64,000 nt of DNA. Origin: Dehalococcoides mccartyi 195 (GTDB lineage Bacteria; Chloroflexota; Dehalococcoidia; Dehalococcoidales; Dehalococcoidaceae). Under the pieces are notes generated by a model, which did no database searches, was not told the origin of the DNA, and saw nothing but the letters and a program-made list of their open reading frames with translations. This document shows, piece by piece, positions 1-64,000 of this stretch (position 1 is the first letter of the stretch; each line of letters begins with the position of its first letter). The stretch spans positions 1,054,001 to 1,118,000 of the forward strand of contig NC_002936.3 of assembly GCF_000011905.1 (NCBI RefSeq). The letters are read 5' to 3'. Both the position numbers and the translations under genes were made by a program.

Positions 1-609
1 CGTATCCGAATAGTCAGGCAAAAGAGCGGCAGATATACCCAAATCCTGACAGATGCGCTTTATATAGCGGATATCTGCCGGAGATATCATTCCGGGCATT
101 ATGTTTATGCCGCCATGTTCTTCTTTTTTCACAGCCAGAGCCTTAGCGGTTGCCAGAACAGCCTTGTGAAAACCGGTCAGGTGTGAACCGGCATAACTGG
201 GGGTAGAAGCGAAAACCAGCTGGGTCTCACCCAAATCAACGCTTTGGCGGAATTCTTCTATTAAGGCCGGCACATTTTCACCAATGGTTTCTGAAAGGCA
301 GGTGCTGGCAATACCTATAAGGTCAGGCTGATATTGAGAAATAACATTTTTCAAGCCGCAAAAAAGGTTATCCTTGCCCCCGAAGACAGTGGCCTCTTCT
401 CCAAAGGAAGAGGAAGCAATATCCATAGGCTCGCGGAAATGGCTGATAGTATAACGGCGGATATAGGTTGCACAGCCCTGCCCGCCGTGAAGATAAGGCA
501 GACAGCGGGCTATCCCCGAAAAGGCAATGCTTGCCCCAAGAGGTGCGCATAAATAACAGGCGTTACGGGTAGCCTCGTGAGGGGCAGTTTGATAATCAGA
601 AACAGTCAT
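1..609 (-). CDS. nifN: NifN, nitrogenase FeMo-cofactor scaffold subunit (partial, C-terminus off the window)
   Basis: My translation from the ATG at 609 gives 203 residues, open to the window edge, so the C-terminal half is missing here. The start overlaps the nifE stop as ATGA. It resembles NifK, with HGGQGCATY, FGGKDNL, STCLSETIGENV and TPSYAGSHLTGF blocks. Position after nifE and its difference from the separate nifK support NifN. With NifE it forms the scaffold on which the NifB product is matured into FeMo-cofactor before transfer to NifDK. Translational coupling with nifE fits a one-to-one complex. Confidence 0.9.
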   Translation of the reverse strand, partial: MTVSDYQTAPHEATRNACYLCAPLGASIAFSGIARCLPYLHGGQGCATYIRRYTISHFREPMDIASSSFGEEATVFGGKDNLFCGLKNVISQYQPDLIGIASTCLSETIGENVPALIEEFRQSVDLGETQLVFASTPSYAGSHLTGFHKAVLATAKALAVKKEEHGGINIMPGMISPADIRYIKRICQDLGISAALLPDYSDT

Positions 610-1970
610 GTCTGTTCACCCCCGGTATGCAGGCGGCGTCTGGGCATTAGAGACCAGACCGGGCTGCAAACTGAGGTATACACTTCGCGCGCAAAATTAA
701 GCATGCCGCTGTATCCGGCCAGACAAATTTTGCGTTCATGGTTATGGTCACAAAAGCCCACCCCCAGCTTATAGGCAATGGGTCTTTCCTTGACCCCGCC
801 GATAATCAAATCAACCCCTTTTTCCTGCACATATTTAGCCAGCTCCAGCGGGTTGGTATCGTCCAGCAGCACGGTGTCTTCGTCACACAAATCCGCCAGC
901 TGGCGGTAGTCATCTTTATCTCCTGTTTGGGAACCGGCTACCACTGTTTTAATCCCCAGCGTCCGCAGGGAGCGTACCATGGAAAACACCTTGAAAGCCC
1001 CTCCGGTGTAGACCAGCGCTCTGGCCCCCTCCAGCTTCCGCCGGTATTCCCGCAGTTCGGGCATTATAGAGGCTACTTCCTGCGAAACCAGCTCCCGGGT
1101 ACGGCTAAGCATGGCCTCATCTCCCAGCTTTTCCGCCACCTCGTACAGGGCTTTAGACATATCTTCAATACCGAAATAGGAAACCCTGAGGTAAGGAATA
1201 CCATACTTTTCCTGCATCATTCTGGCTAATGCCATCATAGAGCCGGAACACTGGACTACGTTCAGACTAGCCCCGTGGGCACGGCGGATTTCATCTACCC
1301 GGCCATCTCCGGTTATAGTTGAAACTACCTGTATACCCATCCGCCGATAGTATTCCTTTATCTGCCAGATTTCACCGGCTATATTAAAGTCTCCCAGAAT
1401 ATTCAGGCTCAGCTTGCTGATTCCGGCGGTATCAGCCGTACCTACCAGACGGCTCAGGGCCTGGCAGGCAGCCTGATAGCCGTTTTTCTTGGTACCCCTG
1501 AACCCTTCGGAATGAACCGGGATAACATCAATCCCTTTTTCCCGGCTAACAGTCCGGCAAACCGCCTCCACATCATCCCCGATAACCCCCACAATACAGG
1601 TGCTGTATACAAAGGCGGCTTTGGGATGATAAGTATCAATAAGCTCTGTCAGAACCCGGTAGAGTTTCTTTTCCCCTCCGAATATAACGTCCTTTTCCCT
1701 AAGGTCAGTTGAAAAACTCATCCGGTGCAGCTGCGGCCCGGAGGAAAGCGCCCCCCGTATATCCCAGGTATAGGCGGCACAACCTACCGGCCCGTGCACC
1801 AGATGCAGTGCGTCAGCAATGGGGTAAAGAACCACCCGTGAACCGCAAAACACACAGGCGCGCTGGCTTACCGAACCGGCCAGACTGGCCGTATCGCAGA
1901 CCATATCAAAGCCGGCGGCCTTGCCGCCTTCGCGTACCTGTTGTTTACGGTCTTTCAGAATTTCAATCAC
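606..1970 (-). CDS. nifE: NifE, nitrogenase FeMo-cofactor scaffold subunit
   Basis: A 454-residue protein of the nitrogenase component 1 family and NifD-like partner of NifN. N-terminal cysteines at C39, C42 and C64 (the last in HGPVGCAAYTWD) lie where this family binds an Fe-S cluster. The blocks FGGEKKL, YSTCIVGVIGDD and SEGFRGTKKNGYQAA follow. The start is GTG at 1970, ten bases after the nifK stop, with a weak AGGT ahead; no ATG fits better. It ends overlapping nifN. It is kept apart from NifD by its shorter length and by operon order. Confidence 0.93.
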   Translation of the reverse strand: MIEILKDRKQQVREGGKAAGFDMVCDTASLAGSVSQRACVFCGSRVVLYPIADALHLVHGPVGCAAYTWDIRGALSSGPQLHRMSFSTDLREKDVIFGGEKKLYRVLTELIDTYHPKAAFVYSTCIVGVIGDDVEAVCRTVSREKGIDVIPVHSEGFRGTKKNGYQAACQALSRLVGTADTAGISKLSLNILGDFNIAGEIWQIKEYYRRMGIQVVSTITGDGRVDEIRRAHGASLNVVQCSGSMMALARMMQEKYGIPYLRVSYFGIEDMSKALYEVAEKLGDEAMLSRTRELVSQEVASIMPELREYRRKLEGARALVYTGGAFKVFSMVRSLRTLGIKTVVAGSQTGDKDDYRQLADLCDEDTVLLDDTNPLELAKYVQEKGVDLIIGGVKERPIAYKLGVGFCDHNHERKICLAGYSGMLNFAREVYTSVCSPVWSLMPRRRLHTGGEQT

Positions 1971-1980
1971 TTTTGTTTAC

Positions 1981-3366
1981 CTACATGACCAGCTCAAAAG
2001 ATTCTTCTTTGCATTCGCGGTCTTTCTTATCCAAAAAGGCATTTAAAATCATTTCCAGCAAACGCATTGCCCCCCGATAGCCCACAACCGGGAAATACTG
2101 GTGGCCAACCCGGTCAAGAATGGGGAAGCCCAGCCGTACCAGCGGGGTATTTTCATCCCGGGCAATATACTTGCCGTAGGTATTGCCTATCAGCAGGTCT
2201 ACCCCCTCCTGCTTTATCCACTGATGAAGGCGGTACATATCCGCCCCCGGCCCCTGGGCTATTTTGGCTTCGGGGACTGAATCCCCCAGCACTGCGGCCA
2301 TTCTTTCTTCAAACCTTTTACCCGGCGTACCGGTCAGAACATATACCGGCTTCATATTAAGCAGCACCAGAAACTCGCTTAGGGCTACCAGCTGGTCAGG
2401 GTCTCCCCACAAAGCCACCCGCTTGCCGTAAGTGTACTGATGCAGGTTGGATATCAGATTTAGCAGGCGGCCGCGTTCTTCGGTAATGCTCTCAGGCACG
2501 TCAACATGAAAGCGCTTGCAAAGGGCATTTATAAAGCGGTCAGTTGCCTGCAGGCCGATGGGCAAATCCAGCAGGTCATAGGGCACTTTGCATTTTGAAT
2601 CCAGCTGGAGTGCTGCCGGGCCGGAGGCCGCTTCACCCAAAGCAAAGGTGATTTTGCTGCGGCCGGTATCACGGAGCTGCTTAATAGTAGTTCCCCCGGC
2701 CGGAAAAAGCTCGGAATGACCGGTAAGGGGAGTATCCAGCACCCCGGAGGTATCCGGGAACATAATGTAATTTATGCCCATTGCCTCTACCAGGCGTTTA
2801 ATTTCCCGCATATCCGCCGGTTCTACCCAACCCGGGATAATATTGGCGCGCCGCTCCGGCATGCCTTCAGCCGGTTCAGACAAATACTGCACCATGGATT
2901 TCACCATGTTGGCGAAACCGGTCACATGTGAGCCGGCATAGCTGGGGGTATTGGTATGGATAACCAGTTTTCCCTGCGGGATATGATTTTCTATTTTGGC
3001 CTTGCTGATAATCTGGGTAATATCATCACCGATAGTTTCAGACAAACAGGTAGTATGAACGGCAATAATATCCGGATTATAAACGCTGAATATATTGTCA
3101 ATAGCCTGGAGCAGATTGGCCTGCCCGCCGAAGACGCTGGCCCCTTCGGTAAAGGAGCTGGTACCGCTAAGCACCTGCTCCTTATAGTGGCGGGTCAGGG
3201 TGCTGCGGTGATACGCACAGCACCCCTGTGAGCCGTGGCTGTGCGGCAGGCAGTTATGAATACCCAGCGCGGCATACATGGCCCCTATGGGCTGGCATGT
3301 TTTAGCCGGGTTAATTGTCAGTGCTTCACGGGGCGAATCCCCGGGTGCGGTATGTCTGAGTAACAT
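1981..3366 (-). CDS. nifK: NifK, nitrogenase MoFe protein beta subunit
   Basis: A 461-residue beta subunit of dinitrogenase. The P-cluster cysteines are visible as C24 (KTCQPIGA), C49 or C50 (GSQGCCAYHR) and C107 (HTTCLSETIGDD); their spacing of 25 and 83 residues matches the Azotobacter protein. It lacks the long N-terminal extension of proteobacterial NifK, as in clostridial and archaeal nitrogenases. The ATG at 3366 follows GGAGGG at a rather long 12-base spacing and lies 28 bases after nifD. With NifD it forms the alpha2-beta2 enzyme that reduces N2 using electrons from NifH. Confidence 0.96.
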   Translation of the reverse strand: MLLRHTAPGDSPREALTINPAKTCQPIGAMYAALGIHNCLPHSHGSQGCCAYHRSTLTRHYKEQVLSGTSSFTEGASVFGGQANLLQAIDNIFSVYNPDIIAVHTTCLSETIGDDITQIISKAKIENHIPQGKLVIHTNTPSYAGSHVTGFANMVKSMVQYLSEPAEGMPERRANIIPGWVEPADMREIKRLVEAMGINYIMFPDTSGVLDTPLTGHSELFPAGGTTIKQLRDTGRSKITFALGEAASGPAALQLDSKCKVPYDLLDLPIGLQATDRFINALCKRFHVDVPESITEERGRLLNLISNLHQYTYGKRVALWGDPDQLVALSEFLVLLNMKPVYVLTGTPGKRFEERMAAVLGDSVPEAKIAQGPGADMYRLHQWIKQEGVDLLIGNTYGKYIARDENTPLVRLGFPILDRVGHQYFPVVGYRGAMRLLEMILNAFLDKKDRECKEESFELVM

Positions 3367-3394
3367 AGACTAGTTTATCCCTCCGTTCCCCCAA

Positions 3395-5014
3395 TCAGAT
3401 TCCATAGGTAGCTTTAACCTGAGTCTGGCGCTGCCAGGGTGCTTCAAGGTAAGACCAGATACGGCTGCTTACCAGCCGGTCAACATCTTTGTAAAAGTTA
3501 ATTGCCCCTTCAAACCCGGCAAACGGGCCGCCGTAATCGTAGCTATGAAGCTGCAGGCAGGGTATACCGGTTTTCTGAACTGCGTATTTTTCCTTAACAC
3601 CGGCACAATATAAATCCGGCTTATAGAGTTCCAGCAGGCGGAATGTTTCGTGGTGGCTGGGCTCGTCTATGGTAAGTGACCCGGCTTCCATCTCCGGCAT
3701 CATACCGGCATAGTCCTTAAATTCCACCCCATTTGCAGCCAGCTCAGCGCATTTCTCAGGGCTTACTCTTTCCTTATACCTTTCGGGGTCTTTTTCTACG
3801 GTCAGCTCCTCAATATTGCGTGAATCAGCATCCACCGTAATGCTGGGCAGTACCCTGCGTCCTTCATAATCATCCCGGTGGGCAAATTCATAACCGGCCG
3901 CCACCACTTCCATACCCAGCTCTTTAAAAAGCTCCTGATAGTGGTGGGCGCGTGAACCGCCTACAAAAAGCATCACCTTCTTGCCGCGGCAGCGTTCCTG
4001 GTACAGCTGGCGGGCTTCCGAAACCGCCGGCATTTCTTCTTCAATAACCCGTTCGGTCTGTTCAATCAGCTTTTCATCCCCGAAATAACGGGCAATCTTG
4101 CGCAGGGACTTGGCAGTTGCTTCCGCCCCGATAAAATTAACCTTAATCCAGGGAATGCCGTATTTGGTTTCCATCATATCAGCCATATAGTTGATAGAAC
4201 GGTGGCACATGACCAGATTAAGTTCGGCAGTATGGGAACGGCACATGCTGTCATGGTCTGAGTTGCCGCAGAAGGTTGAAACCAGCTCAAACCCGCAGCG
4301 GGCAAACAGGTCTTCAATTACAAAAGCGTCCCCGCCGATGTTATATTCACCCAGCAGATTTACCCGGTAGGGTGAGGGCGAAGCGGTGTTATCCGTACCC
4401 ACCATATGCTTGAATATCTGGTTGTTGGCTATATGGTGTCCGGCAGACTGTGAGACCCCCTTGTAGCCTTCACAGCTGAAACCGAAAACCTTGATGCCCA
4501 GTTTTTCCTGCGCCGCCCGGGTAACCTGATGGATATCGTCTCCAATCAGACCCACCGGACAGGTAGCATGAACAACTATGGTCTTGGGCTTGAAAAGCTG
4601 GTATGCCTCTTCTATAGCCTGGGCCAGTTTTTTCTCACCCCCGAAGACTATTTCTGACTCCTGCATATCAGTAGATAAACAGTAAGTCATAAAATTTTCG
4701 TCTTCCGGCTTGGGCGGGCGGGTCTGGTTACGCCGGGTCAGCCATGAATAAAAACCGCACCCGATAGGGCCGTGAGTAATGCTTAAAACATCTCTGGTGG
4801 GCCCCAAAATAACGCCTTTGCACCCTGCATAAGCACAGCCCCGCATGGTAATCAGGCCGGGAACAGTCCGGGCGTTGGCCGCAATTTGGGGTGTTTCGTC
4901 TGTGCCGGTATTAACTACAATAGCCTTAGCCCTTTTGCGGGCAATTTTTGAAGGAAAATCAGCAACCAGCTTATCCTTGATTTCCTCCGGGTTATATATT
5001 GATTCCTTTACCAC
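3395..5014 (-). CDS. nifD: NifD, nitrogenase MoFe protein alpha subunit
   Basis: A 539-residue catalytic subunit. P-cluster cysteines are C60, C86 and C152. The FeMo-cofactor ligands are C270 (NLVMCHRS) and H490 (LQLHSYDYGG), and the substrate-site Gln-His pair is in QSAGHH near 189-194. All key residues are present, so the enzyme should be a functional Mo nitrogenase. It is longer than the usual 475-490 residues because of an insertion of roughly 50 residues around 388-445, as in the Clostridium pasteurianum type. It follows nifI2 by 11 bases and precedes nifK. Confidence 0.97.
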   Translation of the reverse strand: MVKESIYNPEEIKDKLVADFPSKIARKRAKAIVVNTGTDETPQIAANARTVPGLITMRGCAYAGCKGVILGPTRDVLSITHGPIGCGFYSWLTRRNQTRPPKPEDENFMTYCLSTDMQESEIVFGGEKKLAQAIEEAYQLFKPKTIVVHATCPVGLIGDDIHQVTRAAQEKLGIKVFGFSCEGYKGVSQSAGHHIANNQIFKHMVGTDNTASPSPYRVNLLGEYNIGGDAFVIEDLFARCGFELVSTFCGNSDHDSMCRSHTAELNLVMCHRSINYMADMMETKYGIPWIKVNFIGAEATAKSLRKIARYFGDEKLIEQTERVIEEEMPAVSEARQLYQERCRGKKVMLFVGGSRAHHYQELFKELGMEVVAAGYEFAHRDDYEGRRVLPSITVDADSRNIEELTVEKDPERYKERVSPEKCAELAANGVEFKDYAGMMPEMEAGSLTIDEPSHHETFRLLELYKPDLYCAGVKEKYAVQKTGIPCLQLHSYDYGGPFAGFEGAINFYKDVDRLVSSRIWSYLEAPWQRQTQVKATYGI

Positions 5015-5025
5015 GGTTTTGCTCC

Positions 5026-5418
5026 TTACAAGACATTGACCACAGAGTCTATGGCGTCCTCGCCCCGTTCACCTGTACGTAACCGTACCGCTTCCAGTAC
5101 CGGCATGACAAAGATTTTGCCGTCACCGTGATTTTCTGTCCGGTTTACTTCTATAACTGTATTAACCACTGTTTTCACCTGATCATCCGGCACCACCAGG
5201 GTAATCAGCCGCTTGGGTACCAGCTTGAGAGACGGCCCAAGCTGGGAAATGGCTTCTTCATGGCCGCCTTCGGCTCCCGCCAGCAGCAGATAATCCACAT
5301 TACCTTTACCCCGGCCCATGGTCTTCAGCATCGTAATGGAAGCAAAGCCAGCATCCACCAGGGCGCGCTTAGTAATATTTATCTTGTTAAACCTGATAAT
5401 AGCCATAACCTCTTTCAT
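5026..5418 (-). CDS. nifI2: NifI2, nitrogenase PII-like regulator
   Basis: A 130-residue PII-family protein beginning MKEVMAIIRFNKINITKRAL, with a long T-loop region and the C-terminal HGDGKIFVMPV block typical of PII. It lies between nifH and nifD, second of a pair. That is the NifI1-NifI2 arrangement of archaeal and anaerobe nitrogenases. In methanogens the NifI1-NifI2 complex binds dinitrogenase and switches it off when 2-oxoglutarate is low, that is, when ammonium is plentiful. Function here is inferred from that precedent and from position. Confidence 0.92.
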   Translation of the reverse strand: MKEVMAIIRFNKINITKRALVDAGFASITMLKTMGRGKGNVDYLLLAGAEGGHEEAISQLGPSLKLVPKRLITLVVPDDQVKTVVNTVIEVNRTENHGDGKIFVMPVLEAVRLRTGERGEDAIDSVVNVL

Positions 5419-5427
5419 ATGTACCCC

Positions 5428-5757
5428 CTACAAAACAGCGCTGCCGGTGCTGATGGTATAGGCTTCTTCCACCGGTGAGATAAAAATCTTACCGTCACCG
5501 AAGTTGCCTTTTTCACCAGTCCGGGCAGTTTTCATAATGGTATCAATGACAAATTCCTTGTCCTTGTCATCTATAACTGTCAAAAGCAGCACTTTGGGCA
5601 ATTCGTCATAGGAAACACTGCCAGCCCGGATACCCCGCTGTTTGCCGCGCCCGAAAACGTCTATCTTGGTAACAGCCGGAAAGCCGGCATACATAAGCTC
5701 CGCCATAACATCGTCCACTTTTTCAGGGCGCACAATGGCCCGCACCATAATCATCAT
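5428..5757 (-). CDS. nifI1: NifI1, nitrogenase PII-like regulator
   Basis: A 109-residue PII-family protein of ordinary PII length, with VRAIVRPEKVDDVMAEL at the start and FGDGKIFISPVEEAYTI near the C-terminus. It is first of the pair, 24 bases after nifH and 9 bases before nifI2, which matches nifI1 elsewhere. With NifI2 it is expected to give rapid post-translational control of nitrogenase, in addition to transcriptional control at the nifH promoter. No AmtB gene adjoins it, which argues against a general GlnK role. Confidence 0.92.
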   Translation of the reverse strand: MMIMVRAIVRPEKVDDVMAELMYAGFPAVTKIDVFGRGKQRGIRAGSVSYDELPKVLLLTVIDDKDKEFVIDTIMKTARTGEKGNFGDGKIFISPVEEAYTISTGSAVL

Positions 5758-5781
5758 TGTCGTCTCCTCTTTTGAAATTTA

Positions 5782-6660
<879 letters not shown>

Positions 6661-6689
6661 TCACTTTACCAATTCTGTATTGCCGCACG

Positions 6690-6739
6690 GTTTCTATCAG
6701 GTAAAATATTTGTTTCCCGCAGATTTCCAAAAGGTAAAC
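6690..6739 (-). promoter_or_regulatory. GlnR-like box array upstream of nifH
   Basis: On the minus strand this reads as five boxes separated by exactly six bases each: TTTAC, GAAAT, GAAAC, TTTAC, GAAAC. The 11-bp phasing and box sequences resemble the gTnAC-n6-GaAAC sites of actinobacterial GlnR. The array ends 83 bases before the nifH start, in the 177-bp modC-nifH gap. I could not pick a convincing -10 element, which would suit an activated promoter. That GlnR-type binding occurs here is inference. Confidence 0.7.
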
Positions 6740-6783
6740 TGGCCGCAAGCAGAAAAGTACCAGAGAGAAAAACCAGATTCTAA

Positions 6784-7890
6784 TCAACCAGCCAGGCTGC
6801 CGGTTTGGGCTGTTTCCCCTGCCTGTCCAACTACTACCAGATGCTCCGTGGGGAAACAGAAATTGAGGCGGCTGCCCACTTTAAGGGAAGCATCCGCCGG
6901 AGGGGGAAGAAAGGCTTCAAAGGTATACTGCAAATTTGCACCGGCGGAAAAGAAACAGCGGGTTGAAGCGACTTCATTTATCACTCCGCTGACCACCCCC
7001 GGCAGGCTGTTTTCTTCGGCGGCCGCAGACACCCGGACAAATTCAGAGCGGATACCCAAAGTAAGACGCATACCTACCGCCAGCTGCATCTGTTCAGGCA
7101 GACGTATCTTGAACAGGCTAAGGCCGGGTACTTCCAGATATAAATCCTGTCCGATTATCTGGCTGACTGTCCCGACCAGCAGGTTTTTAAAGCCCATCAG
7201 CCCGGCTACCGTCAGATTAGCCGGAGAACCCACTATCTTGCCTTTGTCCCCGCACTGGGCTATCCGCCCGGATTCATATATGGCCATTTTGGATGACATC
7301 CGGTAGCCTTCGGCAAAATTATGGGTAACCAGAATAATAATGCCCTTGTAAAACTGCTGAAGGCTAAGCAGCTCTATTTCCAGACTTTCCTTAACCACCG
7401 CGTCCAAAGCCGAAAAAGGCTCATCCAGCAGGAGTACCCTGGGTTCGGGGGCAATGGCTCTGGCCAAAGCTACCCGCTGCTGCTGCCCGGCAGACAGCTG
7501 GCTGGGAAAGCGATGCCCCAGAGAGGCTATATGCATATTTTCCATCAGACGGGTGATAATGCCGTCACTTTCGGCCTTTTCCAGATGCCTTATACCATAA
7601 GCAATGTTATCCCTGACGGTAAGGTGGGGAAAAAGGGCATAGTTTTGAAAAACAAATCCCACCCGGCGTACCTGAGGGCGGATATCAATCTTGCGGGAGG
7701 TATCCAGCAGGACTTCCCCGTTCAGATTTATATACCCTTCGTCAACCTGAGTAAGCCCGGCAACACACTGCAGGGTCATGGTTTTGCCGGAACCGGAAGG
7801 CCCCAGCATAGCCATTATCCCGCTGTCAGCCGAAAAAGCCACCTCCAAATCAAAACCGGGCAGTTTCTTTTTTATGTTAACTTCAAGCAT
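6784..7890 (-). CDS. modC: ModC, molybdate ABC transporter ATP-binding protein
   Basis: A 368-residue ATPase with Walker A GPSGSGKT (30-37), signature LSAGQQQ (132-138), Walker B VLLLDEP (152-158) and a C-terminal TOBE/Mop-like domain (about 270-360) that in this family senses oxyanion. It powers uptake through ModB. Third gene of modABC and immediately upstream of the nif promoter region, so molybdate supply is placed with the enzyme that needs it. Sulfate or tungstate transport is possible by sequence alone; nif context favours molybdate. Confidence 0.88.
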   Translation of the reverse strand: MLEVNIKKKLPGFDLEVAFSADSGIMAMLGPSGSGKTMTLQCVAGLTQVDEGYINLNGEVLLDTSRKIDIRPQVRRVGFVFQNYALFPHLTVRDNIAYGIRHLEKAESDGIITRLMENMHIASLGHRFPSQLSAGQQQRVALARAIAPEPRVLLLDEPFSALDAVVKESLEIELLSLQQFYKGIIILVTHNFAEGYRMSSKMAIYESGRIAQCGDKGKIVGSPANLTVAGLMGFKNLLVGTVSQIIGQDLYLEVPGLSLFKIRLPEQMQLAVGMRLTLGIRSEFVRVSAAAEENSLPGVVSGVINEVASTRCFFSAGANLQYTFEAFLPPPADASLKVGSRLNFCFPTEHLVVVGQAGETAQTGSLAG

Positions 7891-7932
7891 TTACCCCCTC
7901 CTCAAAGCCATTTCAGCCGCCTTACCGCCGTT

Positions 7933-8613
7933 TTAGGGCTTGGCCGGTATTTTCAGCTTCCAGTAAGTCAAAGCCGCCAGTGATACAAAAGAAATGGCCA
8001 GTACAATAAAGACCAGTACCATAGCTTTATCCGTATGTCCGGCCTGAATATTGAAATAAATAGCCACCGGAATAGTGGTGGTCTTGCCGGGTATATTTCC
8101 GGCCAGCATCAGGGTAGCCCCGAATTCACCCAGAGCCCGGGCAAACGCCAGCACAGTAGCCGCCATAATAGCCGGACGGGCAGCCGGCATGGTAATAGTC
8201 CAGAAAACCCGCCACTCGCTAGCCCCCAGTGTCCGGGCGGCATTTTCAATATTTACGTCCACCTGCTCAAAACCCGCTCTGGCGGACATATACATCAGGG
8301 GAAAGGTCATGATAACGGCGGCGATTACGGTGGCCGGCCAGGAGAATACTACCGTCATATCAAACAGCGATAGGAATTCTCCCAGCGGCCCGTTTTTGCC
8401 AAACAGCATCAGCAGGCCGAAACCGACCACCGTAGGCGGAAGCACCAGCGGCAGGATAAAAATCCCGTCTATCATGCCCTTGTATTTGCCTGAGTATCTG
8501 GCCATCCAGCGGGCTACCGCAATACCCAGAATAAAGGTTATGGCGGTAGTAACCAGAACCGTTTTGCATGATATCCACAGTGGTAAAAGATATGAATCCA
8601 CATCCGCTTCCAA
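7933..8613 (-). CDS. modB: ModB, molybdate ABC transporter permease
   Basis: An inner-membrane permease of 226 residues with about five hydrophobic segments and the cytoplasmic EAA loop (AARTLGASEWRVFWTITMP) that docks to the ATPase. The start is uncertain. A TTG at 8613 has no ribosome site, while an in-frame GTG at 8601 has GGAAG five bases ahead and would give 222 residues. It lies 17 bases after modA and 42 bases before modC. Confidence 0.88.
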   Translation of the reverse strand: MEADVDSYLLPLWISCKTVLVTTAITFILGIAVARWMARYSGKYKGMIDGIFILPLVLPPTVVGFGLLMLFGKNGPLGEFLSLFDMTVVFSWPATVIAAVIMTFPLMYMSARAGFEQVDVNIENAARTLGASEWRVFWTITMPAARPAIMAATVLAFARALGEFGATLMLAGNIPGKTTTIPVAIYFNIQAGHTDKAMVLVFIVLAISFVSLAALTYWKLKIPAKP

Positions 8614-8630
8614 TAAGTTAATTTAAGGGT

Positions 8631-9434
8631 TTAACCCTCAGCTAAACTAAAGCCGTATTCGGCAAAGATAGCAGCCGCTTCCTGCCCGAAAAGAAAATCT
8701 ATATATGCCTGGGCAGCTTCAATATCCTGGCAGCCCTTTATAATGGCGGCAGGGTATACAATCAGGGTATTCACCTCAGCCGGGGCTTCGGCTACTATCA
8801 CTACACCATCTGTAATGGCAGCATCAGTGGAATAAACAATACCGGCTTCCACATTAGCGCCTTCCACATAGCCCAGAACCTGGCGGACATCACTGCCTAA
8901 AATCAGCTTGGGCAGCAGCTGGTCATAAATACCCAGTATCTCCAAAGCTTTTTTACCGTAAGTTCCCGCCGGTACAAATTCCGGGTCACCCAGGGCGATG
9001 CGCACCACGCCTGAATCCAGAAGGTCCATAAAACTGTCCAGCCCCAGGGTACTATCAGACGGGACAATCAGAACAATCTTATTATTCAAAAGATTGCGGC
9101 GGCTGGAATCCACCAGAAAACCGCCTTCTTCCAGGGCATTCATCTGGGCGGGTGCCGCCGAGATAAACACATCTACCGGAGCCCCGTTTTCAATCTGCTT
9201 CTGCAAAGTACCGGAAGAAGCAAAGTTGACACTCAAAGTAACCCAGCTGTTTTCCTGCATGTACAGGGCATTAATCTCCTGGAGGGCATCAGTCATGCTG
9301 GCGGCGGCGGAAATACTGATTTCAACAGCTACATGGTTTTCCTCAGCCGGGGAACAGCCGGAAAAAACCAACACCCCCATTACCGCAAAAACAGCCACAA
9401 ACCGGGGTAAAATACGGTTAACCATTCTCTTCAT
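8631..9434 (-). CDS. modA: ModA, molybdate-binding lipoprotein
   Basis: A 267-residue periplasmic-type binding protein with a lipoprotein signal ending in the lipobox VFSGC (cysteine near 27). The mature part starts AVEISISAAASMTDALQEI, characteristic of ModA-type oxyanion receptors, with further blocks FASSGTLQKQIENGAPVDVFISA and AEAPAEVNTLIVYPAAI. First gene of the modABC operon. A leader of about 150 bases with possible RNA structure and a GlnR-like box array lie upstream. Confidence 0.92.
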   Translation of the reverse strand: MKRMVNRILPRFVAVFAVMGVLVFSGCSPAEENHVAVEISISAAASMTDALQEINALYMQENSWVTLSVNFASSGTLQKQIENGAPVDVFISAAPAQMNALEEGGFLVDSSRRNLLNNKIVLIVPSDSTLGLDSFMDLLDSGVVRIALGDPEFVPAGTYGKKALEILGIYDQLLPKLILGSDVRQVLGYVEGANVEAGIVYSTDAAITDGVVIVAEAPAEVNTLIVYPAAIIKGCQDIEAAQAYIDFLFGQEAAAIFAEYGFSLAEG

Positions 9435-9451
9435 AAAATTTGTCTCCTCTT

Positions 9452-9546
9452 CAGGGCCAAGGAATGTGAAATAGCTTTCCTCAGAAAACTAACCGGCCGG
9501 GATTTAGATATCCTGAGAGTTAGTGGCTTCCAATAATCCAGCCCTG
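9452..9546 (-). promoter_or_regulatory. Possible structured leader RNA of modA
   Basis: The modA leader can fold. CAGGGC (9541-9546 read on the minus strand) can pair with GCCCTG (9452-9457). ACTAAC and GTTAGT arms (9519-9524 and 9488-9493) can pair, and CTCAG/CTGAG arms (9480-9484 and 9513-9517) overlap that helix in a crossing way, so they would be a pseudoknot or an alternative fold. I cannot match it to the molybdenum-cofactor riboswitch consensus from memory, so it is only a structured-leader candidate. Confidence 0.3.
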
Positions 9547-9587
9547 CTTTTAATATATTTACTATACAAAAGCAGTGTTGCCAGCTA

Positions 9588-9637
9588 ATTAATGGCAGTT
9601 AAAATGTTTGTTTCTTGAATGTTTCCGGCAGGTAAAC
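9588..9637 (-). promoter_or_regulatory. GlnR-like box array upstream of modA
   Basis: On the minus strand the boxes TTTAC, GAAAC, GAAAC and TTTAA are separated by six bases each, followed by a degenerate fifth box TTAAT. The array aligns without gaps with the one before nifH. It ends 153 bases before modA. A possible promoter (TTAGCT, 16 bases, TATAGT) lies just downstream, overlapping the end of the array. Confidence 0.65.
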
Positions 9638-9640
9638 AGG

Positions 9641-10360
9641 CTAGGCAACCGGCAGACGGGCAGCGCGGAAGGTGTATCCCACCCCTCTGACCGTCTTGAT
9701 ATATTTCTCGTTAAAGTCACCTATTTTGGAACGCAGACGCCGGATATGCACGTCTACGGTGCGGGTGCCGCCGTAATAGTCAAACCCCCAGATAGTCTCC
9801 AGCAGAGATTCGCGGGTATAGACCCGCCCCCGGTTAGAAGCCAAGTATTTCAGCAGCTCATACTCTTTAAGCGTCAGGCTAAGCAAACGGTCTTTGACCC
9901 TGACCTCATAACTGTCCAAAGTTATTGAAATGTCATCTATCTCTATAATATTCCGGCTGACTTTCTGCCGGAACTGGTAAATAATCCGCCCCAGCCGGAA
10001 TTCCATTTCCGGGCGGCTGTAAGGCGTGATAATAATTTCATCAAACTCAAACTGGCGGGGAATTTTGCGCATGGTCTTTTCATTCACCACCGCCACCAGG
10101 GGTATATCAGGGGTAAAAACCTTTCCGCCCAAAAGTTTCTCACAGGCCTCAAGGCGGTCGTCATCCCAATCAATAAGGCAGATAATTACCGCATCCAGCG
10201 GTTCGGTGCTGTTTTCCAGCAGCTTAACCAGCGAAAAATCAAAACTCAGGCAGGAATAACCGGCCTCAGTCAGGTCATTTTCAAGCCCGTTAGGCAAAAT
10301 ATCGGAACAGCCGATGAGCGCCAGTTTCGGGGTATTATCAGGTAACTTTCTGTTCATCAT
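9641..10360 (-). CDS. GlnR-like orphan OmpR-family transcriptional regulator
   Basis: A 239-residue protein. The N-terminal receiver-like domain (about 10-125) lacks the phosphorylation site: Cys61 stands where the acceptor Asp should be (DAVIIC), and the acidic pocket is also poor. The C-terminal winged helix (about 140-235) contains LTLKEYELLKYLA and YYGGTRTVDVHIRRLRSKIG. The GGTRTVDVH form and the atypical receiver recall actinobacterial GlnR rather than PhoB or OmpR. No histidine kinase adjoins it. It sits upstream of modABC and nif on the same strand. A nitrogen-responsive role is inference; the family call is firm. Confidence 0.75.
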   Translation of the reverse strand: MMNRKLPDNTPKLALIGCSDILPNGLENDLTEAGYSCLSFDFSLVKLLENSTEPLDAVIICLIDWDDDRLEACEKLLGGKVFTPDIPLVAVVNEKTMRKIPRQFEFDEIIITPYSRPEMEFRLGRIIYQFRQKVSRNIIEIDDISITLDSYEVRVKDRLLSLTLKEYELLKYLASNRGRVYTRESLLETIWGFDYYGGTRTVDVHIRRLRSKIGDFNEKYIKTVRGVGYTFRAARLPVA

Positions 10361-10382
10361 AAATCTATGATAACAGTCAATT

Positions 10383-10445
10383 ATTACCGGTATATTACCG
10401 TTTTATTACATCTTATCTTAAAAAATAATGTAACACGGCTGTAAT
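10383..10445. promoter_or_regulatory. Phased repeat array between the GlnR-like gene and marR
   Basis: On the plus strand ATTAC occurs at 10383, 10394 and 10405, exactly 11 bp apart, and GTAAC (10430) and GTAAT (10441) are again 11 bp apart. These match the gTnAC half of a GlnR-type site. The array lies 23 bases from the start of the GlnR-like gene, where it could serve autoregulation, and also upstream of the divergent marR promoter. Confidence 0.5.
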
Positions 10446-10505
10446 ATTTATAACTATGCAAACGTAAAATATACTAAAAACAAACCACCCAGGATTTTCG
10501 GGGGG

Positions 10506-10534
10506 TTGACAAACATCTGTTTAGCTACTAAATT
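10506..10534 (+). promoter_or_regulatory. Promoter and operator of the first marR gene
   Basis: TTGACA (10506-10511), a 17-base spacer and TAAATT (10529-10534) form a good vegetative promoter. An inverted repeat TTTAG-CTA-CTAAA (10520-10532) overlaps the -10, the position expected of an autorepressor site. Nearly the same block precedes the second marR at 21204. Confidence 0.75.
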
Positions 10535-10575
10535 ATTTAACAGTCAAACTACTACTTGGCAGGCAGCACAAGAAC

Positions 10576-11055
10576 ATGACAGACCAGCACAACCGGATTA
10601 AAGCAGATACCGAAAGGGATGAACTCACCCAGCAGATTCTCGAGCATATGCATGTACTGATACATCATATTAAGCGGGACGTATCTGCCACACACCCGCA
10701 TCTCAGCCCGCCCCAAGCCCGGTTGATTTTTATAATCAGCCAGCACAGTGATTCAGGTATATCCGTAAAGGAATTAGCCCGTCTGATGTCAATTACCCCG
10801 GGTGCTGTCACGCAGTTTATAAACGGGTTGATTGATAAAAACCTGATAACCCGGGAAACAGACCCGGCGGACAGGCGCAGTATCAAGATAAAACTAACCC
10901 CGCCAGCCGAAAAGGAGATCCAAAACCTGAAAAAAGATTTCTTCAATTCAGCCGCCCGAAAATTTGGGGCGCTGAATACCGAAGAAATGAAAATACTAGT
11001 CAATCTGGTCAGCAAAATAAACCCCGCACCGGCTACCGAAGAAAACTTACCTTAG
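10576..11055 (+). CDS. MarR-family transcriptional regulator (paralogue 1)
   Basis: A 159-residue winged-helix regulator. The recognition region SGISVKELARLMSITPGAVT (about 59-78) and the wing DPADRRSIKIKLT are intact. It is a clear paralogue of the MarR encoded at 21274, nearly identical through the DNA-binding part and of the same length. Downstream, after 142 bases, is a ferredoxin gene rather than a transporter, so its target is not obvious. The overlapping inverted repeat at its promoter suggests autorepression. Confidence 0.88.
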   Translation: MTDQHNRIKADTERDELTQQILEHMHVLIHHIKRDVSATHPHLSPPQARLIFIISQHSDSGISVKELARLMSITPGAVTQFINGLIDKNLITRETDPADRRSIKIKLTPPAEKEIQNLKKDFFNSAARKFGALNTEEMKILVNLVSKINPAPATEENLP

Positions 11056-11197
11056 AGGTTTGGGGATAAGCGGTTGATTTGAAAATTAGTAAGACCTTCA
11101 GTCAGATATTTCTTTACCCATGGGATTATTTTGCCTGCGGGCAGTGATAATAAAGCCGTTAACACTATAAATCTATTTGAATTCAGAAAGGCAAAAA

Positions 11198-11506
11198 ATG
11201 CAGTCAAACAATCAGACGCCAGCTCCCAGACACAACCCGGGTGATTTTATTCCGGTAATAAATACTTCTAAATGTGAAGGGGATGGAGAATGCACCGTGG
11301 CTTGCCCCAATGGTGTATTTGAAATATATAAATTATCCGCCGAAGAAAAAAGCCAGCTCCCATTTTTCGCCAGGCTCAAAGTATCTGCTCATGGTAGCAA
11401 ACAAGCCAGATTAGTCCACCCAGAACGCTGTGAAGGCTGCGGCACTTGCGTAAGTGCCTGCCATGAAAAAGCAATTAAATTAAAAAGAACCCAAAATAGC
11501 GGCTAA
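11198..11506 (+). CDS. Two-cluster ferredoxin-like protein
   Basis: A 102-residue soluble ferredoxin. The start at 11198 was chosen over an ATG at 11177 because AGAAAGG lies six bases before it. The first motif is C-x2-D-x2-C-x3-CP (SKCEGDGECTVACPN): aspartate replaces the second cysteine, as in Pyrococcus ferredoxin. The second motif is a full C-x2-C-x2-C-x3-C (CEGCGTCVSACH) but lacks the following proline. About 45 residues separate the motifs, more than in small clostridial ferredoxins. It may carry electrons to the nearby dehalogenase or nitrogenase; neither is shown. Confidence 0.8.
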   Translation: MQSNNQTPAPRHNPGDFIPVINTSKCEGDGECTVACPNGVFEIYKLSAEEKSQLPFFARLKVSAHGSKQARLVHPERCEGCGTCVSACHEKAIKLKRTQNSG

Positions 11507-11522
11507 CAGTCTGAATTAGCTG

Positions 11523-11573
11523 GGGTTAAGGCGCTTAATCCGGATACAAGTACCTGACTTTGCGTCTTAACCC
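11523..11573. terminator. Inverted repeat between the convergent ferredoxin and cbiZ genes
   Basis: Arms GGGTTAAGGCGC (11523-11534) and GCGTCTTAACCC (11562-11573) pair over 12 positions with one G-T pair around a long loop. There is no clear T-tract on either side, so it is a possible bidirectional terminator only. Confidence 0.45.
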
Positions 11574-11595
11574 TTTATATTCCCCAGTTTTACGT

Positions 11596-12378
11596 CTAAT
11601 ACCCCCGGCAGTTTCTGACAGCCTGTTTGACCGCCTGAGTTGCAGATTTGGCCATCATCTCCCCCAGTTTGGTATGTCCGCCTACATAAGTATACTTGTC
11701 ATCCCCGCCTGATACGCTGATTATCTGGTCTGTTCCCGTTCCGGTTGCCTGCCATTCGGGGTGTACCGCACTCCGTATATCCAGTTCCTGTAAAGCTACA
11801 TTCTTAGCCTCGGTCAGTGTGATATACGACGAAGCAAGCGTGGGTGTCTCCAGAGTAGAGCCGGTAAGCAGGATAATATTTATCGTGCCTATCTTCTCAA
11901 ACTTGCCATTTCGCTCTATACCGCTTGCGGCATCACAGCCTATCCGCATGGCGTTGGTCTTGACCCCGGCAGTAGCAAAGGCAAGTACCCAAAATTCTTC
12001 ATAACTTTCTTCCGCCCAGGCTATTTTGTCCTGGTCTACTCCAGTAGATAAAAATGAGACTTTATCCAGGTCTGTGCCGTATCTCTCAAGGACTTCTTCC
12101 AGCACTACCGAATAGGCTGTCTGCCAGTCTGATGAGTTGTCGTGCATGAAATCCCAGAGTTCAGGGGGTATGTGGGTGTTTAAGATATATCTGGCCTTAC
12201 CCAGCCCGGTGCGGGTGGAGAGTATATTCCTTTCCTCCGGCAGTTCTATTACCAAAGTATTGGTGGACGCACCCAGTGCCTTATGATAGACAATGCCTGC
12301 TTTTACCCCGTGAAAACTGCCCAGTTCTTTATAACAGGTATCTGTTTTCAGTTCAGATATCACCTTTGTTCCCTCCAT
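11596..12378 (-). CDS. cbiZ: CbiZ, adenosylcobinamide amidohydrolase
   Basis: A 260-residue CbiZ-family protein with FLSTGVDQ, FATAGVKTNAMRIG and TINIILLTGSTL blocks. CbiZ hydrolyses adenosylcobinamide to adenosylcobyric acid, allowing corrinoids with other lower ligands to be remodelled. That matters here because D. mccartyi depends on imported corrinoid for its dehalogenases. The ATG at 12378 is the long form; an in-frame GTG at 12363 has GGAGGG at a good distance and may be the real start. A cobalamin riboswitch lies immediately upstream. It is last of the rdh-linked minus-strand genes. Confidence 0.88.
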   Translation of the reverse strand: MEGTKVISELKTDTCYKELGSFHGVKAGIVYHKALGASTNTLVIELPEERNILSTRTGLGKARYILNTHIPPELWDFMHDNSSDWQTAYSVVLEEVLERYGTDLDKVSFLSTGVDQDKIAWAEESYEEFWVLAFATAGVKTNAMRIGCDAASGIERNGKFEKIGTINIILLTGSTLETPTLASSYITLTEAKNVALQELDIRSAVHPEWQATGTGTDQIISVSGGDDKYTYVGGHTKLGEMMAKSATQAVKQAVRNCRGY

Positions 12379-12409
12379 ATCAGCCTTATTCCCTTTCCCC
12401 GTAAAATAT

Positions 12410-12435
12410 GCCCCCTCCGGAATACAGGAGGGGGC
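12410..12435 (-). terminator. Terminator hairpin of the cbiZ riboswitch
   Basis: A perfect 9-bp stem GCCCCCTCC/GGAGGGGGC with an 8-base loop, followed on the minus strand by ATATTTTA. It lies between the riboswitch core and the cbiZ start, so it is the likely expression platform. Confidence 0.7.
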
Positions 12436-12610
12436 TAATTATCTTTAACTCCGCACCTGCTCTTTCCGTAGTCACCGGAAGGGCAGTACCTGAATCCGGG
12501 CGCTTTGCTGGCTTGCTCTTTTCCCCGCTCACAGTAGGCGCTACTGCTCCGGATTTTCACCGGCTTTCTTTCCCGTTTCCAGGACATTTCTGGTAATATT
12601 CGTATTCGCA
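12436..12610 (-). ncRNA. Cobalamin riboswitch upstream of cbiZ
   Basis: On the minus strand the core reads GCCGGTGAAAATCCGG, then GCAGTAGCGCCTACTGTGA, the hallmark blocks of the cobalamin aptamer. A AAGCCAG and a GCCCGGATTCAGGTACTGCC segment follow where the B12 box should be. That box departs from the usual form ending ACCTGCC and looks interrupted by a few bases. It should repress cbiZ when corrinoid is plentiful. It lies between the lipoprotein gene and cbiZ, so it could also separate cbiZ from rdh-driven transcription. Confidence 0.75.
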
Positions 12611-12629
12611 GGTAATATTTGTATTCGTT
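12592..12629. repeat. 19-bp tandem duplication at the 5' side of the riboswitch
   Basis: Two copies of a 19-base unit beginning GGTAATATT (12592-12610 and 12611-12629), differing at a few positions. It lies at or just before the predicted 5' end of the cobalamin aptamer. Confidence 0.7.
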
Positions 12630-12679
12630 TGTTAATAATACCAACCCTAAGTTCTCTGCAGTTTAATGTATCCAGTTTT

Positions 12680-13150
12680 TTATTCACCTATTACAAATGG
12701 CATATTTAACCGTTCCCATAAATCCACATAGATAATTACGTGATATTCTCCTGGCACAAATCCTTCCTCTGGCGCATAAAGTATAAGCTTAATGGGAAAT
12801 TGAGAATGCAAGTTATCCTCTATCTGTATAGGGTCTGCTTCACTATCCCGAAACCAGCGCACATTAAGGGTCTTACAACACATATCATCCGATAACGAAA
12901 AAACTAAAAATATCGACTCTGCAGATGACGAAAATACATTGCCCCTATCAATCGGCCGTCCGTACGGATCAAGCATATCGGTAACATCTGCCTGTGTTAC
13001 CAGTAAACCCAAATCAGGGCAAGCATCCGGTATTACTTTTTCTGTCTCTGGTTCAGCACAGCCATAGCACCCCATTATCAGCAATAGACACCCTGTAAAC
13101 AGGGCTAACTTCGTTCTCCCAAACCAGTTTGTTGAAAAATTAAGTAACAT
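12680..13150 (-). CDS. Putative lipoprotein in the rdh operon
   Basis: A 156-residue protein that I do not recognise. An N-terminal hydrophobic segment (about 14-28) ends in a lipobox-like LIMGC followed by YGCAEPE, so it is probably exported and lipid-anchored. The mature part has a beta-rich look, with paired cysteines (MCCKTL) and a C-terminal PGEYHVIIYVDLWERLNMPF. It starts two bases after the FmdB-like stop, so it is co-transcribed with rdhAB. A role near the dehalogenase at the membrane is inference from context. Confidence 0.7.
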   Translation of the reverse strand: MLLNFSTNWFGRTKLALFTGCLLLIMGCYGCAEPETEKVIPDACPDLGLLVTQADVTDMLDPYGRPIDRGNVFSSSAESIFLVFSLSDDMCCKTLNVRWFRDSEADPIQIEDNLHSQFPIKLILYAPEEGFVPGEYHVIIYVDLWERLNMPFVIGE

Positions 13151-13152
13151 AT

Positions 13153-13455
13153 TCAGGCTTGTGCTGATTTCGCAGCTTTTTCTGCCAGTCTATCTTGAGC
13201 TACCTTTAATAGCCATGCATTGGGATCAAGGCTTTTGTCTTCATTTAAGCGCTTCTCGGCATAATACATTTTTTCGTCAGAACTATCCTGAAATTTAACC
13301 AGATTTGATGTCTGATTTTTCCATGAAAAACCGGATACTACCCGCTGAGCCCTGCCACCACAGCCGGGACAGCGGTCAATCTGGCAATCTTCTGGTTTAC
13401 CTATTTTCTCATATGAACTCTGGCAAAACTGGCATCTATATTCGTATAAAGGCAT
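13153..13455 (-). CDS. FmdB-family zinc-ribbon protein
   Basis: A 100-residue protein beginning MPLYEYRCQFCQSSYEKI, the classic FmdB regulator-like zinc ribbon with C-x2-C (CQFC) and a second pair CPGC. The ATG at 13455 was chosen because the family always starts MPxYEY; an ATG 14 codons upstream opens the longer frame. It lies between rdhB and the lipoprotein gene on the same strand. The function of the family is poorly known. Its presence in an rdh operon suggests an accessory part in dehalogenase maturation or regulation, which is unproven. Confidence 0.82.
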   Translation of the reverse strand: MPLYEYRCQFCQSSYEKIGKPEDCQIDRCPGCGGRAQRVVSGFSWKNQTSNLVKFQDSSDEKMYYAEKRLNEDKSLDPNAWLLKVAQDRLAEKAAKSAQA

Positions 13456-13513
13456 TTTACTCTCACTTATGCTGGGCAGTGCAGTAATAAGCTGCACCGC
13501 CCAACAGCTTGAT

Positions 13514-13810
13514 TTATTTTTCTTGGCGTCTAATTAACTGGAAAGTAACAAGAGCAAGAACAATACTTACAATTAATAGAATACCCCAACCGAAAAGGGC
13601 ACCTTGAATGAACACCATACTGCCCAATTCTTCGCCAAGCTGAGCACCCAACCAGGCAAAACCGATAATCCATAAAACACCGGACAAAAGCAGCATAATC
13701 CAGTGCCACCATTTAACAGCTTTACCGTATCCTTTGGCCATGGAATATACTGCCCAGGCCGCAGCTGCCAGACCAAGTCCCATCAGTACGTTTAAGAGCA
13801 TCATCCACAT
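13514..13810 (-). CDS. rdhB: RdhB, reductive dehalogenase membrane anchor
   Basis: A 98-residue very hydrophobic protein with three predicted membrane spans, two of them in WWHWIMLLLSGVLWIIGFAW and the C-terminal GWGILLIVSIVLALVTFQLI. Size and position match RdhB, the presumed anchor for RdhA on the outer face of the membrane. The ATG lies one base after the rdhA stop (TAATATG), a tight coupling typical of rdhAB pairs. Sequence similarity among RdhB proteins is low, so the call rests mainly on context. Confidence 0.9.
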   Translation of the reverse strand: MWMMLLNVLMGLGLAAAAWAVYSMAKGYGKAVKWWHWIMLLLSGVLWIIGFAWLGAQLGEELGSMVFIQGALFGWGILLIVSIVLALVTFQLIRRQEK

Positions 13811-13811
13811 A

Positions 13812-15410
13812 TTACTTCACCCCCATTGGAGTATTGACAAAACTGCTGACATATTCATTAGTTTGAATCCACTTCGGAGGTTCGTAAACACCCTGATAGT
13901 TAGGCGGATTAAGTTCTTCCTGATAATGCTTGGGATAGAGTGTCCGTTCTGCCCAGATAGCTATATTTTGGGATGTACCAGTAGCATCATGAGACAAAAC
14001 TTCACGCACGAAGCGATGTACCCAAGTGTTCTTTTTGGTCCACGGGCATACTGAGATACAGGCACGGCAACCCATAGGCCCGGCCCCCAGATTCCAACCG
14101 TCGCGGCATTTAGCAAGATTAGTGTTGAAACGGCGCTGCCCGTAGATCTCAAATTTGGGCTTGTCATCATAGCTTATAGCCTGAGTAGGACAGACCTGAG
14201 CGCACAATTTACAGCGGCTACAGAACTCTGCAAGGTTAAAATCTACCGGTTTATCTGCGGCTAAAGGCAGACTGGTAGTAATAACGGCAGGTCTTACGTT
14301 ACCGCCAAAGTCAGGAGCAAGACAGTTAGAGGTGCGCCCAATTTCACCCATACCACATTCGGCAGCGATACCAGGAACAGGGAAGTCATATCCGCCGAAC
14401 GGGGAATGCCAACGGGCAGGATAACCCAGATATTTAAGGAATTTGACCATCTGCTGGGCTATCTGGGATGAAATGTTGTAACCTGTCCATGAGTCACCAT
14501 AGTTTGGGTCACCGGCGTTTACATCCCAGCTCATAGTACCGGTTACCAAGATGGCATTGTCCCACCAGTCAGGTATTTTGATAGGCGTGTTGATGCCAAA
14601 CCCACGCCCCCCGGTACCGCCGCCCAAGCCACCCAAAGGTGCATGACTATAGGCAACCCAGCCCTTGTTTAATGGGGTAACACCTACGAAAGTTGCACCC
14701 AGGTCAGCTGCCATACGCTTAACAAGCTGGCTGGCAAGCTCCGGAGAATCAAATACTGCCCGTCTGGCTGAAACACCAGACCAGTCATTTTCTTCAGGCG
14801 GAGCCGTGATACTGGAGACAGGAACGGCTCTCTGAGCTTCAGATCTGGCCATGGCAATAAGGCCTTCGTTGGCATTGAAATTGGCTCTGCTTTCTATACT
14901 TGCTTGAAAACGTTCAACAAGCTGGGGAAGCCAATCATACTTGTACTCTTTGTCTATATCCACCATCATGGGATACAGATCATAGTACTCCTGATAGAAA
15001 GTGGACAAACCAGCCAGACCATTGGACGGCCAAGTATTGGGCATAGCATCCAGGTCACCTTTGGTCAGGTCATAACCCAGCGCCGGGCTACTTCCAGATA
15101 CCGCATGTCCGGCACTCTTAAACCGTTCACCATAATACCAACGCATATCTATGCGGTGTATGCCCCCTACGGAATGGTTATTAGGCAAATCAGGGCCGAT
15201 AACCTCCCAGCTGAAAGGGGTAACCTTGTCAACACGGAATGGTTCACGATTAAAATATTCATGACCTTGACGGTGTTCCTGACCCTGCATGGAGAATGCA
15301 GATTGTCCCTCATGATAAGAATTCCAGTAACTGCCAGCGGCGGCTACTCCTAGACCAGCAGCACCTACACCTGCGGCCTTGAGGAAATCTCTACGATTTA
15401 CTTCTGTCAT
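13812..15410 (-). CDS. rdhA: RdhA, corrinoid-dependent reductive dehalogenase
   Basis: A 532-residue catalytic subunit with a twin-arginine signal (RRDFLKAAGVGAAGLGVAAAG, residues about 6-26) for export. Two Fe-S motifs lie near the C-terminus: C397-x2-C-x2-C-x3-C407-P and C435-x12-C448-x2-C-x3-C455-P. These serve electron transfer to the bound corrinoid, which removes halogen from organic substrates. The substrate cannot be told from sequence. The start at 15410 follows GAGAGG. It is first of rdhA-rdhB-fmdB-lipoprotein and is divergent from rdhR, with three palindromic operators between them. Confidence 0.96.
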   Translation of the reverse strand: MTEVNRRDFLKAAGVGAAGLGVAAAGSYWNSYHEGQSAFSMQGQEHRQGHEYFNREPFRVDKVTPFSWEVIGPDLPNNHSVGGIHRIDMRWYYGERFKSAGHAVSGSSPALGYDLTKGDLDAMPNTWPSNGLAGLSTFYQEYYDLYPMMVDIDKEYKYDWLPQLVERFQASIESRANFNANEGLIAMARSEAQRAVPVSSITAPPEENDWSGVSARRAVFDSPELASQLVKRMAADLGATFVGVTPLNKGWVAYSHAPLGGLGGGTGGRGFGINTPIKIPDWWDNAILVTGTMSWDVNAGDPNYGDSWTGYNISSQIAQQMVKFLKYLGYPARWHSPFGGYDFPVPGIAAECGMGEIGRTSNCLAPDFGGNVRPAVITTSLPLAADKPVDFNLAEFCSRCKLCAQVCPTQAISYDDKPKFEIYGQRRFNTNLAKCRDGWNLGAGPMGCRACISVCPWTKKNTWVHRFVREVLSHDATGTSQNIAIWAERTLYPKHYQEELNPPNYQGVYEPPKWIQTNEYVSSFVNTPMGVK

Positions 15411-15472
15411 GATTCCTCTCTCTTTTTGTTAATAATTTGTCTTCCCAAATGCCACACGGTCTTTCCCGAGCG

Positions 15473-15484
15473 TCAGTGTTCCAT
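15473..15484 (-). promoter_or_regulatory. Three-codon upstream ORF with consensus ribosome site in the rdhA leader
   Basis: On the minus strand AAGGAGGTGA (15487-15496) is followed two bases later by ATG GAA CAC TGA. This is the strongest Shine-Dalgarno sequence of the locus, yet it opens only a Met-Glu-His peptide, 62 bases before rdhA. It may be a leader peptide or simply a ribosome standby site. Confidence 0.4.
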
Positions 15485-15533
15485 TCTCACCTCCTTCTAG
15501 TACTGAATATGTAAATATACTTTGGTATCGTTA

Positions 15534-15579
15534 TATCGTATACGAATTATATCGTATACGATACTTATCATGTACGATA
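15534..15579. promoter_or_regulatory. Triple palindromic operator between rdhA and rdhR
   Basis: TATCGTATACGA starts at 15534, the perfect 14-bp palindrome TATCGTATACGATA at 15550, and TATCATGTACGATA (two differences) at 15566. The three start positions are exactly 16 bp apart. A TATAAT on the minus strand (15546-15551) is embedded between the first two copies. This is the expected binding region of the divergent MarR-type RdhR and would control both genes. Confidence 0.75.
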
Positions 15580-15695
15580 CATTATCGCGCTAGTAAATAC
15601 ATCGTCCAAATGGCGTAGTACTTTATGCTGAATTTTTGACGATTCACCTACAAGTTGATATTATTTAAGGTATTAAAGGAGTATCAAAACGGATT

Positions 15696-16166
15696 ATGGA
15701 ATTCAGCGAATTTTACAAATGGGATCCTAATGATGCAGCTGGCCTGTTGCTAATGCGAACCCGCAGGGCCATGTATAAAGAACTTGAAAGAGCATATTAC
15801 AAAATTGGTATTTCTCCCGAGCAGGCAGGCGTTTTTGACCAGGTAGCTACCCACGGCAAAGCAACCATAAATGATATTACCCATCGTCTTCTGCGCGAAC
15901 CCCACACAATACTGGGGCTTATCAACAGAATGGAATCTAACGGATTAATCTATAAAGAAAAAGATGCTGATAACCACAGTATGATAACTATATCTCTAAC
16001 AGAAAAAGGTTATGGTGTTTGCCGCCAGATGCTGGAAATACGTGAAAGTCTGATTAAACCTACAACTGTGCTCACCGATGATGAAAGAGAGCAATTGGAA
16101 AAACTACTCACCAAAATATTAGATGCCACCATGAAGCGCCTCAATAAAAAAACTAAAACAATCTGA
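15696..16166 (+). CDS. rdhR: RdhR, MarR-family regulator of the rdh operon
   Basis: A 156-residue MarR protein beginning MEFSEFYKWDPNDAAGLLLM. The winged helix is at about 52-95 (ATINDITHRLLREPHTILGLINRM) with a wing in KDADNHSMITISLT. It is divergent from rdhA, as MarR regulators are for many Dehalococcoides rdh genes, and it is not close to the two paralogous MarR proteins elsewhere in the window. The ATG follows AAGGAG at a long spacing of 14 bases, so translation may be weak. It probably binds the three palindromes in the shared promoter region. Confidence 0.9.
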   Translation: MEFSEFYKWDPNDAAGLLLMRTRRAMYKELERAYYKIGISPEQAGVFDQVATHGKATINDITHRLLREPHTILGLINRMESNGLIYKEKDADNHSMITISLTEKGYGVCRQMLEIRESLIKPTTVLTDDEREQLEKLLTKILDATMKRLNKKTKTI

Positions 16167-16223
16167 AATTGTAAACTGAAATATCTTAGATTATTCTGAT
16201 AACAAATCTACCTGGCTAATCTA

Positions 16224-16261
16224 AAGTGCCATTCCTAATTTTAAAACTAGGAATGGCACTT
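16224..16261. terminator. Strong terminator after rdhR
   Basis: A perfect 14-bp stem AAGTGCCATTCCTA/TAGGAATGGCACTT with a 10-base loop whose TTTT and AAAA can also pair, then TATTTTG. It ends the rdhR transcript and would also stop transcription from the right. Confidence 0.9.
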
Positions 16262-16434
16262 ATTTTGAAAACACCATAACTGCATATCAACTGCATTTAT
16301 CCAGGAACCAGCACCTTATTTATACAGATGTACTCACGCCTCAAATCAAATACCCTCTGTAAAAGACCGGGCGCCACGCATACCTATTTATATATAGGCA
16401 AAATTTACAAGCAGTTTTTCTAATCCCCAGACCT
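16262..16434. other. Intergenic stretch with no gene seen
   Basis: Between the rdhR terminator and the FmdE promoter. There is no open frame with a ribosome site on either strand. A small inverted repeat CCTAT/ATAGG sits at 16383-16398; otherwise I see nothing. Confidence 0.6.
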
Positions 16435-16463
16435 TTGACAGCCGTAAATAAGCGGTGTATAAT
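16435..16463 (+). promoter_or_regulatory. Consensus promoter of the FmdE-ABC operon
   Basis: TTGACA (16435-16440), a 17-base spacer and TATAAT (16458-16463): a perfect vegetative promoter, the best in the window. Transcription would start near 16470, just before the paired palindromes. Confidence 0.88.
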
Positions 16464-16477
16464 GCAATCCATTGTAC

Positions 16478-16509
16478 ATGCAACTAGTTGCATTTGATAT
16501 TAATATCAA
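16478..16509. promoter_or_regulatory. Two abutting perfect palindromes in the FmdE leader (operator)
   Basis: ATGCAACTAGTTGCAT (16478-16493) is directly followed, without a gap, by TTGATATTAATATCAA (16494-16509). Both are perfect 16-bp palindromes and unlike each other. Lying at about +8 to +40 of a consensus promoter, they fit repressor sites, perhaps for two different repressors. The cognate regulators are unknown. Confidence 0.75.
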
Positions 16510-16555
16510 TATCTAAAGGTCTTAAGGCCGAAACTAACAGGAGGTACAAAACTCT

Positions 16556-17083
16556 ATGGACGAAAAACTCTGGAAAAAGGCAGTAGCCTTTCACGGCCAT
16601 GAATGCCCCGGCTTGGCTATAGGCTTCCGGGCGTGTGAAGCGGCTATTGAAAAGCTGGGCATTGGCACTTCGGAAGATGAACAGATTGTATGCATCACCG
16701 AAAACGATGCCTGCGGGGTGGATGCCGTGCAAGCCCTGCTGAGCTGCACTATGGGCAAGGGCAATCTTATTTACCGGGGAACCGGCAAGCAGGCGTTCTC
16801 TTTTTACAACCGGACAGACGGCAAAAAACTGAGGGTCTGCCTCAAGCCGGGCAAGAATAACGGAATGGAACGTCCCCAGTGGCAAGCACACCTCCTAAGT
16901 GCCCCGCTGGATGAAATCTTCAGCTTTTCAGAGCCCAAGAAAGACCTGCCGGAAAGGGCCAGACTCTTTCAGACTCTGGTATGTGATGTCTGCGGAGAGG
17001 GCGCACCGGAACACAAAATGCGCTTTCAGAACGGTAAAACAGTCTGTCTGGATTGTTTTACCACCTATGACCGGGGCTGGTAA
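16556..17083 (+). CDS. FmdE-family protein with C-terminal zinc finger
   Basis: A 175-residue FmdE-like protein (the family named from molybdenum formylmethanofuran dehydrogenase subunit E). The N-terminal domain has the conserved FHGHECPGLAIGFRAC (12-27) and CITENDACGVDAVQ (46-59) blocks. A C-terminal treble-clef-type zinc finger uses C143, C146, C164 and C167. GGAGG lies ten bases before the ATG. It heads an operon with a FecCD-type ABC importer. The family often sits beside metal or metal-chelate transporters, so metal handling is likely, but the exact role is not known. Confidence 0.85.
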   Translation: MDEKLWKKAVAFHGHECPGLAIGFRACEAAIEKLGIGTSEDEQIVCITENDACGVDAVQALLSCTMGKGNLIYRGTGKQAFSFYNRTDGKKLRVCLKPGKNNGMERPQWQAHLLSAPLDEIFSFSEPKKDLPERARLFQTLVCDVCGEGAPEHKMRFQNGKTVCLDCFTTYDRGW

Positions 17084-17172
17084 CGTAAGCAAGGCCTATA
17101 TTAAGCGGTTAATCCTGCTTACTCCCTGCAGATAAGCAGCAATGAAAAACACAAAGAAAGGTAAGTGCAGTT

Positions 17173-18276
17173 ATGAAAAAAGTTATCCCATTTATACTGG
17201 CACTCTCGCTGGTAGCCTGCACAGTGGCTGGCTGCGGAGATAGCCAAACAGATGACCCTTCAGACAACACCTCAACCCGTACTATTACTGACAGTGTGGG
17301 GCGTACGGTTGAAATCCCCACCGTAGTAGAGAAGATTGTCCCGCTGGGTAATACCCCCCGGATGATTAGTTATCTAGGTCTGGCGGACAAGGTAGTGGGA
17401 CTGGGCGGCATGGATGCAAGCAATGTTACCCCGGTTACCGCCTACGCTTATGCCAACAAAGACGTATGGGCTAATGTACCCCTGGTGGGTACAGATGCCG
17501 CCGGAGCAACCGACTATTATCCGGAAGAAATTATCAGCTGTGACCCGGACGTAATCCTGTGTTCTTATACCAAAGAACTGGCTGATGAAATCCAGACCAA
17601 AACCGGTATTCCGGTAGTGGCAGTGCCTATGGGCACTTTATTCGAGACTGATTATAAAGATGCGCTCCGGCTGCTGGGAAATGTCTGCGGCGTGGGAGCC
17701 CGGGCTGAAGCCGTTATTACTTATATAAATGACTGCCTGGCTGATTTGGCCACCAGAACTGCCGGTATTCCGGACCAGGGCAAACCCTCGGTTCTGGGAG
17801 CGGCAGCTACCTTCAAGGGCATGCACGGTCTGGACGGAGTATATACCAAATATGCAGTTTTTGAGGTTATTTCCGCTAACGACGTTACCGAAGGCCTATC
17901 CAACACTTCCGGTGCTTTGCTAATTGACAAAGAGCAGATTATTGTCTGGAATCCCCAGTACATATTCCTGGACAGCGGCGGTGTTGGTCTGGTCAGGGCT
18001 GACTACAATGACAATCCGGGCTTATATGCCCAGCTGACTGCAGTGCAGAGCGGCAATCTTTATCAATATCCCAGCTCTACTTCATACTATTCCAACCTTG
18101 AAATACCCATTGTAAACGCCTATTATGTGGCCAGCCTGCTCTATCCGGAGCAGTTCAGTGACATAGACTTCAACCAGAAGGCTAACGAAATTTTCAGCTT
18201 TTTCCTGGGTATTGACAACTACCTGAGTATCTTAGAGTCTGCCGGGGCTGGTTACGGCAAAGTAACCCTTGGTTAG
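17173..18276 (+). CDS. ABC transporter substrate-binding lipoprotein (iron-complex/cobalamin type)
   Basis: A 367-residue binding protein of the helical-backbone TroA/BtuF/FepB superfamily. The lipoprotein signal ends VAGCGDS (cysteine near 21). The mature part begins RTITDSVGRTVEIP, typical of ferric-siderophore and corrinoid receptors, and contains GLADKVVGLGGMD. Start ATG is preceded by AAAGGTAAG. The substrate may be an iron chelate, a corrinoid or an oxyanion-type metal complex; linkage to FmdE hints at molybdenum or tungsten but does not settle it. Confidence 0.85.
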   Translation: MKKVIPFILALSLVACTVAGCGDSQTDDPSDNTSTRTITDSVGRTVEIPTVVEKIVPLGNTPRMISYLGLADKVVGLGGMDASNVTPVTAYAYANKDVWANVPLVGTDAAGATDYYPEEIISCDPDVILCSYTKELADEIQTKTGIPVVAVPMGTLFETDYKDALRLLGNVCGVGARAEAVITYINDCLADLATRTAGIPDQGKPSVLGAAATFKGMHGLDGVYTKYAVFEVISANDVTEGLSNTSGALLIDKEQIIVWNPQYIFLDSGGVGLVRADYNDNPGLYAQLTAVQSGNLYQYPSSTSYYSNLEIPIVNAYYVASLLYPEQFSDIDFNQKANEIFSFFLGIDNYLSILESAGAGYGKVTLG

Positions 18277-18281
18277 GATTG

Positions 18282-19361
18282 ATGGAAGAAAACCGGACTA
18301 ATCAATTTCATTTATACAATGCCTTTCTGAGGCGGAAAAGGCTGGTATTCCTGATTGCCGCAGTGGCAACAGTGGTGGCCGCCCTTTTCGCCGTGGGGGC
18401 AGGGTCTTTACATATTACCCTGCCGGACGTAGTCAAAACCCTTTTCGGGAACGGCTCCGACCTGTCCCAGATGGTTATCTTTAATATAAGGCTGCCGCGA
18501 GTGGTGGCCGCTATTGCGGTGGGGGCAATTCTGGCAGTTTCGGGGGCAGTAATGCAATGCGTCCTGCGCAACCCCCTGGCCTCAGCCTCCACACTGGGTG
18601 TCTCCCATGGGGCAGCCTTCGGGGCAGCCGTGGGTATTATCGTCTTTGGCGGCGGAGTGGTTAATTCAGACTCCGCCGCTACGGCGGTTTCCATAAATAA
18701 CCCATATATTGTAACCCTGTGTGCCTTTATCTGCGGTTCTTTATCTACCTTTGTGGTCATACTTTTGTCCCAGCTTAAAAAAGATTTGGGGCCGGGCGGG
18801 CTTATTCTGGCCGGGGTGGCCTTAAGCTCTCTGTTTACCGGCGGCACAACACTCCTCCAGTATTTTGCTGACGAAACCAAAATCAGTTCGGTGGTTTTCT
18901 GGACATTCGGCAACATGGGGGCAGCCAGCTGGACGGAGATTCTGATACTTGCCATTGTATTTGCAGCTTCCATAACCTATTTCCTGCTTAACCGCTGGAA
19001 CTATAATGCCATGGAAGGCGGAACAGACACGGCCAAAAGTCTGGGGGTCAATACCCGGGCAGTTATGCTTATCAGTATGTGCATCTGCACGCTGACCGCA
19101 GCGGTGGCGGTCTCTTTTGTAGGAATTATCAGCTTTGTGGGTCTGGTTGCCCCCCATATTATGCGCCGTTTTGTGGGCAACGATTACCGTTATCTTATAC
19201 CCTGCTCCGCAGCAGCCGGGGCTTTGCTGCTGGTTCTGGCTGATACTTTCGGCAGGCTGGTTATTGCTCCCGTTATACTGCCGATAGGCGCCATCACTTC
19301 ATTCCTGGGTGCTCCGCTATTTCTGTTCCTTTTATTCAGGGGGTTTAAGAGCAATGATTGA
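18282..19361 (+). CDS. ABC transporter permease, FecCD family
   Basis: A 359-residue polytopic membrane protein with about ten spans and the FecCD blocks NIRLPRVVAAIAVGAILAVSGAVMQ and SFVGLVAPHIMRRFVG, the latter the ATPase-docking loop. I take the ATG at 18282; a TTG one codon earlier is also possible. It starts six bases after the binding-protein stop and overlaps the ATPase gene by eight bases, so the three genes are translated together. It transports the cargo of the upstream lipoprotein. Confidence 0.9.
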   Translation: MEENRTNQFHLYNAFLRRKRLVFLIAAVATVVAALFAVGAGSLHITLPDVVKTLFGNGSDLSQMVIFNIRLPRVVAAIAVGAILAVSGAVMQCVLRNPLASASTLGVSHGAAFGAAVGIIVFGGGVVNSDSAATAVSINNPYIVTLCAFICGSLSTFVVILLSQLKKDLGPGGLILAGVALSSLFTGGTTLLQYFADETKISSVVFWTFGNMGAASWTEILILAIVFAASITYFLLNRWNYNAMEGGTDTAKSLGVNTRAVMLISMCICTLTAAVAVSFVGIISFVGLVAPHIMRRFVGNDYRYLIPCSAAAGALLLVLADTFGRLVIAPVILPIGAITSFLGAPLFLFLLFRGFKSND

Positions 19362-20172
19362 AATAAATGATGTCAGCTTTGCCTATAACAAGGCCGGCAA
19401 AAACGTGCTGGAGGATATCAGCTTTGACATTCAGGATAACCGCTGTATTGCCATTCTGGGCACCAACGGGGCAGGTAAAAGCACTCTGCTAAAGTGTATA
19501 AACCGTATTTGCCCCGCCCAGAAGGGGGTGGTAATGGTTAACAGTCAAAGTATTTTTGATATGAGCAGTAACGCTATAGCCCAGAATATTGCTTATGTGC
19601 CCCAGAACAACCGGGCTATAAACATGACCGTATTTGACACTATTCTGCTGGGGCGTAAACCCTACATCAAGTGGGATGCATCTCTGGAAGACCGGCGGAT
19701 TGTATACGATATAATGCAGAAAATGAAACTGGAAGACTTTGCCCTGCGTAATGTCTCCAGCCTTTCGGGCGGTGAGGCTCAGAAGGTCATGCTGGCAAGG
19801 GCACTGGCTCAAGAGCCGAAACTGCTGCTGCTTGACGAACCTACCAGCAACCTTGACCCGCGTAACCAGCACGAAGTACTACGGATAGTAAAAAGCATTG
19901 CAAAAGAACATAATACCTGTGTTGCCATAATTCTGCATGACCTTAATCTGGCTATCCGCTACTGTGACCGTTTTGTCTTCCTGAAAAACTCCCGCATATT
20001 CTCTTACGGCGGGCTGGAGACCATGACACCCGAAAATATTGAATCGGTTTACCGTATTCATGTCCATATCATGGAATACATGAATATCCCGGTCATAGTA
20101 CCCTTCCCGGACGAGAAAGTAGCACCGGAACTGCCCAGCCAAACTCTGCCTGAACCAGTCAGCGAAGCCTGA
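19354..20172 (+). CDS. ABC transporter ATP-binding protein (FepC/BtuD type)
   Basis: A 272-residue ATPase with Walker A GTNGAGKST (about 36-44), signature LSGGEAQKV, Walker B LLLLDEPTSNLD and H-loop ILHDLNLA. The start is the ATG inside the end of the permease gene (GCAATGATTGA), where homology begins; a GGGGG stretch ten bases ahead serves as ribosome site. It closes the FmdE-ABC operon. The 152 bases up to the convergent hydrolase gene show no clear terminator. Confidence 0.92.
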   Translation: MIEINDVSFAYNKAGKNVLEDISFDIQDNRCIAILGTNGAGKSTLLKCINRICPAQKGVVMVNSQSIFDMSSNAIAQNIAYVPQNNRAINMTVFDTILLGRKPYIKWDASLEDRRIVYDIMQKMKLEDFALRNVSSLSGGEAQKVMLARALAQEPKLLLLDEPTSNLDPRNQHEVLRIVKSIAKEHNTCVAIILHDLNLAIRYCDRFVFLKNSRIFSYGGLETMTPENIESVYRIHVHIMEYMNIPVIVPFPDEKVAPELPSQTLPEPVSEA

Positions 20173-20324
20173 ACGGCTGCACAGAAATAACGCCCACGAT
20201 AAACACAGGCTTTCAACAGACCTGCTTATCTAGACACATAACGCGTCTGCCTTGGAATAACTATCCTGGTTGCTCTGTCTGTTTTTACAGGGTTTTTTAA
20301 AGTACCGAAGATGCCGCTCTGGCG

Positions 20325-21140
20325 TCAATTTCCGGTATGTGAGTAATACCAGATTTCCTGTTTGAGTACCGCCATAAATTCTTGCCGCGCATACTGCTCA
20401 TGCCACGGGCAGTGACCGCACCGTCTGAGCAAAACCGATGAAAACCCGGTCAGATTGTCTCCTAAATATTCAAAGACCGGTTTTGCCGGGTGAGAGTCAT
20501 AATCCCCGTGGATAGCAACCACCGGACATTTCAGCAAAGCCAGATACCCTGCAAATTTATTTCCCTGCCGCAAAGCAAGTGCCTCCTGCCAGACAGATTT
20601 ATATGTTTGGTAACTGCACTCTGCCGCTGTATCAGGCAGATTCAGAGAAGAATAGGTATCCGCCTGCAGAAACAGTTCCCCTATTTCGGTCATAGCCCCA
20701 TCAGCAACAGCAGTATTATCAGCTTCAGCCAGCAGACGGTTCAAAGCTGTTAATCTACTCTTCTGTTCTGTATTCAACCGCCCCAGGCGGATATCAGCAA
20801 TGCCATTTGCTTCTGCCTGACAGAATGGCGGGCAAGATACCAGTATCAGTTTTGAAATATACTGCGGGCAGGCCGCTGCCAGCATAATGCCCAGCCACGC
20901 CCCCCATGAATAACCCAACAGCACTACTTTTTGTTGCCCCGTACGGGCAATGTCCCGCAGATAATCTATCTGCTCCTTTATGCTGAGACTGTAAAGACGC
21001 GGCTCAATAACCCCCTTTATTGGGCTTATATCCTCTGCCAAGTGAGCCAGTTCCCCGCCTGCACCCGGCCCGCCATGCAAAAACATCAAAGTGTACGGCG
21101 GTTTTCCGTGCAGAACAACCCGGTCGGTCAAATCACCCAT
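20325..21140 (-). CDS. Alpha/beta hydrolase
   Basis: A 271-residue alpha/beta-hydrolase-fold enzyme. HGGPGAGG (22-29) forms the oxyanion region as in proline iminopeptidase-like members. The nucleophile elbow is GYSWGAW (Ser at about 78), the acid is in HGDYDSHPA and the catalytic His in RCGHCPWHEQ. A helical cap lies between. It shows no export signal, so it is probably cytoplasmic. The substrate is unknown; the set of motifs suits a peptidase or small-ester hydrolase. It is divergent from the second marR and may share its control region. Confidence 0.82.
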   Translation of the reverse strand: MGDLTDRVVLHGKPPYTLMFLHGGPGAGGELAHLAEDISPIKGVIEPRLYSLSIKEQIDYLRDIARTGQQKVVLLGYSWGAWLGIMLAAACPQYISKLILVSCPPFCQAEANGIADIRLGRLNTEQKSRLTALNRLLAEADNTAVADGAMTEIGELFLQADTYSSLNLPDTAAECSYQTYKSVWQEALALRQGNKFAGYLALLKCPVVAIHGDYDSHPAKPVFEYLGDNLTGFSSVLLRRCGHCPWHEQYARQEFMAVLKQEIWYYSHTGN

Positions 21141-21203
21141 ACCAGAATATTAGCACTACCGGCCTTTAAACCAAATGGTTTTTTGCTCAAACCAAACATT
21201 CTC

Positions 21204-21250
21204 TTGACAAATATCTGTTTAGATACTAAATTATATAGTAACTAAACTAT
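21204..21250 (+). promoter_or_regulatory. Promoter and operators of the second marR gene
   Basis: TTGACA (21204-21209), 17 bases, TAAATT (21227-21232). The inverted repeat TTTAG-ATA-CTAAA (21218-21230) overlaps the -10 and a second one, ATAGT-n6-ACTAT (21235-21250), follows. The first 31 bases differ from the 10506 promoter at only two positions. Confidence 0.78.
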
Positions 21251-21273
21251 AAAGGGCGGGTTTCTAAAGGGAG

Positions 21274-21753
21274 ATGCCTGAAAAACAGTTTCCGGGAGAA
21301 TCCGATACTGCAAGGTATGAGCTGTTACAGCGGCTGCTGCTCCGTATGTTTTCTTTAATGAAAAATGTTCAGCGGGATGCTTCAGTCATAAAGCCCTCCC
21401 TCAGCCCTCCCCAGGCCAGATTGGTCTTGATAATAAGCAGGTACAGTGATTCGGGAATATCCGTCAAGGAGCTAGCCCGCCTGACTTCAGTAACCCCCGG
21501 TGCTATTACCCAATTTATAAATACCCTGGTTGACAAAAAACTGATAACACGGGAAACAGACCCGGCTGACAGACGCAGTATAAAGATAAAGCTGACCCCG
21601 TCTGCCAGAAATGAAATCCATCAGTTCAAAAATGTACTTTTCAACTCTGCAGCTAAAAAATTTGATGCCCTGAATACTGATGAACTTAAAGAAATCACCA
21701 GAATAATGGCCAAGGTCAACCCCGAAATAATTACCAAAGAAGAAATGTTTTAG
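21274..21753 (+). CDS. MarR-family transcriptional regulator (paralogue 2) of the ABC exporter
   Basis: A 159-residue MarR protein, paralogue of the one at 10576. The helix-turn-helix SGISVKELARLTSVTPGAIT and wing DPADRRSIKIKLTP are almost identical, so both likely read the same operator. The ATG directly abuts AAAGGGAG, an unusually short spacing. It is first in an operon with a two-subunit ABC exporter, the usual setting for a drug- or stress-sensing MarR repressor. Confidence 0.9.
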   Translation: MPEKQFPGESDTARYELLQRLLLRMFSLMKNVQRDASVIKPSLSPPQARLVLIISRYSDSGISVKELARLTSVTPGAITQFINTLVDKKLITRETDPADRRSIKIKLTPSARNEIHQFKNVLFNSAAKKFDALNTDELKEITRIMAKVNPEIITKEEMF

Positions 21754-21796
21754 CCCAGTAACAGATATATTGCCTTTGTATCAGAAGGAGATACCC

Positions 21797-24022
21797 TTGT
21801 GGAAATTAATTAAGTCACTCAAACCGTTTACCCTGTCTGTCATATTTATTTTTATCCTGCTGCTGGGTCAGGCCATGAGTGACTTGTCCTTGCCGGACCT
21901 TATGTCAAAAATTATAAACATAGGCGTACAGCAACAGGGCATTGAAAACGCCACCCCTACAGCCATACGTTCCAGCGAAATGTCCCGCATACTCCTTTTT
22001 GTAGACAGTGAAGACAAGGCAGCAGTCACCGGGTACTACATACTGCTGGATAAAAATTTGCTGTCTGCCGCTGAATATAACCAATACCTGGAGTCCTATC
22101 CCGGTTTGGCAAACGAACCTATATATAAGCTGAATACTGATGATGAAAATGCCCTGAACCGCTTAAACACCGTTATGCCTCTGCCGATACTGATGGTATC
22201 GTATATTGAAAACGGGACGGCGGCTGATATTCTGGGTGGCCAGTTTGAATTGCCTGACGGAGCAGATATATTTGAGGTACTGGCAAATTTACCGGCAGAA
22301 CAGCTTGATGCCATTATCCAGAGTGCCAAAAGCCATCTGTCCGCTATACCCGAAAGTATGGTTGCCCAATCCGCCGTAAGTTATCTGGCCACAGAGTATC
22401 AAACTATCGGCATTGACCTGAACAGGCTGCAAATGAACTATATGTTCAGAATCGGCGGGCTGATGCTGCTGCTTACGCTGGTCAGTGTAACCCTTTCGGT
22501 TACCGTAGGATTTCTGTCCGCAAGGGTAGCCGCAGGCTTCGGCAGGGACACCCGCCGCAAGGTTTTTACCAAGGTGGAAAGTTATTCCAACAGCGAATTT
22601 GATAAATTTTCTACGGCCTCTCTTATAACCCGCTCTACCAATGATATCCAGCAGATACAAATGATACTGGTCATGCTGCTCAGAATCGTGTTCTACGCCC
22701 CTATTATGGGTGTAGGCGGCATAATCAAAGCCCTAGGGCAGGATGTATCCATGTCATGGATTATTGCCTCCGCCGTAATGGCGATACTGGCTATGATAAG
22801 CGTGGTTTTCGCAGTAGCAATACCCAAGTTCAGAATAATCCAGAAGTTTGTTGATAAATTAAATCTGGTTACCCGTGAGATGCTAAGCGGGCTGATGGTT
22901 GTGCGCGCATTTAACAAGCAGCAACTGGAAGAAACGAAATTTGAAAAAGCCAACGCAGACCTTACTAAAACATCTCTGTTTATCAACCGGATAATGGTAT
23001 TTATGATGCCGGCCATGATGCTGATAATGAACGGGGTGGGGGTGCTGATTATCTGGGTGGGAGCACATCAGATAGATGCAGGTGCCATGCAGGTAGGCAA
23101 TATGATGGCATTTATGCAATACTCCATGCAGATTATTATGGCCTTCCTTATGGTCTCCATGGTATTTGTAATGATGCCCAGAGCTACCGTATCCGCCCAA
23201 CGCATTGCGGAGGTACTGGAAACTGAACCGGACATCAAGGACCCCGAAAACCCCATAAGCTTTGATACCGACACCAGAGGCAAAGTGGAATTCCAAAAGG
23301 TAGGTTTCAAATACCCCGGCGCAGATGATTATGTCCTGAAGGATATTTCTTTTGCTACCAAACTCGGGCAAACTACCGCCATTGTAGGCGGCACAGGCAG
23401 CGGCAAATCAACTCTGGTTAATCTCATTCCCCGCTTTTACGATATAACCGAAGGCCAGATTTTGATAGATAACACGGACATCCGCAGTGTCACCCAGTAT
23501 GCCTTGCGGGATAAAATCGGATACATCCCCCAAAAAGCCAGCTTATTCTCCGGCACTATAGAGAGCAATATAGGGTATGGAGATGAAAATGCGGATGAAG
23601 ATTGGCTAAAGAAAGCCGCCCGGATAGCCCAGCTGACAGAATATATTGACATCGCCGAAAACGGCCTCCAAACACCTATATCGCAGGGAGGGGCAAATAT
23701 ATCCGGCGGTCAAAAACAAAGAATGGCTATTGCCAGAGCCATAGCTAAACAACCTGAAGTATATATCTTTGATGACAGCTTTTCCGCCATTGATTTCAAG
23801 ACAGATGCAGCTCTGAGAAAAGCCCTTAAAAAAGAAACTCACAATGCTACGGTCTTGATTGTAGCCCAAAGGATAAATACCGTTATGCATGCCGAGCAGA
23901 TTATCGTGCTGGACAACGGGCGGATTGCCGGAAAAGGCACCCACAAAGAATTGATGGAAAACTGCACGGTATACCGCGAATTGGCCCTCTCACAGCTATC
24001 CACGGAGGAGTTATCAGCATGA
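21797..24022 (+). CDS. ABC exporter subunit with degenerate ATP site and large extracellular insert
   Basis: A 741-residue fused membrane-ATPase subunit. I start at TTG 21797 because AAGGAG lies six bases before it; the frame extends a little further up. The first two membrane spans are separated by roughly 170 hydrophilic residues, an extracellular domain like that of BmrCD-type exporters. Walker A is GGTGSGKST, signature ISGGQKQR, but Walker B ends FDDS, with Asp replacing the catalytic Glu, and the H-loop reads VAQR. It should therefore be the non-hydrolysing half of a heterodimer with the next gene. Confidence 0.88.
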   Translation: MWKLIKSLKPFTLSVIFIFILLLGQAMSDLSLPDLMSKIINIGVQQQGIENATPTAIRSSEMSRILLFVDSEDKAAVTGYYILLDKNLLSAAEYNQYLESYPGLANEPIYKLNTDDENALNRLNTVMPLPILMVSYIENGTAADILGGQFELPDGADIFEVLANLPAEQLDAIIQSAKSHLSAIPESMVAQSAVSYLATEYQTIGIDLNRLQMNYMFRIGGLMLLLTLVSVTLSVTVGFLSARVAAGFGRDTRRKVFTKVESYSNSEFDKFSTASLITRSTNDIQQIQMILVMLLRIVFYAPIMGVGGIIKALGQDVSMSWIIASAVMAILAMISVVFAVAIPKFRIIQKFVDKLNLVTREMLSGLMVVRAFNKQQLEETKFEKANADLTKTSLFINRIMVFMMPAMMLIMNGVGVLIIWVGAHQIDAGAMQVGNMMAFMQYSMQIIMAFLMVSMVFVMMPRATVSAQRIAEVLETEPDIKDPENPISFDTDTRGKVEFQKVGFKYPGADDYVLKDISFATKLGQTTAIVGGTGSGKSTLVNLIPRFYDITEGQILIDNTDIRSVTQYALRDKIGYIPQKASLFSGTIESNIGYGDENADEDWLKKAARIAQLTEYIDIAENGLQTPISQGGANISGGQKQRMAIARAIAKQPEVYIFDDSFSAIDFKTDAALRKALKKETHNATVLIVAQRINTVMHAEQIIVLDNGRIAGKGTHKELMENCTVYRELALSQLSTEELSA

Positions 24023-25932
24023 GCCAGAACAGAAATACCCCTCAGTTACGAATGCCGATGGGCGGCAGACCTATGGGCGGCGGCATGCACATGGGCGGCG
24101 GACCTATGGGCGGAATGCGAATGGCACAATCAGGTGAAAAGGCCAGAAATTTTAAGGACACCATGGCCAGCCTTTTGAAATACCTGACACCATACCGCTT
24201 TCCGCTTATTATTGCTCTGGTATTAGCCATTTTTGGTACGGTATTTACCATTATCGGCCCGAAACTGTTAGGCAATGCAACCACCAAGCTTTTTGAAGGC
24301 TTGGTCAGTAAAGTTACTAATGCAGCCGGTGCCGACATTGATTTTACCTATATCGGCAATATCGTACTGATTCTGGTCGGGCTGTACGTAATCAGTGCCA
24401 TATGCAGCTATATTATGGGCTACATAATGACCGGCGTATCCATCAAGGTTACCTATGACCTGCGCAAGCAGATAGCTGAAAAAATAAACCGCCTGCCAAT
24501 GAAATTCTTTGACAACAAGACCTACGGCGAAGTGCTGAGCCACGTAACCAACGATGTTGATTTGATATCCAACACCCTGACCCAAAGCATGTCACAAATG
24601 GTTACCTCTATAGTTACCATACTGGGCGTGCTGGTGATGATGTTTACTATAAACTGGATTATGGCACTGGCTTCGCTGATAATAGTCCCCATCTCTATAG
24701 GCCTGATTTCAATGATTGTCGGGCGGTCCCAAAAATATTTCCGCAAACAACAGGACTATCTGGGTCATATAAACGGCCATGTGGAAGAAATGTATTCCGC
24801 CCACAATGTCATGAAAGCCTTTAACGGTGAGGCAAAATCCATAGCCAAATTCAAAGGGCTGAATGAAGAGCTATACAGTGCATCCTGGAAAGCCCAGTTT
24901 TTGTCCAGCATTATGATGCCCATGATGAACTTCATAGGCAACCTGAGTTATGTGGTTGTATGTATTCTGGGCGGCTTTTTGGCCATACAAAAAACTATTC
25001 AGGTAGGTGACATACTGGCCTTTGTCCAGTATGTCAGGTCATTTACCCAGCCGCTGGCACAAACCGCCAATATTGTAAATGTACTCCAGTCTACAGCGGC
25101 AGCAGCCGAGCGTATTTTTGAATTTCTGGGAGAAGACGAGGAAGTACCCGAACCGTCTAACCCGGTTAGCCTGAAGGATATTTCAGGTGCTGTCAGCTTT
25201 AAAGATGTGTCCTTTGGCTACAGCCCGGCTAAAACCATAATTAAAGATTTTAATGCGGATATAAAACCCGGCCAGCGGGTAGCCATTGTAGGCCCTACGG
25301 GTGCGGGGAAAACCACCATGGTCAAACTGCTGATGCGCTTTTACGACGTAAACAGCGGGGCGATTCTGGTAGATGGGGTAAATATCCAGGATATAAAGAG
25401 ACAGGAATACCGGAGTGCTTTCGGCATGGTACTTCAAGATACCTGGCTCTTTAATGGCAGTATTATGGATAATATCCGCTTCGGCAAGCTGGACGCAACT
25501 GACGAAGAGGTTTATACCGCAGCCAAAACTGCCTACGTAGATCATTTCATACACACCCTGCCTAGCGGGTATGAAATGATAATGAACGAGGAGTCCAGCA
25601 ATATTTCCCAAGGTCAAAAACAGTTGCTGACCATTGCCAGAGCCGTTTTGGCCAACCCCAAGATTTTAATTTTGGACGAAGCTACCAGCTCGGTAGATAC
25701 CAGAACCGAAATGCTGATACAGCAGGCTATGGAAAATCTGATGAAAGGCCGTACCGCATTCATAATTGCCCACCGCCTGTCCACAATCCATAATGCAGAT
25801 ATCATACTGGTAATGAAAGACGGTGCAATTGTAGAACAGGGCAGCCATGAAACACTGCTTGAAGCAAACGGATTTTATGCTTCGCTATATAACAGCCAAT
25901 TTGAAGCAGGGCCGGCAGAAGCAGACTCTTAA
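24019..25932 (+). CDS. ABC exporter subunit, catalytic half, with Met/Gly-rich N-terminus
   Basis: A 637-residue exporter half. It overlaps the previous stop as ATGA. Residues about 11-36 are a Met-Gly repeat (MGGRPMGGGMHMGGG and so on) before the first membrane span. The ATPase has Walker A GPTGAGKTT, Walker B LILDEATSSVD with the catalytic Glu, and H-loop IIAHRLS, while its signature is altered to ISQGQKQ. It thus complements the partner: one good and one degenerate ATP site. Likely exports drugs or lipids; the cargo is unknown. Confidence 0.9.
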   Translation: MSQNRNTPQLRMPMGGRPMGGGMHMGGGPMGGMRMAQSGEKARNFKDTMASLLKYLTPYRFPLIIALVLAIFGTVFTIIGPKLLGNATTKLFEGLVSKVTNAAGADIDFTYIGNIVLILVGLYVISAICSYIMGYIMTGVSIKVTYDLRKQIAEKINRLPMKFFDNKTYGEVLSHVTNDVDLISNTLTQSMSQMVTSIVTILGVLVMMFTINWIMALASLIIVPISIGLISMIVGRSQKYFRKQQDYLGHINGHVEEMYSAHNVMKAFNGEAKSIAKFKGLNEELYSASWKAQFLSSIMMPMMNFIGNLSYVVVCILGGFLAIQKTIQVGDILAFVQYVRSFTQPLAQTANIVNVLQSTAAAAERIFEFLGEDEEVPEPSNPVSLKDISGAVSFKDVSFGYSPAKTIIKDFNADIKPGQRVAIVGPTGAGKTTMVKLLMRFYDVNSGAILVDGVNIQDIKRQEYRSAFGMVLQDTWLFNGSIMDNIRFGKLDATDEEVYTAAKTAYVDHFIHTLPSGYEMIMNEESSNISQGQKQLLTIARAVLANPKILILDEATSSVDTRTEMLIQQAMENLMKGRTAFIIAHRLSTIHNADIILVMKDGAIVEQGSHETLLEANGFYASLYNSQFEAGPAEADS

Positions 25933-26124
25933 TCCGGTTGTTACCCCGGCACAGCCGCTCTTACAAGCTTTGCAGTGGGTTAACTATATATTGAAAAGGC
26001 AGAACGTGCAGTCTATAGGGGTTTTGTGAAAAAATACGCATCAGAGATAACGAAGTTAAGCTGGAATATTTTGTGCAGGCGGCGGAAATAAGTACGGATA
26101 AGAGGGTTCTGCCTATTGTACAAG
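25933..26124. other. Intergenic stretch with a possible coding remnant
   Basis: No gene with a start and ribosome site. On the plus strand a frame closed upstream by TAG reads EKIRIRDNEVKLEYFVQAAE and on, ending at the tRNA fragment (about 26018-26140). It looks protein-like but is only some 39 codons long and may be the tail of a broken gene. Confidence 0.35.
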
Positions 26125-26172
26125 ATGGTGGGCGGTAGTGGATTTGAACCACTGACCCCCTGCGTGTGAATC
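26125..26172 (-). repeat. tRNA-Val 3' fragment, probable attachment-site scar
   Basis: On the minus strand this is a tRNA from the anticodon loop to the encoded CCA: loop TTCACAC (anticodon CAC, valine), stem GCAGG, T-arm AGTGG-TTCAAAT-CCACT, acceptor ACCGCCC, ACCA. The 5' half is absent; the preceding bases cannot form the anticodon stem. The last 17 bases (26125-26141) are identical to the end of the intact tRNA-Val at 27648-27664. A partial tRNA 3' end at the far edge of an integrase-bearing segment is the usual mark of integration. Confidence 0.8.
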
Positions 26173-26278
26173 ATATCCCTAGCCTGCTTTTTAGTAGTGT
26201 TAAAGCTAAACTCTTGGCTGGTGGTAACACTGATTTTAGCTTTACAAGCTTATTTTCAGAGATCAATTTGCTAAACAT

Positions 26279-26303
26279 TAGTGCCAAATTAGTGCTACAA
26301 ATA
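26279..26303 (+). repeat. 25-bp direct repeat, copy 1
   Basis: Begins TAGTGCCAAATTAGTGC and matches 27573-27597 at 23 of 25 positions in the same orientation. In copy 2 it directly follows an integrase C-terminal remnant, so copy 1 may mark the end of another lost integrase. Confidence 0.65.
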
Positions 26304-26350
26304 TTTATATGTGAAAATCAATGATAGTTACTTGCCTTATTTATTAGGTT

Positions 26351-27034
26351 CTAAATCTGCAGTCTGCTTGCTTCTTTCCACACATTCATATACCAGTAAA
26401 CAGGAAAGATAATTACATTTACCAGTATGAGCAGAACTATCCACAGCCCCTTTTGATTCGAAGCAACCAAGCTGTTTCTGGTGGCATCTATTATGTATAG
26501 AGCTAGGATTGCTATCCCCACAGCATAGCTGGCAATCCCAAATGTATAAAACAATCCCTCATTATTTAAGGAAATGCGGGCTATACCGCCTATAACACCT
26601 AACACTAAAGGTAATAATCCGCCCACCAACAGCATTATTTTAAAACCCGCAGATTTGCCTTCAAAAAGACCTCGCTGCGCCCTGACTGGTTCTTCCGTAA
26701 CAACCGTAGCAGACTCTTTGGAATTTTTATATATGTGGAAATACCAATAAAAAGGGAAAACCCCAAAATGGCCGGCAATCAATAAAAACACCCAGAACGC
26801 CCTTTGGTTCTTTGCTACCGTCTTATTATGGAACACATCTATTATAAGGATCACCCAGGCCAAGATAAACATAATGATCGGGAAAAACAATAACGCTTGG
26901 GATAGTGTTTCAGATAAGCTCCCGATGTCAATAAGGGGTTCACTTCCTACACCTGTAAAGACATAAAGGATTGGATATATGCTCAAGAAAAATGTCATTA
27001 TTTTATAAATAGGTAATTTTATTCTAGTTTTCAT
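26351..27034 (-). CDS. Uncharacterised membrane protein with internal duplication
   Basis: A 227-residue membrane protein that I do not recognise as a named family. About six hydrophobic segments are arranged as two similar halves. Each half holds a span, then NQ-x-aromatic-W, another span and FPxYWY followed by a polar end (about 74-107 and 194-224). A short charged linker (TEEPVRAQRG) joins them. The paired spans resemble the PLDc_N-type membrane module. It lies alone in the element scar between the tRNA-Val fragment and the integrase remnant and is probably cargo. Confidence 0.65.
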   Translation of the reverse strand: MKTRIKLPIYKIMTFFLSIYPILYVFTGVGSEPLIDIGSLSETLSQALLFFPIIMFILAWVILIIDVFHNKTVAKNQRAFWVFLLIAGHFGVFPFYWYFHIYKNSKESATVVTEEPVRAQRGLFEGKSAGFKIMLLVGGLLPLVLGVIGGIARISLNNEGLFYTFGIASYAVGIAILALYIIDATRNSLVASNQKGLWIVLLILVNVIIFPVYWYMNVWKEASRLQI

Positions 27035-27460
27035 ATCGAATCCCGTTCTTTTTCTGAAGTTCTTTATTTTATTCCAACTATTTGCATCCTCAGACGGCCG
27101 ATATCCTGATATATAACAAATTATAAATCTAACGGCAAAGATGTCAACATAATGGTTATATTAAACTAATATTATACGCCATTACTCTAGTTGCCTCATC
27201 CTATCCTCTAAATTTCCGCACTCATCTTAAAGGCAGTTTCCAAAAGATGATTACTGGGCTCGTCTATGTTGGAAACCAGTCCTTGCCTCTTGACCACATC
27301 GTCCTTGAATACTTTGAAAGGAAGCATCTCATACAGGTCTTGTTTGAGCTTTACCATTCCAATAACTAATCCCATGTCAAAGTTTAAAGAAGCTACCGCA
27401 GAAACCATACAACCCCTTACTTGTCAGATAAAATGGGCATACCTTACCTGCTGGGCCTTC
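27035..27460. other. AT-rich stretch with only a doubtful small ORF
   Basis: A 66-codon frame on the minus strand (27208-27408) starts MVSAVASLNFDMGLVIG and ends LLETAFKMSAEI. It reads like protein, but it has no clear ribosome site and no match I recognise. It may be a small real gene or a fragment carried by the element. The rest of the stretch (27035-27207) shows nothing. Confidence 0.35.
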
Positions 27461-27565
27461 ATCCGGATAACCCTGGATACTTATAGCCATGCAACCCATA
27501 GCTTACAACAAGTCGCCACCAGTAAGCATGCCATTACTGTTTTGGCTGAAACAGTTATTAGCTGA
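27461..27565 (+). pseudogene. Tyrosine integrase C-terminal remnant
   Basis: The frame reads IRITLDTYSHATHSLQQVAT, then about 14 residues to the stop. This is the end of a phage/ICE tyrosine recombinase including the catalytic Tyr region (SIRITLDTYSH in intact members). Everything upstream (R, HxLR motifs) is missing. It lies 83 bases from the 3' end of tRNA-Val(GAC), where a functional integrase gene would sit. Confidence 0.75.
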
Positions 27566-27572
27566 AAGAATG

Positions 27573-27597
27573 TAGTGCCAAATTAGTGCCACCAATA
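27573..27597 (+). repeat. 25-bp direct repeat, copy 2
   Basis: Second copy of the repeat at 26279-26303 (23 of 25 identical), just after the integrase remnant stop. Confidence 0.65.
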
Positions 27598-27599
27598 AA

Positions 27600-27635
27600 A
27601 ACAGCCCCCATGACACTAACATCATGAGGGCTGTT
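27600..27635. terminator. Terminator between integrase remnant and tRNA-Val
   Basis: Stem AACAGCCCCCATGA/TCATGAGGGCTGTT, 14 positions with one mismatch, and an 8-base loop, followed by T-rich sequence on the plus strand. It probably belonged to the integrase gene. Confidence 0.75.
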
Positions 27636-27648
27636 TACGTTTAAAGAA

Positions 27649-27725
27649 TGGTGGGCGGTAGTGGGGTCGAACCACTGACCTCAGCGATGTCAACGCTGCG
27701 CTCTAACCAACTGAGCTAACCGCCC
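27649..27725 (-). tRNA. tRNA-Val(GAC)
   Basis: A full cloverleaf on the minus strand. Acceptor GGGCGGT pairs with ACCGCCC, followed by A73 and an encoded CCA. D-arm GCTC/GAGC, anticodon stem CAGCG/CGCTG with loop TTGACAT (anticodon GAC), variable AGGTC, T-arm AGTGG/CCACT with loop TTCGACC. It bounds the element scar on the right. Confidence 0.95.
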
Positions 27726-27772
27726 AAGAGACACATATTTTACTAGCTTAGCACCTTAGCGTCAAATAAGAC

Positions 27773-28420
27773 TTAGAAGATATTCCAACCCGCCATTTTA
27801 TGGGCATCCAGTTCATTGCCGAAAGCCTTTTTAGGGGTGACACCCTTTACAATAAGGGCGGCAACACCTATCTTGATGATATCCCCGGCAATAAAAGGCA
27901 CCAGCCCCATAGACAGCAAAGCAGTAAAGCTGACCGGCTGACCGACGACAGATGACAGCCAGTAGTTAAGCCAGAAAAGACCGGGTATATATACCAGGGC
28001 AAAGTTTGCAAATAGCATCAGGCCGAACATGGTGGTAAAGCTGCGCGCCCGGATATACCTGTCAGCAAAATATCCCAGGAAAAGAGACAGGCAAACGAAT
28101 CCCACCAGATAACCGGCAGTTGCGGTTACACCGGCACTCCAGCCGTTGAAAACAGGCATACCAGCCCAACCGGCCGCTGCGTATATGGCAACAGCCGCAC
28201 CACCCCACCACCTGCCCAGCAAAACAGCTGAAAGCAAGATGGCAAAAGTATGCAGTGTAACAGGTATGGGAGTCCACGGCAGGGGCAGTTTTATCTGGGC
28301 GGACAGGGCAATCAACCCCGCAGCCGCCAGAGTAAGGCCGATTTTAGCCCATATATTTAAAGCACTACGCCGCTTAAAGACATCATAACGGAACTGACTG
28401 AGCGTACCTGTCATTTGCAT
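27773..28420 (-). CDS. bioY: BioY, biotin transporter substrate-binding subunit
   Basis: A 215-residue membrane protein of the BioY (ECF S-component) family, with the conserved LPLPWTPIPVTLHTFAILLSA and GLVPFIAGDIIKI segments and about six spans. It imports biotin, alone or with a shared ECF energy module; no EcfA or EcfT gene is nearby. It has a somewhat long N-terminus (about 20 residues before the first span). This suits an organism that relies on outside biotin. Confidence 0.92.
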   Translation of the reverse strand: MQMTGTLSQFRYDVFKRRSALNIWAKIGLTLAAAGLIALSAQIKLPLPWTPIPVTLHTFAILLSAVLLGRWWGGAAVAIYAAAGWAGMPVFNGWSAGVTATAGYLVGFVCLSLFLGYFADRYIRARSFTTMFGLMLFANFALVYIPGLFWLNYWLSSVVGQPVSFTALLSMGLVPFIAGDIIKIGVAALIVKGVTPKKAFGNELDAHKMAGWNIF

Positions 28421-28468
28421 ATGTACATACCTCCCATAACATGATAATGAAAAGTGATGCAGGAAAAA

Positions 28469-28705
28469 CTACTTGGATACAGTGGGTCTGCGGTTGCCTA
28501 CCAGAGCAATATCCAAATTCTTGCCGCAGTGGGGGCAAGTAGTGGATATAGTTATCGGCTGGCTCATCACCCGTTCAACCACTGCTGAAACTACCGAATC
28601 AATATTATCCAGCCTTTGGTCAAAAAGCTCCAGACGGTTATTGATATCGTCCAAGCTTATATCGTCACTGTGCTTTTTCATGGAGGGCTTGTCTTTGTTT
28701 GCCAA
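28469..28705 (-). CDS. Small protein with C-terminal CPHCGKN motif
   Basis: A 78-residue hypothetical protein. A charged N-terminus leads to a heptad-like segment (ISLDDINNRLELFDQRLDNIDSVVSAVVERVM, about 16-47) that could form a coiled coil. A single C-x2-C knuckle (CPHCGKN) follows near the end, perhaps a half zinc site completed by dimerisation. It is expressed on the same strand as bioY. I do not recognise the family. Confidence 0.6.
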   Translation of the reverse strand: MANKDKPSMKKHSDDISLDDINNRLELFDQRLDNIDSVVSAVVERVMSQPITISTTCPHCGKNLDIALVGNRRPTVSK

Positions 28706-28848
28706 GTGATACCTCCGTTCAGATTTAACCCATTATAAGTAAGAAAGCAGAACATGTCAAAACATTTAGCGGGTTTTCGGGCAAGGGTATTGCCTGCGGG
28801 TGTATGCGGTTTTATACTGAAAGCGAGAGGGCGGAAACGGAGAAGGAA

Positions 28849-29100
28849 ATGCCTGAACTGCTGGTAGGTACGGTTTCCGATTATTTTGCCCATCCCGGGG
28901 TGGCTGGTATAGACCTGATAGACCAGCTCAAAGTGGGGGATACCATACGTATAGAAGGCCATACCACTGACTTTGAGCAAGAAGTAGATTCCATCCAAAT
29001 AAATCATGCCAACCTTACCGAGGCCAAAGCCGGCGATAGTGTTGGCATAAGAGTCTGCGACCGGGTACGGCCGGGAGATATGGTTTATAAAGTTACTTAG
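28849..29100 (+). CDS. EF-Tu domain-2-like small beta-barrel protein
   Basis: An 83-residue protein made of one translation-factor-like beta barrel: [18 protein letters not shown], then [18 protein letters not shown] and the closing [11 protein letters not shown]. The same fold appears in EF-Tu domain 2 and in U32 peptidase accessory domains. The ATG at 28849 was chosen over 28804 for its GGAG six bases ahead. The stop overlaps the convergent ribH stop by three bases. The role is unknown. Confidence 0.75.
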
Positions 29101-29564
29101 CCGAGGTTTTTCATCAAATTGGCCACTTCAATAGCCTGAGTAGCAGCATCAAAGCCCTTGTTGCCCATCTTGGTGCCTGCCCGCTCAATGGCCTGTTCAA
29201 TGCTATCTGCGGTTATAACCCCGAATATCACCGGCAAAGACGCATCCAGCCCTACTCTGGCAATACCCTTGGAAACTTCGCTGGATACATATTCAAAATG
29301 GGGGGTACTGCCCCGGATAACCGCCCCCAGACAGATAACCGCATCGTAGCGGCCGCTCTTGGCCAGTTTCTGAGCTACAAGCGGAATTTCAAAAGCACCC
29401 GGAACCCAGGCTACGTCAGTATTGTCGGCACTTACCCCGTGGCGTTCCAGACTGTCTTTAGCCCCTGACAGCAGCTTTGAAGTAATAAATTCGTTAAAGC
29501 GGGATACCACCAGAGCCACTTTCAAACCCTGCCCGTTTAAAACACCTGAAAACTCTTTACCCAT
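29097..29564 (-). CDS. ribH: RibH, lumazine synthase (riboflavin synthase beta chain)
   Basis: A 155-residue enzyme condensing 3,4-dihydroxy-2-butanone 4-phosphate with the ribityl-aminouracil to give lumazine, the penultimate riboflavin step. Conserved [43 protein letters not shown] and [17 protein letters not shown] are all present. Last gene of the minus-strand rib operon (D-E-BA-H). Confidence 0.96.
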
Positions 29565-29590
29565 TTTGCCTACTCCTTAAGATGTATCTC

Positions 29591-30802
29591 TTAGTTTGTT
29601 TTGTCTACGTTTAACAGATGGCCCATTTTTTTCTGTTTGGTTTCCAGATAATGGCGGTTAAAACTGTTAGGTTCAACTATAATAGGCACGGTCTCAACTA
29701 CCTGAATACCGTAACCCTCCAGACCTACCACCTTTTTGGGGTTATTGGTCATCATCCGGATTTTACTTAAGCCCAAATCTACCAGTATCTGAGCACCTAT
29801 ACCGTATTCACGCAGGTCAGGTGCAAAACCAAGTTCAATGTTAGCCTCAACCGTATCCAAACCCTTGTCCTGCAGGGCATATGCGCACAGCTTGTTATGC
29901 AGGCCTATGCCGCGGCCTTCCTGCCGCATATAAAGCAGCACTCCCCGCCCGGCTTTGGCTATTTGATTAAGCGCCATATCCAGCTGCTCACCGCAATCAC
30001 AGCGCTTGCTGCCAAAGACATCACCGGTGATACATTCGCTGTGTACCCTGACCAAAACCGGCTCCGGGCCGGAGATATCTCCCATTACCAGAGCAATGTG
30101 TTCGTCAGCATCAAACTGGCTTTTATAGGCAACCGCTTTAAACTGTCCGTGAGAAGTAGGCAGTTCGGCTTCGGTTATCTTTTTAACCATTTTTTCGGTA
30201 CGGCGGCGGTAGGAAATTATGTCCTTAACGCTTATTATCTTTATAGCCCATTCGGCGGCTTTCGCTTCAAGCTGGGGCAGACGGGCCATAGTGCCGTCAT
30301 CATTCATAATCTCGCAAAGTACACCGGAAGGGTACAGCCCGGCCATCCGGGTTAAATCCATAGAGGCTTCGGTATGCCCCGCCCGTACCAGCACCCCGCC
30401 TTCGCGGGCGCGCAGGGGGAACATATGTCCGGGCATGGCAATATCTTCACGGGTAGCCGCCGGGTCTATCAAAACCTGCACTGTAGCCGCCCGGTCAGCC
30501 GCTGAAATACCGGTAGTAACTTTTTTACGGGCTTCCACCGAAACGGTGAACCCGGTGCTGTAAGGCGAGGTATTTTCCGTAACCATCATAGGTATTTTCA
30601 GCTGTTCAAGCCTTTCGGCAGTGAGTGAAACACAAATAAGGCCGCGGGCATTTTTTGCCATGAAATTTATGGCATCAGGCGTGACCATTTCAGAGGCCAT
30701 GACCAAATCACCTTCATTTTCGCGGTCATAGTCATCTACTACAATAACAAAACGGCCGGCCTTTATATCTGCAATAGCATCTTCAACACGGGCATTAGGC
30801 AT
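29591..30802 (-). CDS. ribBA: RibBA, DHBP synthase / GTP cyclohydrolase II
   Basis: A 403-residue bifunctional enzyme. The N-terminal DHBP synthase (about 1-200) has VVDDYDRENEGDLVMASE. The C-terminal GTP cyclohydrolase II (about 205-400) has the zinc site C-x10-C-x-C in ECITGDVFGSKRCDCGEQL and the RQEGRGIGL loop. It makes two of the riboflavin precursors. The ATG at 30802 has GGGGGAG eight bases ahead; an ATG 29 codons upstream lacks family homology. Both domains look intact. Confidence 0.95.
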   Translation of the reverse strand: MPNARVEDAIADIKAGRFVIVVDDYDRENEGDLVMASEMVTPDAINFMAKNARGLICVSLTAERLEQLKIPMMVTENTSPYSTGFTVSVEARKKVTTGISAADRAATVQVLIDPAATREDIAMPGHMFPLRAREGGVLVRAGHTEASMDLTRMAGLYPSGVLCEIMNDDGTMARLPQLEAKAAEWAIKIISVKDIISYRRRTEKMVKKITEAELPTSHGQFKAVAYKSQFDADEHIALVMGDISGPEPVLVRVHSECITGDVFGSKRCDCGEQLDMALNQIAKAGRGVLLYMRQEGRGIGLHNKLCAYALQDKGLDTVEANIELGFAPDLREYGIGAQILVDLGLSKIRMMTNNPKKVVGLEGYGIQVVETVPIIVEPNSFNRHYLETKQKKMGHLLNVDKTN

Positions 30803-30834
30803 AAAATATACTCCCCCTGAAAAACTAAAATAGC

Positions 30835-31452
30835 TTAAAAACCGTTTTCGGCCAGAAACTCCGGGCTTATGCCCCGTTCTGTCCGGCACAGTTTCTCCAC
30901 GTATTTACCTATTATATCAGTTTCTATGTTTACCGTATCCCCCGGCTTTAGCAGACCCAGATTAGTTGATTTGCCGCTCAGGTTCACCAGCGAAATGGAA
31001 AAACGCTTTGCCTGTAAATCTGTAATAGTTAAACTGACCCCGTTGACCGCCACAAATCCCTTATGAACCATATAACGGGTAAGGTCTTGGTCTGTTTCAA
31101 AGGTAAGCAGGCGGGCGCTGCCGTCAGGTACGGAGGAAACTAACCTGGCAGTGCCGTCTACGTGCCCCTGCACCAGATGCCCGCCCATTCGGCTGTTTAG
31201 AGTAAGTGCCCGTTCCAGATTTAGAGGTGAATCAGAAGACAGTTTGCCCAGATTGGAAAGACGCAGGGTTTCGGGCATGATATCCGCATGAAAAGAAGAA
31301 CTGTCAAAACTGGTAACTGTCAGACAGACGCCATTGACCGCTATGCTGTCACCCACTTTCAGTGATTCCAGCACCAGCTTTGCCCCAATGTGCAAATAAG
31401 CGGGGTTTCGGGCTTTTAAAAAGCCAAGTTCCTCAACTATGCCTGTAAACAC
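30835..31452 (-). CDS. ribE: RibE, riboflavin synthase alpha chain
   Basis: A 205-residue trimer-forming enzyme that dismutates lumazine to riboflavin. The start MFTGIVEELG is the family signature. The two duplicated lumazine-binding barrels show GDSIAVNGVCLTV and the paired VNGVSLTI, with the linker LTLNSRMGGHLVQGHVDG. It starts two bases after the ribD stop. Confidence 0.96.
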   Translation of the reverse strand: MFTGIVEELGFLKARNPAYLHIGAKLVLESLKVGDSIAVNGVCLTVTSFDSSSFHADIMPETLRLSNLGKLSSDSPLNLERALTLNSRMGGHLVQGHVDGTARLVSSVPDGSARLLTFETDQDLTRYMVHKGFVAVNGVSLTITDLQAKRFSISLVNLSGKSTNLGLLKPGDTVNIETDIIGKYVEKLCRTERGISPEFLAENGF

Positions 31453-31454
31453 GG

Positions 31455-32552
31455 TTACTCCTTAATAACGTAACCGGAAATCAACACGTCCTGTCCGAAT
31501 GCGGTAGTGGTAATATCCCGAAGCTTGGCTGAGTCTGTAATCAGCTCCGCCCCCAAACCCGCAACCGGTATTTTAGCGTCCTTGCCGCCTATTATTATGG
31601 GGGCGACAAATACCAAAACCTTGTCCACCAGTTTAAGGTCAAAAAGCGAACCCAGCACAATGCCGCCGCCCTCTACCAGCACACTGGTTACCCCGTTTTG
31701 CCCCAGATAACGCAGCAGGGATTTTAAGTCTACCAGCCCCCGTTCATCCGGCATTTCCACCACTTTTGCCCCGACCTCATCATACGCCTGTTTCTCTTCG
31801 GGGGTAAGCCCTTTGGCTACAGCTACAATGGTATTGCCGGGAACATGAAAAACGTTGGAACTCAAAGGTGCCCGGCCGTTATCATCAATAATTACTCTGG
31901 TGGGCTGGCAATGTGAAGTACCGCCCCGCCCGCAGTTTACTCTGGCTGTCAGGTGGGGGTCATCTTTGAGGATAGTATTAAGCCCGGCCATAATCACATC
32001 TGATATATGGCGGATATAATGGGCAAAATGACGGGATTCCTCGTTGGAAATCCACTTGGAATCACCGGTGCGGGTACCCGTTTTGCCGTCAAGGCTCATG
32101 GCGTATTTGGCAGTCACAAAGGGCATGCCGGTGGTAATATACTTGAAATAGGCTTCATTCATCTGGCGGGCTTCACGCTCCATCATGCCCAGATGAACCT
32201 TTATACCGGCATCTTCCAGCTCTTTCTTGCCCTTGCCGGAAACTAAGGGATTATCATCCAGGGTGGCAATATAAACCTCTTTGATGCCTGATTCTATAAT
32301 AGCCACAGTGCAGGGCGGGGTCCGCCCCTGGTGGCAGCACGGCTCTAAAGTCACATATAAAGCAGCCCCTTTGGCCTTTTCGGCAGCCTGCTTCAAAGCT
32401 ACTATCTCAGCGTGGTCACCGCCGGGCGGCTGGGTAAAGCCCTGACCGACCACTTCGCCGTTTTTTACAATGACAGCCCCCACCGCCGGGTTAGGACTGA
32501 CCTGACCTATAGCCAGCTTGGCAAGCGACAAAGCCTGAGACATATATTTCAT
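31455..32552 (-). CDS. ribD: RibD, riboflavin-specific deaminase / reductase
   Basis: A 365-residue bifunctional enzyme. The deaminase domain (about 1-145) has the zinc site HAEIVAL and PCCHQGRTPPC. The reductase domain (about 146-365) has TAKYAMSLDGKTGT and VLVEGGG. It carries out steps two and three of riboflavin synthesis. It is first in the rib operon. The 100 bases upstream contain no FMN-riboswitch blocks that I can recognise, so the operon is not obviously under that control. Confidence 0.95.
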   Translation of the reverse strand: MKYMSQALSLAKLAIGQVSPNPAVGAVIVKNGEVVGQGFTQPPGGDHAEIVALKQAAEKAKGAALYVTLEPCCHQGRTPPCTVAIIESGIKEVYIATLDDNPLVSGKGKKELEDAGIKVHLGMMEREARQMNEAYFKYITTGMPFVTAKYAMSLDGKTGTRTGDSKWISNEESRHFAHYIRHISDVIMAGLNTILKDDPHLTARVNCGRGGTSHCQPTRVIIDDNGRAPLSSNVFHVPGNTIVAVAKGLTPEEKQAYDEVGAKVVEMPDERGLVDLKSLLRYLGQNGVTSVLVEGGGIVLGSLFDLKLVDKVLVFVAPIIIGGKDAKIPVAGLGAELITDSAKLRDITTTAFGQDVLISGYVIKE

Positions 32553-32647
32553 AGCGCTGGCATTCTAGCATCAAATCTTCATTTTTTGCAAACCCGCACT
32601 GGTTTTAATGATTTACTATATATCAGGGTAATACGTATATAAAAAGC

Positions 32648-32674
32648 CGGAGCCGCTTTTAAAAAGCGGCTCCG
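32648..32674 (-). terminator. Terminator of the SIMPL lipoprotein gene
   Basis: A GC-rich stem CGGAGCCGCTTTT/AAAAGCGGCTCCG, followed on the minus strand by GGCTTTTTATATA. It separates the lipoprotein gene from ribD. Confidence 0.85.
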
Positions 32675-32701
32675 AATCAGCTAGACTTGGATATTCCGGG
32701 T

Positions 32702-33466
32702 TTATTTTATACTGTAAACAGCCTGGACAGTTACCGTTACGGTGGTTTCCCCTGAACTAATGGGGGTAATTTCAGGAGCAGAGCTTACCATACCTGTATC
32801 TTTGGAGTAATCCCAGCGGGGTATATAGTTGCTGGTTTCGGTGATGTAGATAAGTTTACCCAAAGATATACCTGCTACCGAAGCCATCTGTTCGGCTCTG
32901 GCCTTGGCATCCTGAATAGCCAAAGTGCGGGCCTGCTCATAAGCGGCAGAGGGGTCATCTATTGAGAAATACAGCCCGTTTACCCGGCTGTCATCTCCGC
33001 CAGCCCTGACGGCCTCATCCAGAATACTGCCGGTCTGAGCAATCTGGCGGATTTTTACCTCAGCCTGATTGCTTACCCTGTAACCTACAATAGTCGATCT
33101 GTTATCAACCCATTCGGTAACAGGAGAGATATAGTAGCTGCTGGTCTTGATATCGGTTTCCAGCACTCCGTTGGCTTTGAGAGAGTTTATAATGGCGTTC
33201 ATAGCCTGGGCGGCCTGGGCCTGGGCGGCATCAATACTGGCACCCATGCTCTCTACCCCCAGGGTCAAAATGGCTACATCAGGGCTTACAACTACCTCAC
33301 CGCTGCCGTTTACCCAGACACCAGTATTCTGCTGGCTCCAGATAACACCGGGGCTGTCCGTTGTATCTGTTTCATCAGTAGTGCTGGCAGCACAACCCAC
33401 TACGCCTCCGGCTAGTGAAACTACCAGTAACCCGCTTACTATAGGCAATAATATTTTTTTGTCCAT
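32702..33466 (-). CDS. SIMPL-domain (DUF541) lipoprotein
   Basis: A 254-residue exported protein. The signal peptide ends in the lipobox VVGCAAS (cysteine near 25). The SIMPL/DUF541 domain follows: VNGSGEVVVSPDVAILTLGV, then TSSYYISPVTEW and AKARAEQMASVAGISLGKL. The start was fixed by AAGGAGG five bases before the ATG at 33466. Members of this family are periplasmic or surface proteins of uncertain function; BP26 of Brucella is one. Confidence 0.88.
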   Translation of the reverse strand: MDKKILLPIVSGLLVVSLAGGVVGCAASTTDETDTTDSPGVIWSQQNTGVWVNGSGEVVVSPDVAILTLGVESMGASIDAAQAQAAQAMNAIINSLKANGVLETDIKTSSYYISPVTEWVDNRSTIVGYRVSNQAEVKIRQIAQTGSILDEAVRAGGDDSRVNGLYFSIDDPSAAYEQARTLAIQDAKARAEQMASVAGISLGKLIYITETSNYIPRWDYSKDTGMVSSAPEITPISSGETTVTVTVQAVYSIK

Positions 33467-33579
33467 CCTTACCTCCTTGATATTCAAATAATATAACGCC
33501 CCAACCAAAAAGAAGTTAGCAGCGTTTTAAAAAATTGGATGGATTTTTTGTAGAATGAATATCAGAAAGGTTGTATAAT

Positions 33580-34149
33580 TTGCCCCAGATGAATGCTGCA
33601 AACTTGAAAAGCCTCCTGATGGAACTAGCCGGTATAATCCTGGTAGCTTTGGTTATCTTCGGAATATCAAAAGTCACCCTGTCCTACTCTATTGTAGACG
33701 GAAGCAGCATGGACCCCACCCTCAAAGACGAACAGCGCCTGCTGGTAAATAAGCTTGCATACCTGTTCGGAGAACCCCAGCGGGGCGATATTATAGTTTT
33801 CCCCCCTCCGGAACAGTATTCTTATGAAAATGACTTTATAAAGAGGATTATCGGGCTGCCGGGTGACTCGGTAGAAGTAAAAGAAGACGGTACAGTCTAT
33901 ATAAATGACCAACCCTTATCCGAGCCGTATGTTGTTTATCCCAAAGCTTTCCCCACCACCAAGGTTTATGTGCCGGAAGGGCAGTACTATGTAATGGGAG
34001 ACAACCGGGTAGTCAGTCTTGACTCCCGTTACGGGTTTTTTGTGGCCAGGGAAGATATTGTGGGCAAGGCCTGGGTATCAGTCTGGCCTCTGGGTGAATT
34101 TCACTTCTTGTCTGTTTTGCCTATTTTGCTCATAATGAAACGGGATTAG
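33580..34149 (+). CDS. lepB: LepB, signal peptidase I
   Basis: A membrane protease that removes signal peptides from exported proteins. After one N-terminal span, the catalytic Ser is in VDGSSMDPTL and the Lys in NDFIKRIIGLPGDSVEV; the MGDNRVVSLDSRYGF box follows. The start is unsettled: TTG 33580 sits nine bases after AGAAAGG (189 residues), ATG 33589 is the next candidate, and the frame opens at TTG 33571. It is first of lepB-pyrE-endonuclease. Confidence 0.92.
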   Translation: MPQMNAANLKSLLMELAGIILVALVIFGISKVTLSYSIVDGSSMDPTLKDEQRLLVNKLAYLFGEPQRGDIIVFPPPEQYSYENDFIKRIIGLPGDSVEVKEDGTVYINDQPLSEPYVVYPKAFPTTKVYVPEGQYYVMGDNRVVSLDSRYGFFVAREDIVGKAWVSVWPLGEFHFLSVLPILLIMKRD

Positions 34150-34151
34150 TT

Positions 34152-34715
34152 ATGGAAGACGTAGAAACACTCTTTGAAAAGACCGGAGCAATACTGAAGG
34201 GTCATTTTCTGTTGACTTCGGGACTGCACTCCCCCATTTACTGGGAAAAATTCAGAATCATTGAAAACCCGGAATATAACCAGCAGCTTTGCGGCATGAT
34301 AGCCGAGCATTACAAAGACAAAGGGATAGAACTGGTAGCCGGCCCTACCACCGGGGGTATAGTTTTAGCCCATGAAATAGCCCGCCAGATGGGGCTGAAA
34401 TGTGTTTTTGCCGAAAAAATTGCCGACAGCGAGCGCGGTTTCCGGCGGGGTTTCGTAATAAAACCGGGAGCCAAAGTGCTGGTGGTAGATGATATATTAA
34501 CCACCGGCAAATCTGTCCGCGAGGTGCTGGCTGCGGTTAAAAAAGCCGGGGGTGAAGTGGCAGGCATAGGCGTACTGGTAGACCGCTCTGATACCGCTCT
34601 GCAGTTTAACGCCCCTGTTTTCAGCTGTCTGCGTTCAGCCACCACTACTTACAAACCGGAGGATTGCCCGCTTTGCCGCCAGGGTCTGCCCCTGACCAAA
34701 CACGGCAGCAGTTAA
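34152..34715 (+). CDS. pyrE: PyrE, orotate phosphoribosyltransferase
   Basis: A 187-residue enzyme converting orotate and PRPP to OMP, the fifth step of UMP synthesis. The PRPP loop VLVVDDILTTGKS and the FLLTSGLHSPIYWEK and EKIADSERGFRRGF segments are clear. It starts two bases after lepB and lies 5 kb from the pyr operon, on the same strand but without a PyrR attenuator of its own. A C-terminal CPLCRQG pair is present. Confidence 0.95.
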   Translation: MEDVETLFEKTGAILKGHFLLTSGLHSPIYWEKFRIIENPEYNQQLCGMIAEHYKDKGIELVAGPTTGGIVLAHEIARQMGLKCVFAEKIADSERGFRRGFVIKPGAKVLVVDDILTTGKSVREVLAAVKKAGGEVAGIGVLVDRSDTALQFNAPVFSCLRSATTTYKPEDCPLCRQGLPLTKHGSS

Positions 34716-34740
34716 AACCCGCCTAGAAAGGTTTTAAAGT

Positions 34741-35268
34741 ATGGATACTCCCCTAATCATAGCCCTTATTGTAGTTATTACCGCCATACTTTCCATTTTT
34801 GCGGTTTATTATTATATGCGCTGGTCTTTTGAAAAGCGGTTTAAACGCTGGCAGGATGCGGCGGTAATCCTCTGGCAGAAAGATATGGAGCGGGTGCAAA
34901 AACAGTCTGTTGCCCAAAGCCGTGCCACTCTGGGTGGCCGCTTTGCCGAACAGTTAACCCCTTACCTGCCCGAGTTTAAATATGACCCCACCGAAGCCCG
35001 TTTTCTGGGCAGCCCCATAGACCTTATAGTCTTTCCGGGACTGGCACAGGGCAATCCCCGTGAGATAGTTATTGTGGAAGTAAAAACCGGCAAGCACTGC
35101 CAGCTGACAGATTCCGAAAAGAAAATCCGCCAGCTTATAGAAGACGGCATGGTACGCTGGGAGCTTATCCAGCCGGGGGTACTGCTGGAAAAACCCCTGC
35201 AGGAAATACTTGAACGGAATACCCCTGAGGAAGACTGCCCCCAAGAGCCGCTGGCAGATACCGACTAA
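34741..35268 (+). CDS. Predicted membrane-anchored endonuclease (Holliday-junction-resolvase-like)
   Basis: A 175-residue protein with one N-terminal membrane span (about 4-25), then a helical linker and a PD-(D/E)xK-type nuclease core: GSPIDLIVFPGL with Asp, then EIVIVEVKTGK with Glu and Lys. This resembles the family of endonucleases related to archaeal Holliday junction resolvases. Its role is not established. It overlaps the convergent mutL stop by four bases. Confidence 0.75.
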   Translation: MDTPLIIALIVVITAILSIFAVYYYMRWSFEKRFKRWQDAAVILWQKDMERVQKQSVAQSRATLGGRFAEQLTPYLPEFKYDPTEARFLGSPIDLIVFPGLAQGNPREIVIVEVKTGKHCQLTDSEKKIRQLIEDGMVRWELIQPGVLLEKPLQEILERNTPEEDCPQEPLADTD

Positions 35269-36965
35269 GTACGCTTGAAGTCTTTTTCAAGCTGGCAAAA
35301 GTCTATTTTTACAATAGTGGGACGCCCGTGAGGGCAGTGGCCGGGTACAGCGGTTTTCTCCAGTTTCAGCAGCAGTTCACGCATCTCCGCCTCGTTAAGC
35401 ACCTGTCCTGCCCGAACTGCGGTATGGCAAGCCATCAGCCGCTGTAAACGTTCCTTTATCTCTGCCGGGGCATCTTTGGGATTATCAACAAGCTCTGAAA
35501 GAAGGGCTTTGGCCTGGGGTGCGGTAAAACCGGCCGGAATTGATTGCACACGGTAGACTCTGCGGCCGAATTCTTCTATTTCAAAACCCATTAAATCCAG
35601 CTCTGATTTGCATTTTTCAATCATGGCTTCCTGCACCGGGTTTAGTTCCAGTATAAACGGATCAAGAAGGCTCTGGCGCGCATTTTCAGAGGGGGTTTGT
35701 GAGGCAATTTCTTCATAACGGATACGCTCATGGGCGGCGTGCTGGTCTATTATGTAAAGCCCATCCGGCCCTTCGGCCAGCAGGTAAAGGCCGCCTATCT
35801 GCCCCACCAGCCGCAGCAGCGGCAAAACCGATGTTTTAGCACTCTGGATAACAGGCGAAAAATACTGCTGGACAGTACCGGCGGGTTTTGGAGTCTCACC
35901 CCAGATTGGCTCTTGTCTGGCAGATTCCTGCCGGTAAACAGACGCTTCTTCGGCTATATGAGGAGTGGGTGGCTTCTCCACCAGTACCGAACGGACTGCC
36001 CGCTGGACAGCGGTAAAAACGGCACTTTCATCTGAAAATTTAACTTCTGCCTTGGTGGGGTGAATATTTACATCTACCAGCGCCCCATCCAGCCATATAT
36101 TTATAACCCCCAGAGGGTAACGCCCCACCATAAGCAAGCCGCTGTAGGCCTGTTCTGCCGCTTTTTGCAAAGCCCTGCTCTGGATAAGGCGGCGGTTAAC
36201 AAAGAAATGGAGGGAATTACGGTTGGAACGGCTGATTTCAGGCGGGCTTACCAGACCGCTGATATTTATGGCAGATGAACGGTAAGAGTCTGTTTCCAAA
36301 TCCAGCATTTTACTTGCAACGTCGTTTCCGTATATTTCCAGCACGGCATCCCGCAGTTTGCCGTTGCCGGGGGTATTTAAGGTATTCCGCCCGTCAATGC
36401 TCAGAGTAAACTTGACCTCAGGGTAAGCCAAAGCATAGCTCAGCACCACTTCCGACACTTTGGAGGCTTCATGCTGGGGGGTTTTAAGGAATTTCAGGCG
36501 GGCAGGCACCCGGCTGAAAAGGCGGGTGAGCTTTATAGTAGTACCTGGTGAACGTGCCATACGGGTATGCTTAACCATTTCGCCGCCGGACAAAGACAAA
36601 TAAGTGCCGCTTTCTTCAGTTCGGGCAGCCGTCAGCATTTCCAAATCTGCCACCGCCGCAATACTGGGCAGGGCTTCACCCCTGAAACCCAGACTGGAGA
36701 TAGCATAAATATCTTCAAAGCTGGAAAGCTTGCTGGTGGCATGGCGTTCAAAGGCCAGCAAAACTTCCGAAAAAACTATGCCGCACCCGTCATCACTTAC
36801 TTCTATATAGCCAATGCCGCCTTCGCGGATAACAACATCCACCCGTTTAGCCCCGGCATCAAGAGAGTTTTCCAGCAGCTCTTTGACCACGGAAGACGGC
36901 CTTTCAATGACCTCTCCGGCGGCTATGCGGGCAATAGTTGCCTTGTCCAGCAGTTTTATAGGCAT
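35265..36965 (-). CDS. mutL: MutL, DNA mismatch repair ATPase/endonuclease
   Basis: A 566-residue MutL. The N-terminal GHKL ATPase shows IAAGEVIERPSSVVKELLENSLDAGA and FRGEALPSI. The C-terminal domain carries DQHAAHERIRYEE, the metal-binding endonuclease motif of nicking MutL proteins, and GHCPHGRPT. It therefore should nick the new strand itself, consistent with the lack of MutH outside gamma-proteobacteria. mutS is not in this window. Confidence 0.96.
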   Translation of the reverse strand: MPIKLLDKATIARIAAGEVIERPSSVVKELLENSLDAGAKRVDVVIREGGIGYIEVSDDGCGIVFSEVLLAFERHATSKLSSFEDIYAISSLGFRGEALPSIAAVADLEMLTAARTEESGTYLSLSGGEMVKHTRMARSPGTTIKLTRLFSRVPARLKFLKTPQHEASKVSEVVLSYALAYPEVKFTLSIDGRNTLNTPGNGKLRDAVLEIYGNDVASKMLDLETDSYRSSAINISGLVSPPEISRSNRNSLHFFVNRRLIQSRALQKAAEQAYSGLLMVGRYPLGVINIWLDGALVDVNIHPTKAEVKFSDESAVFTAVQRAVRSVLVEKPPTPHIAEEASVYRQESARQEPIWGETPKPAGTVQQYFSPVIQSAKTSVLPLLRLVGQIGGLYLLAEGPDGLYIIDQHAAHERIRYEEIASQTPSENARQSLLDPFILELNPVQEAMIEKCKSELDLMGFEIEEFGRRVYRVQSIPAGFTAPQAKALLSELVDNPKDAPAEIKERLQRLMACHTAVRAGQVLNEAEMRELLLKLEKTAVPGHCPHGRPTIVKIDFCQLEKDFKRT

Positions 36966-37056
36966 AAAATACTTTCTTTCTTAGAAAATATATTTAATTC
37001 TAAACTCTAAGCGGGGTTTGGTAAATAGGTGAAGGTGAAACAGGCGGAGAAACTGC

Positions 37057-39273
37057 CTAGTTTTCCAGTTTGGTCAGGCGGGCAAAGCTGAGCATCAGGC
37101 GTTTCATGCCTACCGAATGGAAAGATATCATAACCTCGGCATCATTTTTCACCCGGTTGATACTGGTTACAATCCCTTCGCCAAACTGGGGGTGCAGCAC
37201 CCTGTCACCCGCTTCCAGTTCCAGCAGTTTGGGGGCGGGAGGAGACGCTGACTTAATGGACATGCCCGCACTTTGCAGATGCTGTTTGATAACGGGTGAA
37301 ACTGCCGAAGCGGCAGTATGCTGCTCGGACAAGGGCTGTTTTTCACGGCCTTTGGTGATACTCTGGGGTATATCCTTAAGATAACGTGAGGGTTCGTTTA
37401 CATTGCTCTGCCCCATAAGGGAGCGGCGGAAAGCCCGCACCAGGTAAAGCCGCTTGCGGGCACGGGTTACACCCACATAACACAGGCGGCGTTCTTCCTG
37501 CATCTGGGCGGGGTCATCAAACGAACGGCTGTGCGGCAGGACACCCTCTTCCATACCCACCATGAAAACCACCGGGTATTCCAGCCCTTTGGCCTGATGC
37601 AGGGTGATAAGGGTAACAGCCGAAACACCTTCCTCAAGGCTGTCTAAATCTGATACCAGGGCCACGCTTTCCAGAAAAACCGAGAGCCCTTCGGGCGGGA
37701 CTATTTCCTGATACTGCTGAGCAACTGTCCGCAGTTCAAGTATATTATCCCAGCGCTCCTCCCCGTCTTCGGAGGCAAACAGGAATTCACGGTAATTTAT
37801 ACCCTCAAGCAGCCTGTCCAGCAGGTTTAAAAGGGGCAGATTACGGGCATCCGCCACCAGTGACTTCAGTAAAAGACCGAAGTCAGTCAGGGGTTTTAAG
37901 CCCCGGCTGGGTATGGGCGGTTTGGGGGTATTTTCATCTGATAAATTTACAAGTGATTCATACAGGCTGATATCCTGCTCTCTGGCAAACTGGCCCAAAT
38001 CTGAAAGGGTTTTAGCCCCTATTCCGCGGGTGGGTATGTTTATAACCCTCTGGAGGCTGACGCTATCCTGAGGGTTTTGCAGCAAACGCAGATAAGCTAC
38101 AATATCTTTAACCTCACGCCGCTGGTAAAAGCGGGTGCCGGAAACCAGACGGTAAGGCATGCCATAACGGATAAATGCCTCTTCCAGAGCCCGTGACTGG
38201 GCATTGGTACGGTAAAGAATAGCTATATCACCGGGGCTGAACTTTTCATACCGGGTCAGTTTCTCAATTTCAGAAACCACAAACTGGGCTTCTTCCTGCT
38301 CGTTAAAGGTTTCAACTACTGCTATAGGCTGGCCGGATTCGTTTTCAGTCCACAAACTGATAGGTTTACGCCCGCTGTTCGGGGCAATTACACACGAAGC
38401 CGCTTCCAGAATATTTTTGGTGGAGCGGTAATTCTGCTCCAGCAAAATCACTTTGGCACCCGGATTATCTGTCTCAAAATTAAAGACATTTCTCAGGTCT
38501 GCCGAACGCCACGAATAAATGGACTGGTCAGGGTCACCCACCACACAAATATTTTTATACTTGGCAGACAGCATCTTTACCAGCTCATACTGAACCAGAT
38601 TGGTATCCTGAAACTCATCTACCATTACATGCAGATAACGTTCCTGATATCTGGCCAGCACCTCAGGGTGCTGCTTAAACAGCTGAACAACCTTCAGCAG
38701 CAGGTCATCAAAATCCAACGCCTTGTTCTGCTTAAGGCGTTTTTCGTAGAGTTCGTAAACCCTGCCTACCACCTCTTCAAAATAGCTCCGGCCTTTTTCA
38801 AAGTAATACGCCGGAAGCACCAGCTGGCTTTTGGCCTGGCTAATGGCATTTCTGATGGAAGCGGGCGGATAACGCTTGGGGTCCAGCTCAAGCTCGGCCA
38901 TAGCCTGCTTGATAAGGCTTTGCTGGTCATCATCATCATATATTACAAAGTCAGCCGGCACACCTAAAGGCAGACCGTCCTGCCTGAGTATGCGGGCGCA
39001 GATAGCGTGAAAAGTGCCCATAGTCAGGCGTCCCGCCGCTGAGGGAGCCAGCAGGTTTAAGCGAGTCTCCATTTCACGGGCGGCCTTGTTGGTAAAGGTA
39101 ACAGCCATAATGCGGTGGGGGTTTATACCTACTACTTTAATCAGGTAGGCAATCCGGTGGGTAATAACCCTGGTTTTACCGCTGCCCGGACCGGCCAGTA
39201 TAAGCACCGGCCCTTCCACGGCTTCAACGGCCTGTTTTTGAGCGGGGTTTAGCCCTGTAAGTATGTCTTGCAT
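37057..39273 (-). CDS. pcrA: UvrD/PcrA-family DNA helicase
   Basis: A 738-residue superfamily 1A 3'-5' helicase. Motif I is GPGSGKT (about 29-35), motif II VDEFQDTN, motif III GDPDQSIYSWRSAD, motif IV EQNYRST, and motifs V and VI are near VTLITLHQAKGLEYPVVF and VGVTRARKRLYLV. The C-terminus has the Tudor-like GDRVLHPQFGEGIVTSI that binds RNA polymerase in PcrA. It acts in excision and mismatch repair; mutL lies just downstream on the same strand. Confidence 0.95.
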   Translation of the reverse strand: MQDILTGLNPAQKQAVEAVEGPVLILAGPGSGKTRVITHRIAYLIKVVGINPHRIMAVTFTNKAAREMETRLNLLAPSAAGRLTMGTFHAICARILRQDGLPLGVPADFVIYDDDDQQSLIKQAMAELELDPKRYPPASIRNAISQAKSQLVLPAYYFEKGRSYFEEVVGRVYELYEKRLKQNKALDFDDLLLKVVQLFKQHPEVLARYQERYLHVMVDEFQDTNLVQYELVKMLSAKYKNICVVGDPDQSIYSWRSADLRNVFNFETDNPGAKVILLEQNYRSTKNILEAASCVIAPNSGRKPISLWTENESGQPIAVVETFNEQEEAQFVVSEIEKLTRYEKFSPGDIAILYRTNAQSRALEEAFIRYGMPYRLVSGTRFYQRREVKDIVAYLRLLQNPQDSVSLQRVINIPTRGIGAKTLSDLGQFAREQDISLYESLVNLSDENTPKPPIPSRGLKPLTDFGLLLKSLVADARNLPLLNLLDRLLEGINYREFLFASEDGEERWDNILELRTVAQQYQEIVPPEGLSVFLESVALVSDLDSLEEGVSAVTLITLHQAKGLEYPVVFMVGMEEGVLPHSRSFDDPAQMQEERRLCYVGVTRARKRLYLVRAFRRSLMGQSNVNEPSRYLKDIPQSITKGREKQPLSEQHTAASAVSPVIKQHLQSAGMSIKSASPPAPKLLELEAGDRVLHPQFGEGIVTSINRVKNDAEVMISFHSVGMKRLMLSFARLTKLEN

Positions 39274-39391
39274 GAAACAGGGGTATTATAGCATTATTAT
39301 CACCCCAAGGTCATTTCGCCCGCAGTCTGGCCCAAACCTGAAGATAAACTATTTTTGCTGTTTAAATATTTTTTATAAGCTGAAAATAAAT

Positions 39392-39420
39392 TTGCCCGTC
39401 TTGACCGGGGGTGATATAAT
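39392..39420 (+). promoter_or_regulatory. Promoter of the pyr operon
   Basis: TTGCCC (39392-39397), a 17-base spacer and TATAAT (39415-39420). It gives a leader of about 115 bases before pyrR that contains the attenuator. Confidence 0.75.
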
Positions 39421-39439
39421 ACTAGCAGTAAATTAAATA

Positions 39440-39540
39440 CAGGGTTACCTTTAAGCTGGTCCTGAGAGGCCGGTAAGGGATTTTAGACAAAGAAGTGTCT
39501 TTTGACCTCTTGCCGGCAAATGTTGGTAAGAGGTTTTTTT
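39440..39540 (+). promoter_or_regulatory. PyrR-dependent attenuator of the pyr operon
   Basis: The leader contains GGTCCTGAGAGGCC (39458-39471), matching the PyrR-binding loop consensus (ARUCCnGnGAGGyU). It is followed by a terminator hairpin: ACCTCTTGCC (39505-39514) pairs with GGTAAGAGGT (39525-39534), then a run of T to 39540. With UMP bound, PyrR should stabilise the binding loop and permit termination. The terminator's 3' arm also holds the AAGAGG ribosome site of pyrR, and its T-run abuts the ATG. Confidence 0.88.
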
Positions 39541-40089
39541 ATGGCACAAAAAGTAATACTGGGCGCCGAAGATATCCGCCGCACTCTGGCCCGTATTGCC
39601 CATGAAATACTGGAAAGAAACCATTCCAGCCGTGACCTTGTTATTATCGGCATGTATACCCGGGGCGTACCTCTGGCAAACCGCCTGGCCGAAAATATCC
39701 TCCGCTTTGAAGGGCTGGAAATACCGGTGGGGACACTGGACTTTTCACTCTACCGTGATGACCTTGATTCCCAGCGTTTCCACCCCACCATCAAAAATAC
39801 TGACATACCTTTCAGCATAAACAACAAAATAGTGGTACTGGTAGATGACGTCCTCTTTACCGGGCGTTCCACCCGGGCGGCTATGGATGCCCTGATAGAT
39901 TACGGACGCCCCAAAGCTATCCAGCTGGCAGTGCTGGTAGACAGAGGCCACCGCGAACTGCCGGTACGGGCGGATTATATAGGCAAGAATATACCCAGCT
40001 CACGTGACGAGAAGATAAAAGTACGCCTGACCGAAACAGACGGACGGGACGAAATACTTATACTGGATAATGAAGCAGGTGAGGTATAA
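39541..40089 (+). CDS. pyrR: PyrR, pyrimidine operon attenuator / uracil phosphoribosyltransferase
   Basis: A 182-residue PRTase-fold RNA-binding regulator. The PRPP motif is [35 protein letters not shown] and [24 protein letters not shown] are typical. I start at ATG 39541, directly after the terminator T-run, where homology begins. It senses UMP and controls its own operon through the leader attenuator, and may also make UMP from uracil. Confidence 0.96.
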
Positions 40090-40091
40090 AC

Positions 40092-41087
40092 ATGACGAAC
40101 ACCCCCAAAACCCCCGCAGAAACTGAAACCCTGCTTTCCGAGGTACAGGGCTGGAAACACCGCCATGTGCTGGATTTAGATAACTTCAGCCGCGAAGAAC
40201 TGGACATGGTTATGCAGACAGCCGGCGTCATGCTGGATATTTTATCCCGCCCGGTAAAGAAAGTGCCGGCCCTGAAAGGCAAGACTATAGCCACCCTCTT
40301 TTACGAACCCTCCACCCGCACCCGTTCATCATTTGAGCTGGCGGCCAAAAGTTTATCTGCTGATGTATTAAACCTGAATGTCTCCCAGAGCAGCGTTTCC
40401 AAGGGGGAAAGCCTGCTGGATACGCTGGATACACTGGAAGCACTGGGGGCGGATATGGTAGTTATGCGCCACCCCCTGTCAGGAGCGCCTTATCTGGCGG
40501 CAAACCACTGCCGGGCAAACATTATAAACGCCGGTGACGGCTGGCATGCCCACCCCAGCCAGGCCCTGCTGGATATATTTACCATACTAAGGCACAAACC
40601 AGCCCTGGAAGGGCTGAAAATAACCCTGATAGGGGATATAAAACACAGCCGGGTAGCCCACTCCAATATCTGGGGGCTAAGCAAAATGGGGGCTGAAATC
40701 ACCCTGTGCGCCCCCTATACCCTGCTGCCGGAGGGCTTAAATACCGACAGCCAAATATTCCCCGAAGTAACGGTAAAAACAGATATAAAACAGGCAGTCA
40801 GCGGGGCTGACGTGGTAATGGGGCTGCGTCTTCAGCGTGAACGCCAGCAAAGCGGGCTTCTGCCGGGAATACGGGAATACGCCCAGTACTTTCAGCTGAA
40901 TGCAGAAATACTCAAACTGGCTAAACCGGATGCGCTGGTGATGCACCCCGGCCCGGTAAATGAAGATATAGAACTTTCGCAATCTGTGGTGCACGGAGAG
41001 CAGTCTGTCATAAACGAACAGGTAAAAAACGGGGTAGCCATCCGCATGGCCCTCTTTTACCTGTGCAGCGGAAGCAAGGAAATATAG
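40092..41087 (+). CDS. pyrB: PyrB, aspartate carbamoyltransferase
   Basis: A 331-residue catalytic subunit that joins carbamoyl phosphate to aspartate. Carbamoyl-phosphate-binding [12 protein letters not shown] and aspartate-loop residues ([17 protein letters not shown]) are present. There is no pyrI beside it, so it is probably the unregulated or dihydroorotase-associated form. An N-terminal extension of about 20 residues precedes the conserved [15 protein letters not shown]. It starts two bases after pyrR. Confidence 0.96.
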
Positions 41088-41089
41088 AT

Positions 41090-42373
41090 ATGAAAATACT
41101 GATTAAAAACGGGCGCATCATAGACCCTGCCGGAGGCACAGATAAAGTGGCAGACCTGCTGCTGGAAAACGGGCTGGTTGCCGGAATAAACAGTAATATA
41201 CCTTCAGATAAAGCTGATGAAGTTATAGATGCCGAAGGCAAAGTGGTTTGCCCCGGTTTTATAGACCTGCACGTACACCTGCGTGAGCCGGGTTTTGAAG
41301 GCAAAGAGACTATTGAAAGCGGCTGCAAGGCCGCCGCAGCCGGAGGGTTCACTACCATCTGCCCCATGCCTAATACCAATCCCGCAGCGGATAATCTGCC
41401 GGTGATAGACTTTGTTAGAAACACCGCCGCCAAGGTTTCGCCCATACGGGTGCTGCCCATAGCCGCCATTACCAAAGGGCGCAAAGGACAGGAGCTTTCC
41501 CCCATGGGAGAGCTGGCCGAAGCAGGAGTGGCCGGTTTTTCAGATGACGGTGACTACGTGTCAAACAGCTCCATGCTCCTCCATGCCCTGCTTTACAGCC
41601 GCACTTTTGGCCTGCCCGTTATGGAGCACTGCGAAGAGCCGTGCCTGGCGGAAGGCGGGGTAATGAACGAAGGTCTTTTAGCCTGCCGTTTGGGATTAAA
41701 GGGCATACCTGATGCCGCTGAAGAAATTGCCCTGAGCCGGGATATTGCCCTGGCCAAAGAAAGCGGCGGGCAGCTGCACCTTTGCCATATCAGTACGGCC
41801 GGTTCGGTGGAACTGGTACGCAGAGCCAAAGCCGCAGGCATACAGGTAAGCGCGGAGGTTACCCCCCACCACCTGACCCTGACCGAAGCTGAAGTAAGCG
41901 GCTACAACACAAATGCCAAAGTCAACCCGCCGCTTCGCACCCAGAGTGATATTGAGGCATTAATAAAAGGGCTGAAAGACGGCACTATAGATGCCATTGC
42001 CACAGACCATGCCCCCCACACTGCCAATGACAAACTGTGTGAATTCGGTCTGGCCGCAAACGGCATTTCGGGGCTGGAAACCGCATTTGCCAGCCTGATG
42101 GGGCTGGTACACTCAGGCTCTATCAGCCTAAGCCTGCTTATAGAAAAGCTGACCGCCGGCCCCCGGCAGGTACTGGGTGAAAAACACAAAAACATCGGCA
42201 ATTTGAAACCAGGCTCCAGTGCAGATGTGGTTATATTTGACCCTGACGAAGAATGGACGGTGGATACCGCCAGATTCTTCTCCAAGGGCAAAAATACTCC
42301 CCTTGAGGGACGCAGGCTGAAAGGCAGGGTAAAAACCACCATTGCCTGCGGCCGGATAGCATACCGGGAATAA
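41090..42373 (+). CDS. pyrC: PyrC, dihydroorotase
   Basis: A 427-residue type I dihydroorotase. Zinc ligands lie in DLHVHLREPG, HCEE, HLCHIST and the catalytic ATDHAPH. The start ATG at 41090 lies two bases after the pyrB stop and nine bases after AAGGA; a longer frame begins inside pyrB but lacks homology. It cyclises carbamoyl aspartate to dihydroorotate. Confidence 0.96.
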   Translation: MKILIKNGRIIDPAGGTDKVADLLLENGLVAGINSNIPSDKADEVIDAEGKVVCPGFIDLHVHLREPGFEGKETIESGCKAAAAGGFTTICPMPNTNPAADNLPVIDFVRNTAAKVSPIRVLPIAAITKGRKGQELSPMGELAEAGVAGFSDDGDYVSNSSMLLHALLYSRTFGLPVMEHCEEPCLAEGGVMNEGLLACRLGLKGIPDAAEEIALSRDIALAKESGGQLHLCHISTAGSVELVRRAKAAGIQVSAEVTPHHLTLTEAEVSGYNTNAKVNPPLRTQSDIEALIKGLKDGTIDAIATDHAPHTANDKLCEFGLAANGISGLETAFASLMGLVHSGSISLSLLIEKLTAGPRQVLGEKHKNIGNLKPGSSADVVIFDPDEEWTVDTARFFSKGKNTPLEGRRLKGRVKTTIACGRIAYRE

Positions 42374-42411
42374 CAGACTTGCCAGTTTAGAAAGTGAGAA
42401 GGATAGATTAA

Positions 42412-43506
42412 ATGACAAATACAGCATACCTGGTACTGGAGGACGGAACAGTATTCAGCGGCAAAAGCTTCGGGGCGGAAACTGAAGCCATAGGCGAAGT
42501 GGTCTTTAATACCAGCATGAACGGATATCAGGAAATGCTGACTGACCCTTCGTATACCGGCCAGATTATTGTCCCCACTTACCCTCTTATCGGCAACTAC
42601 GGGGTAAACCCCTTTGATAATGAATCCGCCTGCATCAGGGCAACCGCCTTTGGGGTACATGAGGAATGCCTGCTGCCAAACCACTACCAGAATAACCAAA
42701 CCATTCACTCCTTTCTGGAAGAATCCGGCATACCCGGCATAAGCGGCATAGATACCCGCGCCATTACCCGTAAGCTGCGCTCTGCCGGGGTAATGAGGGG
42801 CATGATAACCACTACCAAAACCCCTGAAGAAGCCCTTAAAACTATCCGCAGCGCACCTGACTACGGGCAGATTGACTTTGTACGCAAGATAAGCACTCCT
42901 TCAGCCTACGAATGGCAAAAGGAAAAACCCTCTTTTGCCGGGTTTCATATAGCGGTGCTGGACTGCGGGCTTAAGTACTCTATACTTAACCAGCTGAAAT
43001 CCCACGGCTGCAAAGTAACTGTTTTGCCCTGCACTGCCAGCCCGCAAGACATAGATGCCCTTAATCCAGACGGGGTGCTTCTTTCACCCGGCCCCGGCAA
43101 CCCGGAACTGCTGGACTATCTGGTAAATACAGTCAGATACGCCTGTGAAAAATACCCGGTCATGGGCATCTGTCTGGGAAACCAGCTGATAGGCAAAGCC
43201 TTCGGGGCTAAAACATTCAAGCTGAAGTTCGGCCACCGGGGCGGAAACCACCCGGTTAAAGACCTTGCCAGCGGTCGGGTATATATAACCTCGCAAAATC
43301 ACGGCTACTCCCTTGACCCCGCCACCCTGAAAGAAGGGCTGGAGGTCAGCCACATAAACCTGAATGACGGCACGGTGGAAGGGCTTCGCCACCGCGAACT
43401 GCCGGTGTTCTCCATACAGTACCACTCCGAAGCTTCACCCGGACCGATGGATTCCACCTACCTGTTCAAACAGTTTGTGGAAATGATAAAACAAACCAAA
43501 AAGTAG
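42412..43506 (+). CDS. carA: CarA, carbamoyl phosphate synthase small subunit
   Basis: A 364-residue glutaminase subunit. The N-terminal domain begins TAYLVLEDGTVFSGKSFGA. The class I amidotransferase domain has the catalytic Cys in PVMGICLGNQLI and the His-Glu pair in SIQYHSEASPGP. It supplies ammonia to CarB for carbamoyl phosphate used in pyrimidines and arginine. Confidence 0.97.
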   Translation: MTNTAYLVLEDGTVFSGKSFGAETEAIGEVVFNTSMNGYQEMLTDPSYTGQIIVPTYPLIGNYGVNPFDNESACIRATAFGVHEECLLPNHYQNNQTIHSFLEESGIPGISGIDTRAITRKLRSAGVMRGMITTTKTPEEALKTIRSAPDYGQIDFVRKISTPSAYEWQKEKPSFAGFHIAVLDCGLKYSILNQLKSHGCKVTVLPCTASPQDIDALNPDGVLLSPGPGNPELLDYLVNTVRYACEKYPVMGICLGNQLIGKAFGAKTFKLKFGHRGGNHPVKDLASGRVYITSQNHGYSLDPATLKEGLEVSHINLNDGTVEGLRHRELPVFSIQYHSEASPGPMDSTYLFKQFVEMIKQTKK

Positions 43507-43561
43507 CTGACACCACTCAGAGATGGATTAGTTGAGAAAGCAAAAAGGAATATGCGAAGTG

Positions 43562-46500
43562 ATGAATAAACCCAAAAAAGTTCTTATTATCGGCTCCGGC
43601 CCGATTATCATCGGCCAGGCTGCCGAATTTGATTACGCCGGTACCCAGGCCTGCAAAGCCATGCGCGAAGAAGGAGTGGAATCCATACTGGTAAACTCCA
43701 ACCCGGCTACTATTATGACTGACGAAAATGTTGCGGACAGGGTATATATTGAACCCCTGACTGTTGAATCTATAACCAAAATCATTGAAAAAGAACGGCC
43801 TGACGGTTTGCTGCCTACTTTGGGCGGGCAGACCGGGCTTAACCTGGCGGTAGACCTGGCAGATGCGGGCGTGCTTGCCAAGTACAATGTACGTTCCTTG
43901 GGCACTCCCATAAATACCATCCGCACCGCCGAAGACCGCGAACTTTTTAAAGAACTGCTGGCCAAAATAGGCGAACCTGTCCCCCCTTCGGAGACAGTAA
44001 CCACCGCCGAAGACGCACTTAAAGTTGCCCGCGAAATAGGCCTGCCGGTGGTAATACGCCCGGCGTATACCTTAGGCGGCACAGGCGGCGGTTTTGCCAA
44101 TAACTGGGAGGAGGTAGAGGAGGTAGCTCAAACGGGACTGAATGCCTCACCCATCCACCAGATACTGGTAGAAAAATCGGTTGCCGGCTGGAAAGAAATT
44201 GAATACGAAGTAATGCGTGACGGGGCGGACAACTGCATTACCATATGCAACATGGAAAATTTTGACCCCATGGGAGTCCATACCGGAGACAGCATTGTAG
44301 TTGTCCCGGTGCAAACCCTTACCAACAAAGAATCCCAGATGCTGCGCACCGCTTCCATCAAGATAATACGGGCGCTGGGTATTGAGGGCGGCTGTAACGT
44401 ACAGCTTTCTCTAAACCCGAACGGCAATGAATATTATGTAATTGAGGTTAATCCCAGAGTATCCCGTTCATCAGCCCTGGCCAGCAAGGCTACCGGCTAC
44501 CCCATTGCCAGAGTGGCATCCAAGATAGCCATTGGCAAACGGCTGGACGAAATACCAAACGCGGTTACTGGCAAGACTCTGGCCTGCTTTGAGCCGGCGG
44601 TAGACTATATAGTAGCCAAAATCCCCCGCTTCCCCTTTGACAAGTTTGCACTCGGTGACCGCGGACTTGGCACCCAGATGAAAGCCACCGGCGAAGTAAT
44701 GGCCATTGACCGCAGCTTTGAAGCGGCTATCCACAAATCTATCCGCTCTCTGGAGTTCGGCAAGAAAACCATACTCTGGGAAGACCGAAGCTGGATAATG
44801 GGAGATAACCTTTCCACCTACCCCCTGCACGCCCATGATACCCGTTTATGGGCAATACTGGCCGCTCTGCGCCGCGGGCATACACCCGAAGCTATCCACG
44901 AAAAAACAAAGATAGACAACTGGTTTTTATACAAACTTAAAAACATTACCGATATGGAAAAACGCCTGCTTAAGGAAAACCTGACCCCGGAGCTGATGCT
45001 TCAAGCCAAAAAACTGGGTTTTTCTGATGAAGAAATCGCCACCCTGTCAGGCAAACTAGCCGAACAGATACGCCAGATGCGCCTGGAGTGGAATATAAAA
45101 CCGGTGTTTAAAATGGTAGACACCTGTGCCGCCGAATTTGATGCCGCCACCCCTTACTTCTACTCCACTTATGACGAAGAAAATGAGGCTCTGCCTGAGA
45201 ATATTAAAAAGGCCGTAGTTATAGGTTCAGGCCCTATCCGCATAGGTCAGGGTATAGAGTTTGACTATTGCTCGGTGCATGCCGCCTGGGCTTTGGAAAA
45301 GGCAGGCTTGCAGAGCATTATGATAAACTCCAACCCCGAAACGGTGTCTACAGATTTTGATACCTCAAACCGCCTTTATTTTGAATCTCTGGACGAAGAG
45401 AGTGTCCGGGATATACTGGAAAATGAAAACATTTCCGCCCCCGAATCCACCCCCAGCATTGTCCAGTTCGGCGGGCAGACAGCTATAAATCTGGCCTCAC
45501 CCCTTACCCGCAGCGGCAACCCCATTATCGGCTCATCAGCCGAAGCTATAGATTTAGCCGAAGACCGCCGCCGCTTTGAACGGCTGCTTTCGGAAATGGG
45601 CATACCCCAGGCGCCGGGTGCCGGCATAACCACTCTGGACGAAGCCCTGAGCATAGCTGAAAGCATTGGCTACCCGGTAGTAGTCCGCCCAAGTTACGTA
45701 CTGGGAGGACGGGCGATGGAAATAGTCAGTGACGCATCTGACCTGATACGTTATATGAGCGCCGCCATAGAGCTGAATACCGGACACCCCATTTTGATAG
45801 ACAAATATCTGGTGGGCAAGGAAGTGGAAGTTGACGCCATTGCAGACGGGGAAACCGTGTTTATCCCCGGCGTTATGGAGCATATTGAACGGGCCGGCGT
45901 CCACAGCGGGGACTCTATGGCAGTCTATCCCACCCAGAACCTGAATGCCCATGACCTGGCCACCATTTCAGACTATACCATACGCATAGGCAAAGCCCTG
46001 AACGTACGCGGGCTGATGAATATCCAGTTTGTAGTTTCCAAAGACCCCGAGGGGGGAGACAATATAGTCTATATACTGGAAGTAAACCCCAGAGGTTCAC
46101 GCACCGTACCCTTCCTTTCAAAGGTTACAGGAGTGCCCATGGTAGATATAGCGGTGAACGTGATGCTGGGCAAAACTATTAAAGAGCAGGGCTATCAAAA
46201 CGGGATTATGCCCCATACGGATTTGGTTGCCATAAAAGCCCCGGTTTTCTCCATGGCAAAACTGGTGGGGGTAGATACCTACCTTGGGCCGGAAATGAAA
46301 TCCACCGGCGAAGTCATGGGGGTAGACCACACCTTTAATAAAGCCCTGGTAAAAACCCTTCAGGCGGCCTCTATAATGCTGCCCGAAAAAGGCACTCTTC
46401 TTTTTAGCGTAGCTGACCGTGACAAGGCTGAAGCCTTGCCCCTTATCCGCACCCTGCACGGGCTGGGATACAATTTCTACGCCACCGAAGGCACTGCCGC

Positions 46501-46801
46501 CATGATGACCGCCGCCGGTATAACCGTTAAACAGATAAGCAAAAAACTGGATGAAGGCCACCCCAATATTGTGGATATTATCCGAAACGGCACCGTCTGC
46601 GGGGTGATAAATACCATGACCGGCGGCCGGGTACCCCTTAGGGACGGCTTTTATATCCGCCGGGCAGCTGCCGAACGCAAAGTGCCTTGCTTTACCTCTA
46701 TGGATACCGCTAAAGCCGCAGTGGAAGCCTTAGCCAACGGCAACCGCCAGATAACGGTCTTGCCGCTGAATGAATACCGTCAGGGTAAAAGCGGCAGTTA
46801 G
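43562..46801 (+). CDS. carB: CarB, carbamoyl phosphate synthase large subunit
   Basis: A full-length 1079-residue synthase with two homologous ATP-grasp halves, each opening with a VIGSGP-type loop (LIIGSGPIIIGQAAEFDYAG and VVIGSGPIRIGQGIEFDYCS). The C-terminal MGS-like allosteric domain is present (about 935-1079). I start at ATG 43562, where homology begins, although the frame opens ten codons earlier. It belongs to the PyrR-attenuated operon. Confidence 0.97.
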   Translation: MNKPKKVLIIGSGPIIIGQAAEFDYAGTQACKAMREEGVESILVNSNPATIMTDENVADRVYIEPLTVESITKIIEKERPDGLLPTLGGQTGLNLAVDLADAGVLAKYNVRSLGTPINTIRTAEDRELFKELLAKIGEPVPPSETVTTAEDALKVAREIGLPVVIRPAYTLGGTGGGFANNWEEVEEVAQTGLNASPIHQILVEKSVAGWKEIEYEVMRDGADNCITICNMENFDPMGVHTGDSIVVVPVQTLTNKESQMLRTASIKIIRALGIEGGCNVQLSLNPNGNEYYVIEVNPRVSRSSALASKATGYPIARVASKIAIGKRLDEIPNAVTGKTLACFEPAVDYIVAKIPRFPFDKFALGDRGLGTQMKATGEVMAIDRSFEAAIHKSIRSLEFGKKTILWEDRSWIMGDNLSTYPLHAHDTRLWAILAALRRGHTPEAIHEKTKIDNWFLYKLKNITDMEKRLLKENLTPELMLQAKKLGFSDEEIATLSGKLAEQIRQMRLEWNIKPVFKMVDTCAAEFDAATPYFYSTYDEENEALPENIKKAVVIGSGPIRIGQGIEFDYCSVHAAWALEKAGLQSIMINSNPETVSTDFDTSNRLYFESLDEESVRDILENENISAPESTPSIVQFGGQTAINLASPLTRSGNPIIGSSAEAIDLAEDRRRFERLLSEMGIPQAPGAGITTLDEALSIAESIGYPVVVRPSYVLGGRAMEIVSDASDLIRYMSAAIELNTGHPILIDKYLVGKEVEVDAIADGETVFIPGVMEHIERAGVHSGDSMAVYPTQNLNAHDLATISDYTIRIGKALNVRGLMNIQFVVSKDPEGGDNIVYILEVNPRGSRTVPFLSKVTGVPMVDIAVNVMLGKTIKEQGYQNGIMPHTDLVAIKAPVFSMAKLVGVDTYLGPEMKSTGEVMGVDHTFNKALVKTLQAASIMLPEKGTLLFSVADRDKAEALPLIRTLHGLGYNFYATEGTAAMMTAAGITVKQISKKLDEGHPNIVDIIRNGTVCGVINTMTGGRVPLRDGFYIRRAAAERKVPCFTSMDTAKAAVEALANGNRQITVLPLNEYRQGKSGS

Positions 46802-46810
46802 GAAAGTATT

Positions 46811-47596
46811 GTGACAACTACCCAGCTAAACCAGCTTTCAGCCAGTGTAATTGAAAACGAAGAGGTCATGCCCGGCATCTGCCTGATGTGGCTTGAAGCA
46901 CCCGAAATAGCGGCTTCTGCCCGTCCGGGGCAGTTTGTCATGCTGTCCTGCGGCGGTGAAAACCTGCTGAGGCGGCCTATTTCCATCCACCAGTGCCACC
47001 GGGAAAACGGGCTTATCGCCCTGATGTATGCCGTGGTGGGAAAAGGCACAGACTGGCTCAGCAAACTTCAAACAGGAGACAGCCTTTCGGTGCTTGGCCC
47101 GTTGGGCAACGGCTTTCGGGTAAATGAGGACAGCCGTCACCTGCTGCTCCTGGGGGGCGGGCTGGGTATCGCCCCGCTCCGTTTTCTGGCAGACGAAGCT
47201 TTAAAACAAGGCAAGCGGGTCAGCCTGATACAGGGTGCCAGAACCGAGCTTCAGGTCTGCCCTTCCCACTTGCTGCCGGAAGACGCCAGCTGCCATGTCA
47301 CCACTGAAAATGGGGCTATAGGCAAAAAAGGGCTTATTACCCACCATCTGGCGGAGTTTCTGCCGGATGCAGACCAGATAATAGCCTGCGGGCCTATGCC
47401 CATGCTTAAGGCTCTGGCAAAAGAACCCCAGCTGTCAGGCAAGGACATACAGGTTTCCCTAGAAGTACGCATGGCCTGCGGTCTGGGTATCTGCTACGGC
47501 TGTGCCGTAAAAACAATCAAAGGCATGAAAACTGTCTGCCATGACGGGCCGGTATTTGATATACGGGATATCCACTGGGACGAAGTAAAAATATAA
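46811..47596 (+). CDS. pyrK: PyrK, dihydroorotate dehydrogenase electron-transfer subunit
   Basis: A 261-residue FAD and 2Fe-2S protein. An FAD-binding barrel (RPISIHQC), an NAD-binding domain (LLLGGGLGIAPLRFLADEA) and a C-terminal 2Fe-2S site with CGLGICYGCAV and a later VCHDGPVF are present. The start is GTG at 46811 with AGGAAAG ahead. It normally pairs with PyrD type 1B, but no pyrD follows; the operon ends here. Confidence 0.92.
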   Translation: MTTTQLNQLSASVIENEEVMPGICLMWLEAPEIAASARPGQFVMLSCGGENLLRRPISIHQCHRENGLIALMYAVVGKGTDWLSKLQTGDSLSVLGPLGNGFRVNEDSRHLLLLGGGLGIAPLRFLADEALKQGKRVSLIQGARTELQVCPSHLLPEDASCHVTTENGAIGKKGLITHHLAEFLPDADQIIACGPMPMLKALAKEPQLSGKDIQVSLEVRMACGLGICYGCAVKTIKGMKTVCHDGPVFDIRDIHWDEVKI

Positions 47597-47621
47597 CACC
47601 GTCACTGATTACCTGATAAAT

Positions 47622-47647
47622 AAAAAGGGGCTTTAAAGCCCCTTTTT
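47622..47647. terminator. Bidirectional terminator between pyrK and folE
   Basis: GGGGCTTTAAAGCCCC (47627-47642), a perfect palindromic stem flanked by AAAAA on the left and TTTTTT on the right, so it works for both converging operons. Confidence 0.92.
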
Positions 47648-47665
47648 TAACATTGAGCAACAACC

Positions 47666-48235
47666 CTAGTGCTTTTGCTGGATAAGTGAAAGAAACTCTG
47701 CTCTGGCAGCGGGTGACTTATGGAAACTGCCCCGCAGTGCCGAGGTTATCACCCGGCTGCCGGGTTTTTTGATACCCCGCATCACCATGCACATGTGCTC
47801 AGCCTCTATTACCACCGCCACCCCGTCACACTTCAGCCCGTCTATAATGGCATCTGCAATCTGGGTGGCCATGCGTTCCTGTATCTGGGGGCGTTTGGCA
47901 TAAATTTCCACTACTCTGGCCAGTTTGCTTATACCCACTACCCGCCCGTCAATATTGGGTATGTATCCTATATGAACCACCCCTGAAAAGGGCAGCAGGT
48001 GATGCTCACACATAGAGTAAAAGGGTATATCTTTTATAATCACCATTTCACGGTGGCCCAGTTCGTAGCCTACCCGCAAGACTTCGGCCGGGTCCTGGTT
48101 CATACCCGAAAACAGTTCGGCATACATCTGGGCTACCCGTCTGGGAGTTTCCTTAAGCCCTTCCCGCTCAGGGTCTTCGCCAATAGCTAAGAGCATGTTT
48201 TGCACCGACTGTTTTATTGCCTGTTCGTCAAACAT
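47666..48235 (-). CDS. folE: FolE, GTP cyclohydrolase I
   Basis: A 189-residue enzyme opening GTP to dihydroneopterin triphosphate, the first step towards folate. Zinc and active-site blocks [20 protein letters not shown] and HMCMVMRGI are intact, and [14 protein letters not shown] follows the family. It lies 33 bases after thrC on the same strand and probably ends that operon. Confidence 0.96.
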
Positions 48236-48268
48236 TTATCAGTTCTCCAGAATTATTAAGCCGGAAAC

Positions 48269-49315
48269 CTACCAGCCCAGTACTTTTTCAACTGCCCCAA
48301 GGCTGGCTTCGGTTTCGGAAAAACCGCCCGCCCCTTTTATGGCAATATTGCTGTCCTTAAGGCCGTTTCCGGTAACCACACATACAACCTGGCTTGAGGA
48401 AAAATCCTGCCCGCCCTTAATACGTTTTATCAGCCCAGCCAAGGGTGCGGCCGAGGCCGGCTCACCGAAAATGCCGGCTGATGCCATTTTGTGATAAGCG
48501 GCCATTATTTCGGCATCTGAAACCATGTCTATAATCCCGCCTGACTGGTCTCTGGCTTCCTCGGCTTTTTTCCAGGAAGCAGGGTTACCTATGCGGATAG
48601 CGGTGGCCAGTGTTTCAGGCTCGGCAATAGCATGGCCGCGGACAATGGGGGCGGCCCCTTCGGCCTGAAAACCCATCATTTTGGGCAGGGAAGCGGCTTT
48701 ACCCAGCTGGTGATATTCTTTAAAACCCTTCCAATAGGCAGTAATATTGCCGGCATTGCCCACCGGTATAAACAAAAAGTCAGGCGCTTTGCCCAGAGCG
48801 TCTACAATCTCAAAAGCAGATGTTTTCTGGCCTTCTATACGGTATGGATTAACCGAGTTAACCAGCGCCACTTTGTGCTTCTCAGTCAGTTTGAAGACTA
48901 TCTGCAAGGCTTGGTCAAAGTTGCCTTTAATCTGAATGATTTTTGCCCCGTAAACAATTGCCTGAGCCAGTTTGCCCAGGGCTATTTTGCCGGACGGGAT
49001 AATTATAATGGACTCAAGCCCGCTGGCAGCCGCATAGGCGGTAGCCGAAGCGCTGGTATTGCCGGTGGAAGCACAAACCACCGCTTTAAAACCATCTTCA
49101 ATAGCCTTGGCAACCGCCATGACCATGCCCCGGTCCTTGAAAGAGCCGGTGGGATTGCAGCCTTCCAGCTTAAAATAAAGCTCAGCTATCCCCAGTTCCT
49201 TTTCCAGCTTTGGGCAACGCACCAGAGGCGTATCACCCTCACCCAGCGTAAGCGGGGGGGTTTTATCTGTAACCGGCAGATATTTCCGGTAATGCTCAAT
49301 GACACCCTGTTTCAT
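48269..49315 (-). CDS. thrC: ThrC, threonine synthase
   Basis: A 348-residue PLP enzyme converting O-phosphohomoserine to threonine. The PLP lysine is in [15 protein letters not shown] (Lys near 60), and the phosphate loop near [15 protein letters not shown]. It starts eight bases after hom, the gene of the preceding part of the pathway. It is of the shorter bacterial/plant-like type without the long fungal-type insert. Confidence 0.95.
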
Positions 49316-49323
49316 ATATTCTC

Positions 49324-50625
49324 CTAAATACCTACCCGAACAAAATTATTTATATCCTTTACTTTATCCAGCCCGCCCAGCTCCACCAGCGCCTGCTGGA
49401 CAAAGGCTTCTTTGGCGGGGTGGGTCATGATAACTATCTCGGCAGTCAGGTTTTCTTCGTCTGTTTCTTTCTGGATTACCGACGAAATGCTGATATTATG
49501 GTCACCCAGTACTCTGGCAATAAGGGCCAGCACACCCGGTGAATCGGTCACTGTCATCCGCAGGTAATAACGGGTGAGAATATCGCTCATGGGTTTTACG
49601 CCCAGAGGTTTGTCCATATTCCAGCGCATCCGGTTACCCACCCCCAGGTGGATATCCTGCGCCGCCGCCAGCACATCCGCCACCACCGCACTGGAAGTGG
49701 CCGAAGCACCTGCCCCCTGGCCCTGAAAGAGCACCGGCCCGACTAAATCACCCTCTACCAATACGGCATTGAAAACCCCGTCCACCTTGGCCAGCCATTC
49801 ATCCTTGGGCAAAAAGACCGGGTGAACCCTGGCTTCTATCTGACCGTTGCCGGGTTTTGTTATAGCCAGCAGTTTTATGTTAAACCCAAGCTCATCCGCA
49901 TAGCAGAAATCACGGCTGGTCAGGCGGGAAATACCTTCACGGTAAATATCTTCCGGTTTAACCTTACACTGAAAGTTTATGGAAGCCATAATGGCCAGTT
50001 TATAAACAGCATCCGTGCCTTCTATGTCATTAGACGGGTTGGCTTCGGCATAACCCAGAGACTGGGCCTGTTTCAGGGCAGTCTCAAAGTCCAGCCCTTC
50101 TTTGGCCATACGGGTCAGGATATAGTTGGTAGTCCCGTTGATAATGGCATAAATGCCGTTTATATGGTTGGCGGCTAAATCATACTGAAAAGGCGAGATA
50201 AGCGGTATTCCCCCGCCCACGCTGGCTTCGCAGCGCAGGCCGGTATTATTTTCCCTGGCCAGTTTGACCAGTTCCGGAGCATGCTTGGCAATAACCTCTT
50301 TATTGGAAGTAACCACGCATTTACCCATTTTCAGCCCGCGGGAAAGCAGGTTGAAAGCGGGGTATTCCCCGCCGATAGCCTCAACCACAATATCCAGACC
50401 GGGGGTATTAAAAAAGTCATCTTCATCAGTAGTCAGCACCCCTTCGGGCAAAAGCTTTGCCAGGGGGCGGCTCATATCCTGAGGGAGAACCTTTACCTTT
50501 TTCAGTTTCAGGGGGAAGCCCAGCTGGGCAGAAAGGAATTCCTCCCTCTCATGGAGCACTTTGGACACCTGTCCGGCTACTACTCCCAGACCTATTACTC
50601 CTACCCCTATATACTCTTTTTCCAT
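49324..50625 (-). CDS. hom: Hom, homoserine dehydrogenase
   Basis: A 433-residue monofunctional enzyme. NAD(P)-binding [14 protein letters not shown] is at the N-terminus. The catalytic domain has [14 protein letters not shown] and [22 protein letters not shown]-terminal ACT domain (about 352-430, with [20 protein letters not shown]) suggests threonine feedback. It is fused to no aspartokinase. It is upstream of thrC in the same operon. Confidence 0.96.
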
Positions 50626-50645
50626 TGAAATTGTCCTTTATCCCG

Positions 50646-51911
50646 TTAGTCCAGCTGGTCTATGGCAAAAGTGATAAGGTCATCACTGAAAGTATTGGTC
50701 AATCTATCCAGATTGGCATTCTTAAGGTCAGTCGTCCACTCATCTACTTTATCATTTATAAGAAGAGTGCGGTCATCTTCGCTAAGCTCACGGTTTTCGT
50801 CAACACTCTTCAGCCGGACTATCCAGCACCCGCCGCGGGTAGTATTGGTATCATCCTGTATAGGGTCAAGAACGGTATTCAGTTCTGCGTCATCGGCAAA
50901 TATAATATCAGCCACATTCTCAGGTACGCTTGTTGAGGATATCCAGTCCATATCCCCCCGGTTATCCTCAACATTGGCCAGCTGTGAATACTCAACTGCC
51001 AAATCCCCCCAGTCCTCACCGGCCTCCAGTTTGGCCTTAACCTCAAGCGCTACCTCCTGGGAAGGCAGGAGCATACCCAATGCATGAATCTGCCCGGAGT
51101 CAGCGTTGCGTTCCAGCACTTCTATCAGCCAGTAAGCCCTTTGCTTGCTTACGTCAGCATCCTGTAAAAGGGTATAGTCATAGCTATCGGTAGAGAAAAT
51201 GTACTGTTCCAGTATCTCTGAGCCATAAAGCGATGAAATAGTATTGGCAGGCCTGAAATCTATAGTACCCTCGTCAGTTTTGGTATTAGATTCCAAAGAC
51301 AATTCGGCGGCCTTAGCGGCAAACTCTTCATCAGTGGTTATACCTGCCAGTACTTCACTGGCGGCGCTTTCGCTTTCAAGCAGCATGGCCAGAGCTTCAC
51401 GCTGTTCGGCATTCTGGGGCACCTGCGGGTCAAAATACTCGGTCTTCAGGGTGCTAATCAGCAGGCTTGCCCGGACAATATCCCTCACGGCGGGCACATC
51501 ATCCAGACTGTTTTCCTCTATGGAGGCATCTATTTCATCTTCGGATACGGTGTAACCCATTTCGGCAGCTTTTTCCACAATAAGCTGGTTCAGCTGGATT
51601 CTTTCGGCTACTGCATCTATAAAGTAGTAAGCATAAGTGGAATCACCGCCGGTAAAATGCTTGAGGGCATCTACGAAATAAGATACGTTGTATTTAGTGT
51701 CACCCACCGTCAGTACGACCGTATGCATGGGTTTATACTGGTCTACATACCAGCCCTTGTATACGCCCATTCCCACCAGGACCAGAACGATACCTATCAC
51801 CGAAAGCCCGGTGGCAAAGATTATCCTCTGGCGTTTCTTCTGGGATTCAAATTTTGCTACCTGATGTTTACTGTAATGCCGTTTTACGGGTTGTTGCGGT
51901 TTCTTGGCCAA
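50646..51911 (-). CDS. Membrane-anchored PpiC/SurA-like foldase
   Basis: A 421-residue protein. After a basic cytoplasmic segment comes one span (about 31-50), then an extracytoplasmic SurA-N-like helical region (QLNQLIVEKAAEMGYTVSEDEID) and a parvulin-type domain (about 268-385) with IHALGMLLPSQEVALEVKAKLEAGEDW and LAVEYSQLANVEDNRGDMDW. It probably helps fold exported proteins. It lies just upstream of hom, which may be chance. Parvulin catalytic residues are not certain by eye. Confidence 0.8.
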   Translation of the reverse strand: MAKKPQQPVKRHYSKHQVAKFESQKKRQRIIFATGLSVIGIVLVLVGMGVYKGWYVDQYKPMHTVVLTVGDTKYNVSYFVDALKHFTGGDSTYAYYFIDAVAERIQLNQLIVEKAAEMGYTVSEDEIDASIEENSLDDVPAVRDIVRASLLISTLKTEYFDPQVPQNAEQREALAMLLESESAASEVLAGITTDEEFAAKAAELSLESNTKTDEGTIDFRPANTISSLYGSEILEQYIFSTDSYDYTLLQDADVSKQRAYWLIEVLERNADSGQIHALGMLLPSQEVALEVKAKLEAGEDWGDLAVEYSQLANVEDNRGDMDWISSTSVPENVADIIFADDAELNTVLDPIQDDTNTTRGGCWIVRLKSVDENRELSEDDRTLLINDKVDEWTTDLKNANLDRLTNTFSDDLITFAIDQLD

Positions 51912-52215
51912 TTTTGTTTATCCCCCTAATATTATCCTGGTACTTAAAACAACCCCCATTATAAAAAGGGTAGTTTGTTGTCCATAAATCCCTTCCCCGC
52001 CAATGTCTTAAACCTCTGCGGAAAGAAAGTCACATAATTATAGATTCTACCAATATATAACGCAACGCATCAGTTTTGGTTAAACTTGATTTAACCGCCC
52101 CGAATATATTAAGATAAGTCCTCATTGCTAATATATACTTATCCGTCTGTGATTCATTTTCCTGTACCCTATCCCTCTTAGCTTGTAGAATTTGCTCAGA
52201 AGAGAACAAGAACCT
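51912..52215. other. Divergent intergenic region with an inverted repeat
   Basis: A 304-base control region between the foldase (minus) and the nucleotidyltransferase (plus). It holds a perfect inverted repeat GGTTAAA-CTTGA-TTTAACC (52078-52096) and, on the minus strand, a TATAAT near 51960. I see no small gene or RNA. Confidence 0.5.
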
Positions 52216-53301
52216 ATGAAAGCTATTATTCTGGTCGGCGGGCAGGGCACAAGGCTTCGGCCGCTAAGTATAAACACGCCCAAATCCATGGTTCCGGTAC
52301 TTAACGTACCTTTCTTAAGCCATGTTTTGCGTTACCTGTCTTCCTGCGGCATCAAAGATATTATCCTTACCCAGGGGCATCTGGCCGCCCCCATTGAGCA
52401 GTATTTCGGCAATGGCCAAAGCCTGGGTGTAAACCTGGTATATTCGGTTGAACACGAGGCTTTAGGCACAGCCGGGGCTATCAAAAATGCCGAACGCTAC
52501 CTTGATGACACTTTCATTACTTTGAACGGGGATATATTTACCCATCTGGATTTGTCTGCCATGCTGCGCGCCCACCGGGATAAAAAAGCGCTGGTCAGCA
52601 TAGCCCTGACACCGGTAGATGACCCCACCAAATACGGGCTGGTTGAAACCGCAGACGGCGGCAGGGTAAGCCGCTTTCTGGAAAAGCCTTCACCCGCCCA
52701 GATAACAACCAACATGATAAATGCCGGCACGTATATCATTGAGCCCGAAGTACTCAAATACATACCTGCGGGTGAAAACCACAGCTTTGAAAGACAGCTT
52801 TTCCCCCGCCTGCTGAATGAATGTCAGGCGGTTTATGCCTACCCGTCCAGTGCGTACTGGATAGACATTGGCAGCCCCGAAAAATACTCCCAGCTAAACA
52901 GGGATTTACTCTGCGGCGAGGGCGGAGATTTTGGTTTCAGCCGGGGTAATGAGATAGTCATTGGCCGCGGTTGCCAGCTTCACCCCACAGCCCGAATCAG
53001 CGGGCCGGTACTGGTGGGAGAAAACTGCATTATAGGCGCAAATGCCTGTATTGCAGGGCCAGTAGTTATCGGCGCGGAATGCCGGATTGAAGATGAGGCT
53101 ACCCTTACCGAATCTGTTATCTGGCAAAATGTGACCATAGGAGCCGAATGCAAAGTTGTTTCGTCCATCATTGCCAATCATTGCCACCTGAAGGCAGGCG
53201 GCAAATATGAGAATGTGGTGTTGGGAGACAATGTGACCGCCGAATGCGGTTGCGCGCCGGAACCCGGCAGCAAAATCAGCCCGGGTATCCTTATGATCTA
53301 A
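52216..53301 (+). CDS. Sugar-phosphate nucleotidyltransferase (mannose-1-phosphate guanylyltransferase-like)
   Basis: A 361-residue enzyme. The N-terminal nucleotidyltransferase has AIILVGGQGTRLRPLSINTPKSMVPV and ITLNGDIFTHLD. The C-terminal left-handed beta-helix (about 245-340) shows hexapeptide repeats such as VLVGENCIIGANACIAGPVV. It makes an NDP-sugar from sugar 1-phosphate. GDP-mannose is the best guess and could feed mannosylglycerate, a known Dehalococcoides solute; glucose-1-phosphate specificity is also possible. The ATG at 52216 was chosen by homology. Confidence 0.82.
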   Translation: MKAIILVGGQGTRLRPLSINTPKSMVPVLNVPFLSHVLRYLSSCGIKDIILTQGHLAAPIEQYFGNGQSLGVNLVYSVEHEALGTAGAIKNAERYLDDTFITLNGDIFTHLDLSAMLRAHRDKKALVSIALTPVDDPTKYGLVETADGGRVSRFLEKPSPAQITTNMINAGTYIIEPEVLKYIPAGENHSFERQLFPRLLNECQAVYAYPSSAYWIDIGSPEKYSQLNRDLLCGEGGDFGFSRGNEIVIGRGCQLHPTARISGPVLVGENCIIGANACIAGPVVIGAECRIEDEATLTESVIWQNVTIGAECKVVSSIIANHCHLKAGGKYENVVLGDNVTAECGCAPEPGSKISPGILMI

Positions 53302-53325
53302 TCAGATACAAGAGGAGGAAAAGAC

Positions 53326-55284
53326 ATGAGTACCGAAGAAAAGAAGTTTGAAACCCAGAATCTGCCTACCAAAACTTATTTCTGGCCATTAAAAAGATAC
53401 CAGGACCTCTACAACAGTGCCCTTACTGACTCCGAGGGTTTCTGGGCTAAACATTCAGACGTGCTTTCATGGGAAAAACCATGGGAAAAAGTACTGGACT
53501 GGAATCCGCCTTATGCCCGCTGGTTTGTAGGCGGCAAGCTGAATATGTCTTACCAGTGCGTAGACCGCCATGCCAAAAGCTGGCGTAAAAGCAAGGTGGC
53601 CATATACTGGGAAGGCGAAAACGGAGATACCCAAACCATAAGCTATTCTGATCTTTATGAAAACGTAAACCGCTATGCGTCTGTCCTGAAAAAGCTGGGC
53701 ATAGGCAAGGGAGACAGGGTAACTGTCTACCTGCCCATGATACCCGAAATGGTATATATCCTGCTGGCCTGCAACCGGGTCGGGGCAATCCATAACGTAA
53801 TCTTCTCCGGCTTTTCTTCCCAGTCTATTGCAGACAGGGTAAATGATTCCGGCTCTAAAATGGTTGTGACCGCCAGCGGAGGCCACCGCCGCGGCAAGAT
53901 ACTGCCCCTTAAAGAAATAGTGGACGAGGCCGTAAAATCCACCCCCAGTGTGGAACACGTGCTGGTTATCAAATACACCGGCTATGAGGTAGTCATGGAC
54001 CCCGCCAGAGACGTCTGGGCTCATGATATGCTGAAAGATGCCGACAAATACGTAGCCCCTGAAGCTATGGATTCCACTGACCCGCTTTTTATCCTGTACA
54101 CCTCCGGCACTACCGGCAAACCGAAAGGTATTCTGCACGGCACCGGCGGTTACGGTGTCTGGGCTTGCAATACCCTTAAATGGGCTTTCAAACCCACTGA
54201 CGAATCAGTCTTCTGGTGTACGGCAGACGTAGGCTGGATTACCGGCCACACTTACGTAGTCTACGCCCCGCTGGCTCTGGGTCTTACCCAGGTTATTTAC
54301 GAGGGAGCACCGGATTATCCTTCGGTAGACCGCTGGTGGGAAATTATTGATAAATACGGGGTAAGCATATTCTATACCTCGCCTACCGCCATCCGCATGT
54401 TTATGCGCCACGGTGAGGAACTGCCCGCCAAGCACAACCTTGGCACTCTGGAAATGCTGGGAAGCGTGGGCGAACCCATCAACCCGGAGGCCTGGGAATG
54501 GTATTACAAGAATATAGGCCATGAGAACTGCCCCATTTCCGATACCTGGTGGCAGACCGAAACAGGCGGTTTTATGATTACCCCCTGCCCCGGCATCCAA
54601 TCATTCCCGCTCAAACCGGGTTCAGCCACTCTGCCCTTGCCGGGTGTTGACCCGGTAGTGGTAGATGCCGAAGGCAAGGAACTGCCGGCTAATGAAATCG
54701 GGTTTATTGCCATCCGCAAACCCTGGCCGGGCATAATGCTGGGCATATATAACGGGGATGAACTTTATAAAAAGACCTACTGGAGCCGTTTCCCCGGCTG
54801 GTACTGCCCGGGTGACTTCTCCATGAAGGACTCAGACGGCTATCTGTGGCTGCTGGGACGGGCTGACGAAGTTATCAAGGTGGCCGGTCACCGCATAAGC
54901 ACCGCCGAACTGGAACATGCTTTGGTAGGCCACAGCTCAGTAGCCGAAGCGGCAGTGGCTTCCCGCCCTGACGAAGTGAAGGGTGAAGCCATTGTGGTTT
55001 TTGTTACCCTGAAGAAAGATGTGGAAGCCTCAGCAGATGTAAAGAGAGAGCTTACCCACCACCTCCGCACCGCCATCGGCACTATTGCCACCCCGGAGGA
55101 GATTATCTTCGTGGAAAAACTGCCCAAAACCCGTTCGGGCAAGATTATGCGCCGCCTGCTGAAGGCCGTTGCCAACGAAGTACCCATTGGTGATACCACT
55201 ACCCTTGATGACGAAACTTCGGTAAACGAGGCCAGAGCAGCTTTTGACGAACTGCTGGCGGCACGCAAACACCACAAACACTAG
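53326..55284 (+). CDS. acsA: AcsA, acetyl-CoA synthetase (AMP-forming)
   Basis: A 652-residue enzyme of typical length. ATP-binding FILYTSGTTGKPKGILHGTGGY, WWQTETGGFMITP and the C-terminal GRADEVIKVAGHRIS are intact, and the acetylatable lysine is in PKTRSGKIMRRLLK. It activates acetate, the carbon source of Dehalococcoides. GAGGAGG lies ahead of the ATG, one of the strongest ribosome sites here. A strong terminator follows at 55309. Confidence 0.96.
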   Translation: MSTEEKKFETQNLPTKTYFWPLKRYQDLYNSALTDSEGFWAKHSDVLSWEKPWEKVLDWNPPYARWFVGGKLNMSYQCVDRHAKSWRKSKVAIYWEGENGDTQTISYSDLYENVNRYASVLKKLGIGKGDRVTVYLPMIPEMVYILLACNRVGAIHNVIFSGFSSQSIADRVNDSGSKMVVTASGGHRRGKILPLKEIVDEAVKSTPSVEHVLVIKYTGYEVVMDPARDVWAHDMLKDADKYVAPEAMDSTDPLFILYTSGTTGKPKGILHGTGGYGVWACNTLKWAFKPTDESVFWCTADVGWITGHTYVVYAPLALGLTQVIYEGAPDYPSVDRWWEIIDKYGVSIFYTSPTAIRMFMRHGEELPAKHNLGTLEMLGSVGEPINPEAWEWYYKNIGHENCPISDTWWQTETGGFMITPCPGIQSFPLKPGSATLPLPGVDPVVVDAEGKELPANEIGFIAIRKPWPGIMLGIYNGDELYKKTYWSRFPGWYCPGDFSMKDSDGYLWLLGRADEVIKVAGHRISTAELEHALVGHSSVAEAAVASRPDEVKGEAIVVFVTLKKDVEASADVKRELTHHLRTAIGTIATPEEIIFVEKLPKTRSGKIMRRLLKAVANEVPIGDTTTLDDETSVNEARAAFDELLAARKHHKH

Positions 55285-55308
55285 CATACGGTCTTAGAGG
55301 GCAATCCG

Positions 55309-55334
55309 GCGGGTACAGTTTCGGCTGTACCCGC
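55309..55334 (+). terminator. Terminator of acsA
   Basis: Perfect 10-bp stem GCGGGTACAG/CTGTACCCGC with a TTTCGG loop, then TCTCTTTTGT. Confidence 0.88.
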
Positions 55335-55404
55335 TCTCTTTTGTAAAATTTTTGGCTATAGGCTAATATTTTAACTGTCATCAAAGAAATAAGGGTTTGG
55401 GACA

Positions 55405-56472
55405 ATGCTTGAAAGATTAGAAAACTGCGAAAAACGCTTCCGGGAAATTGAAGAGGAAATAAGCAAACCGGAAGTTATAAATGATGCCCGGCTGGTGCGT
55501 ACTCTGGCCCAGGAGCGGGCTGATTTGCAGACCAAAGTGGAAATGTACCGCCGCTATAAAGCCATATCCAAAGAGCTTGAAGATACCAAAAACCTGCTTG
55601 AGATTGAAAAAGACGAAGACATGAAGGACATGGTACGCGGTGAGATTGCCAGCCTTGAAAAATCTATGGCAGACCTCTACACCCAGATGACCCTTGAGCT
55701 TTTGCCCAAAGACCCCAATGATGACAAAAGCATTATCATGGAAATACGGGCAGGCACAGGCGGTGACGAAGCCGGGCTGTTTGCCGCAGACCTGTATAAG
55801 ATGTATACCCGCTATGCCCTGCTGAAAAACTGGAAAACCGAAGTCATTGACATAAACGGCAACGTAGCCGGCATTATCAAAGAAGTAGTCTTTGAGGTAA
55901 ACGGCAAAGGGGCTTTCAGCCGCTTGAAGTATGAACGGGGTGTCCACCGGGTACAGCGTGTCCCCCAGACCGAGGCTTCCGGCCGTATCCATACCTCTAC
56001 CGCCACTGTCGCCGTCCTCCCCCAGGTAGAGGAAGTAGACATAGATATAAATATGGACGATGTAAGGGTGGATATATTTCATTCCAGCGGCGCCGGCGGA
56101 CAGAACGTCCAGAAAGTGGCTACTGCCATCCGCCTGACCCATATACCCACGGGCTTGGTTGTCTGCTGTCAGGACGAACGCTCACAGCTGAAAAACAAGA
56201 ACAAGGCCTTTGCGGTGCTGCGTGCCAGACTGATGGAACTGGAACAAAGCAAGGTGGACGAAGAACGCACTGAAAGCCGCCGCGCCCAGGTGGGACAGGC
56301 AGACCGCAGTGAAAAAATACGCACTTACAATTTCCCCCAGGACCGCCTGACAGACCACCGGATAGGGCTTACTGCCCATAACCTGCCCCACATACTGGAA
56401 GGATATTTAGACGAAATTATTGATACTTTGGCTACTCACGAACAGACCGAACTTCTAAAGGGCGAAGATTAA
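55405..56472 (+). CDS. prfA: PrfA, peptide chain release factor 1
   Basis: A 355-residue RF1 that ends translation at UAA and UAG. The catalytic GGQ is in [19 protein letters not shown]. The preceding part contains [20 protein letters not shown] and [20 protein letters not shown]. Its stop overlaps the ATG of prmC by one base, coupling it to its own methylase. Confidence 0.97.
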
Positions 56473-57305
56473 TGAAATACCGGGAGGCATGGCAGAAAGC
56501 CGCCGGTCTCCTTGAGGACAGTGGGCTGGAAGAAGCCCGTCTGGAAGCTGAAATTCTCCTGCGGCATACTCTGGGCATCAGCCGGGTGCAGCTTCATCTG
56601 GAACTGGAACGGGAACTACACCCTGATAAAGAAGCCGCTTATTTCCAAACCCTGAAGCGCCGCCTTGAGGGTGAGCCCAGTGCCTATATCACAGGTGCAA
56701 AAGAGTTTTACGGCCGCGCCTTTCAGGTGGATAAACGGGTGCTGATACCCAGGCCTGAAACCGAACACCTTATAGAAAAAGCCCTTCGGATTGCCCGCAG
56801 TTATGAAAGCCCCTATATTGCAGATATCGGCACAGGCAGCGGGGCTATTGCCATAACGCTGGCACTGGAGCTGAAAGATGCTTATGTATATGCCACTGAC
56901 ATATCCGCAGAGGCTCTGGAAGTAGCCCGGAATAACGCCGCTGAATACCGGCTGGAAAAGCGCCTCATGTTTTACCGGGGAGACCTGCTGGAAAGCCTGC
57001 CCGAAATGGTAGATATACTAATGGCAAACCTGCCCTATGTACCCACCGCCGAAGCCGGGCTGCTTAAGGGCGAACCTGTCTCAGCCCTGGACGGTGGGGC
57101 AGACGGGTTGGATATATACCGCCGCTTGATACCTGTTTTACCCGGGAAACTTCGCCCCGGCGGCACAGCCCTGCTGGAAATAGGCATACACCAGTCAGAA
57201 GTACTTGCCAACTATATAAAAGAGTACCTGCCTCAAGCGGCAGTTGAAATAAGCCCTGATTATGCCGGCATACCCAGAGTAGCCGGTATAACCCTGCCCG
57301 CCTGA
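56472..57305 (+). CDS. prmC: PrmC, release factor glutamine methyltransferase
   Basis: A 277-residue SAM-dependent enzyme methylating the Gln of the RF1/RF2 GGQ loop. The N-terminal helical domain is followed by SAM motif I (IADIGTGSGAIAITLAL) and the catalytic NLPY in LMANLPYVPT, a normal variant of NPPY. Starts within the prfA stop (TAATG). Confidence 0.95.
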   Translation: MKYREAWQKAAGLLEDSGLEEARLEAEILLRHTLGISRVQLHLELERELHPDKEAAYFQTLKRRLEGEPSAYITGAKEFYGRAFQVDKRVLIPRPETEHLIEKALRIARSYESPYIADIGTGSGAIAITLALELKDAYVYATDISAEALEVARNNAAEYRLEKRLMFYRGDLLESLPEMVDILMANLPYVPTAEAGLLKGEPVSALDGGADGLDIYRRLIPVLPGKLRPGGTALLEIGIHQSEVLANYIKEYLPQAAVEISPDYAGIPRVAGITLPA

Positions 57306-57338
57306 AAACTGTACTTCTAACATATTCCGCTAAATAAA

Positions 57339-57360
57339 AAGAGGGGCTTTCGCCCCCCTT
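57339..57360 (-). terminator. Terminator of the EF-G-like gene
   Basis: On the minus strand GGGGC-GAAA-GCCCC is followed by TCTTTTTATTTA. In the plus direction there is no T-tract, so it serves mainly the minus-strand gene. Confidence 0.8.
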
Positions 57361-57384
57361 GAAAAAGCACCTAGCCCTGATAAA

Positions 57385-59436
57385 CTAAACTTTTTCTGCT
57401 TCCAGCTGTACCTGCCTGTCAGCCACCAGTTTCTGGGCAATATGAGCTGGCACCTGCTGGTAATGGGCAAAATCCATCTTGAAATGCCCGCGTCCCTGGG
57501 TGATGGATTTTAAGTCTATGGCATAGTGCTGGACTTCACCTAGCGGTGCCTGGGCAATAACTACGCTTTCATCACCCTCGGTGTCCATACCCTGCACCTG
57601 AGCCCGCTTGGTATTCAGGTCACCTATAACCGCCCCCATATAGTCTTTGGGAACGATAATCCGCATGTTTTCAATGGGCTCAAGGAGGACAGGCTGAGCC
57701 TCTGACAGCCCTTTCTTCAGCGCCCCTGCGGCCGCAATCTTGAAAGCCATTTCAGAGGAGTCCACCGGGTGTGAACTGCCATCCACCAGCGTTACTTTCA
57801 CATCTACCAGCGGATAACCTGCCATCGGGCCTTCATGGGCGGCTTCACGGATACCCTTTTCAACTGCCGGAATAAAGTTGCGGGGTACAGAGCCGCCTAC
57901 CACCGCATCTACAAACTCAATCCCGCTGCCCGGCTCTACTTTGATAACTACATGCCCGTACTGGCCATGACCGCCGCTCTGTTTTTTATGTTTGTAATCC
58001 GCACCGGCTGCACCCAGTATAGTCTCACGGTAAGGCACGCGGGGAGCAGCCAAATCAACCGCCACCCCAAACTTGCGCCCCATCCGTTCCGCCATCACTT
58101 CCAGCTGGGCCTCACCCAAACCGGCGGCAATAGTCTCGCCGGTATCCGCATCCCGATGCACATGCAGGGTCAAATCTTCTTCGCTGAGCCTGGCCAGAGC
58201 ATTGCCCAGTTTATCCACGTCAGCCTTGCTCTTGGGAAAAACAGCCACCTTGTAGCTGGGCAAGGGCATTTCAAAGCCGCAAAGCAGGGCAGTATGTCCC
58301 TGAACACCCAGAGTATCCCCGGTAGCGGTTACCGTCAGTTTGGCTACCGCCCCCATATCGCCGGGGCCTATCTCATTTAGCGTTTCCTGAGTTTTACCCC
58401 TAAGTGAAAACAGCTGCCCCACCCTTTCGGGGGCATTTTTATTTATATTCCAAACCTGCGAATTTGAATGCAAAACACCGGTAATCACCCTGAGATAAGT
58501 CAGTTTGCCCACATACGGGTCAGCCGAGGTTTTGTAAACCAGCACCGAAAGGGGAGCTTCGGCATCCACTTTTATATCCTCACCCTCGGCTGTCTGGCAA
58601 AGACGCTCAAGCGGGCTGGGTAAATATTTGCAGATGTCATCACATAACAGGTCTATGGCAGTGTTTGCCAGGGCAGAGCCGCACAGCACCGGTGCCAGCT
58701 TACCCTCCAGTATGGCCTTATTGAGGGCAGTTACCAGCTCATCCTGACTTATCTCTTCTCCGCCCAGGTATTTTTCTATCAGGCTGTCATCTGTTTCAGC
58801 CACGCTCTCCAGCAGTTTATCCCGCAGGGTATCTATTTCGGCTTTCAGTTCTTCAGGCACCGTTATTTCCGCCGAGGGCGTACCGGCATAAGCCTTAAGG
58901 TTAACCAAATCTACTATACCCTTAAAGTCTTTAAATGAACCTATGGGCAGCTGAACGGCTACGCAGCGGTTGCCGAAATGGCTGTGCAAACTGTCCATCA
59001 CCCGCTGGAAACTGACATTCTCGCGGTCCATTTTGTTGATAAAAATAAAGCGAGGCATTTTTTGTGCCTCGCAATACTTCCATGACTGTTCTGTACCTAC
59101 TTCCACCCCTGAGGACGCCGCAGCCACTATCACGGCCGCTTCGCAAACCCTTAAGGCAGCTAGTACCTCTCCCGCAAAATCTGCGTATCCCGGAGTGTCC
59201 ACTGCATTTATTTTAAAGTCTTTCCATACCAGAGGTATGGGGGTCAGGTTTATGCTTATTTTCTTTTTTATTTCGTCTGGGTCATAATCTGAGGCGGTTG
59301 TACCTTCGTCTACCTTTCCCATCCTGCCCAGTATCCCGGCGCTGTAGAGCATAGCCTCTGACAAAGAAGTCTTGCCTGCACCGCTGTGTGATAGTAGGGC
59401 TACATTCCGTATCTTTCCCGGATTGACACTTGTCAT
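57385..59436 (-). CDS. EF-G-like translational GTPase
   Basis: A 683-residue protein with the five-domain EF-G layout. The G1 loop reads LLSHSGAGKTSLSEAML instead of the canonical HIDAGKTT, which marks the EF-G-like (FusA2-type) subfamily. DTPGYADF, NKMDRE and the domain IV AVVGGSVPRNFIPAVEKGI follow. I start at ATG 59436 with AGGTG six bases ahead; a GTG three codons upstream overlaps that site. It is probably not the main elongation factor; its role may be in ribosome recycling or stress. Confidence 0.88.
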   Translation of the reverse strand: MTSVNPGKIRNVALLSHSGAGKTSLSEAMLYSAGILGRMGKVDEGTTASDYDPDEIKKKISINLTPIPLVWKDFKINAVDTPGYADFAGEVLAALRVCEAAVIVAAASSGVEVGTEQSWKYCEAQKMPRFIFINKMDRENVSFQRVMDSLHSHFGNRCVAVQLPIGSFKDFKGIVDLVNLKAYAGTPSAEITVPEELKAEIDTLRDKLLESVAETDDSLIEKYLGGEEISQDELVTALNKAILEGKLAPVLCGSALANTAIDLLCDDICKYLPSPLERLCQTAEGEDIKVDAEAPLSVLVYKTSADPYVGKLTYLRVITGVLHSNSQVWNINKNAPERVGQLFSLRGKTQETLNEIGPGDMGAVAKLTVTATGDTLGVQGHTALLCGFEMPLPSYKVAVFPKSKADVDKLGNALARLSEEDLTLHVHRDADTGETIAAGLGEAQLEVMAERMGRKFGVAVDLAAPRVPYRETILGAAGADYKHKKQSGGHGQYGHVVIKVEPGSGIEFVDAVVGGSVPRNFIPAVEKGIREAAHEGPMAGYPLVDVKVTLVDGSSHPVDSSEMAFKIAAAGALKKGLSEAQPVLLEPIENMRIIVPKDYMGAVIGDLNTKRAQVQGMDTEGDESVVIAQAPLGEVQHYAIDLKSITQGRGHFKMDFAHYQQVPAHIAQKLVADRQVQLEAEKV

Positions 59437-59515
59437 ATAGTTCACCTACCGATAAAAATTAAGTAATTATAACATACAAATATCGGTAAACAAGGTTTTA
59501 AGAAAATTTTTAAAG

Positions 59516-60073
59516 TCAGATACCAAGTGTTTTTTCGAGTAAAAACGGGGTGACAAAGGTCTCAATAGCCGCCGCCGGTATCAGCAGAGCCATACCCAGA
59601 CCCAGGTAACGCAGATTCTGGCGGAAATTAGCACCAAGCTGTGAACGGGCATCCCGGCTGAATACCGAACTGATAGCCATAGCACCGAAACTGAGAGCGG
59701 CCGCCTGGGCTATCACAAAGGCACTCAGCTCAAAAATACCATGGGGAATAATACCGGCTATTACCGCCAGCAGGGACTCTTCTCTGGCAAAGAGAACTCC
59801 CACCGCCGAAAGTATCCAGCCGTTTAAAAACAGAGTGACCACAGGATATATAAGCAGGACAGGGGCAAAGGCGAAGGCCATCATGAAGACAAGTGCATTC
59901 TTAAGAAGTATCGCCAGAAAAACACCCAGACTGGAAAACCCCTCTAAAGCATTAGCCGTTTCCTCAAGCCCGGACAGCTGGCCTTCAATCAGGTCTGCCG
60001 GGGCAAAAAACCCGGTAATTATGCCGGCAGTAAATATAGATGCCGCCAGAATAAGCCACTTTTTATAGTCCAT
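59516..60073 (-). CDS. SpoIIM/DUF95-like membrane protein
   Basis: A 185-residue membrane protein with about five spans. The segment FARE...IAGIIPHGIFELSAFVIAQAA is the signature of the SpoIIM/DUF95 family. In sporulating bacteria SpoIIM is part of the engulfment complex. Here, without sporulation, the role is unknown. It lies 79 bases upstream of the EF-G-like gene on the same strand. Confidence 0.85.
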   Translation of the reverse strand: MDYKKWLILAASIFTAGIITGFFAPADLIEGQLSGLEETANALEGFSSLGVFLAILLKNALVFMMAFAFAPVLLIYPVVTLFLNGWILSAVGVLFAREESLLAVIAGIIPHGIFELSAFVIAQAAALSFGAMAISSVFSRDARSQLGANFRQNLRYLGLGMALLIPAAAIETFVTPFLLEKTLGI

Positions 60074-60186
60074 AATACCCTATACCATGCTTTTGAGATT
60101 AAATAAACCCGTATCTGCCCTTTCAGGCAGGTAGCCGAACCAGAAAGTCCGGATATGAGGTATCTGCCATTTTCAGGCCAAAGCTG

Positions 60187-60453
60187 CTACATTACCAGCG
60201 CAAGCACTACAAGGGCAGCTGCAATAACCACCGCCAGTACACCTACCAGCCTAAGCTCAGAGCCGATTTCAGGAGGAGTCAGCACAGGCACTGCCCGCCT
60301 GGCAGTTTGGGTCACTGGTGCGGCAGCCGCACTTTCGGTTTTATTTATACCCGCTGCTTCAGCCTTAGGCGTTTCCGAAGCCGGCTGCTGCCGGGTGGTT
60401 TTATTCTTTTTATCTTGATAGGCCAGCTTGCCTACGCCGCGTTTTTTAGACAT
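60187..60453 (-). CDS. Small single-span membrane protein
   Basis: An 88-residue hypothetical protein. A basic N-terminus (MSKKRGVGKLAYQDKKNKTT) and an Ala/Thr/Pro-rich linker lead to one C-terminal span (about 69-88). It should be tail-anchored with the basic part in the cytoplasm. I do not recognise the family; the shape resembles SecE, but the conserved SecE helix is missing. Confidence 0.6.
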   Translation of the reverse strand: MSKKRGVGKLAYQDKKNKTTRQQPASETPKAEAAGINKTESAAAAPVTQTARRAVPVLTPPEIGSELRLVGVLAVVIAAALVVLALVM

Positions 60454-60486
60454 TTTTAGAAAGTTCCTCCCTGTATATTAGAACGC

Positions 60487-61395
60487 CTATTTAGCCCGGG
60501 GATGGGCTTTTTCATAACTCCGCTTTATATGCTCGGAAGTAAGGTGGGTATATATCTGGGTAGTAGAAATATTGGCATGACCCAGCAGCTCCTGCACCGA
60601 ACGCAAATCTGCCCCGCCGGAAAGCATATGGGTGGCAAAACTGTGGCGCAGGGTGTGGGGGGTGACCACGTCATCCAGACCGGCTTCACGGGCATAACCC
60701 TTTAAAATCTGCCACAAACCCTGACGGGTTAAGCGGTCTCCCCGCCTGTTTAAAAACAGAGCTTTTTCGGTTTCAGCCCGCACCAGATTGGGGCGGATTT
60801 CGGTTAAATATTCCTGTATGCTCTGGGCAGCCTGAGGATAGATGGGTATCATCCGCTCTTTGCGCCCCTTGCCGAAACAGCGCACAAAACCTTCTTTCAG
60901 GTCTACATCCAGCACGTTCAGGTTTACCAGTTCGGTAACCCGCATACCCGAAGCATACAAAAGCTCCAGCATGGCCTTATCCCGCTTGGCTTCCGAACTG
61001 CCAGACTTAACAGGCTGGTTTAGTAAAGCCCTGACCTGGCTTATGCTGATAGCATCAGGCAGCGGCTTGCCCACTTTGGGTGTGCTGATATTTTCGGTGG
61101 GGTTTTCTTTTAGCTTGCCCTCGGCAACCATGAAGTTAAAAAAGCTTTTGGCGGCCGCCATCTTGCGGACTACGGTAGTTATGGCGTAATTCCGTTCCTT
61201 AAGGTCCAGCATATAGGCCAGCATGGTCTGGCGGGTAAAGTTTTCCCAGCCGGGTATCTTGCCGGACTTGGCGGCTTCTTTATCTGCAAAAGTCATCATC
61301 TGGCGAAGATCATTCTCGTAAGCTTCAGTGGTATTTTCTGAAAACCCCTTTTCAACCATAAGGTAGTTCAGAAAACTTTGTATATCATCACGCAT
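60487..61395 (-). CDS. xerD: XerC/XerD-type tyrosine recombinase
   Basis: A 302-residue recombinase of Xer length. The catalytic residues are R in YASGMRVTELVNL, H-x-x-R in TPHTLRHSFATHML, the second His in LLGHANISTTQIYTH and Tyr in that segment (IYTHL). The N-terminal core-binding domain starts FLNYLMVEKGFSENTTEAY. It most likely resolves chromosome dimers at dif. It is linked to no mobile element here. XerC versus XerD cannot be decided by eye. Confidence 0.9.
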   Translation of the reverse strand: MRDDIQSFLNYLMVEKGFSENTTEAYENDLRQMMTFADKEAAKSGKIPGWENFTRQTMLAYMLDLKERNYAITTVVRKMAAAKSFFNFMVAEGKLKENPTENISTPKVGKPLPDAISISQVRALLNQPVKSGSSEAKRDKAMLELLYASGMRVTELVNLNVLDVDLKEGFVRCFGKGRKERMIPIYPQAAQSIQEYLTEIRPNLVRAETEKALFLNRRGDRLTRQGLWQILKGYAREAGLDDVVTPHTLRHSFATHMLSGGADLRSVQELLGHANISTTQIYTHLTSEHIKRSYEKAHPRAK

Positions 61396-61561
61396 CAGAG
61401 TCCTCGCTAAACGTTTAGAATTTTATTTATGTATTGTAACATAACTTTTGCCGCCGTCAAATACGCCCGAAAATTATTTAGCTTTATTTCCCCTCCGAAA
61501 AAAATATATCGTTTTTTACTGCCCCTTTGCTTACCTGAGCTGCGGTTGCTACAATTTATCT

Positions 61562-63385
61562 ATGCCAAGCGAAACCCTGCAAAACCAGATAGCCAGTTTA
61601 CCCGAAAACCCCGGCGTTTACCTGATGAAAAACGCCCAGGGAGAAATCATTTATGTAGGCAAAGCAGCTGTTTTAAAAGACAGGGTCAAATCGTACTTTG
61701 TACCCCCATCCCGCCTTGAACCCAAAACCCGTCAGCTGGTCAGCCAGATAAACGAACTAGAATACCTGATAACCGGGTCTGAACAGGAAGCTTTGATACT
61801 GGAACTGAACCTGATAAAGAGGCACCGCCCCTATTTCAATGTCCGCCTGAAGGACGATAAGGGTTTTCCGTACCTGAAAATAACTTTAAATGAAAAATGG
61901 CCGCGTATATATATAACCCGTAGTATGGCAGATGACGGCGGCAGGTATTTCGGCCCGTTTGCCAGCACCCGTTCCGTCCGCCATACCCTGCAGGTGCTAA
62001 AAGAGCTTTTCCGTTTCCGCTCCTGCAACCGCACCGAACCGGAAAAACGCAGCCGCCCCTGTCTGGAATACGATATCCACCAGTGCCTTTCGCCCTGCAC
62101 CGGCAAAATAAGCAAGCAGGATTATGACCACCTTATCTCACAGGCCATACTCTTTCTGGAGGGCAAACAGGATAAGGTGCTGAAGCTGCTTGCCAAACTT
62201 ATGAACGAAGCCTCAGCCCGGCTGGATTATGAAACCGCCGCCCTGCGCCGTGACCAGATATCATCTATAAAAGAGGTGATTGAAGGACAGCAGCTGGCCG
62301 CCAGGGTAAGCGGCGAACAGGACGCCATTGCCTTTGCCCAGGAAGGAGACCTGTCCATGGTGCAGGTTTTCTTTATCCGGCGGGGCAAACTTATCGGGCG
62401 GGAAAGCTTCAGCCTTCAGGGTACCCGCGAAGAAAAACCGGGGGATATCCTTTCTGAATTTGTAAAACAGTTTTACCACTCCTCCACCCAGATACCGCCA
62501 AAAATAGTTACCCAGTACCCGCTTTCAGACCGCGAAATACTGGAAAAGTGGCTGTCTGAAAGGCGGGGTGGCAAAGTGCAGATAACGGCGGGGCTTCGCG
62601 GACAGCCCAAAGACCTTATAAATATAGTAGCCGAAAATGCCAGGGAACAGCTGAAACAGGCACGGATAAAAAACCTGTCTTCCGCCGCTACCCTGACAGA
62701 TGCGCTGGAGGAACTGCAAACCGCGCTGGGACTGCCCCTGCCGCCGCAGCGGATAGAAGGCTACGATATATCCAATATACAGGGCACCAATGCCGTAGGC
62801 AGCATGGTGGTTTTTGAAAACGGCAAACCCCAGAAAGCTCATTACCGCCGTTTCCGCATTAAGACCGTAAAGGGCGCGGATGATTTTTCCATGCTCAAAG
62901 AAGTCATCAGCCGCCGCTTCGGCAGGCTAAACAAAGACAATGCCGGCGAAAGTTTTGCCCGGCGGCCTTCACTCATGCTGATAGACGGCGGCAAAGGTCA
63001 ATTAAGCTCGGTCAAAGAAACATTAGACACCCTGGGGCTTGAGGGGCAGGCTGTAATAGGTCTGGCAAAAGAATTTGAAGAAATCTATCTGCCCGGAAAA
63101 TCCGAACCCATCAGGCTTATGGCCAACTCCCCCGCCCTTCAGCTGCTTCAGCGGGTGCGAGACGAAGCCCACCGCTTTGCGCTGGGGTATCACCTGAATA
63201 TCCGCCATAAATCAGGGCTGACTTCGGCACTGGACGGGATTCCCGGAATCGGCCCAAGCCGCCGCCGCCTGCTTATCAAAACATTCGGTTCGGTTTCAGG
63301 TATCCGTCAGGCCAGCCTTGATGAGCTTTTACAGGTAAAGGGTATAAATCAGGCACTTGCCCTGTCTATTAAGGAACTACTCTAA
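61562..63385 (+). CDS. uvrC: UvrC, excinuclease ABC subunit C
   Basis: A 607-residue nuclease. The GIY-YIG domain begins [23 protein letters not shown] UvrB-binding UVR motif ([25 protein letters not shown]) follows, then the RNase H-like domain ([32 protein letters not shown]) and a C-terminal helix-hairpin-helix pair ([21 protein letters not shown]). I start at ATG 61562; a frame open 38 codons further upstream is not conserved. It cuts on both sides of DNA lesions. Confidence 0.96.
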
Positions 63386-63424
63386 ACAAAGGTTGCCACA
63401 AGCAGGCAATCAACTACCTGATAG

Positions 63425-63433
63425 TGGTATAAT
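63425..63433 (+). promoter_or_regulatory. Extended -10 promoter of the acetyltransferase gene
   Basis: TGG followed by TATAAT (63428-63433) forms an extended -10 element; the -35 region is weak (GGCAAT). AAGAGG lies five bases before the ATG at 63463. Confidence 0.6.
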
Positions 63434-63462
63434 AGGTTTCAATCTAACGGTAAGAGGTTTAT

Positions 63463-63954
63463 ATGCTGGAAATACGTACTCAAACCCCCGAAGATGCCGA
63501 AATGGTAGCCGCCTTGACTGAAGCTACCAATAGCCCCATACTGGGAGTGCTGTTTAAAAAACTGGAAGAAGAAGACCTGACCGCATTTAACGAAGTAGCC
63601 GTATGGGACGGCAAGATAGTGGGCAAGGCAGTAGCTATAAAAGCTGAGATAGAGTCTGAAGAAGCGTCTCTGCCGGTTTTGTACCTGATGCCGCTGGTAG
63701 TTATGCCGGAATACGTCAGGCGGGGCATTGCCCTGGTGCTGGTACGCAAAATACTGGAAAACTGCAAAGCCCAGGAAACAGGGGCACTGCTGGCTCACGG
63801 CAACCCGGAGTTTTTTAAGCATCTGGATTTTCTGCCGGCTGAACTTCACGGCATTAAAGATACCACCGGCGAAGCCACTGACAAGCTGATGGCCAAAGAA
63901 ATAACCGAGGGCTATCTGGCAGAAAAAGGCGGAAACCTGATACTGCCCTTCTAA
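63463..63954 (+). CDS. GNAT-family N-acetyltransferase
   Basis: A 163-residue acetyltransferase. The acetyl-CoA loop is in VVMPEYVRRGIALVLVRKILE (about 74-94), after the strand LPVLYLMPLVV. ALLAHGNPEFFKHLDFLPA matches the C-terminal part of the YhbS-type members. The substrate is unknown. It has its own promoter after uvrC. The last 46 bases of the window after it hold nothing I can name. Confidence 0.82.
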   Translation: MLEIRTQTPEDAEMVAALTEATNSPILGVLFKKLEEEDLTAFNEVAVWDGKIVGKAVAIKAEIESEEASLPVLYLMPLVVMPEYVRRGIALVLVRKILENCKAQETGALLAHGNPEFFKHLDFLPAELHGIKDTTGEATDKLMAKEITEGYLAEKGGNLILPF

Positions 63955-64000
63955 ATATCCTGTATCTAAATAAGAAACTTACTGAAAGCGGCTGCAAGGC

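Follow-up and report, generated by a model that had tools for sequence, protein, structure and literature searches.

Phased box arrays built like actinobacterial GlnR promoters upstream of nifH and other nitrogen genes in Dehalococcoidia

Described GlnR systems and the nif/mod island of strain 195

The closest described counterpart of the promoters analysed here is the GlnR regulon of Actinomycetota (PDB 8hig and 8hml from S. erythraea and 8hih from M. tuberculosis). There, a regulator with an atypical receiver and no adjoining kinase has glnA and amtB among its targets, the −10 element of glnA lies at 10 bp, and the gTnAC/GaAAC boxes are repeated in 11-bp phase, with the consensus gTnAC-n6-GaAAC (PMC10704036). 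Counterparts of these features are seen in Dehalococcoidia, with glnA and amtB as predicted targets. In contrast to the actinobacterial systems, however, this class belongs to another phylum, its boxes are mostly [GT][TA]AA[CT], the regulator gene adjoins gltB and amtB, the predicted targets include nif and mod, and strain 195 has two GlnR-like paralogues, designated RR-A and RR-B. Streptomyces GlnRII resembles RR-A in being an additional nitrogen regulator of the OmpR family that has a GlnR-like DNA-binding domain but no phosphorylation residues (PMC10704036). This likeness is one of description and not of sequence comparison, and RR-A, for its part, sits in the nif/mod island.

The name GlnR is also borne by a MerR-family protein of Paenibacillus, which is unrelated to the OmpR type of Dehalococcoidia. 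The parallel there is that this regulator controls nif in response to nitrogen (PMC6191146). PhoB/PhoP-type Pho boxes are also 11-bp direct repeats placed at a constant distance before the −10 element but, unlike the nifH array, they are TTAAC-type repeats without GAAAC and precede phosphate-type genes and mgsA. In the literature searched, OmpR-type GlnR was described only in actinobacteria, nothing relevant was found for Chloroflexi, Chloroflexota or Dehalococcoides, and no transcriptional regulator was reported for nitrogenase in Chloroflexota. An earlier inspection of the letters alone (the sequence-only reading) knew of no description of a GlnR-like nitrogen regulon in this phylum. The arrays reported here point to a nitrogen switch of the GlnR type in Dehalococcoidia, a class without one in the literature searched. 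They also suggest that Actinomycetota and Dehalococcoidia share one promoter code, whether inherited or transferred, and that a GlnR-like protein can control nif without NifA. For a group used in chlorinated-solvent clean-up, where nitrogen supply matters, the outcome is a promoter code and a list of targets, with two proteins as candidate regulators.

The window, i.e., the whole 64-kb stretch of DNA that was analysed, comprises C1:1054001-1118000 of the single-contig genome (1,469,720 bases). The gene order on its minus strand is RR-A, modABC and nifH-I1-I2-D-K-E, with nifB farther on, outside the window (Table 1). The published nif locus of strain 195 is DET1151-1158 (PMC13390414). We infer that the ModABC transporter is specific for molybdate.

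Table 1. Genes, boxes and predicted promoter elements of the nif/mod island and the RR-B gene (window positions unless prefixed by C1)
Feature	Position	Strand	Basis or remark
nifE-like	606-1970	minus	named by sequence and order, without family search
nifK	1981-3366	minus	named by sequence and order, without family search
nifD	3395-5014	minus	named by sequence and order, without family search
nifI2	5026-5418	minus	P-II match
nifI1	5428-5757	minus	P-II match
nif genes downstream of nifH	606..5757	minus	ORFs
nifH	5782..6606	minus	ATG start; Pfam Fer4_NifH
Predicted nifH −10, TACAGA	6674..6679	minus	exactly 10 bp past final box; off TAnnnT consensus at last base
Five-box array before nifH	6690..6738	minus	sequence; score beyond all shuffles
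nifH box GAAAC	6690-6694	minus
nifH box TTTAC	6701-6705	minus
nifH box GAAAC	6712-6716	minus
nifH box GAAAT	6723-6727	minus
nifH box TTTAC	6734-6738	minus
modC	6784-7890	minus
modB	7933-8613	minus
modA	8631-9434	minus
modABC, molybdate-type ABC transporter	6784..9434	minus	Pfam SBP_bac_11, BPD_transp_1, ABC_tran, TOBE_2
Predicted modA −10, TATAGT	9561..9566	minus	10 bp past GCAAC box; read from sequence
Six-box array before modA (TTTAC, GAAAC, GAAAC, TTTAA, TTAAT, GCAAC)	9577..9636	minus	first three or four boxes strong
RR-A, GlnR-like OmpR-family regulator, 239 aa	9641..10360	minus	best PDB match GlnR; tree
Predicted RR-A −10, TATCAT	10367..10372	minus	10 bp past final GTAAT
Three GTAAT boxes before RR-A gene	10383..10409	minus	11-bp phase
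RR-B	C1:1030281-1030949		between gltB and amtB

Box arrays and promoter geometry

On the minus strand, the array upstream of nifH reads TTTAC-cttttg-GAAAT-ctgcgg-GAAAC-aaatat-TTTAC-ctgata-GAAAC. It is 49 bp long with a period of 11 bp, every spacer measures exactly 6 bp, and the nifH ATG (6606) follows the final box after 83 bp. The array follows the gTnAC-n6-GaAAC pattern of GlnR operators with their 11-bp phasing. The sequence-only reading, which had noticed five boxes with six-base spacers on this strand 83 bases before nifH, was borne out, except that its range of 6690-6739 was one base too long, the array ending at 6738. When each box was scored as KTNAC or GAAAC at period 11 (a/b-box model; 25 box positions in five boxes), the array reached 24/25, with one mismatch. 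The top score was 22 in 200 dinucleotide shuffles of the whole window, and likewise 22 in the unshuffled window at other periods from 7 to 16 bp. In 2000 shuffles of the intergenic region, a score of 24 was never attained. The exact combination GAAAC-n6-TTTAC-n6-GAAAC occurs once in the 1.47-Mb genome, in the nifH array.

As at actinobacterial glnA, the nifH array is located 10 bp upstream of a predicted −10 element, with the last base of TACAGA deviating. The generality of this distance was measured on nitrogen-gene arrays that had been picked without regard to the downstream sequence. TAnnnT starts exactly 10 bp past the last box in all 37 four-box nitrogen-gene arrays with enough sequence; at any other single distance, at most 5 of the 37 have TAnnnT. 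The count excludes three longer arrays (G083, G113 and G068 amtB), in which the four-box match is not the end of the array; their final boxes are likewise 10 bp from TAnnnT. A search of 16 actinobacterial genomes for GlnR boxes combined with the 10-bp rule, with two mismatches allowed, gave a site upstream of glnA in 16/16 and no matches to the reversed control. Because these actinobacterial sites follow the same rule, the geometry of the arrays is that of GlnR promoters, though TTAAC-type, putatively PhoB-controlled promoters have it too: TTAAC-type arrays of equal geometry were found beside a canonical regulator and before mgsA.

The four-box pattern gave 69 matches in 101 genomes of the order, compared to 9 for the reversed control, and 41/60 distinct arrays examined lie upstream of amtB, glnA, PII, nifH or nifB. 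Such arrays are carried by the amtB, glnA and nifH upstream regions of relatives. Class-wide, 155/393 genomes had a match to a pattern of three boxes plus −10, against 20 matches in all for the reversed control. A position-specific model was trained on pattern-selected arrays; it is circular for box position 3, and nifH was not ranked by it. A lack of conservation of the boxes in other nif-bearing Dehalococcoidia had been named by the sequence-only reading as a refuting result, and this check did not refute it: the held-out nifH promoters of G068 and G071 bear strong arrays, and no array was found at nifH of G007. The nifH boxes are genuine and form part of a set of nitrogen-control promoters that spans the class and resembles the actinobacterial GlnR ones in build. 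There is strong support for the earlier idea that Chloroflexota have a GlnR-like nitrogen regulon, because the phased arrays at glnA, amtB, nifB, modA and nifH, conserved in relatives, share their geometry with actinobacterial glnA promoters. Regulator matches from the same phylum outside the class (L404-L406) were canonical OmpR regulators where inspected, so no claim is made for other classes of Chloroflexota. G068, which keeps a strong N-type array at nifH (L088), is probably Dehalogenimonas WBC-2, reported to be without nifB and nifV (PMC13390414).

Elsewhere in strain 195, the glnA array is GTAAC-GAAAC-GAAAT-GAAAT and the nifB array is TTAAC-TTAAC-TAAAT-GAAAC, while amtB has six weaker boxes. 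The glutamate-synthase operon is preceded by a weaker array, with no clear −10 at the expected place. The array positions agree with published nitrogen-limitation markers of this strain, among them nif, PII and the ammonium transporter (PMC3462421); activation of glnA and amtB itself we infer. The RR-A gene, which has an array at its own promoter, is flanked by the arrays of nifH and modA, and TTTAC boxes set these two arrays apart from most nitrogen arrays of the order. The RR-A −10 TATCAT sits only 6 bases before the ATG (window 10358-10372), so the RR-A mRNA may be leaderless.

The GlnR-like regulators RR-A and RR-B

The top PDB sequence matches of both RR-A and RR-B were GlnR entries. Matches to NCBIfam were all far below the cut-offs and included no GlnR model, and the naming of the regulators was therefore left to the tree and the PDB matches. 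In the tree, actinobacterial GlnR, RR-B and RR-A split from RegX3, MtrA, PhoP, BaeR and the canonical regulators of strain 195, with branch supports of 100/99 and 99 for the grouping (three badly cut rows of the first tree were removed in the second). RR-A forms a long branch, and its exact place within the GlnR group is unsure.

The acidic pair and the beta-4 Thr of the phosphorylation pocket are absent in both proteins; in GlnR-like proteins overall, the acidic pair is lost and the beta-4 Thr nearly always so. Asp-50 of GlnR is needed for dimerisation. RR-B of strain 195 has an aligned Asp (IVLLDF), a residue present in this column in only 15/35 RR-B rows, and RR-A has Cys there, for which reason it is called GlnR-like and not GlnR. 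The loop before TVR has 9 residues in RR-A, in 13/13 GlnR and in 33/35 RR-B rows, and 11 residues in 7/12 canonical regulators. No histidine kinase adjoins RR-A (neighbours modA and a MarR-type gene) or RR-B (neighbours gltB and amtB). The recognition helix is HIRRLR or HVRRLR in RR-A and in those other RR-B rows from outside the genus that were viewed, and HITRLR, with Thr for Arg, in RR-B of strain 195 (L013:10278-10949). Helix identity was dropped as evidence for GlnR over PhoB, the helix being similar across the family. A fold search gave no discrimination either, since YycF/VicR DNA-binding domains score as high as GlnR.

Roughly half of the genomes in the order encode RR-B, as a rule next to gltB and amtB; across the order, RR-B orthologs occupy gltB/amtB/glnB/glnA neighbourhoods. 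No RR-A ortholog was found in either of the two further genomes of the genus or in the nif-bearing G068. The presence of arrays tracks that of RR-B (32/51 genomes with it vs 2/50 without), a comparison confounded by the dependence of both on having amtB. G440 and G413 have N-type arrays at amtB or glnA, yet gave no RR-B match at E 1e-30. The earlier choice of the 9641-10360 product as the regulator is only partly supported: the protein is GlnR-like as proposed, but RR-B is the conserved candidate and the better general candidate regulator.

Regulatory model and alternatives

The five boxes are very probably an operator of the GlnR type, and a GlnR-type, activator-dependent nitrogen promoter at nifH is in our judgement the best explanation of the whole, and a probable one. 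Binding, activation and the identity of the acting protein are predicted. Protomers of a GlnR-like OmpR-family protein would line up head to tail on the DNA, with one protomer for every 11 bp. As TACAGA follows the last box at 10 bp, the bound protein would contact RNA polymerase in place of a −35 element, as suggested by the geometry and by the GlnR complex structures (PMC10704036). When fixed nitrogen is short, the recruited polymerase would transcribe the nif operon. RR-B may be the general nitrogen regulator, and RR-B, or RR-A itself, would switch on the RR-A gene via the GTAAT boxes; RR-A, whose gene belongs to the nif island, would in turn drive modABC and nifH via the TTTAC/GAAAC boxes. 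The TTTAC boxes of nifH and modA, together with the array of RR-A, suggest such an RR-A-specific operator and cascade, to which we assign slightly less than an even chance. Just as tentative is the broader proposal that Dehalococcoidia govern nitrogen metabolism through a GlnR-type regulon and that, in nif-bearing Dehalococcoides, the duplicated GlnR-like protein RR-A forms a dedicated, sigma-54-independent cascade which turns on molybdate uptake and nitrogenase via TTTAC/GAAAC operators of its own.

RR-B alone might instead bind the nifH array within a single regulon, with RR-A serving some other purpose or lacking separate targets. Its conservation across the order beside nitrogen genes is in keeping with this, as is G068, where the nifH array and RR-B are present and RR-A is absent. 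However, the two arrays flanking the RR-A gene have their unusual TTTAC boxes in common, and the RR-A gene has its own array promoter, and a single regulon is less likely than not. A PhoB-type operator that ties nitrogenase to phosphate supply is improbable, even though TTTAC boxes are common to the nifH array and PhoB-type arrays: TTAAC/TTTAC arrays that keep the 11-bp phase and the 10-bp distance are found before mgsA next to a canonical PhoB-like regulator, and before a pstS-like gene in G281. In contrast to these, 3/5 nifH boxes, including the one nearest the −10, are GAAAC or GAAAT, whereas TTAAC or TTAAT is the last box in the TTAAC-type arrays found, and these have no GAAAC. The nifH array does not consist of TTAAC-type repeats only, as those at the order's mgsA and pstS-like gene do, and related nifH promoters bear clear N-type arrays.

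Chance origin of the boxes was rejected by the shuffle scores, none of which reached that of the array, and the arrays are conserved. NifA together with sigma-54, as in Proteobacteria, is the classical mechanism of nif control. However, no Sigma54_DBD (PF04552) match was found in the complete genome by a search that does match in control genomes, and NifA-type control was rejected because of this absence of detectable sigma-54. We regard the chance or NifA explanation as having practically no probability. Repression instead of activation would have a precedent in Amycolatopsis GlnR, which is reported to repress ald by binding at the transcription start (PMC4140684). The arrays, however, end at the position of the missing −35 element, 10 bp upstream of the −10 in 37/37, and no good sigma-70 promoter was found on the minus strand in the nifH region; a repressing role is accordingly quite unlikely.

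Pho-type arrays may also be represented in strain 195. Each of the two mgsA genes is preceded by an 11-bp array of the TTAAC/TTTAC type, followed by a −10 at 10 bp (L205, C1:135400-135453; L354, C1:1419248-1419301). The first lies near a canonical PhoB-like regulator, and these arrays possibly mark a Pho-type regulon. One induced methylglyoxal synthase is DET1576 (PMC4340931). The mgsA gene at C1:1419346 has a TTAAC-type array with the −10 at 10 bp, and its boxes could be of the PhoB type.
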